Origin: Sandaracinaceae bacterium
Lineage (GTDB): Bacteria; Myxococcota_A; Polyangia; Polyangiales; Sandaracinaceae
Assembly (NCBI GenBank): GCA_040218145.1
Contig: JAVJQK010000032.1
Span: 1 to 35,568 of the forward strand
Reading direction: 5' to 3'
Length of the DNA: 35,568 nucleotides
The first letter of the stretch is position 1, and every line of letters begins with the position of its first letter. Positions 1 through 35,568 of this stretch are shown in pieces. A program made the translations under genes and the position numbers. The notes under the pieces were generated by a model. It did not search any database, was not told where the DNA came from, and worked only from the letters and a program-made list of their open reading frames with translations.

Positions 1-38
1 TGGATCGGCGAGCGCGACGTCGCGTCCAGCGCGGCGGG

Positions 39-101
39 CCGACGACGAAATGCTTCAGCATTTCGGAGGAGCGACTGGCGCGCTGGGCGCGGCGTCCCGC
101 C
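39..101 (+). repeat. Dispersed palindromic repeat, left copy
   Basis: The core GAAATGCT-TC-AGCATTTC at 47-64 is a perfect 8-bp inverted repeat with a 2-nt loop. The reverse complement of 35466-35527 matches it: 29 of the first 33 bases agree by eye, and both copies end in GTCCCGCC. The ATG in the left arm (50-52) is the first start codon of the acetyltransferase frame. The two copies lie in inverted orientation about 35 kb apart. It is probably a REP-like intergenic element; nothing resembling a transposase gene is near either copy. Confidence 0.6.
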
Positions 102-616
102 GGCGAGGCGCGCGCAGTCATTTTCGCCGCGCGCTGCTAGCGGACGCTGCGCCCATGTTCGAGCGCTGGGCCGGTGACCCGGACTTCACGCGCTATCTGT
201 CCTGGCCAGTGCATCGTGGGGTCGAGGACTCCCGAGCGTTCATCGAGCGCGTGATTGGCGCCTGGAGGCGGCGAGACGGGCATCTCCCCTGGGTGATCGA
301 GGATCGCATGGACGGACCGATCGGGAGCGTGGGTGTCACCCTGGACGCCCACCGAGTCTCGCTCGGCATGGGCATCGCGCCCGCCTGGCAGGGCCGAGGC
401 TACGCGACGGAGGCGGTGCGGGCCGTGGTGGAGGCCGCGCTGACGGATCCGAAGGTGCACCGCCTTTGGGCGGTCTGCGACCTCGACAACCACGCCTCGG
501 CCCGCGTGCTCGAGAAGAGCGGTCTGGAGTACGAGGGCGTTCTGCGAAGGTTCAGCCTGCGGCCGAACCTCTCGCAAACTCCCCGTGACTCCCATTGCTA
601 CGCGCGCGTCCGCTGA
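50..616 (+). CDS. GNAT-family N-acetyltransferase (RimJ/RimL type)
   Basis: This is a GNAT acetyltransferase that would move an acetyl group from acetyl-CoA to an amino group; the substrate is unknown. The fold appears from about residue 20: an FRRALLADA segment (beta1/alpha1 region), then DPDFTRYLSWP near residue 43, the acetyl-CoA loop APAWQGRGYATEA near residue 112, and the DNHASARVLEKSGLEYEG signature near residue 142. The C-terminus has PNLSQTPRDSHCYARVR, typical of the RimJ/RimL group. At 188 aa it is slightly longer than usual because the first 15-20 residues (beginning MLQHFGG) come from the palindromic repeat. An internal ATG at 155 would remove the first strand, so 50 is kept, though an unseen non-ATG start near residue 18-20 is possible. 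No close neighbour suggests its target. Confidence 0.8.
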   Translation: MLQHFGGATGALGAASRRRGARSHFRRALLADAAPMFERWAGDPDFTRYLSWPVHRGVEDSRAFIERVIGAWRRRDGHLPWVIEDRMDGPIGSVGVTLDAHRVSLGMGIAPAWQGRGYATEAVRAVVEAALTDPKVHRLWAVCDLDNHASARVLEKSGLEYEGVLRRFSLRPNLSQTPRDSHCYARVR

Positions 617-641
617 GCGTGCGCCCGTCGGTTCCGAGCCG

Positions 642-940
642 AGGCGACGAGCGCAGCGAAGTCGCCCATCGGATCGAGCGAGGCGACGAGCGGTCGAGTG
701 AGGCGCCCCAGCGGACCGAGTGAGGCGCCCGAGCAGCCTGAGCTGTGGAGGCGACGAGCGCAGCGAAGTCGCCATCGGATCGAGAGAGGCGACGAGCGTT
801 TCCGCAGACCGAGTGCGGCGCTGAAGCGGATCGAGAGAGGCGACGAGCGCAGCGAAGTCGCCGAGCGGCTCGAGAGAGGCGACGAGCGGAGCGAAGTCGC
901 CGAGCGGATCGAGAGAGGCGACGAGCGCAGCGAAGTCGCC
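642..940 (+). repeat. 39-bp tandem repeat and scattered degenerate copies
   Basis: The core GGCGACGAGCG followed by CAGCGAAGTCGCC (or GAGCGAAGTCGCC) occurs at 643-666, 750-773, 839-862, 878-901 and 917-940. Truncated copies lie near 681 and 787. The last three starts are exactly 39 bp apart, with linkers close to GAGCGGATCGAGAGA, so they form a true tandem array. Each core has GGCGAC and GTCGCC at its ends and can fold into a short hairpin. Because 39 is divisible by three, a frame on the minus strand repeats a 13-residue peptide, which is most likely accidental. Confidence 0.8.
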
Positions 941-984
941 GCAGGCGCCGCCATTGGGGTGGATCCCGCGGCAGCGGGCGGCCA

Positions 985-1057
985 GCTTTCGCGAAGCGAA
1001 AGCGCGAGCCGCGTGGCTCACGCGCGGAGCGCGGGACACGGGCGACGCAGTCGCCCG
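985..1057 (+). repeat. Cluster of three short perfect hairpins
   Basis: Three inverted repeats follow one another. GCTTTCGC/GCGAAAGC (985-992 and 996-1003) has loop GAA. GAGCC/GGCTC (1006-1010 and 1015-1019) has loop GCGT. CGGGCGAC/GTCGCCCG (1039-1046 and 1050-1057) has loop GCA. They do not form terminators because no T-run follows. Together with the long hairpin just downstream, they make the interval unusually structured. Confidence 0.65.
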
Positions 1058-1082
1058 ACTTGGGTGGGGGGGCCCCGTGGAG

Positions 1083-1135
1083 CCGGCGCAGCGAAGTGTG
1101 CGGAGGCGCAGCCGGAGCGCACTTCGTTGCGCCGG
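1083..1135 (+). repeat. Long imperfect hairpin, 19-bp stem
   Basis: Arms 1083-1101 and 1117-1135 are complementary over 19 positions around a 15-nt loop. The two positions that are not Watson-Crick would be G-U and U-G wobbles in a plus-strand RNA, but C-A mismatches in a minus-strand RNA. The stem would therefore be continuous only in a transcript from the plus strand, i.e. downstream of the acetyltransferase. Two positions are too few to prove selection. Confidence 0.5.
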
Positions 1136-1145
1136 CGCAGCGGGG

Positions 1146-1170
1146 GGGAGGGGCTTGAAAAGCCCCTCCC
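1146..1170. terminator. Strong hairpin between convergent gene ends
   Basis: GGGAGGGGCTT (1146-1156), loop GAA, and AAGCCCCTCCC (1160-1170) form a perfect 11-bp GC-rich stem. It lies 7 nt past the stop codon of the minus-strand DUF4266 gene and downstream of the plus-strand acetyltransferase, where a bidirectional terminator would be expected. Neither strand has a T-run after the stem, so it may act as an RNA 3'-end barrier rather than a classical intrinsic terminator. Confidence 0.5.
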
Positions 1171-1177
1171 AAGAAAC

Positions 1178-1384
1178 TCAGTTGCAGCCGCAGCCGCCGC
1201 CGGCCGCGTCGAAGCCGCCGGCCGAGGCCTCGCGGACCTCGGTCGCGTGACCCTCGGCCGCCTCGAGCTCTTCCGCGCCGCCGAACTGCATGTCGGTGCG
1301 GGCGAGGCGCTCGCGCTCCCAGGGCTGGATGGTGACGCAGCCGCTCAGGCAGATGAGGCAGAAGGTGAAGGTGAGCAGGCGCAT
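1178..1384 (-). CDS. DUF4266-family small lipoprotein
   Basis: This 68-aa protein has a signal sequence ending in the lipobox LSGC (Cys near residue 16), so it is predicted to be a lipoprotein. The mature part starts VTIQPWERERLARTDMQF and ends with a Glu/Ala segment, REASAG and the glycine-cysteine tail GGGCGCN. The WER...LA..MQ motif and the CGCN end are the marks of DUF4266. From family knowledge, DUF4266 genes commonly sit beside DUF3570 genes and thioredoxin-like genes, which holds here. Its start is 3 nt past the DUF3570 stop, so the two are probably translationally coupled. No biochemical function is known to me. Confidence 0.85.
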   Translation of the reverse strand: MRLLTFTFCLICLSGCVTIQPWERERLARTDMQFGGAEELEAAEGHATEVREASAGGFDAAGGGCGCN

Positions 1385-1387
1385 GGG

Positions 1388-2587
1388 TCAGAGCTCCAGG
1401 GTGAACGACAGGGTGCCGTCGAGGGCGTAGACCTCGTCGAGGCCGACGAAGTCCGGGTAGACGAAGGCGGTGCCGCCGACGGCGAACGCGACCTTCAGGT
1501 CGACGCCCTCGGTGAGGTGGGCGAGGCCCTGGTACGAGAAGGCGAGGCGGTTCGAGAAGGTAGGGCTCAGCTCGCGGTCGCGCGTGACGTACCGTATCTG
1601 CGCGCCAGGAGGCGGATCGTACCTTGCTTGATAGAAGCCGGCCGCGGTCTGCGTGTAGAAGCGATAGCGGATGGTGAGGGACTGGTTCTCCGCCGGCACC
1701 CACGCGATCTGCGCGATGGCGGTGTGGGAGTAGATCCCCCAGTCGTCGAAGTAGAAGCGGTAGCCGATCCCGCCGCTGGTGTCGTCGCTGAACGCGTAGC
1801 GGCCCTGCAGCACGAAGGCGTTGCGGATGCGGGTGCTCGGGTGCGCCTCCGGGACGCAGAGGCTCGCGGTGCCGAGCTCGCCGTTCTCCGGATCGATGCC
1901 GCACATGCCGTTTCCGCCCAGCCCGACGAAGCGGTAGACGCTGGACTGGAAGCCGGTGCGGTACATGCCCTCCCAGACCGCTTGCACGATCGCGTCAGGC
2001 GAGAGGATCTGCGACCACACGAGGCGCGCGCCGAAGGTGTCGAGCGGCTGCTCGAAGTTCGGGTCGCCGCTCCGGCCGACGATGTCGTGCACGTAGCGCA
2101 GGCTCTGGGTCAACGTGGTGCTCTTGCCGAAGAGCTCCTCCGTCGCGCGGAGCGTGAAGCCGTGGGACCAGTAGTCGTTCTCGCCCGAGTAGTAGTAGGC
2201 GCCGAGCAGGTTCACGTCGCCGAGCTGGTGGCTGACCGACAGGTCGAGCTGGTCGCGCTGCTCGGTGATCCACTGGTAGGGGGCGTCTTCTTCCGCGCGC
2301 GTGCCGACCGGGCGGGTGGCCGCGGTGCGGATGTCGATGCTCGCGCTGGTCCAGACGTCCGCCATGTACGAGGCGGTGACCTGGGTCTCCTCCTCGATGT
2401 CGACCTGCACCGCGGCGCGCGGGGAGACGACGATGGTGGCGTCGCTGTCACCCCGGATGAACACACCCGCCGTGCCCTCGTTGGCGGCGGCGACGGCAGG
2501 CACGGCGAGGAGCGCCGTGAAGCAGACCAGCGCCCGCGCCGCTGCCCGCGAGGGGCGTGTTGCGGGGCTGTCTACGGGGTGGGGCAC
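1388..2587 (-). CDS. DUF3570 protein, predicted outer-membrane beta-barrel
   Basis: The product is 399 aa. It starts at GTG (2585-2587), with a signal peptide of about 35 residues ending near AVAAANEG. The rest alternates polar and aromatic residues in short strands, as in transmembrane beta-barrels. DUF3570 features include VTASYMADVWTSASIDI near the mature N-terminus, GAYYYSGENDYWSHGF, the YRFVGLGG segment and a C-terminus of alternating residues ending in Leu (TLSFTLEL). The role in the cell is unknown. The neighbours suggest an outer-membrane channel associated with the small lipoprotein downstream and the multihaem cytochrome upstream. The 129-nt gap to the cytochrome gene could hold a promoter, but I see no convincing one. 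Confidence 0.8.
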   Translation of the reverse strand: MPHPVDSPATRPSRAAARALVCFTALLAVPAVAAANEGTAGVFIRGDSDATIVVSPRAAVQVDIEEETQVTASYMADVWTSASIDIRTAATRPVGTRAEEDAPYQWITEQRDQLDLSVSHQLGDVNLLGAYYYSGENDYWSHGFTLRATEELFGKSTTLTQSLRYVHDIVGRSGDPNFEQPLDTFGARLVWSQILSPDAIVQAVWEGMYRTGFQSSVYRFVGLGGNGMCGIDPENGELGTASLCVPEAHPSTRIRNAFVLQGRYAFSDDTSGGIGYRFYFDDWGIYSHTAIAQIAWVPAENQSLTIRYRFYTQTAAGFYQARYDPPPGAQIRYVTRDRELSPTFSNRLAFSYQGLAHLTEGVDLKVAFAVGGTAFVYPDFVGLDEVYALDGTLSFTLEL

Positions 2588-2716
2588 TGCGTTGACTGCG
2601 AGCGGGGGGGCTTTGTGGTTCGTCGCGATGTGGGCGCTGCCCGGGAGACAGGGTACTGGGTCTCCGCGGGCAAGGGCAGGGGCAGGGCGCTCGGCGCGGT
2701 CTGGCCGCGCCTCGCT

Positions 2717-5695
2717 TCACTCGATGTAGTCCGCCGCGTCGCCCTGGGCCGCGCCGTCCGCGTCGATCCAGCTGTCGAGCACGACGCCCACGTCGGGGTC
2801 GGCCAGCAGCTGGGTGAGGTCCGCGCCGAGCGGGCCGCTCGTGTACGGGTTGGTGGCGCCGATGCGCAGGCCGCGCACGCGCTCGCGGTCGAGCGCCGGG
2901 TGGCTGCTCGAGGCGTTCGAGATGCCGTTCGCCTCGACCAGGCCGTCCAGGTTGTAGACCACGTCGTTGGCGTTGAAGGTCCGCGCCGGCGCGCCGTCCG
3001 GGCAGTACGCGCGGTTGGCGTTGTCGTCGAGCGGGTTCTCGGGGCAGCCCGTGTCGTCGAAGAGGAAGATGCCGGAGCCGAGGCCCGCCACCATGTGCAC
3101 CCAGATCGGGCTGTCCAGCTGGTTTCCGGTGTTCTGGCCGATGTGCTGGCGCAGCAGGTTGAAGTCCAGGTTGTTGTAGTTCCGGTTCGCCAGCGCGTTG
3201 CGGAAGACGTCGTACTGCGCGCCGAAGGTGGCGAGCGAGTTGTCGGTCATGTGGCAGGCGACGCAGTAGCGCGGGCCCTCGTCCGAGCCGCTGACCCGGC
3301 CGCGGATGGAGTGCGGCATCATCGCGTCGTGGCTGAGCGCGCCGTGCGCGTCCCGGCCGCCGACGTCGGGGTTGTTGCCGTTGCCGTTGCGATCGCTGAA
3401 CGCGAAGACCTGAGACTCGTTCCCGTTCAGGTCGAAGTACCGGTAGAACATCTGGATGCCCGGCTGGGTCTGCGTGATGCGGCCCCGCGCGTTGACGCCC
3501 AGGTAGAAGGGCACCGGCGTCTGGTAGGTGAAGTCCGCCGCGGCCTGGAACTGCACGATGCGCTCACCGGTCAGGTTGCTCGTGAAGTAGTTCGCCGGGT
3601 TGGCGTCGTAGCCGTTCGCGAGGTGGCAGCCCACGCAGTTGTTGGTCCAGCTCGAGTGGCAGCTCGCGCAGTCCATCCGGTCGGTGTGGCTGAAGCCCGC
3701 GGTGTAGGTGGTGGGGTCGGTCTGGAGCGGGCCGATGCCCGTGGCCGGGTTGCCGTCGGCGCGGCCCATCGCGTACGAGCCCATGGGCGTGTAGAGGCGC
3801 TGCCGCGTGAACGGGTTGACCTTGCCGTTGTCGACGACGACGTCGCGGGTCTGCACCACGAAGTGGCGGCGGCCGGTGAGGCGGCTCGTCAGGTAGAAGT
3901 CGTCGCCCTCGCGGGTCACGTGGCGGAGCGGGTTGCCCAGCCGGTCGATGCCGCACTCGGCCTCCCCGCCCGCGTAGGTGCGGCAGGGGACGGTCGCCGC
4001 GTACGAGCTGACGCCGCCGTGGCAGCTCTGGCACTCGATGTGGGTGCCCTGGCTCATGCGGCTCATGATGCGGCCGCTCGTGTCGTCACCGCGCGTCCCG
4101 CCGTGGAGGTCGCGGCTGCCGTGGCAGTCGATGCAGCCGAGGCCGGCCTCGTGGTGCACGTCCGCGGGCGTGTCGTCGCGGTTGTCGCCGTCGTAGTCCT
4201 CCACGAGGAGGTACTGGTCGGCGTCGCGGCCGTTGAAGGTGTTGTTCCCGACGGCCGGGTCGAACAGTCGCGTGTCGTTGGCCGTGTTCTCGAAGTTGTT
4301 CGGGTTCTCCGGGTACTGGTTGCCCTGCGCCACGTCGCGGTTCTGGTCGAGCCGGATGCCCCAGTACTGCATCACGGTGCGGTTGCTGCCCTGGTGGCAG
4401 CCGGCGCAGGCGTAGTCGCTGATGCCGCGCACGAAGGCGCCGCCCGGCAGGGTCTTGGCCACGTTGCGGATCTGGTGGCTGTCGATGTGCGCGCGCTCCG
4501 GCGCCGCGATGGCGTCGGGGTCGGCGGGCTCGAAGTGGTTGACGTTCGGGTCCGTGCTCCGGCTCCGGCCGTCGGCGCTGTACTCCATGTGGCAGGCGGT
4601 GCAGCCCGAGGAGCGGAAGTCGCCGTAGCGGTCGTTCTGGCCCGCGCTGCCGAGGTGGCAGTCGCCGCAGGTGATCCCGATCGCCTCGAAGTAGGTGTGC
4701 TCGAGCGGCGTGTTCGGGATGATCCGGTTGGCGCCGTCGGGGTCGCCCGCGGCCGTGACGTAGTCGCCGAAGTTGTTCGCGTTGTAGACGGGGTTCTCGT
4801 AGATCTCGCCCGTGCCGAACTGGCCGCGCTCCGGGAGCGCCTCGACGCGCCCGATGGAGCCGACGAGGTCGGCGGGGCCGTCCCAGTCGTCGTCCTGGTC
4901 GGCGCGCCAGCCGTAGTCGCCGGCCGTGTTCTCCCAGAGCCCGCGGTGCTCCGGGATCTCGTTCTCGAGGCCGGCCGTGTAGGCCGCGCCGCTGAACATG
5001 CCGACCGCGTTGCCGATGGGGCCGTTCTCGACCCACTCCGCGTGCTCGCCCGCGTGGCAGCCCGGGGTGCCGCAGCCCTCGCCGCTCGTCACGACGCGGA
5101 GGTCACCGGGGTTGATGAACTGAAGGTACTCGAGCGCGGTGTAGGTCACGCCGTCGACCGTGTAGTCGGGGAAGTTGTCGATGCCGGCGAGGGTGCGGCG
5201 GTTGGCGTAGGCGATCTCGTCCCTGATCAGCCGGTCGTCGTCGCCGATCTCCGGGGGCGGCGGCACGTGGCTGCCGAGGCGCCCGGTGCCCCGGCCGTTG
5301 CCGCCGTGGCAGGTCGTGCACTGCACGTTCGGCTCGCCCGGGAAGGGGTGCGGGTTGCTCATCCCGTCGCCCGCGTAGTCGTTCCGCTCCGAGCCGTTGT
5401 GGCAGCTCATGCAGCTCTCGGCCGGGCCGTCGGGGATGGGCGGGCCGCCGGCGTCGCCGCAGTCCGGGTCGGGATTGCAGAGCCGCGGGTCGCACTCGCA
5501 GCACGCGAGTCGATAGGTGATGTCGGTCTCGGTGCACCGGTCGAGCGCGTCGCAGTCATACGTCGTACCGCGGTACTCGTAGGCGTTGCACATCGGAGCC
5601 GGACCCACGCCGCCGTCGCCGGTGATGAAGGGGTCGGGCGAACAGGCGCTGGCGAGCAGCGCGAGGACGGTGAGCGGCGTGAGGCGTCGATTCAT
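2717..5695 (-). CDS. Secreted 11-haem c-type cytochrome lipoprotein
   Basis: The frame gives 992 aa from ATG 5693-5695, preceded by AAGGAAGAG as ribosome site. A signal sequence ends LLASAC, with Cys as the probable lipid attachment residue. Ten CXXCH haem sites are visible at about residues 95, 125, 342, 363, 429, 520, 554, 674, 686 and 810: CMSCH, CTTCH, CGDCH, CTACH, CAGCH, CIDCH, CQSCH, CASCH, CVGCH and CVACH. One atypical CX4CH site, CGTPGCH, lies near 207. A cysteine cluster (CCECDPRLC) lies near residue 60. Haem spacing is wide, with about 300 residues having only one site near the middle and a long haem-free C-terminal part, unlike compact decahaem MtrC/OmcA. Likely role: electron transfer at the periplasm or outer surface. 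It is the first gene of the minus-strand set with DUF3570 and DUF4266; the acceptor is unknown. Confidence 0.85.
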   Translation of the reverse strand: MNRRLTPLTVLALLASACSPDPFITGDGGVGPAPMCNAYEYRGTTYDCDALDRCTETDITYRLACCECDPRLCNPDPDCGDAGGPPIPDGPAESCMSCHNGSERNDYAGDGMSNPHPFPGEPNVQCTTCHGGNGRGTGRLGSHVPPPPEIGDDDRLIRDEIAYANRRTLAGIDNFPDYTVDGVTYTALEYLQFINPGDLRVVTSGEGCGTPGCHAGEHAEWVENGPIGNAVGMFSGAAYTAGLENEIPEHRGLWENTAGDYGWRADQDDDWDGPADLVGSIGRVEALPERGQFGTGEIYENPVYNANNFGDYVTAAGDPDGANRIIPNTPLEHTYFEAIGITCGDCHLGSAGQNDRYGDFRSSGCTACHMEYSADGRSRSTDPNVNHFEPADPDAIAAPERAHIDSHQIRNVAKTLPGGAFVRGISDYACAGCHQGSNRTVMQYWGIRLDQNRDVAQGNQYPENPNNFENTANDTRLFDPAVGNNTFNGRDADQYLLVEDYDGDNRDDTPADVHHEAGLGCIDCHGSRDLHGGTRGDDTSGRIMSRMSQGTHIECQSCHGGVSSYAATVPCRTYAGGEAECGIDRLGNPLRHVTREGDDFYLTSRLTGRRHFVVQTRDVVVDNGKVNPFTRQRLYTPMGSYAMGRADGNPATGIGPLQTDPTTYTAGFSHTDRMDCASCHSSWTNNCVGCHLANGYDANPANYFTSNLTGERIVQFQAAADFTYQTPVPFYLGVNARGRITQTQPGIQMFYRYFDLNGNESQVFAFSDRNGNGNNPDVGGRDAHGALSHDAMMPHSIRGRVSGSDEGPRYCVACHMTDNSLATFGAQYDVFRNALANRNYNNLDFNLLRQHIGQNTGNQLDSPIWVHMVAGLGSGIFLFDDTGCPENPLDDNANRAYCPDGAPARTFNANDVVYNLDGLVEANGISNASSSHPALDRERVRGLRIGATNPYTSGPLGADLTQLLADPDVGVVLDSWIDADGAAQGDAADYIE

Positions 5696-6011
5696 GGCTC
5701 TTCCTTCGTTCCCGAGAGGGGCCGGACGAGAGGCCCCGCTGCCGGCTCCGCATGTTTCGTGCCCAGCGTGATCCCCGGCGGAGGCAGCGGATCGGGGGGT
5801 CGAGGAACCCCGCATGCTCCCACAGAACGCGCTCCGTGTTCCAAAGAACCGGGGTGCTCGGTCACCACCGAGGACGCGGGACCCCGGCCAGTCGTGCACG
5901 ATCCCCGATGAAACCAGCCCTTTTCGTGCCGAGCGCGCGGAGCCCGGTCGGCGCCGGGGCGGCGGCACGGGACGTGCGTGGGTTCGTGCCGTGTCCATCA
6001 GGAGGTACGAG
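5696..6011. promoter_or_regulatory. Divergent intergenic region, cytochrome/thioredoxin
   Basis: These 316 nt must hold the promoters of both the minus-strand cytochrome gene and the plus-strand thioredoxin gene. I found no -10/-35 pair, operator palindrome or riboswitch I could defend. GC-rich dyads occur (for example GGGGTGCTCGG near 5850 and AGCCCGGTCGGCGCCGGGGC near 5940). The only clear signal is GGAGG at 6001-6005, the ribosome site of the thioredoxin gene. Confidence 0.35.
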
Positions 6012-6506
6012 ATGAAGCGCTGGATGGTTGGTTTCTTCGCCGCGGGCGCGGCCCTTCTGGTCACCTCGGCCGTGGCGGCGCTCGACCCGGGCGCCCGCGC
6101 GCCCGCCTTCGACGGTCGGGCGCTCGCGAACGCGCAGCGGATCGACCTCGCGCAGCATCGCGGCTCGGTGGTGGTGGTCGACTTCTGGGCTTCGTGGTGT
6201 GAGCCGTGCGCCGAGGCGATGCCCGCCCTCGAGCGCATCTACCAGCGCTACCGCGGGCAGGGCCTGGTGGTGATCGGCGTGAGCGAGGACCGCACCGCGG
6301 ACAACGCGCGCGGGTTCCTGAGCCGCACCCGGGTCTCCTTCCCCGTCATGCACGACGCGGATCACTCGGTGGCGAACCGCTTCAGCCCGCCCACGATGCC
6401 CTCCACCTACATCATCGACCGCCAGGGCGTCGTCCGGCATGTACACTCTGGGTTCCGCGGCGGTGACGCGGCGACCCTCGAGCGTCAGATCCGCGAGCTG
6501 CTGTAA
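6012..6506 (+). CDS. TlpA/ResA-like periplasmic thioredoxin
   Basis: ATG 6012 follows GGAGG at 6001-6005 with a 6-nt spacer, giving 164 aa; longer upstream frames are rejected on this ground. An N-terminal signal segment (MKRWMVGFFAAGAALL) is followed by the thioredoxin fold with VVVVDFWASWCEPCAEAMP, carrying the redox WCEPC motif, and the cis-proline region TMPSTYIID. This class (TlpA, ResA, CcmG) reduces disulfides outside the cytoplasm, including those in apocytochromes c before haem attachment. Its position opposite an 11-haem cytochrome gene fits that job. Family knowledge also links TlpA-like genes to DUF3570/DUF4266 loci. It is followed after 4 nt by a barrel-like gene, so the two are probably co-transcribed. 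Confidence 0.88.
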   Translation: MKRWMVGFFAAGAALLVTSAVAALDPGARAPAFDGRALANAQRIDLAQHRGSVVVVDFWASWCEPCAEAMPALERIYQRYRGQGLVVIGVSEDRTADNARGFLSRTRVSFPVMHDADHSVANRFSPPTMPSTYIIDRQGVVRHVHSGFRGGDAATLERQIRELL

Positions 6507-6510
6507 GTCC

Positions 6511-7830
6511 ATGCGCGCCCTCCTCCTCTTCCTCGCCGTCCTGGTCGCCGCCCCCGCGGGCGCGGCCGCGCAGGCGAGCGACACGCCCCGGGTGCTCTTC
6601 GCGCCCGGCGGAACGGTGCCCGTCCGCCTGCGCCGCACGGTCTCCCGCCTGCTCTCGTCCAACGCGGTCCTCGTCAGCTACGAGGACTACGTGCGGGCGT
6701 GCAACGAGGCGGGGATCCGGCCGAGCAGCGCGCGCGCGGTGCGGAGGGTGGGGACGCAGCAGAACGCGACGGTGATCGTCGTCGGGAGCTACGGCGGGCA
6801 CTACCGCCGCCGCATGCTCCGCCTCCGCTACTACAGCGGCTCCAGCGGCGAGCTGATGACGAGCGGGAACTACGCGCTCCGCGGCCAGCATCTCCGCCCC
6901 TCCAGTCAGCACGCGATCTTGCGTGATCTCGCGACCGTCACCGGGGGCGCGCCGCCGCCCGCGCAAGCCAGCGCGGCGAGCGAGGAGCCGTCCTCCGAGG
7001 CCGAGGGCGAGGGCGGAGACCTGCCCCCGCCCCTCGACTGGGAAGCCCAGGAGGCGGCCGCGGCCGAGGAGGCGGCGGCGGAGCCCGCGCCCGAAGAGTC
7101 GAGCGACGGCGAGGCCACCCCCCTCTCGGAGCAGAAGCAGTGGGGCTTCGCGGTCAGCGCCGGCGCGGGCATCGCGCAGCGCTCGAGCAGCATCCCGATG
7201 GAGGGCGGCGCCGCGCGGCTGAGCACGATCCCGTTCCCGGCCATCCAGGCCCAGGTGCTCGGCTACGTCCGCCCGGACGCATCCAGCCGCTACCGCCTCG
7301 CCCTCGCGGTGCGCTACACGACCTCGGTCGGCCTCCAGGGCCGCGACGAGCGCGCCGACGGCAGCACCCGCACCACCGACATGCGGGCGCACCACCTGGC
7401 GATCGGCCTCCGCAACGACATCCCGCTCGCTCCGGGCGAGCGCCCGACCCGGCTCCAGCTCGAGGTGGGGTGGGGCTTCCGCATGCTCGACAGCGAGATC
7501 CCGGTGTCGATCCCGGATTACACGCTGAGCGGTATCTACGCGCGCATCGGGCTCTGGTTCCACATCGGGGACAGCCCCTTGTCGCTCGGCATCGTGCCCG
7601 AGATCGGTCACGTGGGGAGCCTCAGCGACGATCTGTCTCAGTCCGGACAGGTGCAGGATGGCTTCCTGGTGGGCGCCGAGGCGCACGTCCGGCTCGAGGT
7701 GATCCCCGAGGTGTCCATCCACCTCCTGTACCGCGAGGCGCACGCCTTCCTGGGCAGCGCGCGCGAAGGCGGGGGCGAGATGAACGACGCCGAGCGCTAC
7801 GGAATCCTCCGCGCCGAGTATCAGTTCTAG
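6511..7830 (+). CDS. Outer-membrane-like protein with N-terminal periplasmic domain
   Basis: This 439-aa product starts at ATG 6511, 4 nt after the thioredoxin stop. The signal peptide is MRALLLFLAVLVAAPAGAAAQA. Residues 25-145 form a compact domain (VLFAPGGTVPVRLRR, NATVIVVGSYGG) resembling small periplasmic alpha/beta modules. Residues 150-205 are a Glu/Ala/Pro-rich linker. From about residue 210, amphipathic strands continue to the end, which finishes EYQF, a terminal aromatic residue typical of barrel proteins. I do not recognise a named family. The shared operon suggests a role in the same envelope redox module; the barrel assignment is an inference from residue pattern. Confidence 0.7.
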   Translation: MRALLLFLAVLVAAPAGAAAQASDTPRVLFAPGGTVPVRLRRTVSRLLSSNAVLVSYEDYVRACNEAGIRPSSARAVRRVGTQQNATVIVVGSYGGHYRRRMLRLRYYSGSSGELMTSGNYALRGQHLRPSSQHAILRDLATVTGGAPPPAQASAASEEPSSEAEGEGGDLPPPLDWEAQEAAAAEEAAAEPAPEESSDGEATPLSEQKQWGFAVSAGAGIAQRSSSIPMEGGAARLSTIPFPAIQAQVLGYVRPDASSRYRLALAVRYTTSVGLQGRDERADGSTRTTDMRAHHLAIGLRNDIPLAPGERPTRLQLEVGWGFRMLDSEIPVSIPDYTLSGIYARIGLWFHIGDSPLSLGIVPEIGHVGSLSDDLSQSGQVQDGFLVGAEAHVRLEVIPEVSIHLLYREAHAFLGSAREGGGEMNDAERYGILRAEYQF

Positions 7831-7882
7831 AGACAACGAAATGATGCAGGCTTCCTGCCCTCTTCGGTGTTAGGCTCGGGCC

Positions 7883-9394
7883 GTGAGTCGAGGTGCAGAA
7901 GACGGCGCTGACCGGGGCAAGACGTCGACCTTCGCGGAGGTCGGTCCGGAGGAGGCCAGCGGCGTCCAGCGGAGCGACGCGCGCCGCACGGCGCTCGGCG
8001 CCGAGATCGAGCTGCAGCAGCGCGAGATTCGCAAGCTGCGAGGTCAGGTCGGGCGGCTCGAGCGGCTGCTGCGAATGCAGGCGGACGACAGCGCCGCGTC
8101 CAGGCACCTCGAGGAGCTCGTCCTCGAGTCCGAGCGGCGCGCCCACATCGACGAGGCGCTCCGGAGGGCCACGCTCGCCTTCCAGCGCTCGCCGAACGAT
8201 CCCGACGCGGTGGTCCAGGTGGCGGGGCAGGCCTTGCTCGAAGGGGACCTCCGCTCGGTGCTCTGCGACGTCGACCCGGAGCGCGGCGAGGTCGTCTTCC
8301 GGCAGTACTTCGTCTCCCCCGTGCTGCTCCGCGCGACCGAGCAGCTGACGGGCATCCCGGCCGAGGGCTTCCGGCTCCGGACCCGCGACATCGAGCTCTT
8401 CCGCCGGGTCGTGGAGGATCGCGAGACGGTCTTCACCGACGACATGGTGGGCTTCGTCGAGCGGATGCTCCCCGAGCAGGTGCGGTGGACAGCCAGCCTC
8501 CTCGCCAACATCATCGGCGGCCGCGACGTCACGATGGCGCCGCTGGTGGTCGGCGGGCGCGTGGCGCACGTCTTCATGATCTTCTCGGAGCAGCTCCGCC
8601 CGCAGGATCGGCAGGCGGTCGCGTTCTTCGCGCAGCTGCTGGCCGCGGCGCACGAGCGGGCGCGCATGGTGCGGGAGCTCCAGGAGCACGTCGGGCGGCT
8701 CGAGGACACCCAGGCCCAGCTGGTCCAGGCGCAGAAGATGGAGGCGGTCGGCCAGCTGGTCGGCGGCATCGCGCACGACTTCAACAACATGCTCACGGCG
8801 ATCGGCTCGGCGGCGCACCTCGCGCAGATCGAGGCGGACGAGCCAAATCGTCTCGAGTCGAACCTCGAGCTCGTGGCCGACGGAGTGCAGAAGGCCGGCA
8901 CGCTCGCGCGTCAGCTGCTGCACCTCTCGCGGCCTTCCATGCGGGTCCTCGAGAAGGTCGACGTGGACGAGCTGCTGCACGACCTCGAGCCCCTGCTGAC
9001 GCGCGTGCTCGACTCGGCGCACTTCCAGATCGATCTGGAGGCCGCGAGCGGCGCGACCATCGAGGTGGAGCGCTCTCAGCTCGAGCAGGTGGTGCTCAAC
9101 TTCGTGGTCAACGCGCGCGACGCCATGCCCGAGGGGGGGCGCATCCGCGTCGCCGCCGTGCGCGCCGCCGACGGGCAGCTGGCCGGCGTCGAGGTCGCGG
9201 ACACGGGCCAGGGCATGGACCCGGAGACGCGGGCGCGCGCGCTCGACCCGTTCTTCACGACCAAGGGCCGGCGCGGCACGGGCCTCGGCCTCTCGGTGGT
9301 CCGGTCGATCGTCGAGGCGCGCGCGGGCCGGCTGGAGATCGAGACCACCCCGGCGCGCGGCACGAGCATCCGCGCGCTCTTTCCCCTCGCCTGA
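7883..9394 (+). CDS. Soluble sensor histidine kinase (coiled coil, GAF-like, HisKA, HATPase)
   Basis: GTG start, 503 aa, with no membrane segment. Residues 38-95 are a heptad-rich coiled coil. Residues 98-262 look like a GAF-like sensor domain (DAVVQVAGQALLEGDLRSVL, MAPLVVGGRVAHVFMI). The H-box GGIAHDFNNMLTAI carries His298, followed by the HATPase with N-box NFVVNARDAMPEGG (Asn410), G1 VADTGQGM (Asp440), the FFTTK segment and the G2 loop GTGLGL (465-470). The H-box is of the AHDFNN type, often found in kinases with attached receivers, but no receiver is present here. The protein must therefore signal to a separate regulator not visible next to it. It converges on the next gene with an 8-nt gap. 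Confidence 0.88.
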   Translation: MSRGAEDGADRGKTSTFAEVGPEEASGVQRSDARRTALGAEIELQQREIRKLRGQVGRLERLLRMQADDSAASRHLEELVLESERRAHIDEALRRATLAFQRSPNDPDAVVQVAGQALLEGDLRSVLCDVDPERGEVVFRQYFVSPVLLRATEQLTGIPAEGFRLRTRDIELFRRVVEDRETVFTDDMVGFVERMLPEQVRWTASLLANIIGGRDVTMAPLVVGGRVAHVFMIFSEQLRPQDRQAVAFFAQLLAAAHERARMVRELQEHVGRLEDTQAQLVQAQKMEAVGQLVGGIAHDFNNMLTAIGSAAHLAQIEADEPNRLESNLELVADGVQKAGTLARQLLHLSRPSMRVLEKVDVDELLHDLEPLLTRVLDSAHFQIDLEAASGATIEVERSQLEQVVLNFVVNARDAMPEGGRIRVAAVRAADGQLAGVEVADTGQGMDPETRARALDPFFTTKGRRGTGLGLSVVRSIVEARAGRLEIETTPARGTSIRALFPLA

Positions 9395-9402
9395 GCCGCT
9401 CC

Positions 9403-10134
9403 CTAAACGCGGCGTCGCCGCCCGCGCGCCACGAGCGTGAGCAGCGCGAGCAGGCCCAGGAGCGTCGGCTCGACCGCGCGGGCGGGGGACGCGGCGCAGG
9501 CGCTCCCGACGCGAGAGCTCTCGGCGCGGTCGCCGAAGGGCGGGACCACCTGGGAGTAGAGGAGCACACCGTCGCCGGTGGGGTCGCCCGAGCCGTCGCT
9601 CGCGACCACGCCCGCGTGGATCCACATGGGTCCGGGCGGGGTCGCGGGCGCGGTCCACGTGAAGCGGAGGCGGGTCGCGCCGCAGCCGTCGACGGTGGCC
9701 ACCCGGCGGCTCTGGGGCAGGTCGCTCAGGTGCGCCGCCTGCTCCGCGGGCGCGCCGTCGACGGGCAGGCAGAGATCGGCAGGCTGCGGGCCGCCGATCA
9801 GCTCGAGCGTGCCCATGCCGTTGCCGTTCTCGTCGGTGATCTCCACCGCCGCCCCGGCCGAGGCGCCGTCGGGCAGCTCCAGCTCGAGCGCGTAGGTCTC
9901 GCCGGCCGCGTAGCCGCCGTCCGGGAGGCCGGTCAGCTCGCCGTCGCGCGGCGGCGCCTCGCCGCGATGGCAGACGTTGCAGCTGTAGCCGTCGTTGAAG
10001 CTGCCCGTGAAGTAGCGACCGCCGCCGCCGCCTTCGAGGGCCGAGACCTCGAACTGCTCGTACTCCGAGAACGCCGCCGCCTCGGTCGGGGCGATCCCGA
10101 GCGAGACGAGCAAGGCGAGACACGCGCGCCTCAT
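9403..10134 (-). CDS. Secreted single-haem protein with possible MYXO-CTERM tail
   Basis: ATG at 10132-10134, 243 aa. The signal peptide is MRRACLALLVSLGIAPTEAAA. A GYSCNVCHRGE haem site lies near residue 52, followed by GLPDGGYAAGETYALEL and a beta-rich region, an arrangement resembling the choice-of-anchor/reeler-like domains of myxobacterial surface proteins. The end has a cysteine (GSACAASPA), a hydrophobic stretch PTLLGLLALLTLVA and the basic run RGRRRRV. That is the tripartite layout of a MYXO-CTERM-type sorting signal, in which the cysteine is modified and the tail removed. The gene start overlaps the upstream gene's stop (ATGA), so the two are coupled. Confidence 0.7.
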   Translation of the reverse strand: MRRACLALLVSLGIAPTEAAAFSEYEQFEVSALEGGGGGRYFTGSFNDGYSCNVCHRGEAPPRDGELTGLPDGGYAAGETYALELELPDGASAGAAVEITDENGNGMGTLELIGGPQPADLCLPVDGAPAEQAAHLSDLPQSRRVATVDGCGATRLRFTWTAPATPPGPMWIHAGVVASDGSGDPTGDGVLLYSQVVPPFGDRAESSRVGSACAASPARAVEPTLLGLLALLTLVARGRRRRV

Positions 10135-10595
10135 GGCGCCCCCGGGAAGCCGAGCCGCACCCAGTCCAGCAGGATGCGGTAGCTCGGGTGGTCGGGGCTC
10201 GGGTAGACGTCTTGCCCATGTTGATCGATGCCCATGTGCGGCGCGCCCCCGCGGTCGACCTCGAGGGGCTTGCGGATCAACAGCGTGTCCTCGGGGCGCC
10301 TCACGCCGCTCAGCATCGAGCGCGCGCGCTCGTAGGACGACGCGATCTCCTCCGGCGTCGCGGGGTCGTCGAGCGCAGTCAGGTCGTCGTTCATGCGCAT
10401 GCGGTTGGGACCGAACACCCGGAAGAAGCGCTCGCGCGAGCCGTGACAGTCGGGGAAGCCGCAGTCCCGGAGGAGGATCGGGTAGACCTCGTTCTCGAAG
10501 ACGACCGCGCTCGGCGCCGGTGGATCGGCAGGCGCATCGAAGGCGCAGCCGGCGAGGGTGAGCGCGAGCCATGAGATCGACACGGCGCGGCGCAT
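10131..10595 (-). CDS. Small lipoprotein with CX4CH haem motif
   Basis: ATG 10593-10595, 154 aa. The signal ends in LTLAGC, a lipobox. The mature protein has FENEVYPILLRDCGFPDCHGS, a CX4CH site (CGFPDCH) in the place where secreted monohaem domains of Planctomycetota and Myxococcota often carry C-x(2-4)-CH. The C-terminal half, with RRPEDTLLIRKPL, GGAPHMGIDQHG and YRILLDWVRLG, matches the cytochrome-like repeats in which a His or Met near GG.H..G may be the second ligand. Likely an envelope electron carrier or haem-binding surface protein. It is first in a two-gene unit with the possible MYXO-CTERM protein. Confidence 0.72.
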   Translation of the reverse strand: MRRAVSISWLALTLAGCAFDAPADPPAPSAVVFENEVYPILLRDCGFPDCHGSRERFFRVFGPNRMRMNDDLTALDDPATPEEIASSYERARSMLSGVRRPEDTLLIRKPLEVDRGGAPHMGIDQHGQDVYPSPDHPSYRILLDWVRLGFPGAP

Positions 10596-10809
10596 GGAGC
10601 CCGTGCCTTTGCAGGGACCGCGCCGGTAGCTGGGGGTCGTCGAATCCATGGGGTCGGGGGAGGCTGGAGCCCCTGAAGTGGGGAGTATGGAGCGCTCTGG
10701 GTTCCCGCGTCCCCTGCTCCAACACCCCACTTTGATGTATCCTGGACGTGAGTTGAGCCACTTTCTCACGCCGCGGAGCTTGGCACGCTGCGTGATCGTT
10801 ATCACGCCG

Positions 10810-11592
10810 ATGCGCATTTCTTTCACGCACGTGCTCGCGCCCCTCGTCGCGCTCGGCCTCGTCGCGTGCGAGGCCGCGATCATCACCGCCCCCAGCGGGC
10901 CCGGCCCCGGGCCTGGGCCTGGGCCCGGCGGCGACCCCGAGATGATCTTCCTCGCGGAGGTCCAGCCGCTGCTCGAGGCGCGCTGCCGCAACTGTCACGA
11001 GGACCCCGAGGCGGCGCCGGTCTTCCTCGATCCCGCCGACTACTACGCGTCCGTGCTCGCGTACCCCGACCTCGTCGTGCCCGGCGCGCCGAACTCGAGC
11101 ACGCTGGTGACCAAGGGCAACCACCGCGGCCCCGCGTGGGAGGCCTCCGAGGCGAGCATCGTCCGCGGCTGGATCCAGGCCGAAGCCGACGCCGGCATGA
11201 CCGACGCGGGCACCGAGCCGGGGCCCGGGCCTTCGCGCGAGGCACGGATGACCTCCGCCTACCCGGTCGACGCAGGGGTCGAGAACCGGATCCCGCTCGC
11301 GGAGGTGGGACTGGTCGGCGCAGAGCTCGTCTTCACCGCCAACCGTGTCGCGAGCGGCATGATGCTCAACGACGTGCGCATCGTCGCCGCGAGCAGCTCC
11401 ATCTCGTTCTCGCACCCGCGCCTCGTCATGTGGGCCGACACCACGCCGACCATGGACAGCGACCGCTTCAGCGATCTCGAGATGACGATCAGCGCCGGCA
11501 TGAGCGGCACGCTCACCTCGAGCTGCGTGCTGGTCGACTTCCCGGAGAACGGGGAGCTGTCGGTGCAGTTCGAGTCCGCCTCGACTCTCTGA
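10810..11592 (+). CDS. Single-haem lipoprotein with Gly-Pro linker
   Basis: ATG 10810 gives 260 aa and a proper lipoprotein signal (MRISFTHVLAPLVALGLVAC, Cys near residue 20). Upstream in-frame ATGs at 10648 and 10687 would bury the signal, so they are rejected. A GPGPGPGPGPGG linker precedes a monohaem domain: MIFLAEVQPLLEARCRNCHED with CRNCH near residue 60, and NSSTLVTKGNHRGPAW with a possible His ligand. Residues 135-260 form a second, beta-rich domain without recognised family. It is divergent from the CX4CH lipoprotein across a 214-nt gap, so these three haem proteins probably form one local set. It ends 6 nt from the convergent helicase gene. Confidence 0.75.
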   Translation: MRISFTHVLAPLVALGLVACEAAIITAPSGPGPGPGPGPGGDPEMIFLAEVQPLLEARCRNCHEDPEAAPVFLDPADYYASVLAYPDLVVPGAPNSSTLVTKGNHRGPAWEASEASIVRGWIQAEADAGMTDAGTEPGPGPSREARMTSAYPVDAGVENRIPLAEVGLVGAELVFTANRVASGMMLNDVRIVAASSSISFSHPRLVMWADTTPTMDSDRFSDLEMTISAGMSGTLTSSCVLVDFPENGELSVQFESASTL

Positions 11593-11598
11593 GCTCCG

Positions 11599-14500
11599 TC
11601 AGCCCTCGAGCAGCTCCAGCAGGTCGTCGACCGAGAGCTTCGCGTTCGTCTCCGCGCCCTCGAGGATGCCGCGGGCCAGCTCGCGCTTCTGCTCGTGGAG
11701 CTGCATCACCGCCTCTTCGATGGTGCCCTGGGAGACCAGGCGGACCACCGTGACCGGCTTGTCCTGCCCGATGCGGTGCGTGCGGTCGCTCGCCTGGTCT
11801 TCGACCGCGGGGTTCCACCACGGGTCGAGGTGGATGACGGTGTCGGCCGCGGTGAGGTTCAGGCCGGTGCCGCCCGCCTTGAGCGAGATGAGGAAGAACG
11901 GCGCCTCGCCGCGCTGCCATCGATCGACGAGCTCTCCGCGCTTGGCGGCCGGGGTGGAGCCGTCGAGGTAGAGGACCTCCCAGCCCTTCGCCTCGAGCGC
12001 GCGCCGCACGATCGCGAGGTGGGTGGTGAACTGGCTGAACACGAGCGAGCGGTGGCCCTCGCGGCGCAGATCGGCGGCCAGCTCCATCAGCTCGGTGAGC
12101 TTGGACGAGGAGACGCGCGACTCGGGGTGCACCAGCGTCGGGTGGCACGCGAGGCGCCGCAGACGCGTCAGCGCGCCGAGCACCGCGAAGCGCTTCTTCG
12201 GGTCCTCCGCCTTGGCCGCGAGCTGCTCGAGCGCCTGGCGCCGCTCGGCCTCGTAGAGCGCGCGCTCGTCGTCCGACAGCTCGATGGACCGCACGACCTC
12301 CGTGCGCGGCGGCAGCTCGGGCGCCACCTGCGCCTTGGTGCGGCGGAGCAGGAACGGCCGGAGCAGCTCGCGGAGCCGCTCGCGCTTGGCCAGGTCGTTG
12401 TCGCGCTCGATCGGGATCGCGAAGCGCGCGCGGAAGTGCTTCCAGGGCCCGAGCAGCCCCGGCACGAGGATGGAGTACAGGCTCCAGAGCTCGCCGAGGT
12501 GGTTCTCGAGGGGCGTGCCCGTGAGCGCGAGCCGGAAGCCCGCGTCGAGCTGACGCGCCGCCTTGGTGCGCGCGGCCTCGGGGTTCTTCAGCGCGTGCGC
12601 CTCGTCGAACACCGTCAGCGCGAAGTGGACCTCACGGAGCGCGTCGATGTCCCGCAGGAGGATGTCGTAGCTGGTGATCACCAGGTCGCCCGGCGCGAAC
12701 GTGGAGACCATGGTCCCCCGGTCGGGGCCGCGGTAGATGCGGGGACGGAGCGTGGGGCTGAAGCGCTCGCACTCCTTGCGCCAGTTGTCGCTCAGCGAGG
12801 TGGGGCAGACGACGAGGGTCGGCCCGTCGCTCTGTCGCTCCAGCGCCAGCGCCAGCGCCTGCAGCGTCTTGCCGAGGCCCATGTCGTCCGCGAGGCACGC
12901 GCCGCTCGCCCAGCTCGCCACCCGCTCGAGCCACGTGATGCCCTCGCGCTGGTAGCTGCGCAGATCCGCGCGCAGCCCCTCGGGGACCTCGGGGTGGAGC
13001 TCGCTCGCCGCCTCGAGGCGCTTCTTGGTCTCGAGCCACTCGGCGTCCGCCTCGAAGCGGTCTTCGGGCAGGATCGCCTCGAGCTCGCCGATGGCCGCGC
13101 CCGACACGCCGAGCTCGCCCGCCTCCTCGAAGACGACGTCCTGGGCCGCGTTCAGCCGCGTGCGCAGGTCGTCCTCGATCCGCGCGAAGCGACCCTTGCC
13201 GAGCTTCACGTAGCGGCGGCCCTCGCGGAGGGCAGCCATGATCTGGGCGAGGCGCACCTTGCCTTCGTCCAGCTCGGCTTCGCCCTCGAGCGCGAACCAG
13301 TCGGTGAGCTTCTTCGAGCGGACCTTGAGGTTCCCGAAGCCCGCGCTGCCGACCACGCGCCATGGCGTCTGGTCCTCGGGCCACTCGACCGTGGCGAGGT
13401 CCGGCTGCTCGCGCATGCGATGGAGCAGCTCCAGCGCGTCTTCGGGCTCGTCCAGGCGCACGGTGTGCGGCCCGTCCGACTCCCCGGCGTCGAGACCGAG
13501 CGCGATCCCGACCTGCTCGGCCAGGCGTCGCTCGGCCGGGAGATCGCGAACGGTGTGAACGCGCTCCGAGCCATCCAGGCCGACGATCTGGGTGGGGCCC
13601 TCGCCCGGGGGCTGGACCGCGCCGCCGGGCAGCGGGCGCATGGCCACCGTCACGCGCAGCCCCCCGCCGGGGAGCGGCTCGAGCCGCAGGACCGGGCGCT
13701 GATCCGGATCGCGCGGCGCGCCTCGGAGGCGCGGCGGGAGCTCCACGCCGACGCTCGGCGGCAGGCGATAGAGGAGCTTCAGGAGCGTGTCGTCCGCGTC
13801 GGCGGGCAGCCCCGTCTCCCAGCGCGCGCAGGCCTCCGCCATCGCGAGCACCGAGTCGGGCAGGTCGACCACCGTGACCACGGAGGACGCCTCGTCGAGG
13901 AAGATGGCGTGCCGCGGCTCGACGCGCGCCGCCGCCATCTCGTGCGGCTCGAAGACCTCGTCCTGGAGCCGGAAGCGTATCCAGGTGGCCTCGTCCCGCT
14001 CGACGAGGCTGACCGAGACCTGCCCGCGCTTGACCCGGACCGGGCGCTGCGACGTCTCGGTGAAGATCACGCGCGGGTGGCCGATGAGGGCCTCGAAGAC
14101 CGCGCCGAGCCCGCCTCGACCGGGGGCGAACCGGCCCGGTGAGACCAGCGCCTCCGCCACGCGGCGGTCCCGCACGTCGAGGCCTGGCTGATAGGGCAGC
14201 TCTCGCGCCTCGGTGACGCGCCCCTTCGTCCAGCCGCCGCGCTTTCGGCGCTTCTGGATCGCCGCCTCCACCGTGGGCTCCCCGTCGGTCCGCGCGATGC
14301 GCCAGACGAGGCGCTCGCCCTCTTCGAAGGGGGGCGGCGGCCCCGCGTCCGGCTGCACCTCGCGCTCGAGCTCCGCGAGGAGTCGATCCCAGCGCGGCTT
14401 CTCGAGCAGGACCCGCAGCTCGTCGTGGAGGCGGTCGTCCGGGTCGTGCAGCGCGTCGAGCACCCGCTCGGTCAGCACGCCGAGGCGCTCGGGGTGGCGG

Positions 14501-15492
14501 CGCTCCTGCACCTTGTCGCTGTCGAGCGAGGCCCGAGCGCGCTCGTCGGTGCGCTCGACGAGGGAGATCCACGCCTCGCCGTGGCCCCCGTAGCCGTGCG
14601 GATGCGAGAAGCTCATCCGCACCAGGAGCTCGCGCGGGTCGACCTCGACCTCGGTCTCGGCCGCGGGCAGCGGCAGCGGGGCCACGCCGCGATCCCGCAG
14701 GGCGTCGAGCACGCCGCGGATCCGGTCGACGGCGGCCGCCACGCGCGGGCTGTCTGGCACGCGCTGCCAGAGCTGCTCTCGACGCGCGTCGAGCTTCCTG
14801 CGGCCCGCGACCCAGGCGAGGTAGCTGCGGGCGGCCGCCTGCAGGTCGTTGCCGAGCCGGCCGGGGAGGATGCCGCCGAGGCCGTCGGCGATGGTCGAGC
14901 TGGGCGAGCGCAGCGCCTTGTCGCGCGCGCGGAAGGTGGGCGCGAGCGGCGCCACCAGGGCCAGCGGGTGCTGGAGCGCCTCCTCGACCTCGTGCTCGGC
15001 GAGCCACGCGCGGAGCTCCGCGCCGCGCTCGGGCGGGGCGTCGTCCACCGCGTCGAGCGCCTCGACGTAGGACGCCTCGTCGTCTCCCCCCGCCCACGAG
15101 AGGAACGCGCTGACCACGGCCTCCCACTCGTTCTGGCTCAGGAAGTCTCGCAGCTCGGAGTTGCCCCGCCGGGTGAAGAAGTCCTCCACCGGATCGCGCA
15201 GCGCGCGCCCGTGGTCGTGCAGCACGCGGCTGGCGGAGTGATCGGCGTGCATGAGCACGGACACGAGGGGCTCGTGCACCATGCGCTCACCGGCCAGCGA
15301 AAACAGCCGGCTCTCGAGCTCCTGCATGCTCTGGGGCAAACTCACGGGCGGGACCCTAGCGCCAGATAAAGCCCGCCGCCTCTTCTTCCAGGACTCATGG
15401 AAAAGACGCCGCAGGGGGGGCGAGAAGCGGCGGCCCGCCGCCAGCTCCCAGGCCCGCACCCAGGCGTCGAACGCCGGCAAGGATTCGTGCAT
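11599..15492 (-). CDS. SNF2-family DEAH ATPase/helicase
   Basis: This 1297-aa protein has all SNF2 motifs in its last third: motif I ADDMGLGKTLQALALAL (Walker A near residue 870), motif II FDEAH near 961, motif III LALTGTPLEN, motif V SLKAGGTGLNLTAADTVIHL near 1225 and motif VI QASDRTHRIGQ. It ends in LSVDDLLELLEG, as in bacterial SNF2 proteins. Residues 1-840 are a long N-terminal region in which I see no SWIM zinc finger; almost no cysteine is present there, whereas many bacterial SNF2 helicases carry SWIM. The enzyme would use ATP to move on double-stranded DNA or displace proteins from it. It is last in a run of five minus-strand genes, 49 nt after the GGDEF gene. Confidence 0.9.
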   Translation of the reverse strand: MHESLPAFDAWVRAWELAAGRRFSPPLRRLFHESWKKRRRALSGARVPPVSLPQSMQELESRLFSLAGERMVHEPLVSVLMHADHSASRVLHDHGRALRDPVEDFFTRRGNSELRDFLSQNEWEAVVSAFLSWAGGDDEASYVEALDAVDDAPPERGAELRAWLAEHEVEEALQHPLALVAPLAPTFRARDKALRSPSSTIADGLGGILPGRLGNDLQAAARSYLAWVAGRRKLDARREQLWQRVPDSPRVAAAVDRIRGVLDALRDRGVAPLPLPAAETEVEVDPRELLVRMSFSHPHGYGGHGEAWISLVERTDERARASLDSDKVQERRHPERLGVLTERVLDALHDPDDRLHDELRVLLEKPRWDRLLAELEREVQPDAGPPPPFEEGERLVWRIARTDGEPTVEAAIQKRRKRGGWTKGRVTEARELPYQPGLDVRDRRVAEALVSPGRFAPGRGGLGAVFEALIGHPRVIFTETSQRPVRVKRGQVSVSLVERDEATWIRFRLQDEVFEPHEMAAARVEPRHAIFLDEASSVVTVVDLPDSVLAMAEACARWETGLPADADDTLLKLLYRLPPSVGVELPPRLRGAPRDPDQRPVLRLEPLPGGGLRVTVAMRPLPGGAVQPPGEGPTQIVGLDGSERVHTVRDLPAERRLAEQVGIALGLDAGESDGPHTVRLDEPEDALELLHRMREQPDLATVEWPEDQTPWRVVGSAGFGNLKVRSKKLTDWFALEGEAELDEGKVRLAQIMAALREGRRYVKLGKGRFARIEDDLRTRLNAAQDVVFEEAGELGVSGAAIGELEAILPEDRFEADAEWLETKKRLEAASELHPEVPEGLRADLRSYQREGITWLERVASWASGACLADDMGLGKTLQALALALERQSDGPTLVVCPTSLSDNWRKECERFSPTLRPRIYRGPDRGTMVSTFAPGDLVITSYDILLRDIDALREVHFALTVFDEAHALKNPEAARTKAARQLDAGFRLALTGTPLENHLGELWSLYSILVPGLLGPWKHFRARFAIPIERDNDLAKRERLRELLRPFLLRRTKAQVAPELPPRTEVVRSIELSDDERALYEAERRQALEQLAAKAEDPKKRFAVLGALTRLRRLACHPTLVHPESRVSSSKLTELMELAADLRREGHRSLVFSQFTTHLAIVRRALEAKGWEVLYLDGSTPAAKRGELVDRWQRGEAPFFLISLKAGGTGLNLTAADTVIHLDPWWNPAVEDQASDRTHRIGQDKPVTVVRLVSQGTIEEAVMQLHEQKRELARGILEGAETNAKLSVDDLLELLEG

Positions 15493-15541
15493 GCGCCCAC
15501 CGACGGAAGGCGGAGGTCAGGACTGACGGAAACGCGCGCCT

Positions 15542-17236
15542 TCAGCCGGACGAGGTGGAGTCGTTCTCCACGAGCTCGGCGTCGATCTTGGTCCGGACGC
15601 CGCTCAGCTCCTCCGGCGGCTCGCTCGCGAGCTGGAGCGCGGCCTCGCGCACCCCGCTGCGGACCAGCATGCGCCGGACGCGCGCGCGGAGCTGTCGCGG
15701 GTTGAAGGGCTTCTCGAGGTAGTCGTCGGCGCCGTTGGCGAACGCGTGCTCGACGTGCTCGTCCTCGCCGAGCGAGGTGAGCATCATGATCGGGACGCGT
15801 CGGTATCCGGGGAGCTTGCGCAGCTCGGTGAGGGCGGAGAAGCCGTCCAGGCGCGGCATCTGGCCGTCGAGGATGACGAGGGCGAAGCTCTCGCCCCGCG
15901 CCGCCTCGACCGCGTCTTCTCCGTCGCTGCACGCCACGACGTCGTAGCCGGCCCGCTCCAGGAGCCCGCGGACGCACCGGATCATCAGCTCGTCGTCGTC
16001 GGCGATCAGGACGCGAGGGCGCGTCGCGCTCGTCGGGATGAGGGTCGTCACGCGGTCCCGCCCCGCGCCCTTCGCGTGGTAGAGGCGTGAGTCCGCCCCC
16101 GCGAAGGCGTGCCCGAGCTGCTCGTCCAGGCCCACCTCGGTGAGGCCTGCGCTGAAGGTCACGCGGAGGTCGCCCTCGACCTGGAACTCGGTCGCGGCGA
16201 GAGAGCTCCGGGCTCGATCGAGCGCGCGCTCCGCGTCTGCGAGGCTCGTGTCCGTGAAGAGCACGGTCATCTCCTCGCCGCCCCAGCGCGCGACCATGTC
16301 GCCCTCACGGAAGCTCTCGACGAGCACGCCCGCGGTGATCCGCAGGACCTCGTCTCCGGCGCTGTGTCCGTACGTGTCGTTGACGTCCTTGAAGCGGTCG
16401 AGATCGATCACCGCCAGGCACATCGGGGCGTCGCTGCGTCGACGGCGCGCCTGCTGCTCGTCGAAGTACGCCTCGAAGGCGCGGCGATTCGGGAGGCCCG
16501 TCAGCGCGTCGACGCGCGCCTCCTCCGAGAGCCTCCGCGTCCGCTCCACGGTCGTGTCCACGGCCACGCCCAGCAGCTCGAGGTCGAGCGGCTTGACGAA
16601 GACCTGCGTCGCCCCGAGCGCGAGGCACTCGGCCCGGGTCGTCGTCTCGGTGCGCGCGGTGACGACGATGACCGGTAGATCCGGCCGCGTCTCCCGGACT
16701 TCGCCGAGGAGCTCGCGCCCATCCTCGTGGCCGAGCATGAGGTCCAGCACCACGCAGTCGAAGTCGAAGACCGAGAGGTGCGTGCGCGCCTCGTCGAGAT
16801 CCTTCGCCGGCAGCAAAATCATGCCCGCGCCGCCCATCACCGCCGACGCGAGCTGCCGCATGTCCGGGTCGTCGTCGATGAAGAGCACCCGCGCCGGCGC
16901 CCGGTCGGTGCCCTCGGCCACCCCACGCAGCACATCCAGCAGCGTCAGGAGCGGCCGCTCCAGGTGCCTCGTCGGGGCCTCCTCGACCGCCGCCGCGGCC
17001 ACGCTGACCTCGGGCGCGCCGTAGCTCGATCCGGTGCCGCGGAGCTGATGGGCGAGACGTCGGATGGTCTCCTCGGCCGCGGCGTCGCCCCGGCGTATCT
17101 CGGCCAGCGCGCGCCCGAGCACGCGGCGCTTCGCGCTGACCCCACGCCGGAACGTGGGCAGCAGCTTCGCGCGGATGCGCTCGAGCTTCTGGCCGCGTTC
17201 GGTCGCGCGGGGCTCTGCTGCGGTGCCGAGAGTCAT
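15542..17236 (-). CDS. HPt-REC-GGDEF-REC phosphorelay diguanylate cyclase
   Basis: 564 aa, soluble. Residues 25-105 are a histidine phosphotransfer domain with LAHQLRGTGSSYG (His63). Residues 115-230 are a receiver with IDDDPD, phosphoacceptor Asp165 and Lys215. Residues 240-400 are a GGDEF domain with the metal-site segment VIDLDRFKDVND, active loop WGGEEM at 318-323 and an I-site R310-x-x-D313 that allows feedback inhibition by c-di-GMP. Residues 407-525 are a second receiver with Asp457 and Lys509. GGEE is compatible with cyclase activity; Met replaces the usual Phe. Lacking a kinase domain, it probably takes phosphate from the histidine kinase encoded 55 nt upstream. Confidence 0.9.
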   Translation of the reverse strand: MTLGTAAEPRATERGQKLERIRAKLLPTFRRGVSAKRRVLGRALAEIRRGDAAAEETIRRLAHQLRGTGSSYGAPEVSVAAAAVEEAPTRHLERPLLTLLDVLRGVAEGTDRAPARVLFIDDDPDMRQLASAVMGGAGMILLPAKDLDEARTHLSVFDFDCVVLDLMLGHEDGRELLGEVRETRPDLPVIVVTARTETTTRAECLALGATQVFVKPLDLELLGVAVDTTVERTRRLSEEARVDALTGLPNRRAFEAYFDEQQARRRRSDAPMCLAVIDLDRFKDVNDTYGHSAGDEVLRITAGVLVESFREGDMVARWGGEEMTVLFTDTSLADAERALDRARSSLAATEFQVEGDLRVTFSAGLTEVGLDEQLGHAFAGADSRLYHAKGAGRDRVTTLIPTSATRPRVLIADDDELMIRCVRGLLERAGYDVVACSDGEDAVEAARGESFALVILDGQMPRLDGFSALTELRKLPGYRRVPIMMLTSLGEDEHVEHAFANGADDYLEKPFNPRQLRARVRRMLVRSGVREAALQLASEPPEELSGVRTKIDAELVENDSTSSG

Positions 17237-17291
17237 GGGTACCTCCGATCAACGGTGCCCCGTCTCCCCTCTTGAGGTGCAGCGCGGCCGA

Positions 17292-19061
17292 TCAGCGGCC
17301 TTTTCGAGGGATCGCCACACAGAACGTGCTCCCCCGGCCGAGCTCGCTCTCCACCCAGATTCGACCGCCGTGCGCTTCGACCGCCGCGCGGCAGAACGCC
17401 AGGCCGAGCCCCGTGGAAGGGACGCCCGGGCTCCCCTTGGCCTCGATGGCCGAGAAGCGGTCGAAGATGCGCTCGCGGTCCGCGGGCCGGATGCCGGGCC
17501 CGCGATCTTCCACGCTCAGGCGCACCGTCGCCCCATCCTCGAGGCGCGGATCCCGCTCGACGAGCCTGACGCGCACGGTGAGCATGGAATGCTCCGGGCT
17601 GAACTTGATGCCGTTGACCAGGAGGTTCTGGGCGACCCGGGTGAGCAGCCCGGCGTCGAGCGCGCACTCCGCGGGCGAGGGCGCGTCGAGCAGGATGGCC
17701 ACGTCGCGCACCGATCCGATGACCTCCATCTGGCTGCACACCTGCTCGGCGAGCGCCGCGAGGTCGATCCGCGCCAGCTTCGGCGTGAGCGCGCCGCTCT
17801 CCAGGCGGTGCAGCTGGAGCAGGCCGTCGATCAGGACGAGCATCTCCTCGCACGACGAGACGGCCTCGGGCACGTAGCCGGCCATGTCCTGACGCTGCTC
17901 CTCGCTCAGCGCGTCGGGCGGGAGGGAGGCCAGATCGCTCTGGAGCAGCGACAGCGACGTGCGCACGACGCTGAGCGGGCTTCGCAGATCGTGCACCAGC
18001 ATCGCGGCCATGTCCTCGCGCATGCGCTCGATGCGCGCGCGCTGCTTGGCCGCCTCCACGGCGCGGGCGAGCTGCTCGGCGACGGTCTCGAGGAAGGTCT
18101 GGTCCTCCGCGTCGAGGCCGCCGACCTCTCGCGTCTCCACGTCGAGGTAGCCGACCACGCGATCTTCGACGATGAGCGGACAGCAGAGCTCGCAGCGGAG
18201 GTCGGGGTGCGTCTGCACGACGTTCACCCGGGCGCGCACGTCGGGCACGAGCAGACTCGCTCCTCGCGCGACGACCTCGCCGACCACGCCCTCGCCGACC
18301 CGCTGGCGATGGCCGGCCTGCAGGAGCACCTCCAGCTCGCTGCTGATCGCCTCGAGGATGGTGTGCGTGCCGTCGTCGTCGACGGTGCCGATGGCCGCGA
18401 ACGCGTAGCCGCTCTCCTGCCGCAACACCGTGACCGTGCGCCGCATCAGCTCCGGGAGGTCGGTGATGGCGCCGGCTTCGCGCCCGAGCATGGCGAGGAT
18501 CTGGAGGTGCCGCTGTCGCTTGTGCATCTCACCGAGGAGGCTCGCGACGCGGATCGCCTGGGCGACGGGCGCGGCGACGCCGAGCAGGAGCGCGAGGTCC
18601 TGCGGACCGAACCGGTCCGGCGTTCGGCTCTCCGCGTCGATGGCCCCGATCACCTTGCCGCCCAGGCTGAGCGGCACGGTCACCTCGCTCCGGACCCCGT
18701 CCATGATCGGCACGTAGCCGGAGAAGCGGGTGACGTCCGGCACGAGCAGCGGCTCGCCGCTCTCGACCACGCGCCCCACGATCCCCGTGCCGAGCGCGAG
18801 GCGATGCCCTTCGCGCAGCACCGAGCCGTCCGCGCGCACGCCCAGCCCCTCCACGATGGCGTCCGCTTCCACGCGCGCGATGCCGACGTAGTCCGCGCCG
18901 AGGTGCTTCAGGATGCGCAGGCAGAGGGCGGCGAAGACGTCGTCGAGGTCGACCGAGCCCTGCGCGAGCAGACCGATCTCGTGGATGGCGTCGACCAGCT
19001 CGAGCTCCGCCTCCGAGGGGGGCGGGCGAGAGTGCGTCGGGGGCAGGCTGCTCAGGGGAAT
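17292..19061 (-). CDS. Double-GAF histidine kinase, probable ATT start
   Basis: Two GAF domains (about residues 25-175 and 195-340) precede a HisKA H-box MLVHDLRSPLSVV (His357), an N-box QNLLVNGIKFSPEH, G1 VEDRGPGI and a G2 region STGLGLAFCR. The only ATG/GTG/TTG in frame at the 5' end is GTG 18872, but starting there would delete the first strands and helix of GAF1. The open frame continues upstream with LVDAIHEIGLLAQGSVDLDDV, a standard GAF N-terminus. The best initiator is ATT at 19059-19061, with GGAGG at 19069-19073 (7-nt spacer), giving 589 aa. A sequencing error in the start codon is the alternative. Its likely partner is the HPt-REC-GGDEF-REC protein downstream. Confidence 0.85.
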   Translation of the reverse strand: MPLSSLPPTHSRPPPSEAELELVDAIHEIGLLAQGSVDLDDVFAALCLRILKHLGADYVGIARVEADAIVEGLGVRADGSVLREGHRLALGTGIVGRVVESGEPLLVPDVTRFSGYVPIMDGVRSEVTVPLSLGGKVIGAIDAESRTPDRFGPQDLALLLGVAAPVAQAIRVASLLGEMHKRQRHLQILAMLGREAGAITDLPELMRRTVTVLRQESGYAFAAIGTVDDDGTHTILEAISSELEVLLQAGHRQRVGEGVVGEVVARGASLLVPDVRARVNVVQTHPDLRCELCCPLIVEDRVVGYLDVETREVGGLDAEDQTFLETVAEQLARAVEAAKQRARIERMREDMAAMLVHDLRSPLSVVRTSLSLLQSDLASLPPDALSEEQRQDMAGYVPEAVSSCEEMLVLIDGLLQLHRLESGALTPKLARIDLAALAEQVCSQMEVIGSVRDVAILLDAPSPAECALDAGLLTRVAQNLLVNGIKFSPEHSMLTVRVRLVERDPRLEDGATVRLSVEDRGPGIRPADRERIFDRFSAIEAKGSPGVPSTGLGLAFCRAAVEAHGGRIWVESELGRGSTFCVAIPRKGR

Positions 19062-19068
19062 CCTCGAA

Positions 19069-19073
19069 CCTCC
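19069..19073 (-). promoter_or_regulatory. Shine-Dalgarno site deciding the ATT start
   Basis: GGAGG on the minus strand, 7 nt before ATT 19059-19061. No ATG, GTG or TTG in the kinase frame lies between the stop of the preceding OsmC-like gene (19114) and GTG 18872. An in-frame CTG at 19053-19055 is 13 nt from this site and fits less well. Confidence 0.5.
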
Positions 19074-19113
19074 GGTACGACGGCGGTGCGGACCTCCTGA
19101 GGGGCGTCCTCCG

Positions 19114-19524
19114 CTACGGCTCCAGGATGGCCTCGTGCGTCACCTCGATCGCCGGATCGAGGCTACTCCCCACGCTACAGTACTTCTCCACCGCGAGCCG
19201 CACGGCGCGCTCGAGTTTCCCGGGGTTGACCGCGCCGGTCGCAACGAAGCGGAGGTGCACCCGCGTGAACGGGGCGGGCGTCGCGTCCTTTCGGTCGCCC
19301 TCGGCCTCGATGCGCAGATCCTCGAGCGGCTCTCGCTGCTTGCGGAGGATGTGCACCACGTCCATCGCCGCGCACCCGGCGAGGGAGGTCAGGAGCAGCT
19401 CCATCGGCCGCATCCCGCGGCCCTCGCCGCCGATCTCCGGCGAGCCGTCCAGGGTGAGGGTGCCGCCGGACTGCGACTCGGCGTCGAACGCGGCCGCGCC
19501 GACCTTCTGCAGGGTCACCTTCAC
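19114..19524 (-). CDS. OsmC-family peroxiredoxin-like protein
   Basis: GTG 19522-19524 gives 136 aa. Its GTG overlaps the cysM TGA stop (GTGA), a common coupling arrangement, so longer upstream frames are rejected. OsmC/OhrA-type features are GMRPMELLLTSLAGCAAMDVV with the first reactive Cys (near residue 60) and the second Cys in AVEKYCSVGSSL near 120. Such proteins reduce organic or fatty-acid hydroperoxides through a Cys pair, or act in thiol metabolism. The position directly after a cysteine synthase gene suggests a link to thiol supply. It resembles the YhfA/OsmC-like branch more than OhrR-controlled Ohr, but I cannot separate these by eye. Confidence 0.85.
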   Translation of the reverse strand: MKVTLQKVGAAAFDAESQSGGTLTLDGSPEIGGEGRGMRPMELLLTSLAGCAAMDVVHILRKQREPLEDLRIEAEGDRKDATPAPFTRVHLRFVATGAVNPGKLERAVRLAVEKYCSVGSSLDPAIEVTHEAILEP

Positions 19525-20414
19525 GCGGAGCCCTCCGCGTCGAAGAGCGGCGAGGAGAGGTAGCGGTCGCCCCGGTCGCAGAGCACGCAGACCACCACGC
19601 CCTGGTCGAGCTCCGCGCACACCTGCCGCGCAGCCCACACCGCGCCCGCCGCGCTCGCGCCCACGAACACGCCCTCTTCGGACGCCAGCGCGCGCGCGGT
19701 CTGCTCGGCGATCTGCTGGTCGACGTCGATGATCCGGTCGACCCGCTCGGGCTCGAAGATCTTCGGCAGGTACTCCTTCGGCCAGCGGCGGATCCCGGGG
19801 ATGGACGATCCGTCGGTCGGCTGACAGCCGACGATCTGGACGTGGGGGTTCTGCTCCTTGAGGTAGCGCGAGACGCCCATGATGGTGCCCGTGGTGCCCA
19901 TCGCGCTGACGAAGTGGGTGACCTCGTGCTCGGTCTCGGCCCAGATCTCCGGCCCGGTCGTCTCGTAGTGAGCGCGCCAGTTGTCGGGGTTGCTGAACTG
20001 GTCGAGCATCAGGTAGCCGCCGCCCGCGACCTTGGCGCGCGCGTAGTCGATGGCGCCCTCCATGCCGTCGTCGCCCGGGGTCAGCGTCACCGTGGCGCCG
20101 TATGCGCGCATGCTCCGCACGCGCTCCGCGGTCGCGGTCTCGGGCATGACGAGCTCGAGGTCGTAGCCCTTGGCGGCGGCGATCATGGCGAGGGCGATGC
20201 CGGTGTTTCCGCTCGTCGGCTCGACGAGGCGCACGCCAGGCTTCAGATCTCCCCGCGCCTCGGCGCGCTCGATCATGGAGCGCGCGGGGCGGTCCTTCAC
20301 CGAGCCGCCCGGGTTGTTGCCTTCGACCTTGCCGAAGAGGCGCACGCGGGGCTTGCTGGCCGAAGTGGCCAGCTCTAGGAGCGGGGTATCCCCGATCAGT
20401 TCGATCAAAAACAT
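19521..20414 (-). CDS. cysM: Cysteine synthase B (O-acetylserine sulfhydrylase)
   Basis: This 297-aa PLP enzyme joins O-acetylserine with sulfide (or thiosulfate for CysM) to make cysteine. Visible motifs are NNPGGSVKDRPA with the PLP lysine (near residue 41), PTSGNTGIALAM for phosphate and substrate binding, MGTTGTIMG, and the CysM-specific CQPTDGSSIPGIRRWPKEY followed by CDRGDRYLS near the end. The latter two favour CysM over CysK. ATG 20412-20414 overlaps, in CATG, an ATG of the divergent serine acetyltransferase frame. It heads the minus-strand run cysM, osmC-like, histidine kinase, GGDEF protein and helicase. Confidence 0.92.
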   Translation of the reverse strand: MFLIELIGDTPLLELATSASKPRVRLFGKVEGNNPGGSVKDRPARSMIERAEARGDLKPGVRLVEPTSGNTGIALAMIAAAKGYDLELVMPETATAERVRSMRAYGATVTLTPGDDGMEGAIDYARAKVAGGGYLMLDQFSNPDNWRAHYETTGPEIWAETEHEVTHFVSAMGTTGTIMGVSRYLKEQNPHVQIVGCQPTDGSSIPGIRRWPKEYLPKIFEPERVDRIIDVDQQIAEQTARALASEEGVFVGASAAGAVWAARQVCAELDQGVVVCVLCDRGDRYLSSPLFDAEGSA

Positions 20415-20499
20415 GTCTTCATCCGAAACATTTCCCCGCGCGAGCGGTGGCGGCTACCTTAGCCTGGCCCGGGCCGCGCGGCCCGCCGGCGCCATCCCC

Positions 20500-21426
20500 A
20501 TGCGACGAGAGCCCAAGCGCTACGAAGACCTCGAGGCCGCCATCGACGGCGTGGTCGAGAGCTACGGCCACGGCCGGGAGATCGACAACCTCGAGAGCGC
20601 GGCGCTCCCGAACAAGCGCGCGGTCGTCGAGGCGTTCCACTGCCTCGAGCACGTGCTCTTCATGGGGTTCTACGCCACGCGCGCGCTCAACGAGACCAAC
20701 CTGCGGCACGGCATCGCCGAGCACATGTACCGGGCCCACGCGATCCTGGTCGAGCAGATCGAGCGCGCGCTCACCTACGACCAGTGGATGGGCCGGACCG
20801 ACCGCGTCCTCCCCGCCGGCAGCGGCGAAGAGGTCGTGCTGAAGCTCTTCCGCGCCATCCCCGAGCTGCGCCGCAAGCTCAACCTCGACATGGTCGCGGC
20901 CTACGACGGCGATCCCGCGGCGCACAACATCGAGGAGATCGTCTTCAGCTACCCATCGCTGACGGCGATCACCGCCTACCGGATCGCGCACGAGCTCTGC
21001 AACGCGGGGGTGCCCATGATCCCGCGCATCATCACCGAGCACGCGCACAGCAAGACCGGCATCGACATCCACCCCAGCGCGAAGATCGGGGAGAGCTTCT
21101 TCATCGACCACGGCACCGGCGTGGTGGTCGGCGAGACCAGCGTGCTCGGCGACCACGTGAAGCTCTACCAGGGCGTCACGCTCGGCGCGCTCAGCGTCCC
21201 GCACCGCGAGGGGGAGGTGAAGAAGCGCCACCCCACGCTCGAAGACCGAGTGACCATCTACAGCGGCGCGACGATCCTCGGCGGTGACACGGTCATCGGT
21301 GAGGGCTCCGTGGTCGGCGGCAACGTCTGGCTCACCAAGAGCGTGCCCGCTGGCTCCAAGGTCTTCGGCCGCCCCAAGGGCGAGAGCAGCGCTCCCGCCG
21401 CCCCCGGCAGCGCCCGGCGAGAGTAG
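20500..21426 (+). CDS. cysE: Serine O-acetyltransferase (CysE/SAT type)
   Basis: 308 aa from ATG 20500. It acetylates serine with acetyl-CoA, the step before the CysM reaction. The N-terminal helical SAT domain includes KLFRAIPELRRKLNLDM and DPAAHNIEEIVFSYPS. The left-handed beta-helix of hexapeptide repeats starts DIHPSAKIGESFFIDHGTG and contains VVVGETSVLG and the LYQGVTLGAL site residues, with His in IDHGTG as the catalytic candidate. An in-frame ATG at 20413 (29 residues upstream) overlaps the cysM start codon and adds a low-complexity leader, so I prefer 20500. Divergent from cysM, so the pair is probably co-regulated. Confidence 0.9.
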   Translation: MRREPKRYEDLEAAIDGVVESYGHGREIDNLESAALPNKRAVVEAFHCLEHVLFMGFYATRALNETNLRHGIAEHMYRAHAILVEQIERALTYDQWMGRTDRVLPAGSGEEVVLKLFRAIPELRRKLNLDMVAAYDGDPAAHNIEEIVFSYPSLTAITAYRIAHELCNAGVPMIPRIITEHAHSKTGIDIHPSAKIGESFFIDHGTGVVVGETSVLGDHVKLYQGVTLGALSVPHREGEVKKRHPTLEDRVTIYSGATILGGDTVIGEGSVVGGNVWLTKSVPAGSKVFGRPKGESSAPAAPGSARRE

Positions 21427-21543
21427 CGAAGCCCACGCAGCTCTGGCGTCGGGAAGCGGGACGGCGTCCGTGTCATGCGGAGCGGATCGCCCTTCGAGTC
21501 CGGTTTCGGAGGCCAACGTGGTGTGAGAGGATGCGCCCCATCG

Positions 21544-21550
21544 AAGGAGG
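21544..21550 (+). promoter_or_regulatory. Ribosome site of the 206-aa orphan gene
   Basis: AAGGAGG ends 4 nt before ATG 21555, a short but workable spacing. It decides against the upstream ATG at 21531, which has no such site. Confidence 0.55.
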
Positions 21551-21554
21551 CGAC

Positions 21555-22167
21555 ATGGCATTGATGGAGATTCCGATCGACACCACGATGGCGGGCATCT
21601 ACGCGTTCGCGCGGGAAGAGCCCGACGTCACTCGCAAGGGGAACATCATCCTGCGTGGAACGAACGCCGGCCCCATCGGCACCTATCCCTTCGAGCAAGG
21701 GATGGAGACCTACTACTACGCGGCGCCCGCCTCGTCGGGAGAGGTCGAACAGTTCAAGCTGAAGCTCGTGTCCATGGCGAATCCGAGCGACTCGAAGTTC
21801 CTCACCGCCGTGACGGCCATCGTCGAAGGCGAGACGCAGCTCGGCGTGCAATCGGTCGTGCCGACGTGGGAGACCGAGCCCACGCTTCCGTCCACCCTCA
21901 CGTACTACACGATGACCAACGTCTCGCAGGGGAAGCCGGGACACGACTACTCCCCGCTGTACCACAAGGTGTCGCTCACCATGCCGGTCGACGAGCATGT
22001 CCTCTTGCCCACCTGGTACACGGACATCGAAGACCTCTTCAGCATCTTTGGCGGTAACCCTCAGCAGGGAGCCCCGATCGCGCAGGGCATGACGGCGACC
22101 TTCTCGAAGGTGACCTCGGGGGGCGAGGGCTATCCGCAGGAGAGCTGGTGGTGGACGGGGCGCGAGA

Positions 22168-22175
<8 letters not shown>
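21555..22175 (+). CDS. Unrecognised 206-aa soluble protein
   Basis: I do not recognise this family. It starts MALMEIPIDTTMAGIYAF, has no signal peptide or membrane segment, and is rich in Tyr, Thr and Pro (for example TYPFEQGMETYYYAAP and TLPSTLTYYTMTN), which suggests a beta-rich fold. It has no cysteine and few of the Arg/Ala-rich runs of its neighbours, and its third positions look slightly less GC-biased, which may point to transfer. The end WWWTGREIT is aromatic-rich. Its stop overlaps the convergent kinase gene by 8 bp. It stands alone on the plus strand, so context says little. Confidence 0.7.
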
Positions 22176-24660
<2,485 letters not shown>

Positions 24661-24677
24661 GCGGCGGATGGTACCCC

Positions 24678-25289
24678 TCAGGGAGCCGCCGTGGGCAAGC
24701 GCGCTTCGACCGGCCGCTCCTGCGCGGGGGCCTCGGACTCGTAGCCCTGCTCTGCCTCACCGAGCGTGCCATCCGCGCGAGCGGCCTCGTCGAGGCGCGT
24801 CTCGGCGGCGCGGACCTCTCCGAGGCGCGCTTCGATGCGCTCGAGCACCGCGCGCTGCCGGGCTGCGAGGGCGGGGTCCTCGGCCTCGAGGCGCTCGACG
24901 CGCTCGCGCAGGCCGGACACGCGGCCCTCGAGCAGCTCGGCCCGTCGACGGGCCACGCCGAGCTGGAAGCCGCTGCTGCCCACGTCCGGGACGGCGGGAG
25001 CGCGGGCCTCTTCGGGCGGCGCGATGGGGTCTCCGGGCGGCCCCTCGCCGGACGTGGACTCCCCGGGCGCCGCTGCCCGCAGAGGGCCCGCGTCGGGCGG
25101 GGCGCCGAGCACGGGCGGGACTTCATCCTGGCCTCGGGGCGCGTCGAGGACCTCGGGGTCCGAGAACTCCGGCGCGTCCGCGTCGAGCTCCGACGACGCG
25201 GGGGCCCGCGGCGCGTCCGTGAGCCAGATGTAGGCGCCGACCCCGATCAGGGCGACGGGGCCGAGGAGGAGCCAGGCTTTGCGGTCCAT
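24678..25289 (-). CDS. Membrane-anchored coiled-coil protein upstream of the kinase
   Basis: ATG 25287-25289 gives 203 aa; a frame running further upstream begins in the glycine-codon tract of the next gene and is rejected. A basic start (MDRKAW) and one hydrophobic segment, LLLGPVALIGVGAYIWL, make an uncleaved membrane anchor. A Pro/Asp/Glu-rich linker follows (about 25-105). Residues 110-170 are a heptad-rich coiled coil (RRAELLEGRVSGLRERVERL and onwards). The family is not recognised. It lies 17 nt upstream of the kinase gene, so they are probably one operon and this protein may present the kinase with a membrane partner. Confidence 0.7.
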   Translation of the reverse strand: MDRKAWLLLGPVALIGVGAYIWLTDAPRAPASSELDADAPEFSDPEVLDAPRGQDEVPPVLGAPPDAGPLRAAAPGESTSGEGPPGDPIAPPEEARAPAVPDVGSSGFQLGVARRRAELLEGRVSGLRERVERLEAEDPALAARQRAVLERIEARLGEVRAAETRLDEAARADGTLGEAEQGYESEAPAQERPVEARLPTAAP

Positions 25290-25364
25290 GTGCAAGCTGG
25301 GACGTAGGGTTGGCGGCGCGTCTTCAAGACGCAAGCCGAGCCGCGTCAGTCGCCGAGCCGGCAC

Positions 25365-25393
25365 GAAAAAGCCCCGACGTCTCCGCCGGGGCT
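25365..25393 (-). terminator. Intrinsic terminator of the RRM gene
   Basis: Read on the minus strand: AGCCCCG, a 10-nt loop, CGGGGCT, then a run of T (the A-run at 25365-25370 on the plus strand). A perfect 7-bp GC-rich stem followed by the T-tract is a classical rho-independent terminator. It lies 27 nt past the RRM stop codon. Confidence 0.85.
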
Positions 25394-25419
25394 CTGATTG
25401 ATTCGTCGGGGAGCGCGGG

Positions 25420-25746
25420 CTACCAGCGCCCGCCGCCGCCACCGCCGCCGCCGCCGCGACGGCCACCGCCGCCACCGCCGCCGCCGCCGCCGCCGCGACC
25501 ACGGTCGTTGGCCTCATCCACGCGAATGGTGCGGCCATCGAGCTCGGCGCCGTCCATCTCCTGGCGGGCGGTCGCTGCGTCGCGGCCCTCCTGGAAGGTC
25601 ACGAAACCGAAGCCGCGCGAGCGGCCGGTGTCCCGGTCGGTGATGACCTTGGCCTCGGTGACCGGGCCGAAGGACTCGAACGCCTGCTGGAGGGATTGGT
25701 CACCGGTGTCCCAGCTCAGGCCGCCCACGAAAAGCTTGTTGCTCAT
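25420..25746 (-). CDS. Glycine-rich RRM RNA-binding protein
   Basis: 108 aa. One RNA-recognition motif occupies residues 3-80, with RNP2 LFVGGLSW and RNP1 RGFGFVTF, both carrying the aromatic residues that stack on RNA bases. The tail from about residue 82 is nearly all glycine and arginine, ending GGRW. This layout resembles cold-inducible glycine-rich RNA-binding proteins of cyanobacteria and plants, and is also known in Myxococcota. It probably binds single-stranded RNA and acts as a chaperone. The ribosome site is weak. It has its own terminator, so it appears to be a monocistronic unit. Confidence 0.93.
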   Translation of the reverse strand: MSNKLFVGGLSWDTGDQSLQQAFESFGPVTEAKVITDRDTGRSRGFGFVTFQEGRDAATARQEMDGAELDGRTIRVDEANDRGRGGGGGGGGGGGRRGGGGGGGGGRW

Positions 25747-26015
25747 GTCGATCTATCTCGTACTTTCTCTCGATTGCCGTTGCCCGGATGACAACGGGAA
25801 CTCTTGGGTGGCCTCTGCGACCTGTTTGGTCTGTGGGACCATTTCGACGAACGTCCTGTCACGCGGCCCGCTGGATGAGAACTGAGAACACGGGGCCGGA
25901 AAGGTCAGCGACGTGTCGACGGCTGGATGAGCCGTGATCGCGAAGGTAACAGCTCACCGACCGATGTCCAGAGCCGACTTGACCTGAGCCATGGGGTGGA
26001 TGAGCCTTCGCGCCC
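25747..26015. promoter_or_regulatory. Divergent region between RRM and fabI genes
   Basis: This 269-nt gap should hold promoters for both genes and is visibly lower in GC than its neighbours around 25747-25860. The inverted repeat CCGTTG/CAACGG near 25780 lies in the leader of the RRM gene and could form a short hairpin in its mRNA. The motif GGATGAG recurs at about 25873, 25924 and 25998. I cannot name a promoter with confidence. Confidence 0.35.
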
Positions 26016-26930
26016 ATGTCTCTCGGAATCGACCTACAGGGTAAGCGCGCGTTCGTGGCCGGCGTGGCCGACGACGGAGGGTTCGGGTTCGCGATCGCCA
26101 AGGCGCTCGCCGAGGCGGGCGCCAGCGTCTGCGTCGGGACCTGGCCGCCGGCGATGAACATCTTCGAGACGCTGATCCGGCGCGGCAAGATGGACGCGTC
26201 CCTCACGCTCTCGAGCGGCGAGAAGATGGCGTTCGAGAAGGTGCTGCCGCTCGACGCGGAGTACGACACGCTCGACGCCGTGCCCGCCGAGGTGCGGGAG
26301 AGCCGCCGCTACCGGGATCGAGGCGACTTCACCATCGCCGGCGCCGCGGCCGCGCTCGAGGAGGCCTTCGGGCCGGGGTGCCTCGACATCGTCGTGCACA
26401 GCCTCGCCAACGGACCCGAGGTGAAGAACCCGCTGCTCGAGACGAGCCGCCACGGCTACCTCGCGGCCATGAGCGCGAGCGCCTACTCCTTCATCTCCAC
26501 CGTCAATCACTTCGGCCCGCTGATGCGGGACGGCGGCAACTTCCTCTGCCTCAGCTACCTCGCGGCCCAGCGCGTCGTGCCCGGCTACGGCGGCGGCATG
26601 AGCTCCGCGAAGGCGGCGCTCGAGTCCGACACCCGCGTCCTCGCGTACGAGGCGGGCCGCAAGTGGGGCCACCGCGTCAACGCCATCAGCGCCGGGCCCT
26701 ACGCGTCGCGCGCCGCGAGCGCGATCGGCCTCATCCAGAAGATGATCGCGCACTACGAGGTCAACGCCGCGCGCCCGCGCCCGCTCGCCGCGGAGGAGGT
26801 CGGCCACGCGGCCGCGTTCCTGTGCAGCCCGCTCGCCAACGGCATCACCGGCACCGTCCTGCACGTCGACCACGGCTACCACGCGATGGCCGTGCCCGCG
26901 ACGCTGCTCGATTCAGACGAGACGGAATAG
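26016..26930 (+). CDS. fabI: Enoyl-[acyl-carrier-protein] reductase, plant/chlamydia type
   Basis: FabI reduces the trans-2-enoyl-ACP double bond in the last step of each fatty-acid elongation cycle, using NADH. At 304 aa it is longer than the roughly 262-aa E. coli form. It has the insert after the cofactor region (about residues 58-105, with KMDASLTLSSGEKMAFEK) and the catalytic block GYGGGMSSAKAALESDTRV with Tyr and Lys, as in plant plastid and Chlamydia enzymes. RVNAISAGPYASRAASAIG is the family substrate-loop region, and GVADDGGFGFAIA is the dinucleotide site. ATG 26016 lacks a strong ribosome site. The closest similarity by eye is to the plant-type class, which is also found in several bacterial phyla. 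Confidence 0.93.
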   Translation: MSLGIDLQGKRAFVAGVADDGGFGFAIAKALAEAGASVCVGTWPPAMNIFETLIRRGKMDASLTLSSGEKMAFEKVLPLDAEYDTLDAVPAEVRESRRYRDRGDFTIAGAAAALEEAFGPGCLDIVVHSLANGPEVKNPLLETSRHGYLAAMSASAYSFISTVNHFGPLMRDGGNFLCLSYLAAQRVVPGYGGGMSSAKAALESDTRVLAYEAGRKWGHRVNAISAGPYASRAASAIGLIQKMIAHYEVNAARPRPLAAEEVGHAAAFLCSPLANGITGTVLHVDHGYHAMAVPATLLDSDETE

Positions 26931-27173
26931 AGATCGGGAGGGGGCTCGAGAGAGTGGGGGCTCAGCCGAGGTCGGGGAACTGCATCGATTCCGTCTCCTT
27001 CCGGAGCGCCCTCGCGCAAGGAGCGGACCAACCCGGAATCGCAGCCCGCGTTCTCCGATGGGGAGACGTTGTTTTCCGCGTGTCCCCGGCCGCGTCGCCC
27101 GTCGGCTTCGATGCCAGCGGAGCTTTCGGCTCTCAGCCATCCGCCTGGGCCTGAAAACCCGCAGATTTCGAGC

Positions 27174-27752
27174 TCATGGGCCCGCCTGGGGCCAGGCGGG
27201 GTCATCCGACCCCTGCGTGGGAAGGTCTTCCTTCTCGACTGGCGGGAGCCAGATCTCTCGCTGGGTGACCGCCTCGAAGCGCTCCGAGATCGAGATCGTC
27301 TGGTCGTGCAGCTGTCGGAGGTCGTCGCGATGCGGGGCGAGGCGGAGGGCTCGGCGCAGGTAGTAGCCCGCCTCGCTCGGCTGGCCGAGATCGCGGTAGC
27401 AGGCGGCGAGCTCCTCGTAGAGCGCCAGCGTGCGCGCGGGATCTTCGAGGGTGTGGTGCAGCGCGGCCCGGAAGGTGGCCGCCGCGCGCCTCGGTCGCTG
27501 GAGGCGCCGCTCGATCCGACCCCGATGATCGAGCGCGCGGGCGGCGTGACTCGGCGCGCGCGCCGCCGCGGTGAGGCGCGCCGCGGCGTCCTCCAGGGCG
27601 CCCTGAGCCTCGAGCGCGCGCGCCTCGGCGAGAAGCTGCTCGGCGCGGAGCGGGCGCATCGGCGGCGGCGGAGGAGGGCGCGACGACTGGCGGCGGAGGC
27701 GCTCCGCTTCGGCGAGCAGCGCCCCTCTCGGTTGGTGAGGTCCGATCTCCAT
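27174..27752 (-). CDS. TPR-like hypothetical protein
   Basis: 192 aa, no signal peptide. The middle part, about residues 38-150, has the helix-turn-helix spacing and small-residue pattern of tetratricopeptide-like repeats (RAEQLLAEARALEAQGALED, ALYEELAACYRDLGQPSEAG). The latter, with Y..LG....A, is the best repeat. The front holds a proline run (RPPPPPPMRP). Such proteins are scaffolds for partner proteins; the partner is not evident. Upstream lies a short gap and then the gene tails at 27850-28230. A 9-bp palindrome at 27181-27200 overlaps its last codons. Confidence 0.65.
   Translation of the reverse strand: MEIGPHQPRGALLAEAERLRRQSSRPPPPPPMRPLRAEQLLAEARALEAQGALEDAAARLTAAARAPSHAARALDHRGRIERRLQRPRRAAATFRAALHHTLEDPARTLALYEELAACYRDLGQPSEAGYYLRRALRLAPHRDDLRQLHDQTISISERFEAVTQREIWLPPVEKEDLPTQGSDDPAWPQAGP
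27181..27200. other. Palindrome at the 3' end of the TPR-like gene
   Basis: CCCGCCTGG, GG, CCAGGCGGG is a perfect 9-bp inverted repeat covering codons just before the stop. On the minus strand a TTTT follows only about 20 nt beyond, so it is a poor intrinsic terminator. It might still be an RNA 3'-end hairpin, or a consequence of the codons used. Confidence 0.3.
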
Positions 27753-27849
27753 ACCCCGGGAAATGCATCTCGCATGCCGTGCGTTTTGGACGGCCCCGCA
27801 GGGGGGGGCTGGCCATTCGGCTGGGGTCGGCTGACCGGATCTCGACGCG

Positions 27850-27990
27850 TCAGGGGCAGGGCGGCGTGCCTGGCTCGACCGGGACCAGCCCGCCCAGGCG
27901 AGCGCGCTCGCCCGTGAACCCCACCGCCGCGCTGAGCGCGTCGCAGGTCAGGTCCATCCCATCCGTGTCCGGATCGGCGCGATCGGCCTC
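27850..27990 (-). pseudogene. 3' remnant of a secreted-protein gene
   Basis: The minus-strand frame ends here with DPDTDGMDLTCDALSAAVG and then FTGERARL, finishing in PGTPPCP and a stop at 27850. The DxDxDG stretch and the phrase TCDALSAAVGFTG look like the C-terminal part of a myxobacterial surface or lipoprotein. To the right of about 27990 the frame stays open but its translation is the shadow of the plus-strand regulator tail and has no family character. There is no plausible start, signal peptide or ribosome site, so I read it as a gene tail that has lost its body. Confidence 0.45.
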
Positions 27991-28230
27991 GGAGACGGCG
28001 ACACGATCCGGCTTGAGGATCTGCCGCCGCGAATGGTCCCCGCCGAGCTGCGCGAGCGCGAGAGCGCAGGCGACGCGCGGTCCTTCGAGGAGGCGAAGAG
28101 GGCCTGGGTCGACGCGTTCGCCACCGACTACCTCCGGCGCTTGCTCGCGCGACACGATGACGCCGTCGCCGCCGCCGCAAGAGAGGCCGACCTCCACCCC
28201 GAGTACCTGCGGCAGCTGCTGATGCAGTAG
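27991..28230 (+). pseudogene. 3' remnant of an NtrC-type regulator (Fis HTH end)
   Basis: From 27991 the plus-strand frame reads GDGDTIRLEDLPPRMVPAEL, the standard end of the sigma-54 AAA+ domain (the LEDLP signature). It continues with SFEEAKRAWVDAFATDYL, LLARHDDAVAAAAREADL and HPEYLRQLLMQ, a Fis-type helix-turn-helix, and stops at 28228. Everything before it (AAA+ core with GAFTGA, Walker motifs, sensor domain) is missing. ATG 28033 would give a 65-aa free HTH protein but has no ribosome site; I consider it a remnant, with a small gene as the alternative. Normally about 450 residues would precede it. Confidence 0.6.
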
Positions 28231-28245
28231 GGGCTCGGCCCCTAC
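28227..28245. terminator. Hairpin between convergent gene ends
   Basis: GTAGGGGC (28227-28234), loop TCG, GCCCCTAC (28238-28245): a perfect 8-bp stem that includes the TAG stop of the regulator tail. It lies 16 nt before the VWA gene stop on the other strand. No T-run follows on either side. It may serve both transcripts and supports the idea that the Fis-domain frame ends at its original 3' end. Confidence 0.5.
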
Positions 28246-28261
28246 GCCGACTGACGCGCCG

Positions 28262-29350
28262 TCAGAACAAGACGGTCTCGCACCCGAGCGCGATGTCCAC
28301 GCGCCCCGAAGCATCCCCCGTCAGCGTCGTGCATGTCGCGGGGCAAACGACGATGTCGTCATCCTCGTAGTACCAGCCCTGGCCGACGCAGCCGCTGAAG
28401 CCGCCCACGAAGGGGACCACCTGCTGGCCACCCCCGCCCGAAGGGGTGTACACGACGTTGACCTTCATGCGGTCCAGCGACATGCCGTCCGGCGGGGGCG
28501 GCACGACGAAGCGGCACGGGAGCGGGGTCGCGACGGCGATGGCGGAGGTCAGGCTCGAGAAGAGCGCCGACCAGTCCTCGGTGCAGATGCTGAAGCGCTG
28601 GCCCCCCGTGGCCATGGAGAGCGACCAGTACTCGTCTCCGTTGTCCGCCGCGTCGCCGTTGGGGCCCGTGCACCCGTCCTGACGCGCGATGCAGAAGCCG
28701 GGCGGCACGCAGTGATCCGAGCCGGGCGGCGAGGCGATGCTGTGGAAGGTGAAGGAGTGGCCGAGCAGCGCGCCCATCTGCGTCTGGAAGTCCATCCAGC
28801 CCATGCGCTCGGACTCGTCATCCGTCACGACGACGAAGTGGGTCGCGGCCGACGGACGCAAGAACTCGCGGTAGCTGTCGAAGCGGTTCACCAGCGCGAT
28901 GAGTCCGTCGTTCGATTGCACGTTCTCTTCCACGTACAGGAAACGTGAGGCGTCGCTGCCCAGCGGCGGCGGGACGCGCACGAACTCCATCGCCGACACC
29001 ATCACGACGTGGTAGTCGATGCCGCTCGCGCCGATCGCGCCCGCGAAGTTGTTGATGTTCTCCTGCACGATGTCGGCCTCGCCGCGCATGCTGCCCGACC
29101 GATCGACGACCCAGACGATGTCGACCGGCTGCAGGAGGGTCTCGGCCATGGTGGTCTGCGCGGCGCACTCCTCGAACGACGGAGGGCCGGCGTCGGTCGG
29201 GCCGCTCGGCATGACTCCCGAGTCCTGCGACGCCGCGGGGCCCGCGTCGTCCACGGGGGCCGGCCGGGCGCCGGAGTCACGCCGAGACGCGGGCGCGTCG
29301 GGCGCGCAGGCGAAGATCAAGACGGCGGGGATGAGCACGAGGTGGCGCAT
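28262..29350 (-). CDS. VWA-domain lipoprotein
   Basis: ATG 29348-29350, preceded by AGGAG, gives 362 aa. The signal ends VLIFAC, a lipobox; the mature part starts with an Asp/Ala/Pro-rich linker (DSGARPAPVDDAGPAASQDS). A von Willebrand A fold follows: PVDIVWVVDRSGSM carries the complete MIDAS DxSxS near residue 85, and THFVVVTDDESERM a later fold strand. The second half has paired cysteines (CVPPGFC, VCPATCTT) typical of secreted proteins and no further family. Such metal-dependent adhesion domains bind protein ligands at the cell surface. Lipoproteins of this type are frequent in Myxococcota. No operon partner is seen. Confidence 0.85.
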   Translation of the reverse strand: MRHLVLIPAVLIFACAPDAPASRRDSGARPAPVDDAGPAASQDSGVMPSGPTDAGPPSFEECAAQTTMAETLLQPVDIVWVVDRSGSMRGEADIVQENINNFAGAIGASGIDYHVVMVSAMEFVRVPPPLGSDASRFLYVEENVQSNDGLIALVNRFDSYREFLRPSAATHFVVVTDDESERMGWMDFQTQMGALLGHSFTFHSIASPPGSDHCVPPGFCIARQDGCTGPNGDAADNGDEYWSLSMATGGQRFSICTEDWSALFSSLTSAIAVATPLPCRFVVPPPPDGMSLDRMKVNVVYTPSGGGGQQVVPFVGGFSGCVGQGWYYEDDDIVVCPATCTTLTGDASGRVDIALGCETVLF

Positions 29351-29519
29351 GAGAGGCTCCTGGTCGCGGCCGCCTCCCTGCAACGGGCGGACCGTACGCG
29401 ACCCGGGCAGCCTGGGCCGAGATCCGCGCGCAGGTGAACCTTTCATCCGCCTTTCGCACGCGAGGTGGGGTCTTCGGGGTGGGGCCAGCGGACCCTCTCG
29501 CGGAGGCCAGGCCCCAGCG

Positions 29520-31256
29520 TCAGCTGGCCGGGAAGACGAGGAACACGACGTACTGCCCCCACGCGGCGCCCGGCGCGCGCGTGTACCCGACCGCGACCCC
29601 GAGCGCGAGGTCACGGCGCGCCATGATCACCTCCGGGAGGTCGCCGAGATCCAGGTCGACGGTCTCCAGCATCACGCCCTGCAAGCTGCGCCGCTGGGCC
29701 TGGCTCTCGCCATTGAGCGCGCGCTGGAAGGCGGCGTTCGCGTGCGACCGCCCGGCGGAGACGGTCCGCACCTCCGCCCACACGCGCTCGAGCCCGCCGA
29801 CCCGCCGCGGCGGGGGCAAGCCCGCGGCGACGCGCGCGTCGGTGACCCGGTCGAAGAAGCGGCTCGCCGCGGCGTCGAAGTCGCTGTCCTCGAAGAACGC
29901 GTAGGTGGAGACGACGAGGCCGAGCGCCTCGGGATCGGCGACCGGGGTCGCGCCCACGGCGACCTGTCGCACGTCGTCCCGCAGCAAGACGTAGCGCGAC
30001 CCGGGCTGCTCGAGCGCGTCGCTCAGCCACCAGGCGACGTCCCGATTGCCGACCACGGTGTGGCCCACGATGTCCGCCCAGCGGATGGTCCCCCCGCGCA
30101 CGTCCCAGCCCGCCATCAAGCCGAGGGCGAGCGTGTCCTGCGAGTCCTGCTCGTCCTGGAGGAGCGCGCCGAGGAGGTGCGGGGCCACCACCTGCTGGGT
30201 GCGCGTCTGTTCGGCGGCCAGCTCCACCGGAGCGAGCCCCGCCGCCGCGCGCACGGCGTTCAGCCGCTCCACGAAGGTGGCCGCGGCGGAGTCGGGCGCG
30301 GTGATCGGCGACGGCTCGCCCACCGGGGTCGGCGCGTACGGCGGGACGGGGGTGTCCGAGGCGCGCCGGAGCAGCGCCGTCCCGACGTGTCGGGTCAGCA
30401 CGCGCCCGACGCTGAAGGTCGCGAGGTGGGCGATCGCGGTGTCGTCGCCCTCCGCGAGCGGGCACCGCAGCTCGAAGGCGGGCAGCGCGAGGGTGGGGTT
30501 GACCCGGCACCGCGCCACGCCGTGCTCGCCTTGGTTCACGAGCGCCAGCAGACCGTCGGCGCGCGCGACGAGCTGACCGCGCACGATCACGTCTCCGGCC
30601 GCGTCCGGCGGCGCGGGCGGCTCGAGCCGCACCGACGGCTCCGCCACGACGACCATCAGCGAGACGTTGGCGCCCTCGCGCGCGAACCCCAGCCCGACCT
30701 GGGCGCCGTCGATCAGCACGGGCGCGAGCGCGTCTCGCAGCGAGTCGCCGGCTTCCCGGACGAGCATCTCGGGCGTGGCCCGCGGATCCAGCTCGCCCCG
30801 CGATCCCGCGCGCCCCACCGAGATGGCGTTGGTCCCGCACGCCGCGAGCAGGTAGCGAGAGAGGCGCTCGGTCGGCAACGCTTCGTGCATGGCGTAGAAG
30901 CGCGCCATCTCCTGCGCGACGCAGCGCAGGCTCGCCGAGCGCGTGACCGACACACCTCGCTGCGAGGCCGCGGCGTCCAGCAGCGGCTCGAACGGCCCCT
31001 CCGGCTCGTAGGCGGGATCACCCGGCGCCGGCTCGGCCTGCATCTCCCAGCGATCGACGTGCAGCTCTCCTCGAGGCAGGAGAGGGCCCAGCGCGGGGGG
31101 AGGGCCGGCCTCGACGACCTGGGTCACGCGCGCCTGCTCCGGGAACTGCGCGACCGGACGAGAGGGGGAGCCAGCGTGGGTCTCGGCGCGCTGCGCCGCC
31201 CCGCAGGCGGTCGAGGCGAGGGCCATCAGGAGGGCGAGTCGTCGTGTCGGGGACAT
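29520..31256 (-). CDS. CAP/SCP-like lipoprotein
   Basis: About 578 aa from ATG 31254-31256; an alternative ATG at 31269-31271 adds five residues and makes a less standard signal. The N-terminus MSPTRRLALLMALASTACG is a lipoprotein signal. Two segments resemble the first helix of CAP (SCP/PR1) domains: FVERLNAVRAAAGLAPVEL near residue 325 and FFDRVTDARVAAGLPPPRR near 460. An earlier region around residue 95 (SLRCVAQEMARFYAMHEALP) has similar character. So it may hold two or three degenerate CAP repeats. The function of bacterial CAP proteins is mostly unknown. Conserved His/Glu metal residues are not clear, so the assignment is tentative. Confidence 0.55.
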   Translation of the reverse strand: MSPTRRLALLMALASTACGAAQRAETHAGSPSRPVAQFPEQARVTQVVEAGPPPALGPLLPRGELHVDRWEMQAEPAPGDPAYEPEGPFEPLLDAAASQRGVSVTRSASLRCVAQEMARFYAMHEALPTERLSRYLLAACGTNAISVGRAGSRGELDPRATPEMLVREAGDSLRDALAPVLIDGAQVGLGFAREGANVSLMVVVAEPSVRLEPPAPPDAAGDVIVRGQLVARADGLLALVNQGEHGVARCRVNPTLALPAFELRCPLAEGDDTAIAHLATFSVGRVLTRHVGTALLRRASDTPVPPYAPTPVGEPSPITAPDSAAATFVERLNAVRAAAGLAPVELAAEQTRTQQVVAPHLLGALLQDEQDSQDTLALGLMAGWDVRGGTIRWADIVGHTVVGNRDVAWWLSDALEQPGSRYVLLRDDVRQVAVGATPVADPEALGLVVSTYAFFEDSDFDAAASRFFDRVTDARVAAGLPPPRRVGGLERVWAEVRTVSAGRSHANAAFQRALNGESQAQRRSLQGVMLETVDLDLGDLPEVIMARRDLALGVAVGYTRAPGAAWGQYVVFLVFPAS

Positions 31257-31299
31257 GGCGGGCGAGACCATAGACCGGCCGCTTCGGTCGGGCGAGGTG

Positions 31300-32136
31300 C
31301 TAGAGGCCGCACCAGGCGCGGCTCTTCTCGTCCAGCTGGTCGGCCAGCGCGGCGTCCTTCGCCGGGGCGCTCGGCTCCTTCGGCGCGCAGTCGTCGTAGT
31401 AGAGCCCGCTCTGCCTGGCGGCGGTCTCGGACGCGGCGCAGTGGAGCGAGGTCTCGGCTCCCTCGTCGTTCGTCTTCATGAACAGCTTCATCAGCGGCCG
31501 CACGGGCCACGGCACGTTGCGCCAGACATCGGACGCGATCACGCCGGGGTGCAGAGAGTACGTCGTCACCCCGGTGCCCTCGAGCGCTCGCGCGAGCGAC
31601 TTCGCGTGGAGCACGTTGCAGAGCTTGGAGACGGAGTACTCGGGCAGCCCGGTGGTCGTCTTCGTCTTCTCTCGAAGCGCGGCCCAGTCGATGTCTTTTG
31701 CGCGGTAGTGCGCCTGGCTGGCGACGTTCACGATCCGCGCAGGAGGGGTCTCTTTCAGCCGCTCCAGGAGCAGCTCGGTCAGGAGGAAGTGCCCCAGGTG
31801 GTTCACGCCGAAGGTCAGCTCGAAGCCGTCGTCCGTCACGCCCGGCTTGCCGGCCAGGCCCGCGTTGTTGATCAGGACGTGCAAAGGCGCGCCCGTGTCC
31901 AGGAACGCCTTGGCGCAGTCGCGGACGGAGTCGAGGCTCGCGAGGTCGAGCGGGAGGAAATGTGCCGACGCGCCGCACGCGCTCACTTCGTCCATCACGG
32001 GCTTCGCGCGCGCCTCCGATCGGCAGGCGAGGTAGAGCGTCGCCCCCCGCTCGGCCAGCGAGAGCGCGGTCGACCGACCGATGCCGGTGTTCGCGCCCGT
32101 GATCAGGAACACGCGCCCTTCGAGATCTCGCTTCAA
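31300..32136 (-). CDS. Short-chain dehydrogenase/reductase (retinol-dehydrogenase-like)
   Basis: A TTG at 32134-32136 with GGAGG 4 nt upstream gives 278 aa and starts right before the first beta strand (LKRDLEGRVFLITGANTGIG). The ATG at 32262 lies inside the preceding kinase gene and would add 42 low-complexity residues, so it is rejected. Classical SDR motifs are cofactor loop TGANTGIG, INNAG, catalytic YSVSK (Tyr and Lys) and a Ser in NVASQAHY. RSE after the second strand suggests NADP preference. The similarity to retinol dehydrogenase/oxidoreductases is to the large SDR group with PG(V)xxS near LHPGVIASDV; the substrate is unknown. It starts 25 nt after the hybrid kinase stop and is probably co-transcribed with it. 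Confidence 0.85.
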   Translation of the reverse strand: MKRDLEGRVFLITGANTGIGRSTALSLAERGATLYLACRSEARAKPVMDEVSACGASAHFLPLDLASLDSVRDCAKAFLDTGAPLHVLINNAGLAGKPGVTDDGFELTFGVNHLGHFLLTELLLERLKETPPARIVNVASQAHYRAKDIDWAALREKTKTTTGLPEYSVSKLCNVLHAKSLARALEGTGVTTYSLHPGVIASDVWRNVPWPVRPLMKLFMKTNDEGAETSLHCAASETAARQSGLYYDDCAPKEPSAPAKDAALADQLDEKSRAWCGL

Positions 32137-32161
32137 AGCCCCTCCAGCGTCGGAGAGCCCT

Positions 32162-34114
32162 CTACGGCCGCGTCTCCGCCGTGGCAAGAGGAATGAGCTC
32201 TCCGAGCGCGTGCTCGAGCGAGCGGAGGGTGTAGGGCTTGGCGAGGAAGGCGACGTTCGCACCCAGCTCGTCCATCGACTCGGGCGGCAGGTACCCGCTG
32301 CTCAGGAGGACCGGCAGGGTGGGGCGCACCTCGAGCATGCGCTGGAGGATCTGGATTCCGCTGAGCTCCGGCATGGTCAGGTCGAGCAGGACCGCGTCCC
32401 ACTCGGCGGGCGCCTCCACGAAGCGCTCGAGGGCCTCGATCGGGCCGCCCGTCTCGACGACGTCGAAGCCGAGATACATCAAGCAGCGCCGCGCGACCGA
32501 CCGGACCGCCGCCTCGTCGTCCACGACCAGGATCCGCCGCCCGACGCCATCCACGCGCTGACCCGTGGGCTCGGCCTGGACGCGCTGAGGTTCGTGGGGC
32601 GCGACGGGCAGGAGCAGCGAGAAGCACGTCCCGCCCTCCGGACGGGGCTCGACGCCGATGGCGCCGGAGTGCCCTTTGACGATGCCGAGCACCGACGCGA
32701 GGCCGAGCCCACGGCCCATGCGCTTGGTCGAATAGAAGGGGTCGAAGACGCGGTCGAGCAGCTCGGCGCTCATGCCGCAGCCGTCGTCCTCGACGTCGAT
32801 CCGCACCCACGGCCCCTCGACTTCGGGCGAACGGTAGTCGTAGCGGGACTCGAACCCGGCTCCGTCGTCGACGCCTGCCCGCACGAGCACCGTCCCCGCG
32901 CCGTCGCCGATCGCCTCGGCGCCGTTGAGCACGAGGTTCACCAGCACCTGGCGCAGCTGCCCGCCGTCGGCCCACGCCGGAGGCAGCTCGGCCGCGAGCT
33001 CCGTCCGCAGTCGAACCTTCTTCGAGATCGAGGCCGTCACCAGGGTCGACAGCTCCTCGAGCACCCTCGGCAGCGCGATCGCCTCCATCTCCCGACGCGA
33101 GTGCCCCGAGTAGTCCAGCATGCCCTTGGCCAGCTCGGCCGCGCGATCGGCCGCGCCTTCGATCTCACGGGCCACTTTCGTCAATGAGGCGTCCTCTGCG
33201 CAGAGTCGCCGGAGGAGCGAGGCGTTGGCCAGGATGGCGACGAGGATGTTGTTGAAGTCGTGCGCGATCGCGCCCGCCATCAGCCCGAGGCTCTCGAGCT
33301 TCTGCGCGTGCAGCATCTGCCGCTCGAGCTCTTCGGCCGCGACCGCGCCTCGGCGGTCACGCATGATCGTGGAGAAGTAGTCGACGCCTCCTTCGTCGTC
33401 GTAGTGCGCAAGGAGCGTCTGATCGACCGGGATCTCGCTCCCGTCGGCGTGCAACACCACGGACTCGCCTCGCCACAAGCCCTTCTTCGCGACGCCAGGC
33501 AAGATCTCGTGCATGATACGGAGGGCGACGGCCGGCGGGTGGTAGTCGGCGATCGACACGCGAGACAGGTCGTCCTCGACGCCGTACCCGATGAGCCGTC
33601 GGCCGGCGGGGTTGATGTAGAGGGTGCGACCCTCCGCGTCGGCCATGCCGATCAGGTCCGGCGTGACCTCGGCGATCTCCCGGAGCCGGTTCCGCTCGCG
33701 CTCGGCCGACTTCAGCTCCCGCAGGTCCCAGATGGCCCCCCGCACCATCGGCCGCGCGCCGGGCACGAGGGCCAGCTGGACGCGGCAGGGGATCGGGGCC
33801 CCTTCCCGCGTGACGTGCATCCACTCGAAGCTGGGCAGCTCTCCCCGCATCGCCGCTTGCACGTGCGTCATGGCCGCCGCGTCGCTCGGGGCGCCGTCCG
33901 GCTGCGCCGGCGGGCTGACCTCCCACGGGCTCAGGGCCAGCAGCTCCTCGCGGGAGCGGCCGAACAGCTCGCACGCCGCGTGGTTCACCTCCGTGAAGTG
34001 ACCGCTGTCGATCTCGAAGGTGACGATCGCCTCCGGCGCGTGCTCGACCATGGCCTCGTACCGCGCCCGCAGCGCCTCCAGCTCACGCCGCGCCTCGCTG
34101 TCGTCCGTGGTCAC
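32162..34114 (-). CDS. PAS-PAS hybrid histidine kinase with receiver
   Basis: A GTG at 34112-34114 with GAGGGG upstream gives 650 aa; an ATG 19 codons earlier has no ribosome site. Two PAS domains (about residues 18-130 and 140-250) contain YEAMVEHAPEAIVTFEI and TPDLIGMADAEGRTLYINPA. The H-box GLMAGAIAHDFNNILVAI carries His285; the HATPase follows with N-box VNLVLNGAEA, G1 DDGCGM and the FDPFYSTK and GRGLGLASV loops. A C-terminal receiver has VVDDEAA, Asp578 in LLDLTMPELSG and Lys626. No transmembrane segment, so it senses an internal signal. The final output protein is not adjacent; the SDR gene follows after 25 nt. Confidence 0.9.
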   Translation of the reverse strand: MTTDDSEARRELEALRARYEAMVEHAPEAIVTFEIDSGHFTEVNHAACELFGRSREELLALSPWEVSPPAQPDGAPSDAAAMTHVQAAMRGELPSFEWMHVTREGAPIPCRVQLALVPGARPMVRGAIWDLRELKSAERERNRLREIAEVTPDLIGMADAEGRTLYINPAGRRLIGYGVEDDLSRVSIADYHPPAVALRIMHEILPGVAKKGLWRGESVVLHADGSEIPVDQTLLAHYDDEGGVDYFSTIMRDRRGAVAAEELERQMLHAQKLESLGLMAGAIAHDFNNILVAILANASLLRRLCAEDASLTKVAREIEGAADRAAELAKGMLDYSGHSRREMEAIALPRVLEELSTLVTASISKKVRLRTELAAELPPAWADGGQLRQVLVNLVLNGAEAIGDGAGTVLVRAGVDDGAGFESRYDYRSPEVEGPWVRIDVEDDGCGMSAELLDRVFDPFYSTKRMGRGLGLASVLGIVKGHSGAIGVEPRPEGGTCFSLLLPVAPHEPQRVQAEPTGQRVDGVGRRILVVDDEAAVRSVARRCLMYLGFDVVETGGPIEALERFVEAPAEWDAVLLDLTMPELSGIQILQRMLEVRPTLPVLLSSGYLPPESMDELGANVAFLAKPYTLRSLEHALGELIPLATAETRP

Positions 34115-34190
34115 GTGTCCCCTCAGAGTACTCCCCACCGCCGCCGCGGCACAGCCGCCGAATGCGGTCATGGGCCTTCCGGTTCGCGCC

Positions 34191-35417
34191 TCAGCCGGTC
34201 GCCGCGAGCGCGGCGTCGAGCGCGGTCGTCAGGCGATCGACCTCGTCGAGGGTGTTGTAGTGAACGGCGCTGGCCCGGACGACGCCGTCCTCGCGATCGC
34301 GCACGCCCAGCCCCTCCATCGCGCGCGCCGCGTAGAAGTGGCCGTGACGGATGGCGACCCCTCGCGCCTCGGTCGCGCGCGGCACGTCGGCGGAGCGCAG
34401 CCCCTCGACCCGGAAGGTCACCGTGGGCACGCGGCGCGCGGGATCGGCGTCGGGGTGACCCAGGAGCCGCACCCGCGGGTGCGCGCGCAGGAAGGTGAGC
34501 AGGCGGTCGGCGATCTGCGACTCGTGGGCGGCGATGAGCGCGAACGCGCCGTCGAGCCGGCCCCCTCCGCCGTGGTGTCGGTCCAGCGCCTCGAGGTACT
34601 CGACGATGCCGGGCAGGCCGGCCGCGAGCTCGTGGCTGACGTTGCCCGGCATCAGCTCGTAGGCGCCGCTGCCGTCGAGGAAGTCGTGGTTCTGGTTCTC
34701 GAGCGAGGCGCGGAGATCCGCCGACACGTAGAGCGCGCCGAGGTGGGGGCCGTAGACCTTGTAGAGGCTGAGCCCGTAGGCGTCGGCGCCCAGCGCGCGC
34801 ACGTCCACGCGCCGATGTGGGGCGAACGCGACCCCGTCGATCACCGCGCGCGCCCCCGCGGCGTGGATGCGCTCCACGAAGGCGCGCGCGTCGTGCAGCG
34901 TCCCCACCACGTTCGAGCAGTGGCTGAACGCGACGAGCTTGGTCTTGTCGCTCAATACGGCGTCGAGCCCCTCGAGCGTGAGCGCGTGCGTGTCCCGGCT
35001 CATCGCCCACTCGCGCAGCGTCGCCCCCCGCGCCTTCGCCATGCGCACCCACGCGCCCCGGTTCGCCTCGTGGTCGACGTCCGTCACGACGATCTCGTCG
35101 CCGGGGCCCACCTGCGCCGCGAAGGCGTGGCTCAGCACGTACATGTTCATGCTGGTCGAGTCGCCGAGCACGACGTCGGCCACGTCGGCGTTCATCAGCC
35201 TGGCGGCGGCCAGCTTGCCCGCCTCGACCCGCTCGGTGGCGCGCACGGAGCGGCGGTAGCTCGCGTCCAGCTGCACCATGTCGTGGGACAGGTACTCGTG
35301 GGTGCGGCGCACGACCCCGTCGACCGGCAGGCTCCCGCCCGCGTTCTCGAAGAACGCCAGCTCATCGTCCAGGCCGGGGAAGCGCGCCCGGACCCACTCG
35401 GTGTCGAGATCGACCAT
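34191..35417 (-). CDS. Class V aminotransferase, cysteine-desulfurase-like
   Basis: ATG 35415-35417 gives 408 aa. The frame extends 33 codons further to an ATG inside the palindromic repeat (MLQHFRG start), but that extension is rich in Arg/Glu and not conserved in the family, so it is rejected. The fold type I PLP signature is complete: FFENAGGSLPVDGVV near the N-terminus, STSMNMYVLSHAF (phosphate site), VTDVDHEANRGAW, HCSNVVGTLHD, VIDGVAFAPHRR (PLP Asp) and YGLSLYKVYGPH (PLP Lys). It resembles the SufS-like subgroup known as cysteine desulfurase-like protein of the VC1184 type; a desulfurase cysteine in the usual C-terminal loop is not evident. It could instead be a lyase or aminotransferase. 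It is not next to a suf or isc operon. Confidence 0.85.
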   Translation of the reverse strand: MVDLDTEWVRARFPGLDDELAFFENAGGSLPVDGVVRRTHEYLSHDMVQLDASYRRSVRATERVEAGKLAAARLMNADVADVVLGDSTSMNMYVLSHAFAAQVGPGDEIVVTDVDHEANRGAWVRMAKARGATLREWAMSRDTHALTLEGLDAVLSDKTKLVAFSHCSNVVGTLHDARAFVERIHAAGARAVIDGVAFAPHRRVDVRALGADAYGLSLYKVYGPHLGALYVSADLRASLENQNHDFLDGSGAYELMPGNVSHELAAGLPGIVEYLEALDRHHGGGGRLDGAFALIAAHESQIADRLLTFLRAHPRVRLLGHPDADPARRVPTVTFRVEGLRSADVPRATEARGVAIRHGHFYAARAMEGLGVRDREDGVVRASAVHYNTLDEVDRLTTALDAALAATG

Positions 35418-35465
35418 GGGCGGAAGACTAACAGTCCGTTGAAGAACCTCGCTCCTCGTCTCTCG

Positions 35466-35527
35466 GGCGGGACGACCCGTCTCTCGGCCCGTGTCTCCTC
35501 GAAAATGCTGAAGCATTTCCTCGTCGC
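35466..35527 (-). repeat. Dispersed palindromic repeat, right copy
   Basis: On the minus strand the core AAATGCT-TC-AGCATTT is a 7-bp inverted repeat (35503-35509 and 35512-35518 on the plus strand). The flanks match the left copy at 39-101. Its ATG (35514-35516) opens a frame that runs into the aminotransferase gene as MLQHFRG. Just downstream on the minus strand, CCGAGAGACG occurs twice around GGGTCGTCCCG. Confidence 0.6.
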
Positions 35528-35568
35528 CCCGAACCGAGAACCGGGCCGTCGCGCTCCGAGATCCTTCG

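Follow-up and report, generated by a model that had tools for sequence, protein, structure and literature searches.

Haem lipoproteins beside one DUF3570 clade in Myxococcota: a possible outer-membrane electron route

Genes at the locus

The window analysed here, a 35,568-nucleotide stretch from a Sandaracinaceae bacterium (GCA_040218145.1, contig JAVJQK010000032.1), carries a cluster in which a DUF3570 protein and a short DUF4266 lipoprotein are accompanied by several c-type haem proteins, a thioredoxin and an outer-membrane-like protein designated OM5 (Table 1). A first-pass annotation of the window had placed five genes within positions 1178-7830 (DUF4266, DUF3570, the 11-haem lipoprotein, the thioredoxin and the outer-membrane-like protein), and all five were confirmed; for OM5, its presence and its end at 7830 stood, while its start had to be moved from 6439 to 6511. 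The conserved cluster reaches further, to 11592, thereby taking in three haem genes beyond that span (c1, the choice-of-anchor V protein and a monohaem lipoprotein) that are kept in two related genomes. The complete gene order of the cluster recurs in two genomes of the same family (loci L019 and L020): the genes for the cytochrome, DUF3570 and DUF4266 share a strand, the thioredoxin (conserved in both) and OM5 diverge from them, and the three haem genes follow. Genes were called by a simple GC-codon rule, and the surveyed genomes are mostly metagenome-assembled genomes (MAGs) with contig breaks.

Table 1. Positions and assignments of the cluster genes in the window.
Feature	Position	Strand	Assignment and remarks
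DUF4266 lipoprotein, 68 aa	1178-1384	-	PF14086, E=1.2e-16; C-terminal GGGCGCN (CXC)
DUF3570 protein	1388-2587	-	PF12094, E=4.6e-34; predicted 16-stranded outer-membrane barrel
11-haem c-type cytochrome lipoprotein, 992 aa	2717-5695	-	10 CXXCH + 1 CX4CH; Cys-rich N-terminal domain
TlpA/ResA-like thioredoxin (WCEPC)	6012-6506	+	AhpC-TSA PF00578, E=2e-24; divergent from cytochrome
OM5	6511-7830	+	Predicted TolB/LpoB-like N-terminal domain, disordered linker and 10-stranded barrel
Choice-of-anchor V monohaem protein (CNVCH)	9403-10134	-	NF041895, 45.4 bits (cut-off 42)
c1, CX4CH lipoprotein	10131-10595	-	Recurs beside DUF3570; CX4CH in homologues
Monohaem lipoprotein (CRNCH)	10810-11592	+	Relatives in L019, L020, L156, L206, L208-L210

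The largest haem protein of the cluster has a lipobox at residues 15-18, CXXCH motifs at residues 95, 126, 343, 365, 430, 521, 555, 676, 687 and 811, and its CX4CH motif at residue 208. All 11 haem sites are invariant in two orthologues (72% and 68% identity), which excludes a chance origin of the motifs. Against the ExtM profile NF040943 it scores 82.5 bits (E=2e-23), far below the 800-bit equivalog cut-off, and a shorter relative matches more strongly (E=1.8e-40); by sequence, the protein is thus best described as a distant ExtM homologue and not as an ExtM equivalog. It falls outside the OmcA/MtrC family (TIGR03507, 19.9 bits against a cut-off of 209.3), and a sequence search of the PDB with this cytochrome returned insignificant matches only. 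The c1 lipoprotein belongs to no Pfam family and found no relative in the PDB sequence search. Its CX4CH motif is present in 44 of 44 homologues, which retain the lipobox cysteine in 93% and a second conserved histidine in 91% of cases.

A haem-partnered DUF3570 clade

The main finding, drawn from sequence comparison, is that a haem-partnered clade of DUF3570 proteins recurs outside the window. The window protein falls in a clade of 29 (support 95/94) within an IQ-TREE phylogeny of 81 DUF3570 proteins, and c1 lies within 8 kb in 25 of these 29 loci as against 0 of the 52 DUF3570 loci outside the clade; the c1 profile matched 33 ORFs across the DUF3570 loci surveyed, and 20 background stretches gave no match. 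The association of DUF3570 with haem genes that the first-pass annotation had anticipated is therefore a property of many loci. Two of the four clade loci without c1 (L101 and L113) have the 11-haem protein or are a contig-broken sister of such a locus, L156 has a different haem lipoprotein, and L119 is cut by a contig end. Some loci in this comparison had been picked because they contained the 11-haem cytochrome; among the 60 picked regardless of haem, c1 is found in 11 of 12 loci of the clade versus 0 of 48 others (Fisher p=3.5e-11). Elsewhere in the tree, most of the DUF3570 copies adjacent to ApbE (a flavin transferase) fall on one side, and two large clades have neither ApbE nor these haem genes.

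Counting from the side of c1 gave a similar picture. Among the 80 best c1 places in 377 genomes, 36 have a listed DUF3570 gene no more than 10 kb away, with 0.32 expected, and the linkage is far above expectation in 28 genomes; the remaining 44 places are away from any listed DUF3570, a figure inflated by contig breaks and weaker DUF3570 hits. In the window itself 7.5 kb separates the c1 gene from the DUF3570 gene. A further 20 loci, partly from the same genomes, were fetched by DUF3570 sequence alone: c1 occurs in 15 and OM5 in 19; 18 have one or more haem genes whose motif falls within the sequence available, 3 have the 11-haem protein, and no flank carries ApbE (0/20). OM5 adjoins DUF3570 in nearly all of the loci L201-L219, and both OM5 and the choice-of-anchor V monohaem protein are frequent companions of the c1-DUF3570 pair. 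An apparent fusion of choice-of-anchor V and DUF3570 in two loci (L209 and L210) was rejected, as simple repeats link the two parts and a signal-peptide-like stretch precedes DUF3570.

Of the haem partners in this clade, c1 is accordingly the most constant, and the 11-haem lipoprotein, which the first-pass annotation had paired with the barrel, is an optional member of the cluster. Homologues of the latter, forming one long and one short subgroup, are found in 29 of the 377 genomes of the phylum; they adjoin DUF3570 in families f1, f9, f22 and f23, lie near it in f18, and occur with no DUF3570 nearby in f35, f46, f53, f19 and f29. Its presence in few c1-DUF3570 loci, together with these occurrences elsewhere, is what marks it as optional. 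The window genome itself encodes four DUF3570 genes, each adjoined by its own DUF4266 (4/4 loci). A second of these copies (L009) has haem lipoproteins alongside, one with two CXXCH motifs and one a c1 homologue, and no haem gene was found in the neighbourhoods of the other two (L008 and L010).

Flavin and haem at DUF3570

DUF3570 and DUF4266 had been proposed as parts of a previously undescribed conduit, yet they are already reported as members of a flavin/thiol redox system (Meheust et al. 2021, PMC8238504); among the openly licensed papers searched (CC0, CC BY, CC BY-SA), no other names either family. There, DUF3570 was experimentally shown to be an ApbE substrate with two [ST]GA[ST] sites, accompanied by DUF4266 with a terminal CXC, by thioredoxin-like proteins and often by DsbD, and in some bacteria by iron transporters; its account of these clusters describes no cytochrome partner for DUF3570. 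The window cluster shares with these systems the DUF3570 protein, the CXC-ending DUF4266, the thioredoxin-like protein and an extracytosolic redox setting (PMC8238504), and differs in having haem proteins and OM5, in the absence of ApbE from the cluster, and in the sequences at the flavin sites, which read TSAS at residue 80 (DVWTSAS) and TAAT at residue 88, neither of which is [ST]GA[ST]. Since DUF3570 is elsewhere an ApbE-flavinylated redox protein (PMC8238504), it is coherent to regard the haem clade as a haem-for-flavin or haem-plus-flavin variant of the DUF3570 system.

The single ApbE of the window genome is on contig C77, away from all four DUF3570 genes, and ApbE occurs in 316 of the 377 genomes; because most genomes thus encode ApbE elsewhere, DUF3570 proteins of the haem clade may still be flavinylated in trans. 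A firm claim that flavin was lost with the glycine of the motif was rejected, given that some haem-clade copies (L228, L230 and L231) retain TGAS, that TAAS or SAAS stands at this place in some copies next to ApbE, and that most genomes have an ApbE gene elsewhere. Some haem-clade clusters also contain ApbE (L114-L116 and L235-L237). Conversely, the genome that carries both of the c1-DUF3570 loci L225 and L226 gave no ApbE match in its incomplete assembly, a hint that flavinylation is dispensable for the haem form. The TlpA-like protein and the CXC-ending DUF4266 persist in both flavin and haem clusters. The thioredoxin had been assigned the task of keeping haem-binding cysteines reduced, but it is also found in ApbE/DUF3570 clusters where no comparable haem lipoprotein was found, so that finding it here is no particular sign of a role at haem cysteines.

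Predicted barrels and candidate electron routes

An AlphaFold2 (AF2) model of the window DUF3570 protein, built with 21 sequences (pLDDT 84, pTM 0.78), has 16 long strands, in agreement with the beta-barrel expected at first reading. Its structural matches are to 16-stranded barrels (Z about 18-20), the outer-membrane barrels PgaA, BcsC and PelB scoring Z 19-21, and the equivalent of the flavin site is at the end of strand 3 and in the long loop after it. The OM5 model (pLDDT 83.9) combines a C-terminal barrel resembling the 10-stranded OmpT and OpcA (Z 20-22) with an N-terminal domain resembling TolB-N (Z about 10). Neither protein has a relative in the PDB by sequence, and the window OM5 belongs to no Pfam family. 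The cluster would thus have two barrels, either of which may serve the haem proteins.

We propose that the cluster is an outer-membrane electron-transfer unit built from the 16-stranded DUF3570 barrel and small haem lipoproteins, a reading based on sequence and predicted structure to which we give even odds (probability about 0.5). A barrel of this size has room for a small cytochrome, and Cyc2 offers a precedent in which a monohaem cytochrome is joined to a 16-stranded porin (PMC8406198); for these reasons a model with small haem lipoproteins was chosen. The lipoproteins and the DUF3570 barrel would act like the monohaem domain of Cyc2 and its own porin, but as separate chains. In such a unit, electrons would reach or pass the barrel by way of c1 and the choice-of-anchor V protein. 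The 11-haem lipoprotein, where present, would sit on one face as a wire or terminal reductase, and the part of DUF4266 (through its CXC) and the TlpA-like protein would be a thiol relay or a help in maturation. The proposal builds on sequence identities, conservation, predicted barrels, gene linkage and the tree; contact between these proteins, their sidedness and the passage of electrons across the membrane, like its direction and substrate, are inferred. Points against the proposal are the c1 places with no listed DUF3570 nearby, the ApbE genes elsewhere in most genomes and inside some haem-clade clusters, and the presence of a second barrel. The likeness to Cyc2 is one of architecture and not of demonstrated sequence relationship: both pair a 16-stranded barrel (predicted in the window) with a single-haem cytochrome, but Cyc2 is fused in one chain, whereas the haem lipoproteins of the window (CX4CH and CXXCH) are encoded by separate genes.

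The strongest competitor, unlikely but to be taken seriously, is a relay confined to the periplasmic side, in which the haem lipoproteins, TlpA and DUF4266 feed electrons to reactions at the inner face of the barrel with no crossing of the membrane, for example to reduce a metal or ligand imported through it. The haem lipoproteins could indeed face the periplasm, the thiol components are common to flavin and haem clusters, and iron transporters are reported in DUF3570 clusters of some bacteria (PMC8238504). What speaks against this relay is the choice-of-anchor V protein, whose tail resembles MYXO-CTERM, described as a sorting tag for surface proteins (PMC11980579), although the match is under the cut-off (TIGR03901, 13.8 vs 20 bits).

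Distinctly less probable is an arrangement like that of ExtI, with the barrel admitting a soluble oxyanion or metal that the cytochromes reduce. ExtM is part of the Geobacter extHIJKLMNOPQS cluster, and without the porin ExtI of that cluster selenite and tellurite reduction are affected (PMC5877670); the match of the 11-haem protein to ExtM is distant but significant, and that of a shorter relative is stronger. The resemblance to the ext clusters (PMC5877670, PMC6148476) lies in a porin-like protein beside several cytochromes; the window protein, however, scores about a tenth of the equivalog cut-off, no rhodanese, b-type cytochrome or Rieske gene was identified in the cluster, and most c1-DUF3570 clusters are without the 11-haem protein.

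A conduit of the MtrCAB type, its membrane-spanning core made up of the DUF3570 barrel together with the 11-haem protein, was the proposal of the first-pass annotation and now appears highly improbable. The two genes are 130 bp apart on the same strand, in an order kept in L019 and L020, and are adjacent also in f9 (L101); as in MtrCAB and OmcB-type conduits, a barrel (here predicted) is combined with a multihaem lipoprotein. The MtrB barrel is wider than 16 strands and sheaths the decahaem MtrA. The DUF3570 barrel, by contrast, is unrelated to it and predicted to have 16 strands, with a structural match to MtrB at an rmsd of 8.3, which argues against an MtrCAB-like multihaem plug, for which it would be too narrow, and favours a small cytochrome. 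Moreover, the 11-haem protein is an optional part, and its homologues often have no DUF3570 nearby. Beside the one multihaem lipoprotein of the cluster, which may lie on either face of the membrane, no separate periplasmic multihaem protein was seen there, and the window cytochrome scores under the cut-off of the OmcA/MtrC family. A search of the window genome with the MtrB/PioB profile TIGR03509 gave no match, its search control being equally silent. That the genes lie together by chance, or as loosely connected neighbours that share no function, is scarcely credible: gene order and strand do vary, with divergent arrangements in f23, but the linkage far exceeds expectation in 28 genomes and follows one DUF3570 clade.

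The proposed unit of DUF3570 barrel and small haem lipoproteins would fit a broader and more tentative view, which we hold at somewhat less than even odds, that DUF3570 barrels serve generally as scaffolds for electron transfer in the outer membrane and that evolution has swapped their cofactor: a covalent flavin on the barrel in one lineage and separate CX4CH haem lipoproteins in another, bridged by hybrid clusters. The second of these lineages would then be an undescribed class of outer-membrane conduit, common across the Myxococcota and related neither to MtrB nor to Cyc2. Few routes for electrons across the outer membrane are known, and the haem-partnered DUF3570 proteins, as a variant of the known flavin-carrying ones, may represent an undescribed one. 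If so, they would add a class made of a narrow barrel and small haem lipoproteins, in myxobacteria that have no known reputation as metal respirers. A testable role would then exist for DUF3570 and DUF4266 and for the families c1 and OM5, both unnamed, and the proteins would provide a clear case of flavin/haem replacement on one scaffold, extending the modularity noted for flavinylated systems (PMC8238504). Several f23 loci also contain a monohaem-porin ORF resembling Cyc2, which fits an electron-transfer setting.

Joined and porin-like haem ORFs

At two loci (L209, L210), a single stop-free frame spans the monohaem choice-of-anchor V protein and the predicted barrel DUF3570, with simple repeats forming the junction between the two parts; this frame represents either a young fusion or the loss of a stop codon within the microsatellite. 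Porin-like ORFs of family c6 (L103, L106, L108, L109) neighbour DUF3570 and the short cytochrome, and carry an N-terminal CSDCH or CSACH haem site (AEPRFA...CH) that is similar to the consensus of the cytochrome–porin fusion Cyc2, yet does not match it.

Haem lipoproteins and flavin transferases

The six-CXXCH lipoprotein of L213 apparently occupies the position of the 11-haem protein. Homologues of the latter without DUF3570 (L081-L094) adjoin larger c1-like lipoproteins, several of which have two CX4CH sites. ApbE co-occurs with DUF3570, DUF4266 and c1 haem lipoproteins in the clusters of L235, L236, L237 and L114-L116, which are possibly flavin and haem hybrids.

Flanking features

The gene set downstream of the short cytochrome in L106 is common to several genomes of family f23, and the window itself contains a tandem repeat.

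Coordinates of the features
Locus	Position	Feature
L209	8726-11098	joined frame
L210	1728-4199	joined frame
L213	8946-9941	lipoprotein, 331 aa, 6 CXXCH, immediately 5' of DUF3570
L106	144-5951	3' of short cytochrome: glycosyltransferases GT87, GT2; one protein combining DUF2064 with radical SAM/SPASM; further conserved genes
Window	825-941	39-bp repeat, 3 copies, 94% matches, between GNAT gene and DUF4266
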